From Polaromonas sp. (lineage in GTDB: Bacteria > Pseudomonadota > Gammaproteobacteria > Burkholderiales > Burkholderiaceae_C), in contig JACMQR010000274.1 in NCBI GenBank assembly GCA_014376885.1, positions 1-12,079 of the forward strand: 12,079 nt of DNA, given 5' to 3'. The notes under the pieces were generated by a model that saw only the letters and a list, made by a program, of their open reading frames with translations, did not search any database and was not told the DNA's origin. The position numbers and the translations under genes are program-made. This document shows, piece after piece, positions 1 to 12,079 of this stretch (its first letter is position 1; each line of letters starts with the position of its first letter).

Positions 1-2459
1 TCAAGGAGCACACGGTCGAGCTGCCGATTGCCGATATCCACGTCACGCCTGACAACGAAGCCGCCTTGCGCGCCGCGCTGGCAACGGCGCTGGAGCACGG
101 CAAGGGCGTGGTGCATGTGCTGGCAACGCTTGACGGCCTGCACGAGGCGATGGTGGCTGGCACCAGCACCCAGGCGATTGGCAAGCTCGAAGCCTTCTCG
201 ACCAAGCGCGCCTGCCCGGTGTGCGCCACCTCGTATCCCGAACTCGACCCGCGCCTGTTCAGCTACAACAGCAAGCACGGCTGGTGCCCGGACTGCGTCG
301 GCACCGGCGTCAAACTGACCAAAGACCAGCGCCAGGCCTTCGACGATTCGGTGCTCGGCACCGACGACAACAAGGGCCGCGAACAGACCTTCGGCGAACC
401 CGAAACCGACGATGTGCTGGACACCGTTTGTTCCAACTGCCAGGGAACGCGGCTCAATGCCACGGCGCGGGCGGTGCGGTTTGGCGCCGATTTTTCAAAA
501 TTGATAGCTGCTGATGCCCGGTCATCAAGCGCAAAAGCCGGTTTTGATCATGAACTTGAGATTTCTAACGACAGCGCAGGCCAGGGCTGGCCGATCACCG
601 CCATCGCCCGCCTGAGCGTTACCGCCATCCGCGCCTGGGTGGACACGCTGGCGCTGACCGGCCGCGCAGCCGGCATTGCCCGGGACCTGATTCCCGAGAT
701 CAAAAGCCGGCTCGAATTTTTGGAAGACGTCGGCCTGGGCTACCTCACGCTCGACCGGGGCGCGCCGACGCTGTCGGGCGGCGAGGCGCAGCGCATCCGC
801 CTGGCGGCACAACTGGGCTCCAATTTGCAGGGCGTTTGCTACGTGCTTGACGAGCCCACCATTGGTCTGCATCCGCGCGACAACCAGATTTTGCTGGGCG
901 CTTTGGGCAAGCTCAGTGAACGCGGCAACACGCTGGTGGTCGTCGAGCACGACGAGGACACGATCCGCCGCGCCGACAACATCATCGACATCGGCCCCGG
1001 CGCTGGCAAGCGCGGCGGCACGCTGGTCGCGCAGGGCACGGCGGCGCAAATCTCAGCCGTTCCCGATTCGCTGACGGGCCGCTACCTGGCGAATCCGCTG
1101 ATCCATCCTTTGCATGCGCGCCGCGAAACACGTCCAGGCACAGCAGCATTGGCCAGTGCAGCTGAAGCGGGGTCGGATCCCAATTTCGCCCTCCCAGGCC
1201 AGCCAGGTTTCCAGGCCCAATCGAAATTGGGCTCTGACCCCGTTTCAGCGGATCAAGCGGGCGCAAGCGTCGCCAAACCTCTCAGCAAGGCAAAGCAAGC
1301 GGCGCTGAAAGCCCAGGCCCTCAAAGCCGCCGCTGCCCAAGCCAGCGCCTTGCACAACGCCGCGCCCACTGCCGCCACGCCGTACACCGCCTGGCTCAAG
1401 GTCATCAACGCCAGCCTGCACAACCTGAAAAACGTCTCGGTCGAGGTGCCGCTCTACCGCCTGGTCGCCGTCACCGGCGTCTCGGGCTCGGGCAAGTCCA
1501 CGCTGGCGCGCGACGTGCTGCTGGCCAGCGTCCAGGCGAGCGTCACGCAGCGTTCGACCCGGGCCGGGCGCGACGCCGACGACATCGGCCAGCACGCGGC
1601 CTGGACCGGCTGCCTGACGCTGGAAGGCTACCGCGTCGTTGACCGCGTCCTTGAAGTGGACCAGACGCCGATCGGCAAGACGCCGCGCTCCTGCCCGGCG
1701 ACCTACATCGGTTTCTGGGACACCATCCGCAAGCTGTTCGCCGACACCCTGGAAGCCCGGGCGCGCGGCTATGCGGCCGGGCGCTTTTCCTTCAACACCG
1801 GCGAAGGCCGCTGCCCGACCTGCGAAGGCGCGGGCGTGCGCACCATCGGCATGAGCTTTCTGCCTGATGTGAAGGTGCTGTGCGAAACCTGCCACGGCGC
1901 GCGCTTCAATCCCGAAACGCTGGCCGTCACCTGGCGGGGCAAAAGCATCGGTGACGTGCTGAAGATGGAGGTCGACGAGGCGGTCGATTTTTTCGCTGCC
2001 ATGCCCGCCATCGGCCACCCGCTGCAGTTGCTCAAGGACGTCGGCCTGGGCTACCTGACGCTTGGTCAGCCGTCGCCCACGCTGTCCGGCGGCGAGGCGC
2101 AGCGCATCAAGCTGGTCACCGAACTGTCAAAGGTGCGCGACGACATCACCCGGCGCGGGCAAAAAGCGCCGCACACGCTGTATGTGCTTGACGAGCCGAC
2201 CGTCGGCCTGCACATGGCCGATGTCGAAAAGCTGATCCATGTGCTGCACCGGCTGGTCAACGGCGGGCACAGCGTGGTCGTCATCGAGCACGACCTGGAT
2301 GTGATTGCCGAGGCCGACTGGGTGATCGACCTGGGGCCGGACGGCGGCAATGCCGGCGGCCATGTGGTCGCCAGCGCGCCGCCCGAGGCGGTGGTGGCGC
2401 TGGGCACCGCCACCGGCGAGGCGCTGGCGGCGGTGATGGCGCGCCAGAACCGAGTCTGA
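1..2459 (+). CDS. uvrA: UvrA-type excinuclease ABC subunit A, C-terminal part (5' end outside window)
   Basis: ABC-type ATPase that recognises damaged DNA in nucleotide excision repair and loads UvrB. The open frame runs from base 3, aligning near residue 195 of E. coli UvrA, so the start is missing. Visible in order: zinc motif CPVC...CPDC (about 213-300), CSNC followed by GTRLN (about 430-455), ABC signature [11 protein letters not shown] (about 771-803), Walker [12 protein letters not shown] (about 840-872), an Ala/Gln-rich linker (about 1090-1385), second Walker [10 protein letters not shown] (about 1480-1506), [11 protein letters not shown], zinc module CPTC...CETC (about 1810-1895), second [11 protein letters not shown] (about 2082-2114) and [11 protein letters not shown] (about 2180-2212). 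The stretch between the first zinc motif and CSNC is much shorter than in E. coli UvrA, where the UvrB-binding region lies. From memory this resembles the second half of the ~1,900-2,000-residue double UvrA of Burkholderiales, so it may not be the canonical UvrA (inference). Two repeats, at 491-570 and 1161-1249, are translated in frame. Confidence 0.93.
491..570 (+). repeat. Dispersed repeat, copy A (inside uvrA, sense, translated)
   Basis: Contains TTGATAGCTGCT at 501-512, CAAGCGCAA at 526-534 and GGTTTTGA at 540-547. An outer inverted repeat TCAAAA (495-500) / TTTTGA (542-547) and an inner GATG (513-516) / CATC (523-526) could form a hairpin. Spacing from ATAGC (504) to CAAGCGC is 22 nt and to TTTGA is 39 nt. 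The copy at 4161-4218 shares TTGATAGCTGCT, GCCCG and CAAGCGCAA at identical spacing. It is read in uvrA as a segment containing [17 protein letters not shown]. coli UvrA, as I recall it, has no equivalent residues between the GTRL-containing segment and the following helix, so this looks like an in-frame insertion. The outer boundaries are approximate. Confidence 0.78.
1161..1249. repeat. 89-bp palindromic element inside the uvrA linker
   Basis: Two 28-nt arms, 1161-1188 and the reverse complement of 1222-1249, match at 25 of 28 positions by my count. The arms carry a GGGGTC[AG]GA[GT]CCCAATTTCG core and flank a 33-nt loop (1189-1221) holding CCAGG three times. The element lies in the linker between the two ATPase modules and is translated as a Gly/Ser/Pro/Gln-rich segment, including [15 protein letters not shown] and [11 protein letters not shown]. 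Both arms therefore yield a similar GSDP motif. The GGGGTCAGA...CCCAATTT core resembles repeats that I recall near REP-associated tyrosine transposases (RayT) in proteobacteria. That link is from memory and no transposase is in the window. Confidence 0.85.
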
Positions 2460-2465
2460 AAGCGC

Positions 2466-2530
2466 TATACAAAAAATAGCAGTAAACAAAAGCTGTACAA
2501 GCACAAGGCGGGGGTTTGATGTAAAAAAGT
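2466..2530 (+). repeat. Dispersed repeat, copy B (intergenic, after uvrA)
   Basis: Begins 7 bp after the uvrA stop. It carries ATAGC at 2476, CAAGCAC at 2498 (+22) and TTTGA at 2515 (+39), the same spacing as copy A, with AAGGCG at the position corresponding to AGGCGC of the copy near 9714. A short outer match TACAAA / TTTGATGTA fits a stem. Apart from this copy, the 178-bp gap between uvrA and the next gene holds only that gene's ribosome-binding site; I see no convincing promoter or terminator in it. Confidence 0.72.
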
Positions 2531-2637
2531 CACTGACGCCATGGCGACAGGCTTTCAGGTGTTGCCCTGATGGCAGGAACGGCCAAGCTGGGGGATCATG
2601 GCGTTTTGCCAGTTGCCAACCCTCAGGAGGATTTTTC

Positions 2638-3615
2638 ATGCAACGCCGCCATTTACTGCAATCTGCCGCCGCCCTGGCTGCGCCTGCCCTGGGTTCACTG
2701 GGCACGGCCCGCGCGCAAGCGCCGGCCTTTCCGGTGCGTCCGCTCAAGCTGCTGGTCGCCTTTCCGGCGGGCGGGCCGACCGACATCACCATGCGCGCGC
2801 TGGCCGACGGCGCGTCCAAAATTCTCGGCCAGCCGGTGATTGTCGAGAACAAGCCCGGCGCCGGCGGCACCCTGCCGGCCCAGCAGCTGCAAAGCTCTGC
2901 GCCCGACGGCTACACGGTCGCGCAGATTCCGCTGGGCGTTTTTCGCCTGCCCTACACCACCAAGATCAACTGGGACCCGGTCAAGGACATCAGCTATGTG
3001 CTCAACCTCACCGGCTATGCCTTCGGCGTGGTGGTGCCGACCGATTCGCCGCTCAAGAGCTGGACGCATTTTGTCGGCTGGGCCCGGGCCAATCCCGGCC
3101 AGCTCAGCTACGGCTCGACCGGCACCATGACCAGCCCGCACCTGACGATGGAGCTGATCGCGCAAAAGCTCAACCTGCAATTGCTGCATGTGCCCTACAA
3201 GGGAAGCGCCGACCTGATGCAGTCGATTCTGGGCGGCAACATCATGGCCGCCGCCGACTCCACGGGTTTTGCGCCGCAGGTCGAGGCCGGCAAGCTGCGC
3301 GTGCTCAACACCTGGGGCGAGCAGCGCCTGGCCAAGTTTCCCGATGCGCCCACGCTCAAGGAACTGGGCCTGGACCTGGTGCAGAACTCGCCCTTCGGCC
3401 TGGGCGCGCCGCGCGGCACGCCGCCCGCCGTGGTCAAGCGGCTGCACGATGCCTTCAAGGCCGCGATGGAGCAGGACAGCTACAAAACCGCGCTCGGCCG
3501 CTACGACATGGTGCCGATGTACATGGGCACGGCCGGCTACAGCAAGTTCGCCCAGGACACCTTTGTACGGGAAAAGGCGCTGATCGACAAGCTCGGGCTG
3601 GCCCGGCCGTCCTGA
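2638..3615 (+). CDS. Bug/TctC-family tripartite tricarboxylate transporter substrate-binding protein
   Basis: Periplasmic solute-binding protein of the Bug (TctC) family, which delivers carboxylates and similar small molecules to TctA/TctB-type membrane components or acts as a sensor. The ligand cannot be deduced. The start ATG is fixed by a near-perfect AGGAGG at 2625-2630, 7 nt upstream. An N-terminal signal peptide is clear: MQRRHLLQ, then an Ala/Leu core and an AQA cleavage site near residue 28. The arginine pair suggests possible Tat export (inference). The mature protein opens with the family pattern FPVRPLKLLVAFPAGGPTD, followed by VENKPGAGG, an HVPYKGSADLMQ segment and a C-terminal FGLGAPRGTP-type segment. 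The 325-residue length is normal. No tctA or tctB gene is adjacent, so it is an orphan copy, as is common in Comamonadaceae and Bordetella. It is convergent with the HAD gene. Confidence 0.92.
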   Translation: MQRRHLLQSAAALAAPALGSLGTARAQAPAFPVRPLKLLVAFPAGGPTDITMRALADGASKILGQPVIVENKPGAGGTLPAQQLQSSAPDGYTVAQIPLGVFRLPYTTKINWDPVKDISYVLNLTGYAFGVVVPTDSPLKSWTHFVGWARANPGQLSYGSTGTMTSPHLTMELIAQKLNLQLLHVPYKGSADLMQSILGGNIMAAADSTGFAPQVEAGKLRVLNTWGEQRLAKFPDAPTLKELGLDLVQNSPFGLGAPRGTPPAVVKRLHDAFKAAMEQDSYKTALGRYDMVPMYMGTAGYSKFAQDTFVREKALIDKLGLARPS

Positions 3616-3616
3616 A

Positions 3617-3652
3617 CCAGGCTGCCTGCCAGGCCCCCCGCCAGGCCCTCAC
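3617..3652. repeat. Three 12-bp units beginning CCAGGC
   Basis: CCAGGC recurs at 3617, 3629 and 3641, exactly 12 bp apart, filling the 33-bp gap between two convergent genes and touching the HAD stop codon. The second halves of the units differ. The GC-rich stretch has no T-run on either side, so it does not look like an intrinsic terminator. It may be a short decayed tandem repeat or chance in GC-rich DNA. Confidence 0.4.
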
Positions 3653-4470
3653 CCGGCGCGCGCGGCCAGCAGCGCCGCCGCCATTTCGGCAAAGCCGGCG
3701 CCGCGCGCGCCCTGGGTGACATAGCGCGGCCGGTGGTCCAGCTGCGCCTCGAAGTCGCGCACATTGGCCACGCCGATGCTGTTGCCGATGGCCTCGAACA
3801 TCAGCTGGTCGTTGGTCGAGTCGCCGACAAACACCCACTGGTCCATCTCGGCCGCCAGGTCGCGGCCCAGCAGTTCGCGAACGATCCAGCGCGCGCCGCC
3901 CAGCTTGTTGTGGCTGCCAAACCAGCCGTTGATGTGGATCGAGCTGACGCTGGCCTGCATGCCCTCGCTGTGCATGATCTGCAGCGCCTGGGCAATTCCT
4001 GCGGCGCCCAGCCGGGTGAATTCGCTGTGGTCGATCGCCAGGTCGGTTTCGCGCCCGGCGCTGTCCCGGGCCAGCGCGGCGCCGGCAACTTCCCGCAGCA
4101 CCCGCCGGGCCACCCGCCCGATACGGGCCTGGTTGGCCAGGCGCAGCGCTTCTGGCTGCTGGTATATTTTTGATAGCTGCTCAGGCCCGTCCGACAAGCG
4201 CAAGTAGCAATTTTTGGCGAGAAAAAGCGCCACCGCACCGTTTTCGGCCACGATGGCGTCGACCGGCCAGGCCAGCGCGAACGGCGCGCTCCAGCCGGCC
4301 GGCCGGCCGGTGACGGCAATCACCGGCAGGCCGGCGGCCTTCAGCCTGTGCAGTGCCGCCAGGGCGTCGGGCGTGATCGCGCCCCGGGTGGTCAGGGTGT
4401 CGTCGATGTCGGTCAGGACGCCGGTGATTTTGCGCCGCGCCTGCAGCGGCCAGTGGGTAAGAGCGAGCAT
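3649..4470 (-). CDS. HAD-superfamily (type IIB, Cof-like) phosphatase
   Basis: Cytosolic haloacid-dehalogenase-fold phosphohydrolase of the Cof / sucrose-phosphatase-like branch; the substrate is unknown. All four motifs are present: motif I DIDDTL with nucleophile D21 and acid D23, motif II TGRPAG with T54, motif III K189 in HNKLGG, and motif IV GDSTND with D217 and D221. The region between motifs II and III is the large type-II cap, containing a conserved-looking AGRETDLAIDHSEF stretch. The 273-residue length is normal for the group. The start at 4470 gives a 20-residue lead before motif I; its ribosome-binding site is weak (GAGAA). Residues about 85-104 are encoded by a dispersed-repeat copy read antisense, probably on the cap surface. 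It is convergent with the binding-protein gene and divergent from ahcY, with no obvious functional link to either. Confidence 0.9.
   Translation of the reverse strand: MLALTHWPLQARRKITGVLTDIDDTLTTRGAITPDALAALHRLKAAGLPVIAVTGRPAGWSAPFALAWPVDAIVAENGAVALFLAKNCYLRLSDGPEQLSKIYQQPEALRLANQARIGRVARRVLREVAGAALARDSAGRETDLAIDHSEFTRLGAAGIAQALQIMHSEGMQASVSSIHINGWFGSHNKLGGARWIVRELLGRDLAAEMDQWVFVGDSTNDQLMFEAIGNSIGVANVRDFEAQLDHRPRYVTQGARGAGFAEMAAALLAARAG
4161..4218 (+). repeat. Dispersed repeat, copy C (inside the HAD gene, antisense, translated)
   Basis: Carries TTGATAGCTGCT at 4170-4181, GCCCG at 4185-4189, CAAGCGCAA at 4195-4203 and a T-run ending TTTGG at 4213-4217. The three blocks in common with copy A have exactly the same spacing as there; the TTTG block is at +40 instead of +39. 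The host gene runs on the opposite strand and reads the element in the frame CAG-CTA-TCA, giving residues around EQLSKIYQQ. The reading frame stays open through it. Confidence 0.8.
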
Positions 4471-4531
4471 CGGGAAATTCTCGCATGCGGGTCATCGGGG
4501 CCCGGCCCAAGCCCGGCGCTGGCCCGTTCTG

Positions 4532-4537
4532 TACAAT
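4532..4537 (+). promoter_or_regulatory. Putative -10 box of the ahcY promoter
   Basis: TACAAT lies 9 nt before the first paired base of the SAH riboswitch, so transcription would start at the 5' edge of the aptamer, as expected. No good -35 box is visible at 16-18 nt upstream, where the sequence is GC-rich. The assignment rests on position and the -10 match alone. Confidence 0.45.
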
Positions 4538-4545
4538 CACCTTTC

Positions 4546-4612
4546 TCCTGAGGAGCGTTGCAACCCACACCATGTGGTCTAGGCTCAGGATTGTCAACCT
4601 GCAACTACGCTC
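4546..4612 (+). promoter_or_regulatory. S-adenosylhomocysteine (SAH) riboswitch aptamer
   Basis: Matches the known SAH riboswitch architecture directly upstream of ahcY. P1 is TCCTGAG (4546-4552) pairing with CTCAGGA (4584-4590). The conserved GAGGAGCGTTGCAA segment follows the 5' P1 strand. P2 is CCACA (4565-4569) with TGTGG (4573-4577). A small P4-like helix TTGT/GCAA lies at 4591-4604. The pseudoknot is GAGCGT (4553-4558) with ACGCTC (4607-4612). These strands agree with the Ralstonia aptamer as I remember it. SAH binding is known to raise expression of SAH-recycling genes. The identification combines visible pairing and gene context. Confidence 0.92.
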
Positions 4613-4642
4613 ACCTGCATGTGCCTGAATGCCGGGTGAGTG
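4608..4642 (+). promoter_or_regulatory. Candidate riboswitch expression-platform hairpin
   Basis: CGCTCACC (4608-4615) can pair with GGTGAGTG (4635-4642; 8 bp with one G-U), with an inner GCAT (4617-4620) / ATGC (4629-4632). Its 5' strand includes CGCTC, which is five of the six bases of the pseudoknot strand 4607-4612. Hairpin and pseudoknot therefore exclude each other. No U-run follows, so it is not an intrinsic terminator. The remaining ~80 nt to the ahcY start show no further strong structure to my reading, apart from the ribosome-binding site GGAG at 4710-4713. Confidence 0.6.
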
Positions 4643-4721
4643 AATTCCCAATTCTCCTGGCAGGCGCTTGCGGCCGTGGCTATCTTGCCCAGCTTGAACC
4701 CTCGATTTTGGAGCCCTTCCC

Positions 4722-6158
4722 ATGAACGCCATGCTAAAAACCATCCTGAATACCGACCACATCATCGCCGACCTGTCGCTGGCCGCCTGGGGCCGCAAGG
4801 AGCTGAAAATCGCCGAGACCGAAATGCCCGGTCTGATGGCGATCCGCGAGGAATTCGCCCAGGCCCAGCCGCTCAAGGGCGCGCGCATCACCGGCTCGCT
4901 GCACATGACCATCCAGACCGGCGTGCTGATCGAGACGCTGCAGTCCCTGGGTGCCGAGGTGCGCTGGGCGTCGTGCAACATTTACTCGACCCAGGACCAC
5001 GCGGCCGCCGCGATTGCCGCCGAAGGCACACCGGTGTTCGCCATCAAGGGCGAAACCCTGGCCGATTACTGGGACTACACGCACCGCATTTTCGAGTTCA
5101 CCGGCCACAAGGGAACGCCTGAAGAAGGCCCGAACATGATCCTGGACGACGGCGGCGACGCCACACTGCTGATGCACCTGGGCACCCAGGCCGAAACCGA
5201 TGCCAGCGTGCTCGACCATCCCGGCAGCGAGGAAGAAATCTGCCTGTTCACCGCCATCAAGGCCAAGCTGGCAAAAGACCCGACCTGGTACAGCCGCCGC
5301 CTGAAAAATATCATCGGCGTGACCGAGGAAACCACCACCGGTGTGCTGCGCCTCAACGAAATGTCGGTCAAGGGCACGCTGGCGTTTCGCGCCATCAATG
5401 TCAACGACTCGGTGACCAAGAGCAAGTTCGACAACCTCTACGGCTGCCGCGAGTCGCTGGTCGACGCCATCAAGCGCGCCACCGATGTGATGATTGCCGG
5501 CAAGGTCTGCGTGGTCGCCGGCTATGGCGACGTCGGCAAGGGCTCGGCCCAGGCGCTGCGCGCCCTGTCGGCCCAGGTCTGGGTGACCGAGATCGACCCG
5601 ATCAACGCCCTGCAGGCGGCGATGGAGGGCTACAAGGTCGTGACCATGGAATATGCCGCCGACAAATGCGACATCTTCGTGTCGGCCACCGGCAACAAAA
5701 ACGTCATCACCTATGCCCACATGGCGGCCATGAAGGACCAGGCCATCGTTTGCAACATCGGCCATTTCGACAATGAAATTGATGTGGTGTCGCTGGAAAA
5801 ATGCACCTGGGAAGAGATCAAGCCGCAGGTCGACCATGTGATCTTTCCGGACGGCAAACGCATCATCCTGCTGGCCAAGGGCCGGCTGGTGAACCTGGGT
5901 TGCGGCACCGGCCACCCGAGCTTTGTGATGTCGTCAAGCTTTGCCAACCAGACGATTGCCCAGATCGAGTTGTTCACCAAGCAGGCCGACTACCAGGCCG
6001 GCAAGGTCTATGTGCTGCCCAAGCACCTCGACGAAAAAGTCGCCCGCCTGCATTTGAAAAAGGTCGGCGCCACGCTGTCCGAGCTGAGCGACGAGCAGGC
6101 AGCGTACATCGGCGTGTCCAAGGCCGGTCCGTACAAAGCCGACGCCTACCGCTACTAA
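4722..6158 (+). CDS. ahcY: Adenosylhomocysteinase (SAH hydrolase)
   Basis: NAD-dependent cytosolic enzyme that splits S-adenosylhomocysteine into adenosine and homocysteine, relieving product inhibition of methyltransferases and feeding the methionine cycle. The start ATG has GGAG 8 nt upstream; a second ATG lies three codons in. The N-terminal substrate domain begins [20 protein letters not shown] and contains [16 protein letters not shown] and the ILDDGGDAT segment. The NAD-binding Rossmann loop GYGDVGKG is at residues 267-274, then [19 protein letters not shown], and the C-terminal KADAYRY that ends all family members in a similar way. At 478 residues it is longer than the human enzyme (432) because of the bacterial insert around residues 145-190 ([14 protein letters not shown] and onward). 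It is controlled by the SAH riboswitch in its leader and closed by a strong terminator at 6167-6214. Confidence 0.98.
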
Positions 6159-6166
6159 AATGTCAG

Positions 6167-6214
6167 GCCGCCCCGCCCGGCCGCTTGCGCGGCGCGCGGG
6201 GCGGCTTTTCTTTT
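6167..6214 (+). terminator. Intrinsic terminator after ahcY
   Basis: Ten-base-pair GC stem GCCGCCCCGC (6167-6176) with GCGGGGCGGC (6196-6205), enclosing a second stem GCCGC/GCGGC (6180-6184 and 6189-6193) with a TTGC loop, followed by TTTTCTTTTT at 6206-6215. It lies 9 bp after the ahcY stop and should separate ahcY from tlyA-metF-rlpA. Confidence 0.88.
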
Positions 6215-6215
6215 T

Positions 6216-6280
6216 ATGACCCAAATAGCCTTGGGCGCTTTCAAGCGGTGCGCCGCGTGCTACTGAAATGATAGTTTTCT
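6216..6280 (-). repeat. Dispersed repeat, copy D (intergenic, before tlyA, minus strand)
   Basis: Read on the minus strand: AAAACTATCATTTCAGTAGC (6259-6278), AAGCGC at 6240-6235 (+23 from the G of GTAGC at 6263) and TTTGG at 6225-6221 (+38). The order and spacing match the other copies to within 1 nt, but the sequence is more diverged and the TGCT after TAGC is lost. It fills the space between the ahcY terminator and the tlyA start. I see no confident promoter for tlyA here. Confidence 0.6.
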
Positions 6281-6310
6281 TGCAACGAATGCAGCTTTGG
6301 TGCTGCCCCC

Positions 6311-7357
6311 ATGCCTATGCGCGCTGACCTCTTTCTTGTCGAACACGGCCATGCCACCACCCGCTCCCAGGCCCAGCGCCTGATCGCCTCGGGCGTGCAG
6401 TGGCGGGTCGACGAGGCCGTGGCCTGGAAAAAGGTGGCCAAAAACGGCGATGAGATTCCCGGCAACGCCGAGCTGCAGGTGCTTGACACCACCGAGGCCA
6501 AGTACATTTCCCGCGGCGGCCTCAAGCTCGAAGGTGCGCTGCGGGCCACCGGCCTGGATGTGACCGGCCTGCGCTGCCTGGACATCGGCCAGTCCACCGG
6601 CGGCTTCACCGACTGCCTGCTGCAGCATGGCGCCGCGCACGTGGTCGGTGTCGATGTCGGTCATGGCCAGTTGCACGACAGCCTGCGCGCCGACGACCGT
6701 GTGGTTTGCATCGAGGGCGTGAACGCGCGCTCGCTGACAGCGGGCGACCTGACCGAGCATTTCCGCCGCGCCCTGCATGGCAGCAGCTTTGGCGACGACG
6801 ATGCGTTCGCCGATGTCGAGGAGGACGGCTACAGCGACCAGGACATGGACGGCTTCGATCCGGTGTTCGACTTCCTGACCGGCGACCTGTCGTTCATCTC
6901 GCTGACGCTGGTGCTGCCCGCCGTGGTGCGTCTTCTCAAGGCCGACGGCCAGCTGCTGATGCTCGTCAAGCCGCAGTTCGAGCTGCAGCCCGGCCAGATC
7001 GGCAAGGGCGGCATCGTGCGCGATGCGGTGCATTTCGAATTTGTTGAAAAGCGCCTGAAAGATGCCTGCGCCGCGCTCGGCCTCGACGTGCTGGCCTGGC
7101 TGGCTTCGTCGATCGACGGCGGCGACGGCAACCGCGAGTTCTTCATCCAGGCCAAAAAAGGCGCTGCCGTGCAGGGCGAAGACCAGCCATTGCTCGTGGC
7201 GCCGCAGCGCAAGGGCGTCAAGCGGCTGCCGCGCAGCGAACTGCGTGCCTCCCGCGAGCCGCACGAGGATTCCGAACTGGCCCATGCCGGCCAGCCCGGC
7301 CCGGCGCGCGCCAAGCGGCGCGATAAAAAGCCGGGCGACCACTCCACCAGCGATTAA
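6311..7357 (+). CDS. tlyA: TlyA-family rRNA (2'-O) methyltransferase / S4-domain protein
   Basis: Methyltransferase of the TlyA/FtsJ-like family; characterised members 2'-O-methylate cytidines in 16S and 23S rRNA using SAM. The N-terminal S4 RNA-binding domain (residues about 3-60) contains RSQAQRLIASGVQW. The Rossmann domain has SRGGLKLEGAL (K72), the SAM loop LDIGQSTGGFTDCLLQ (residues 90-105; usually GASTGG), GVDVGHGQL, GDLSFISL (D192) and LVKPQFE (K220), consistent with the K-D-K-E tetrad. At 348 residues it is longer than the usual ~250-280. There is an acidic insert at about 157-182 and a basic tail from about residue 295. Either ATG 6311 or ATG 6317 (MRADLF, the more typical family start) may be used; neither has a strong ribosome-binding site. 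metF follows after 9 bp. Its reaction makes SAH, the AhcY substrate. Confidence 0.9.
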   Translation: MPMRADLFLVEHGHATTRSQAQRLIASGVQWRVDEAVAWKKVAKNGDEIPGNAELQVLDTTEAKYISRGGLKLEGALRATGLDVTGLRCLDIGQSTGGFTDCLLQHGAAHVVGVDVGHGQLHDSLRADDRVVCIEGVNARSLTAGDLTEHFRRALHGSSFGDDDAFADVEEDGYSDQDMDGFDPVFDFLTGDLSFISLTLVLPAVVRLLKADGQLLMLVKPQFELQPGQIGKGGIVRDAVHFEFVEKRLKDACAALGLDVLAWLASSIDGGDGNREFFIQAKKGAAVQGEDQPLLVAPQRKGVKRLPRSELRASREPHEDSELAHAGQPGPARAKRRDKKPGDHSTSD

Positions 7358-7366
7358 GGGTTTGCG

Positions 7367-8197
7367 ATGAACACTCCGGTCAGTTTTGAATTTTTCCCGC
7401 CGAAGACGCCCGAGGGCGCTGACAAGCTGCGTGCCACGCGCCAGCTGCTCTACGCCCACCGCCCCGAATTTTGCTCGGTCACCTTTGGCGCTGGCGGTTC
7501 GACGCAGGACGGCACGTTCAATACCGTCCAGGCGATTCTGGCCGAGGACATGCCGGCGGCCTGCCACTTTTCATGCGTCGGCGCTACCAAGGCCACCGTG
7601 CGCCAGCAACTCGCCAGCCTGCAGGCCATGGGCGTCAGGCGCCTGGTGGCGCTGCGCGGCGACCTGCCCAGCGGCTATGGCGCAGGCGGCGAATTTCACT
7701 ACGCCAGCGATTTGGTGGCCTTCATCCGGCAGGAAACCGGCGCTGCTTTTCATATCGAAGTGGGCGCCTACCCCGAAATTCATCCACAGGCCAAGTCCGC
7801 CGAGTCGGACCTGCAGGCCTTTGCCGCCAAGGTGAAGGCCGGAGCCGATTCGGCCATCACCCAGTATTTTTTCAATTCGGACGCCTACTTCCGGTTTGTC
7901 GACGATGCCTACCACCTGGGCGCCGACGTGCCGGTGGTGCCGGGCATCATGCCGATCACCAACTCCAGCCAGCTGATCCGGTTTTCCGATGCCTGCGGCG
8001 CCGAAATCCCGCGCTGGATTCGCCAGCGCCTGCAAGGCTTTGGCGACGACACTGCGTCGATCAAAAGTTTTGGCCTGGATGTGGTCACCGATCTGTGCGA
8101 CCAGCTGCGCATGGCCGGCGTGCCGGGCATCCATTTCTACACCCTGAACCAGGCCGCAGCGACGTCTGAAATCATTCGCCGGTTAATGCCGGTTTGA
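7367..8197 (+). CDS. metF: Methylenetetrahydrofolate reductase
   Basis: FAD-dependent reductase converting 5,10-methylene-THF to 5-methyl-THF, the methyl donor for methionine synthase. It begins with the diagnostic VSFEFFPPKTPEG; E8 corresponds to the catalytic glutamate (E28 in E. coli). Then come SVTFGAGGSTQD, VALRGDLPSGYG with D99 (the E. coli D120 equivalent), EVGAYPEIHPQAKS, ITQYFFNSDAYFRF, PGIMPITNSSQ and HFYTLNQA at the C-terminus. At 276 residues it is the usual bacterial single-domain length without the eukaryotic regulatory domain. The start ATG is 9 bp after the tlyA stop, with GGG in the gap as a weak ribosome-binding site, suggesting coupling to tlyA. Together with ahcY it covers two steps of methionine regeneration. 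Confidence 0.97.
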   Translation: MNTPVSFEFFPPKTPEGADKLRATRQLLYAHRPEFCSVTFGAGGSTQDGTFNTVQAILAEDMPAACHFSCVGATKATVRQQLASLQAMGVRRLVALRGDLPSGYGAGGEFHYASDLVAFIRQETGAAFHIEVGAYPEIHPQAKSAESDLQAFAAKVKAGADSAITQYFFNSDAYFRFVDDAYHLGADVPVVPGIMPITNSSQLIRFSDACGAEIPRWIRQRLQGFGDDTASIKSFGLDVVTDLCDQLRMAGVPGIHFYTLNQAAATSEIIRRLMPV

Positions 8198-8922
8198 CAG
8201 GCGGCGGGCTCTTTGCTCTCCGAAGCGCTTCACGGCGCGCCCTGACCACCGGTCTGGTGGCGCTGCTGGCCGGCTGCTCGGCCATGCCCGGCTCGCAGAC
8301 CCAGCCAGTCGCCGCCGCCCCGGCCGTGGCGGTGTTCTCGGTGGGCGCGCTGCAGGGGCCGGCAGCCGCCCCGGTGGCGCCCACGCAGCCCTTCAGCTCA
8401 CGCTTTAGCGACTTCATCGCCCGCCGCCTGCAGCGCCCAAGCAACGCTCCGCCCGCGCTGCCGGCCGCCGAAGCGCCCGCTGCCGCCGAGCCCGCAGTGC
8501 CGCCCGTCGATGAGAAGTACCGTCTGACCGCCGACAACGCCCGCGAGTTGGAGCGCGGTGATGCATCCTGGTATGGCAGCCAGTTCCATGGCCGGCGCAC
8601 GGCCAGCGGCGAAGCCTATGACAAGTACGCCCTGACCGCCGCCCACAAGACGCTGCCTTTTGGCACCATCGTGCGCGTGCGCAGCCTGGCGCTGGGCCGC
8701 GAGGTCGATGTGCGGATCAACGACCGCGGGCCGTTTTCGCCCGGCCGGGTGATCGACGTGAGCCAGGCCGCTGCCCATGCGCTGGGGCTCACCGGTCTGG
8801 GCGTGGCCGAGGTGTCGCTGAAGGTGGCCGCCCCGCTGGCCAAGATGGCGCCGGTGAAGCGGTCGGCCAGGAAAGTGTCGCGCCGGCCGGCCCGCTCGCC
8901 AGCCGGGGTGCGCCGCCGCTGA
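8194..8922 (+). CDS. rlpA: RlpA-like septal-ring lipoprotein (DPBB domain, no SPOR domain)
   Basis: Outer-membrane lipoprotein of the RlpA family; the Pseudomonas aeruginosa member is a lytic transglycosylase that cleaves glycan strands lacking stem peptides at the septum. The only plausible start is TTG 8194, whose TTGA overlaps the metF stop. No ATG exists between the upstream in-frame stop at 8167 and the lipobox. The signal peptide ends in LLAGC with C28 lipidated, followed by a Pro/Ala-rich linker (residues 35-105). The double-psi beta-barrel spans about 118-212: GDASWYGSQFHGRRTASGE, LTAAHKTLPFGT, VRINDRGPF, RVIDVSQAAAHALGL. E140 and D177 sit where the family's essential acidic residues are expected. 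The C-terminal peptidoglycan-binding SPOR domain of many RlpA proteins is absent; a ~30-residue Arg/Lys-rich tail takes its place. It is probably co-transcribed with tlyA-metF. Confidence 0.9.
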   Translation: MTGGGLFALRSASRRALTTGLVALLAGCSAMPGSQTQPVAAAPAVAVFSVGALQGPAAAPVAPTQPFSSRFSDFIARRLQRPSNAPPALPAAEAPAAAEPAVPPVDEKYRLTADNARELERGDASWYGSQFHGRRTASGEAYDKYALTAAHKTLPFGTIVRVRSLALGREVDVRINDRGPFSPGRVIDVSQAAAHALGLTGLGVAEVSLKVAAPLAKMAPVKRSARKVSRRPARSPAGVRRR

Positions 8923-8946
8923 GCGTGCGGCCGCATCCGCTTTTTT
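8922..8946 (+). terminator. Weak candidate terminator after rlpA
   Basis: AGCG (8922-8925) can pair with CGCT (8938-8941) around the TGCGGCCGCA palindrome, followed by six Ts at 8941-8946. The stem is imperfect and overlaps the stop codon. The position between convergent rlpA and rlmJ fits. Confidence 0.35.
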
Positions 8947-8968
8947 GCCGAGGGCGCTGAGGCTTCTT

Positions 8969-9970
8969 TCAGCCGCCGTGTTCCAGGGAAAAGCCGGCAT
9001 TGCGGTCCTGGCCGAGCAGGGCGACCATTTGCGGCAGGGCGGCGTTCAGTTCGGCCTTCAGCGTGTGCGGCGGGTTGATGATGAACATGCCGCTGGCCGG
9101 CAGGCCGGGGCGGACCACCTCGCCGGCGCTGTCGGTCGTCAGCTTGCTCGACTTGACCGTCAGCGTGGCATGCAGCCAGGGGCGCTGCGCCTTGACCGCC
9201 AGGGTCTTGAGCTTGCGCGGCAGGTCATGCGCCTCGGGCCGGGGAATGATCGGGTACCACACGACATAGGTGCCGGTGGCAAAGCGCTTGACGGCGTCCT
9301 GCATGCAGGCGGTCACGCGGGCATAGTCGCTCTTGATTTCATAGCTCGGGTCGCACAGCACCATGGCGCGGCGCGCCGGTGGCGGCAAGAAGGTCTTCAA
9401 GGCCTCGAAACCGTCCTCGCGCGCCACCGTCACCTGGCGGCCGACGCCGAGTTGCTCGATATTGCCGGTGAGCGACTTGAAGTCGGTCGGGTGCAACTCG
9501 AAGAGCTTGAGCTTGTCGCGCCCGCTCAGGAATTTCTGCGCGATGAACGGCGAGCCCGGATAGATCTTCAGGTGCGCCGGATCGTCGGTCTGGGCAAAAT
9601 GCGGGTTCAGCCCGCGCAGCAGCTCCAGGTAGTCCAGCAGGACGGGCGCCCAGGGATAGCCGGCGGCAGCGTCTGCCGCGGCTGGCGGCTTGGCGCTGGA
9701 CGCTACTTTTTTAGTAGCTGCTCCCTGCGGCGTGACCTGCACAGGCGCGGCTTTTGATGCTGAAATCAGCTTGAAGATGCCGGCGCTGGCTTCGCCGCTG
9801 GTTTCGGTGTAGTCGCCGTCCAGGCGGTACAGGCCGGCGCCGGCGTGGGTGTCGATCACGGTCAGCGCCGTGTCTTTTTGGGTCAGGTACTTCATCAGCG
9901 CAATCAGGCAGGTGTGCTTGAGAACGTCGGCATGGTTGCCTGCATGGAAGGCGTGGCGGTAGGAAAACAT
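8969..9970 (-). CDS. rlmJ: 23S rRNA (adenine-2030-N6)-methyltransferase
   Basis: SAM-dependent enzyme (YhiR family) that makes N6-methyladenosine at A2030 of 23S rRNA. I choose ATG 9970, giving MFSYRHAFHAGNHADVLKH, which matches the E. coli N-terminus (MLSYRHSFHAGNHADVLKH); a TTG 27 bp upstream would add nine non-family residues. Motifs: DTHAGAGLY (SAM loop, about residues 40-48), YPGSPFIA, FELHPTDF, the catalytic DPSYEIKSDY with D207 (DPPYE in E. coli), FATGTYVVWYP and INPPHTL near the end. It has 333 residues against about 280 in E. coli. The excess sits at residues about 67-104, encoded in part by dispersed-repeat copy E. The gene diverges from the rplM promoter, only ~40 bp separating its start from the -35 box. 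Confidence 0.93.
   Translation of the reverse strand: MFSYRHAFHAGNHADVLKHTCLIALMKYLTQKDTALTVIDTHAGAGLYRLDGDYTETSGEASAGIFKLISASKAAPVQVTPQGAATKKVASSAKPPAAADAAAGYPWAPVLLDYLELLRGLNPHFAQTDDPAHLKIYPGSPFIAQKFLSGRDKLKLFELHPTDFKSLTGNIEQLGVGRQVTVAREDGFEALKTFLPPPARRAMVLCDPSYEIKSDYARVTACMQDAVKRFATGTYVVWYPIIPRPEAHDLPRKLKTLAVKAQRPWLHATLTVKSSKLTTDSAGEVVRPGLPASGMFIINPPHTLKAELNAALPQMVALLGQDRNAGFSLEHGG
9700..9770 (+). repeat. Dispersed repeat, copy E (inside rlmJ, antisense, translated)
   Basis: Carries TTTTAGTAGCTGCT (9709-9722), AGGCGC at 9743-9748 and CTTTTGA at 9751-9757; TTTGA is 39 nt from GTAGC (9714), as in copies A and B. The CAAGCGC block is not recognisable, so this is the most eroded copy. It is read by rlmJ on the minus strand in the frame GCA-GCT-ACT, which differs from the frame used in copy C, giving residues around VTPQGAATKKVASS. 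RlmJ residues here have no counterpart in the E. coli protein. Confidence 0.62.
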
Positions 9971-10011
9971 GGCGCTATCGTACCTTCTTGGCACCAAAGG
10001 CCGCTAAAAAA

Positions 10012-10041
10012 TTGACGCAAGTGCTTGATTCTTCATATAAT
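10012..10041 (+). promoter_or_regulatory. Sigma-70 promoter of rplM-rpsI
   Basis: TTGACG (10012-10017) and a consensus TATAAT (10036-10041) separated by 18 bp. It is the best promoter in the window and fits a highly expressed ribosomal-protein operon. Transcription would start near 10048. Confidence 0.85.
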
Positions 10042-10047
10042 CACAGG

Positions 10048-10178
10048 CTCTGCAGCGCACACAGCGGTTCCGCGGCAGGGTTGCTTTGAAAAGCAAATGA
10101 CCACCTAAGAGGTTCTCACCAGAAGAACGCCGACCGTGGAAAAGAACCCGACAAACCCCTTTTTGAAAAAAGAAACTC
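10048..10178 (+). promoter_or_regulatory. Structured 5' leader of rplM-rpsI
   Basis: About 130 nt of untranslated leader with three consecutive possible hairpins: CTCTGC (10048-10053) / GCAGGG (10075-10080) enclosing a small GCG/CGC stem; TTGCTT (10081-10086) / AAGCAA (10091-10096) with a TGAA loop; and CCAC (10101-10104) / GTGG (10136-10139) enclosing GTTC/GAAC. The last ~40 nt are A-rich and unstructured, with only a weak ribosome-binding site before the ATG. Ribosomal-protein operons are often autoregulated by one of their products binding the leader, and an L13 leader RNA is known in enterobacteria. Equivalence here is inference. Confidence 0.5.
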
Positions 10179-10646
10179 ATGAAAACCTTCAGCGCCAAAC
10201 CCGCTGATGTGACGCACGAGTGGTTTGTGATTGACGCGACCGACATGGTCCTCGGACGAGTAGCCAGCGAAGTTGCTCTCCGTTTACGCGGCAAACACAA
10301 GGCCATTTACACGCCTCACATCGACACCGGCGACTTCATCGTCATCATCAACGCAGCCCAGCTGCGCGTGACCGGTGCCAAGTCGACCGACAAGATCTAC
10401 TATCGCCACTCCGGCTACCCGGGCGGCATCAGTGCCACCAATTTCCGCGACATGCAAACCAAGTTCCCGGGCCGCGCCCTGGAAAAAGCCGTCAAGGGCA
10501 TGCTGCCCAAGGGCCCGCTTGGCTACGCCATGATCAAAAAGCTCAAGGTGTACGGCGGCGCCGAGCATCCGCACACTGCCCAGCAGCCTAAAGTGCTGGA
10601 AATTGCTGGCATGTCCGCCAATGCACAACGGGAGTCCGCCAAATGA
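10179..10646 (+). CDS. rplM: 50S ribosomal protein L13
   Basis: Early-assembling 23S rRNA-binding protein of the large subunit. The sequence tracks E. coli L13 from end to end: [82 protein letters not shown]. coli L13 ends at the equivalent of ...QPKVLEI (142 residues); here 13 more residues ([13 protein letters not shown]) run to the next gene, giving 155. The stop overlaps the rpsI start as ATGA, so the two genes are translationally coupled. It is transcribed from the strong promoter at 10012-10041 through a structured leader. Confidence 0.98.
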
Positions 10647-11035
10647 TCGGTGAATGGAACAATGGCACCGGCCGCCGCAAGTCAAGCGTCGCCCGCGTGT
10701 TTCTGAAAAAAGGCACTGGCAAGATCACGGTCAACGACAAGGACATCCAGGCGTTCTTCGGTCGCCAGACCTCGATCATGATCTGCCGCCAGCCCCTGTT
10801 TCTGACGAACCACGTCGAAACGTTTGACATCATGATCAACGTCCACGGCGGCGGCGAGTCCGGCCAGGCCGGCGCTGTGCGCCACGGCATCACCCGTGCC
10901 CTGATCGACTATGACGCCACGCTCAAGCCAGCGCTCAGCCAGGCCGGTTTCGTGACCCGCGACGCCCGCGAAGTCGAGCGTAAAAAGGTCGGTTTCCGCT
11001 CGGCGCGCCGTCGCAAGCAGTTCAGCAAGCGTTAA
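10643..11035 (+). CDS. rpsI: 30S ribosomal protein S9
   Basis: Small-subunit protein whose C-terminal tail reaches toward P-site tRNA. All hallmarks are present: [78 protein letters not shown] split across the C-terminus, ending in the invariant SKR. It has 130 residues, as in E. coli. The start overlaps the rplM stop, and its ribosome-binding site CGGGAG lies inside the 3' end of rplM. The operon is closed by the terminator at 11057-11089. Confidence 0.98.
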
Positions 11036-11056
11036 TTTTCGCTTTTCCTGTACCGC

Positions 11057-11089
11057 AAAAAGCCGCCCGGCCCGCCTGGCGGCTTTTTT
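11057..11089 (+). terminator. Intrinsic terminator of rplM-rpsI
   Basis: AAAAAGCCGCC (11057-11067) pairs with GGCGGCTTTTTT (11078-11089) around a 10-nt loop; the 3' arm ends in six Ts. It is symmetrical enough to work in either direction. Confidence 0.92.
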
Positions 11090-11104
11090 CATGAAGGCCC
11101 CGGC

Positions 11105-11120
11105 TGCACGAAGACGTGCA
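11105..11120. repeat. Small perfect inverted repeat before erpA
   Basis: TGCACG (11105-11110) and CGTGCA (11115-11120) around AAGA, about 60 bp before the erpA start and just after the rpsI terminator. It could be a hairpin or a protein-binding site. An AT-rich stretch at 11124-11167 between it and erpA probably holds the promoter, but I cannot define -35 and -10 boxes with confidence. Confidence 0.4.
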
Positions 11121-11183
11121 GGCCATATGGTTGATTGATTTACTGTAGTATTTACGAATTGTCTTTGACTAACGGAGTTCCCC

Positions 11184-11549
11184 ATGAGTGCAGTTGCTGA
11201 AAACATCCAGACTGAAATGCCTTCCCCCTTTGTGTTCACCGACAGCGCGGCCTCCAAGGTGGCCGAGCTGATTGCCGAGGAAGGCAACCCGGACCTCAAG
11301 CTGCGGGTGTTCGTGCAGGGCGGTGGCTGCTCGGGTTTCCAGTATGGCTTTACCTTTGATGAAATCACCAACGAAGACGACACCACCATGACGAAAAATG
11401 GCGTGTCCCTGCTGATCGACGCGATGAGCTACCAGTATCTGGTGGGTGCCGAGATCGACTACAAGGACGACCTGGAAGGCGCGCAGTTCGTGATCAAGAA
11501 CCCGAATGCCAGCAGCTCGTGCGGCTGCGGCTCAAGCTTTTCGGTGTAG
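11184..11549 (+). CDS. erpA: Iron-sulfur cluster insertion protein ErpA (A-type carrier)
   Basis: A-type carrier that receives Fe-S clusters from the scaffold and passes them to target apoproteins, including isoprenoid-pathway enzymes in E. coli. It has 121 residues with the three family cysteines: C49 in [13 protein letters not shown], and C113 and C115 in [10 protein letters not shown] near the C-terminus. Other matches include [36 protein letters not shown] and [11 protein letters not shown]. The start is supported by CGGAG 6 nt before the ATG. ErpA rather than IscA is favoured by the [15 protein letters not shown] ending and by the setting beside rpsI and anmK, seen widely in Burkholderiales. 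It is a monocistronic unit between two terminators. Confidence 0.95.
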
Positions 11550-11590
11550 CGCGACTGGCAGGCCTTCCTGCCGCCTTGCTACCTTGTTCA

Positions 11591-11612
11591 AGCCGCCTCA
11601 GGGCGGCTTTTT
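11591..11612 (+). terminator. Intrinsic terminator after erpA
   Basis: AGCCGCC (11591-11597) and GGCGGCT (11602-11608) around a TCAG loop, followed by Ts to 11612. It lies 42 bp after the erpA stop and just before the end of the convergent anmK gene. Confidence 0.88.
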
Positions 11613-11631
11613 CGTGGCTGGTCCATGTGCT

Positions 11632-12079
11632 TCAGGCCGGGTAAAGCGCACCCAGCACCCGCGGTCCGGCAGCGCCGGTCACGCCGGGAAGGTTGCCCGG
11701 CAGCCGCCTGAGCATCTGACGCGCCAGCCAGGCAAACGCAGCAGCCTCGACCTGCAGCGGCGCCATGCCATGCGCCTCGGAAGTGCTGACGCGCAGGCCG
11801 GGCAGTGCCGCTTGCAGGCGCTGGAGAAGGTAAATATTCAAAGCGCCTCCCCCGCAGACAATCAGTTCTGTGCTTTCCTTGCCATGGCTGTCAAGGCCAG
11901 CCGCACAAGCGCGAACCGTCAATTCGGTCAATGTATTTTGAATGTCCTCGGCGCGCTCGCTGGCAAACGGGCGGAGCTTTTCAGCCAGCCACGCCAGGCT
12001 GAACAGATCGCGCCCGGTGCTTTTCGGCAGGGGCAATGAAAAGTAGGGCTCATCGAGCAAGCTGGCCAGCAGCGCCGGA
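11632..12079 (-). CDS. anmK: 1,6-anhydro-N-acetylmuramic acid kinase, C-terminal part
   Basis: ATP-dependent kinase that opens and phosphorylates anhydro-MurNAc to MurNAc-6-phosphate during cell-wall recycling. The open frame continues off the window edge (in frame from 12078), so the N-terminal half is missing. About 149 C-terminal residues remain and follow E. coli AnmK: DEPYFSLPLPKSTGRDLFSL, ADIQ-like EDIQNTLTELTVR, the nucleotide-site segment ELIVCGGGALNIYLL, GMAPLQVEAAAFAWLA, and the ending LPGNLPGVTGAAGPRVLGALYP. It is convergent with erpA, sharing the space around the 11591-11612 hairpin. The functional theme overlaps with RlpA (peptidoglycan turnover), but the two genes are far apart and not co-transcribed. 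Confidence 0.95.
   Translation of the reverse strand, partial: PALLASLLDEPYFSLPLPKSTGRDLFSLAWLAEKLRPFASERAEDIQNTLTELTVRACAAGLDSHGKESTELIVCGGGALNIYLLQRLQAALPGLRVSTSEAHGMAPLQVEAAAFAWLARQMLRRLPGNLPGVTGAAGPRVLGALYPA

Follow-up and report, generated by a model that had tools for sequence, protein, structure and literature searches.

Six copies of one element in and around conserved genes

The window, the whole stretch of 12,079 nucleotides of Polaromonas DNA that was analysed, carries uvrA, a HAD-type hydrolase gene, ahcY, an FtsJ-type methyltransferase gene, an rlmJ-type gene and anmK. Inside and between these genes lie five copies of a short element, which had already been listed in a sequence-only reading of this DNA, and a weak sixth one (scores are from the position matrix described below):

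490-556, plus strand: copy 1, inside uvrA, in frame and in sense orientation, in a linker; 54 bits
2462-2528, plus strand: copy 2, starting 2 nt past the uvrA stop codon; 33 bits
4159-4225, plus strand: copy 3, antisense within the HAD-type hydrolase gene (3649-4470, minus strand; Pfam PF08282); 61 bits
6211-6277, minus strand: copy 4 (weak), between ahcY (end at 6158) and the FtsJ-type methyltransferase gene (start at 6311); 27 bits
9700-9766, plus strand: copy 5, antisense within the rlmJ-type gene (8969-9970, minus strand; Pfam PF04378); 49 bits
11870-11936, plus strand: copy 6, antisense within anmK, degraded in the window; 20 bits

The letters by which the sequence-only reading had recognised five copies are all in place. 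The anchor [AG]TAGC lies at 504, 2476, 4173 and 9714 on the plus strand and at 6263 on the minus strand, AAGC[GA]C follows at +23 in four of the five copies (it is missing from the one at 9700), and TTTG[AG] is found at +39 in three copies, at +40 in one and at +38 in one. Its conclusion that such rigid spacing reflects a single dispersed element and not chance is borne out as well. No match of 14 bits or more occurred in twelve 100-kb first-order Markov shuffles (three for each of four stretches). The matrix was built on 46 copies from the window's own genome, with copies 1, 3 and 5 included and copies 2, 4 and 6 excluded; of 51 places, 50 were read (C276 was excluded), four chance-like ones (L020, L026, L053 and L060) were dropped, and 43 of the remaining 46 make up alignment A1. 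A sequence-only model (R1), with the same three copies among its building copies and the other three outside, gave copies 1 to 5 E-values of 1.3e-12, 1.2e-4, 1.7e-13, 0.015 and 9.7e-11, and copy 6 a value of 0.0065. As two unrelated places in that search also reach E-values of 0.02-0.03, copies 4 and 6 are weak when taken alone and rest on their orthologs.

These orthologs score 68, 65 and 37 bits in G052, G023 and G061 for copy 4, and for copy 6 40-52 bits in seven other Polaromonas, 27 in G043, 12 in G016 and 4 in G058, with negative scores at the same locus in G003, G013, G055 and G073. Copy 2, in which the left tract is an A-run, has an ortholog of 43 bits in G019. Copy 3 is matched by 17-64 bits in eight relatives and by -26, -46 and -19 bits in the motif-poor G058, G047 and G073, where the hydrolase gene is about 15-30 nt shorter. 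In uvrA, copy 1 represents a net length gain over relatives, of 99 nt in 21 of 27 placed loci and of 78 nt relative to G003, and copy 5 sits in an rlmJ-type linker missing from G013, G055 and G049. Unusual in-frame linkers of conserved proteins, among them UvrA and RlmJ, are accounted for by the element. The anmK copy lies in old codons, with no insertion: the gene is gap-free over the motif against the solved AnmK 3qbw, and its length is equal in the motif-poor G003 and G058. Comparison of orthologous loci did reveal the presence/absence differences between related genomes that the sequence-only reading had envisaged, with an empty site that is clear at uvrA and likely at rlmJ, and none at anmK.

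Anatomy, abundance and conservation

The element has a fixed length of about 66 bp, over which key letters stay in place while the remainder drifts. A 17-bp dyad whose centre is A/T-rich, GCTAY-N7-RTAGC, comes first; about 20 bp further along lies TGCRC, followed by GGC and A/T tracts, of which the two beyond GGC are about one helical turn apart. The dyad GCTA-N9-TAGC is itself abundant, with 35 and 30 occurrences in 300 kb of G023 and G052 versus 0-2 in shuffles. Genera may have their own dialects, GCGCTTG..CAAGCGC in G089 and G133 and TTGCGCA..TGCGCAA in Polaromonas. Positions 43-46 form an A- or T-run of at least three in 166 of 186 copies (AAAA occurs 16 times, against 0.56 expected), and positions 0-3 do so in 119 of 186; together with the dyad, this interchange of A-runs and T-runs in two tracts argues for recognition as DNA. 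It does not hold for every tract: the third (53-56) is an A-run in 78 of 186 copies and a T-run in six.

Although the consensus has dyads, covariation that would maintain them is not seen among the copies. In this respect the sequence-only reading, which had seen in the rigid spacing a conserved folded unit (DNA hairpin or RNA), was not supported, and we reject such a unit for want of covariation and folding excess. RNAalifold predicted no pair; the named stems are 58.9% paired in A1, against a shuffled mean of 59.2%; and in five genomes taken separately they showed no covariation, the fewest shuffles reaching the observed value being 51 of 500, so that compensatory stem changes exceed shuffles in neither data set. 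Slid versions of these stems do worse (27-40% paired). Copies in the window fold no better than their own shuffles (z from -1.5 to +1.4). A known RNA family was also considered and rejected: at the curated Rfam score the window gives a single match, an SAH riboswitch at 4544-4619.

In five motif-rich genomes the scanned density is 12-24 copies per 100 kb, and at a threshold of at least 20 bits it reaches 12-33 per 100 kb in G061, G019, G014, G063 and G008. Extrapolated from 200-300 kb each, a Polaromonas chromosome holds about 600-750 copies. The element is missing or worn in several lineages: at the same threshold, G058 has 0.7 per 100 kb (294 kb), and G047 (108 kb), G073 (100 kb) and G003 (60 kb) have none. 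The model search confirmed the statement in the sequence-only reading that the repeat is common in Comamonadaceae genomes, as judged from 80 of at least 118 stretches; many environmental members of the family carry it scattered over their chromosomes. At least 40 of 115 sampled genera have a match at E 1e-5, and by hand count at least 28 have ten or more matches in one genome; these counts are floors, as the genus survey scored at most 17 candidates per genome and the other genome survey at most about 84. Plasmid DNA is poor in copies, with two in 400 kb of the plasmid contigs C1-C3 of one genome, G023 (715 kb in total, C4-C8 lying outside the count), versus 51 in 300 kb of its chromosome, and the exact pattern has no occurrence in viral_contigs. 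Sixty matches gave no clear replichore bias (15 plus and 17 minus in the first half, 18 and 10 in the second).

Comparison of G052 with G023 shows which letters are held. Over 18 orthologous pairs, core positions are identical in 322 of 342 cases (94%) and low-information positions in 254 of 360, a difference reached in none of 20000 permutations. These pairs are distinct, the partner scoring 10 bits or more, and exclude the uvrA site, A_182427 (-2.2), C_193910 (-19.3) and C_202148, the last being a mis-placed locus already counted as A_200176. Non-core positions are 71-75% identical, about as much as neutral noncoding flank at 73% (188 of 256 aligned positions, 0.734). Among these, positions of middle information share the consensus, yet drift neutrally (0.75). 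The core is kept in intergenic (142 of 152) and intragenic loci (165 of 171; 17 loci, as viewed from G052), and 12 length-equal rows taken without a score filter give 216 of 228 (0.947) for the core and 181 of 240 for low-information positions. In 44 ordered ortholog pairs from G052, G061, G023 and the window, most of them counted both ways, the consensus letter is kept in 682 of 708 core, 648 of 757 middle and 284 of 379 low cells. Whole sites are retained as well: 34 of 38 placed copies are shared by G052 and G023 (partner of at least 16 bits), although 59 of 97 copies are unplaced, the stretches corresponding only in part. Positions are not kept for ever across more distant motif-rich species, where the same places are occupied in 5 of 8 cases in G014, 3 of 7 in G063, 3 of 8 in G043, 2 of 6 in G008 and 1 of 6 in G065 (loci that both query genomes possess are counted twice).

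Proposed recognition sites and rival readings

Key letters that stay in place while the rest drifts look like a binding or self-recognition mark. Each copy is probably a site that a DNA-binding protein or complex reads as double-stranded DNA. Overall, the best reading, to which we hold tentatively, is a chromosome-specific array of recognition sites, perhaps similar to uptake signals. We infer that the reader is a protein and that the sites mark the cell's 'own chromosome'; the analysis yielded no candidate for this protein. As for the mode of action, uptake is a possibility that we raise by analogy. Fragments bearing a site would be preferred in DNA uptake, as in Neisseriaceae and Pasteurellaceae, and homologous recombination would then restore mutated copies at the same place, so that the two together would keep the core in place. 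The preference would also favour emergence of the element in codons already resembling it, and losing the preference would let all copies decay. The element resembles uptake sequences in its large excess over chance, on both strands and chromosome-wide, and in its scarcity in plasmid and viral DNA (plasmid contigs of one genome); a core of 9-12 bp, as uptake sequences have, was not found, the conserved modules spanning about 66 bp. That it constitutes an uptake or self-recognition signal of Comamonadaceae, with 66 bp, three modules, genus dialects and repeated loss, is a still bolder and rather doubtful proposition, under which between a quarter and a third of the genera sampled would have the signal.

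Competence genes were considered as the tracking factor and rejected. ComEC is found in 53 of 61 genomes and PilQ above the cut-off in 57 of 61, motif-poor genomes included, so the distribution of uptake machinery does not follow that of the motif; the ComEA model, with no match at the cut-off in any genome, is uninformative. Loss of specificity need not imply loss of the uptake machinery. A protein of chromosome architecture would give the same patterns as uptake.

The copies might instead be sites, each under weak selection, for a nucleoid or chromosome-organising protein such as a nucleoid-associated, segregation or replication factor. Spread over the whole chromosome and both strands, scarcity on plasmid contigs, a dyad with an A/T-rich centre and tracts, and constraint in place all agree with this, and loss of the protein would explain the motif-poor lineages. 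However, selection acting on any single site among some 700 redundant ones should be very weak, and still 94% of the core is kept between G052 and G023, and no candidate protein was found, which leaves this explanation somewhat unlikely. We consider it improbable that the copies are the now mostly fossil insertions of a short, non-autonomous mobile element, similar to a MITE or to the Rickettsia palindromic elements. The length gains in uvrA and rlmJ, with empty sites in relatives, would fit insertion, as would a consensus shared by paralogs even where positions now drift neutrally; these same observations argue that some of the copies were derived from one common source by copying. Nevertheless, the consensus lacks terminal inverted repeats and has its dyad at the left end only, copies are scarce on plasmid contigs and absent from viral_contigs, and the anmK copy shows no insertion. 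A mobile element also predicts equal conservation of core and non-core, whereas the core is conserved at fixed positions between species and most placed copies are common to G052 and G023. Flanks were too diverged for target-site duplications to be read.

Two further explanations invoke hairpins or transcripts. An RNA element at mRNA 3' ends, acting as terminator or stabiliser, is suggested by the 30 of 34 copies outside genes that are found no more than 110 nt from a gene 3' end and by a few that fuse to a terminator T-tract (L145, L155 and L180), but 22 of 56 copies are inside open genes, both orientations occur, A-runs and T-runs interchange, neither fold nor covariation is seen, and only 3 of 97 copies (2 of 46 and 1 of 51) have a perfect GC hairpin at their left tract, making this very unlikely. 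Still less credible is a REP sequence mobilised by a RAYT transposase. High copy number, location at gene 3' ends and the RTAG word in the dyad recall REPs, and 60 of 61 genomes have a RAYT-type match (27 of 61 above the curated cut-off). However, motif-poor genomes have such matches too, their presence does not track copy number, there is no hairpin, and a copy lies within about 1.5 kb at none of 12 RAYT loci, ten of them from motif-rich genomes; with no copies flanking RAYT loci and no tracking, we reject it.

If the array of recognition sites serves as an uptake signal, sequence-specific uptake of DNA is not confined to the two families known for it; to our knowledge, such signals are established only in Neisseriaceae and Pasteurellaceae. 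If the sites are architectural, a new chromosome-organising protein is to be discovered. About 1% of some chromosomes consists of such sites with their core letters kept, and motif-rich and motif-poor Polaromonas offer a natural comparison for finding the reader.

Comparison with known systems

Rickettsia palindromic elements are palindromic insertions that lie in frame inside protein genes. The present element shares with them its in-frame presence in protein genes and differs in having no conserved fold and at least one copy without insertion.

We found no account of the element with a function in the literature searched, subscription papers being mostly outside the search. A precedent is Table 7 of PMC5217627 (2017), with ATAGCT(N)22CAAAAG in Polaromonas naphthalenivorans CJ2 and GCTTAT(N)5AAGCG in Acidovorax ebreus. 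There, these are two separate word pairs of 125 and 114 copies in two genomes, mostly intergenic, near genes and often between convergent genes, and are called 'potential novel motifs' with no function given. Both fit inside the element of about 66 bp at the right spacing; relative to them, our results describe one element, with several-fold more copies (extrapolated), family-wide occurrence, constraint in place and lineage loss.

BRE, the beta-proteobacterial repeat element (Hot et al. 2011, PMC3110155), is likewise dispersed in Betaproteobacteria, mostly intergenic, with some copies inside genes, and reported from Polaromonas. It is 75-91 bp long, has 69% GC on average and is often tandem. 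Compared by description only, the numbers run opposite: BRE has 29 copies in JS666 and 4 in CJ2, whereas our element is abundant in G023 (taken as CJ2) and scarce in G058 (taken as JS666).

A functional parallel is provided by the DNA uptake sequences Haemophilus USS and neisserial DUS (PMC7811141, PMC1939737), which also occur in hundreds of copies on both strands, in genic and intergenic positions, with a GC-containing core and A/T tracts. Uptake bias plus recombination is the proposed cause of their accumulation, and we propose the same here. In contrast to their 9-12 bp core or 31-bp full signal, the element has 66 bp and three modules and belongs to a different family of bacteria.

Anatomy and abundance of the repeat

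Re-reading of the sequence confirmed the copies that had been recognised in the window from sequence alone, along with their fixed spacings. In the window's own genome, a fragmented Polaromonas bin of 2.59 Mb (401 contigs, 78% complete), a search for TTTTGATAGCTGCT that allowed up to two mismatches yielded 51 places, and the reversed control yielded 11. Gap-free alignment of 46 of these 51 places revealed conservation that spans about 66 bp and ends on either side. The search pattern was biased towards element positions 0-13; conservation elsewhere is free of search bias.

Segments conserved in 46 copies (position 0 is the first T of TTTT)
-6 to -3: CTAY
0 to 3: TTTT
5 to 11: ATAGCTG
29 to 33: TGCRC
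38 to 40: GGC
44 to 46: TTT
53 to 55: AAA

A position matrix was built from the 46 copies and 20 bits was taken as the threshold for a copy; no shuffled sequence reached 14 bits. Among sampled genomes, 100 kb each yielded 18 copies in G052, 12 in G061, 20 in G023 and none in G073. Reading 300 kb each gave 46 (G052) and 51 (G023), or by extrapolation about 630 and 750 per chromosome. Two other genera, at 200 kb each, contained 47 (G089) and 34 copies (G133), in a different dialect: GCGCTTG..CAAGCGC versus TTGCGCA..TGCGCAA in Polaromonas copies. Of the 61 genomes sampled in the genus, 37 had at least 69 matches and 24 had at most 23 (hand count), these counts being floors, with scoring ending near 84 per genome. 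G058 had 75 matches, all weak (best E 7e-7). At E 1e-5, the family sample had matches in 90 of its 300 genomes, and in 40 of its 115 genera. In a separate scan of named genomes, the 80 of 118 stretches listed include Acidovorax, Simplicispira, Comamonas, Giesbergeria, Ottowia, Rhodoferax, Curvibacter, Extensimonas, Paenacidovorax, Polaromonas and bins assigned to higher ranks.

Folded unit or double-stranded DNA site

The sequence-only reading had further proposed that the rigid spacing reflects a conserved folded unit, which the data do not support. RNAalifold predicted no pair, and folding of the six copies in the window is no stronger than that of their own shuffles. In an alignment of 43 window-genome copies, three possible consensus stems were 58.9% paired, compared with 59.2% after shuffling; the same stems showed no excess over shuffles in G000, G023, G052, G089 or G133 taken singly. 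These stems do surpass their slid versions (27-40% paired), because dyads are present in the consensus. When gapped words were searched for in intergenic DNA without bias, GCTA-N9-TAGC came top in G023 and, after two overlapping words that belong to this dyad, third in G052; its counts are 35 and 30, respectively, in 300 kb each versus 0-2 in shuffles.

Among 186 copies, a T-run or A-run of at least three occupies positions 43-46 in 166, with AAAA observed 16 times against 0.56 expected, and positions 0-3 in 119; tract 53-56 is an A-run in 78 copies and a T-run in 6. Freedom of a tract to lie on one strand or the other characterises double-stranded DNA.

Location, upkeep and origin of individual copies

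We located 56 copies in 312 kb of the window, G052, G061 and G023, counting orthologs separately. Twenty-two are intragenic (17 antisense, 5 sense), although the coding share of these stretches is 85-91%; of the 34 outside genes, 30 are at most 110 nt away from the 3′ end of a gene. On the G023 chromosome (60 hits), strands are balanced and every tenth has matches. Its presumed plasmids, contigs C1-C3, had 2 copies in the 400 kb read. Both lie in one stretch of C1 (L390, near 186066 and 187421; 72 and 66 bits), 1.4 kb apart, perhaps on a chromosomal fragment carried by the plasmid. The exact pattern was found 0 times in viral_contigs. The window also contains an ordinary SAH riboswitch (RF01057, 4544-4619, plus strand, 59.6 bits) upstream of ahcY.

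Comparison of 18 orthologous G052/G023 pairs, with matrix positions classed by information content, showed identity in 322 of 342 cells at the 19 core positions, 378 of 504 at the 28 middle positions and 254 of 360 at the 20 low positions; none of 20000 permutations reached the core-low difference. Twelve length-equal rows taken without a score filter gave 216/228, 265/336 and 181/240. Since noncoding flank aligned beside the copies is identical at 188 of 256 positions (0.734), middle and low positions drift approximately neutrally and the core is held, in intergenic (142/152) and intragenic copies (165/171) alike. Paralogs nonetheless agree on a consensus at middle positions, a trace of common descent for at least part of the copies. 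G052 and G023 have 34 of 38 placed copies in common (38 of 97 being placeable), and more distant motif-rich genomes occupy fewer of these sites (G014 5/8, G063 3/7, G043 3/8, G008 2/6, G065 1/6). Thus, copy places are common to close species and turn over with distance.

Individual copies have arisen by two routes, as follows from length gains at uvrA and rlmJ and from anmK, where there was no insertion. The uvrA copy is a net length gain: at the copy site, 21 of 27 placed relatives are shorter by 99 nt and motif-poor G003 by 78 nt. In G061 (L065), an unrelated GC-rich palindromic insert occupies the site of window 490-556, so this UvrA linker has taken insertions more than once. The host linker of the rlmJ copy is absent from G013, G055 and G049. 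At anmK, DNA and protein in G003 and G058, both motif-poor, are of the same length as in the window, and its protein aligns gap-free across the motif with AnmK of entry 3qbw, which we take to be from P. aeruginosa; this motif is formed out of pre-existing codons. Elsewhere in uvrA, two 28-nt arms that are 89% complementary and spaced 33 nt apart form an inverted repeat (1161-1249, plus strand); this too seems to be a palindromic repeat lying in frame in a linker of UvrA. In G014, G015 and G053, about 210-280 nt within a single open frame interrupt the match to the ComEC domain, perhaps as in-frame insertions.

Motif-poor lineages, possible function and known repeats

Copy density per 100 kb falls to 0.7 in G058 (294 kb) and to 0 in G047 (108 kb), G073 (100 kb) and G003 (60 kb). 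In a uvrA tree that covers 30 species and is rooted at the midpoint, G003, G047, G058, G073 and G049 are interspersed among motif-rich species, the positions of G073 and G049 not being fixed. G003 forks with the window's group (support 95/99), and G047 and G058 group with motif-rich G076 (weaker, 93/93). Orthologs of G052/G023 sites reach at least 16 bits in 13 of 16 cases in G061 and 8 of 8 in G019, as against 6/34 in G058, 0/17 in G047, 0/17 in G073 and 0/5 in G003, low scores that, given site turnover, may partly be due to distance. Worn traces of the element persist in G058: 294 kb contain 10 matches scoring 10-28 bits, and GCTA-N9-TAGC dyads number 12 versus 0-1 in shuffles. This is most simply read as the loss of a chromosome-wide reader in the motif-poor lineages. 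Another over-represented intergenic word set in G058, TCACTNCGTGTA and its complement (L297, L298, L329-L341), is possibly a separate repeat. PilQ open frames in the genus sample, contig-edge fragments excluded, form two size groups (about 700-795 and 435-575 aa); the short group is made up of motif-poor genomes, which may be a separate clade.

The element fits a putative protein-read DNA site, maintained by selection or biased replacement. Tentatively, we favour an uptake-like working, in which copies would be maintained through biased replacement, because it would explain the strong upkeep of single sites among hundreds, their unchanged positions in close relatives and their emergence within codons. 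Counting against uptake, ComEC and PilQ are present in motif-poor genomes too, and close behind stands the alternative that an architectural protein reads the sites. A REP system was considered and rejected: the candidate REP transposase (RAYT) does not correlate with the motif, and none of 12 RAYT loci, 10 of them in motif-rich genomes, has a copy within about 1.5 kb.

Fragments of the element have been given as potential novel motifs in P. naphthalenivorans CJ2 and Acidovorax ebreus, with no function assigned (PMC5217627). The BRE repeat of Bordetella and relatives has a GC content of 69% and a distribution between CJ2 and Polaromonas sp. JS666 that is the reverse of the present one, assuming that G023 is CJ2 and G058 is JS666 (PMC3110155). 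Set apart by this opposite distribution and GC content rather than by alignment, BRE is therefore probably a different element.
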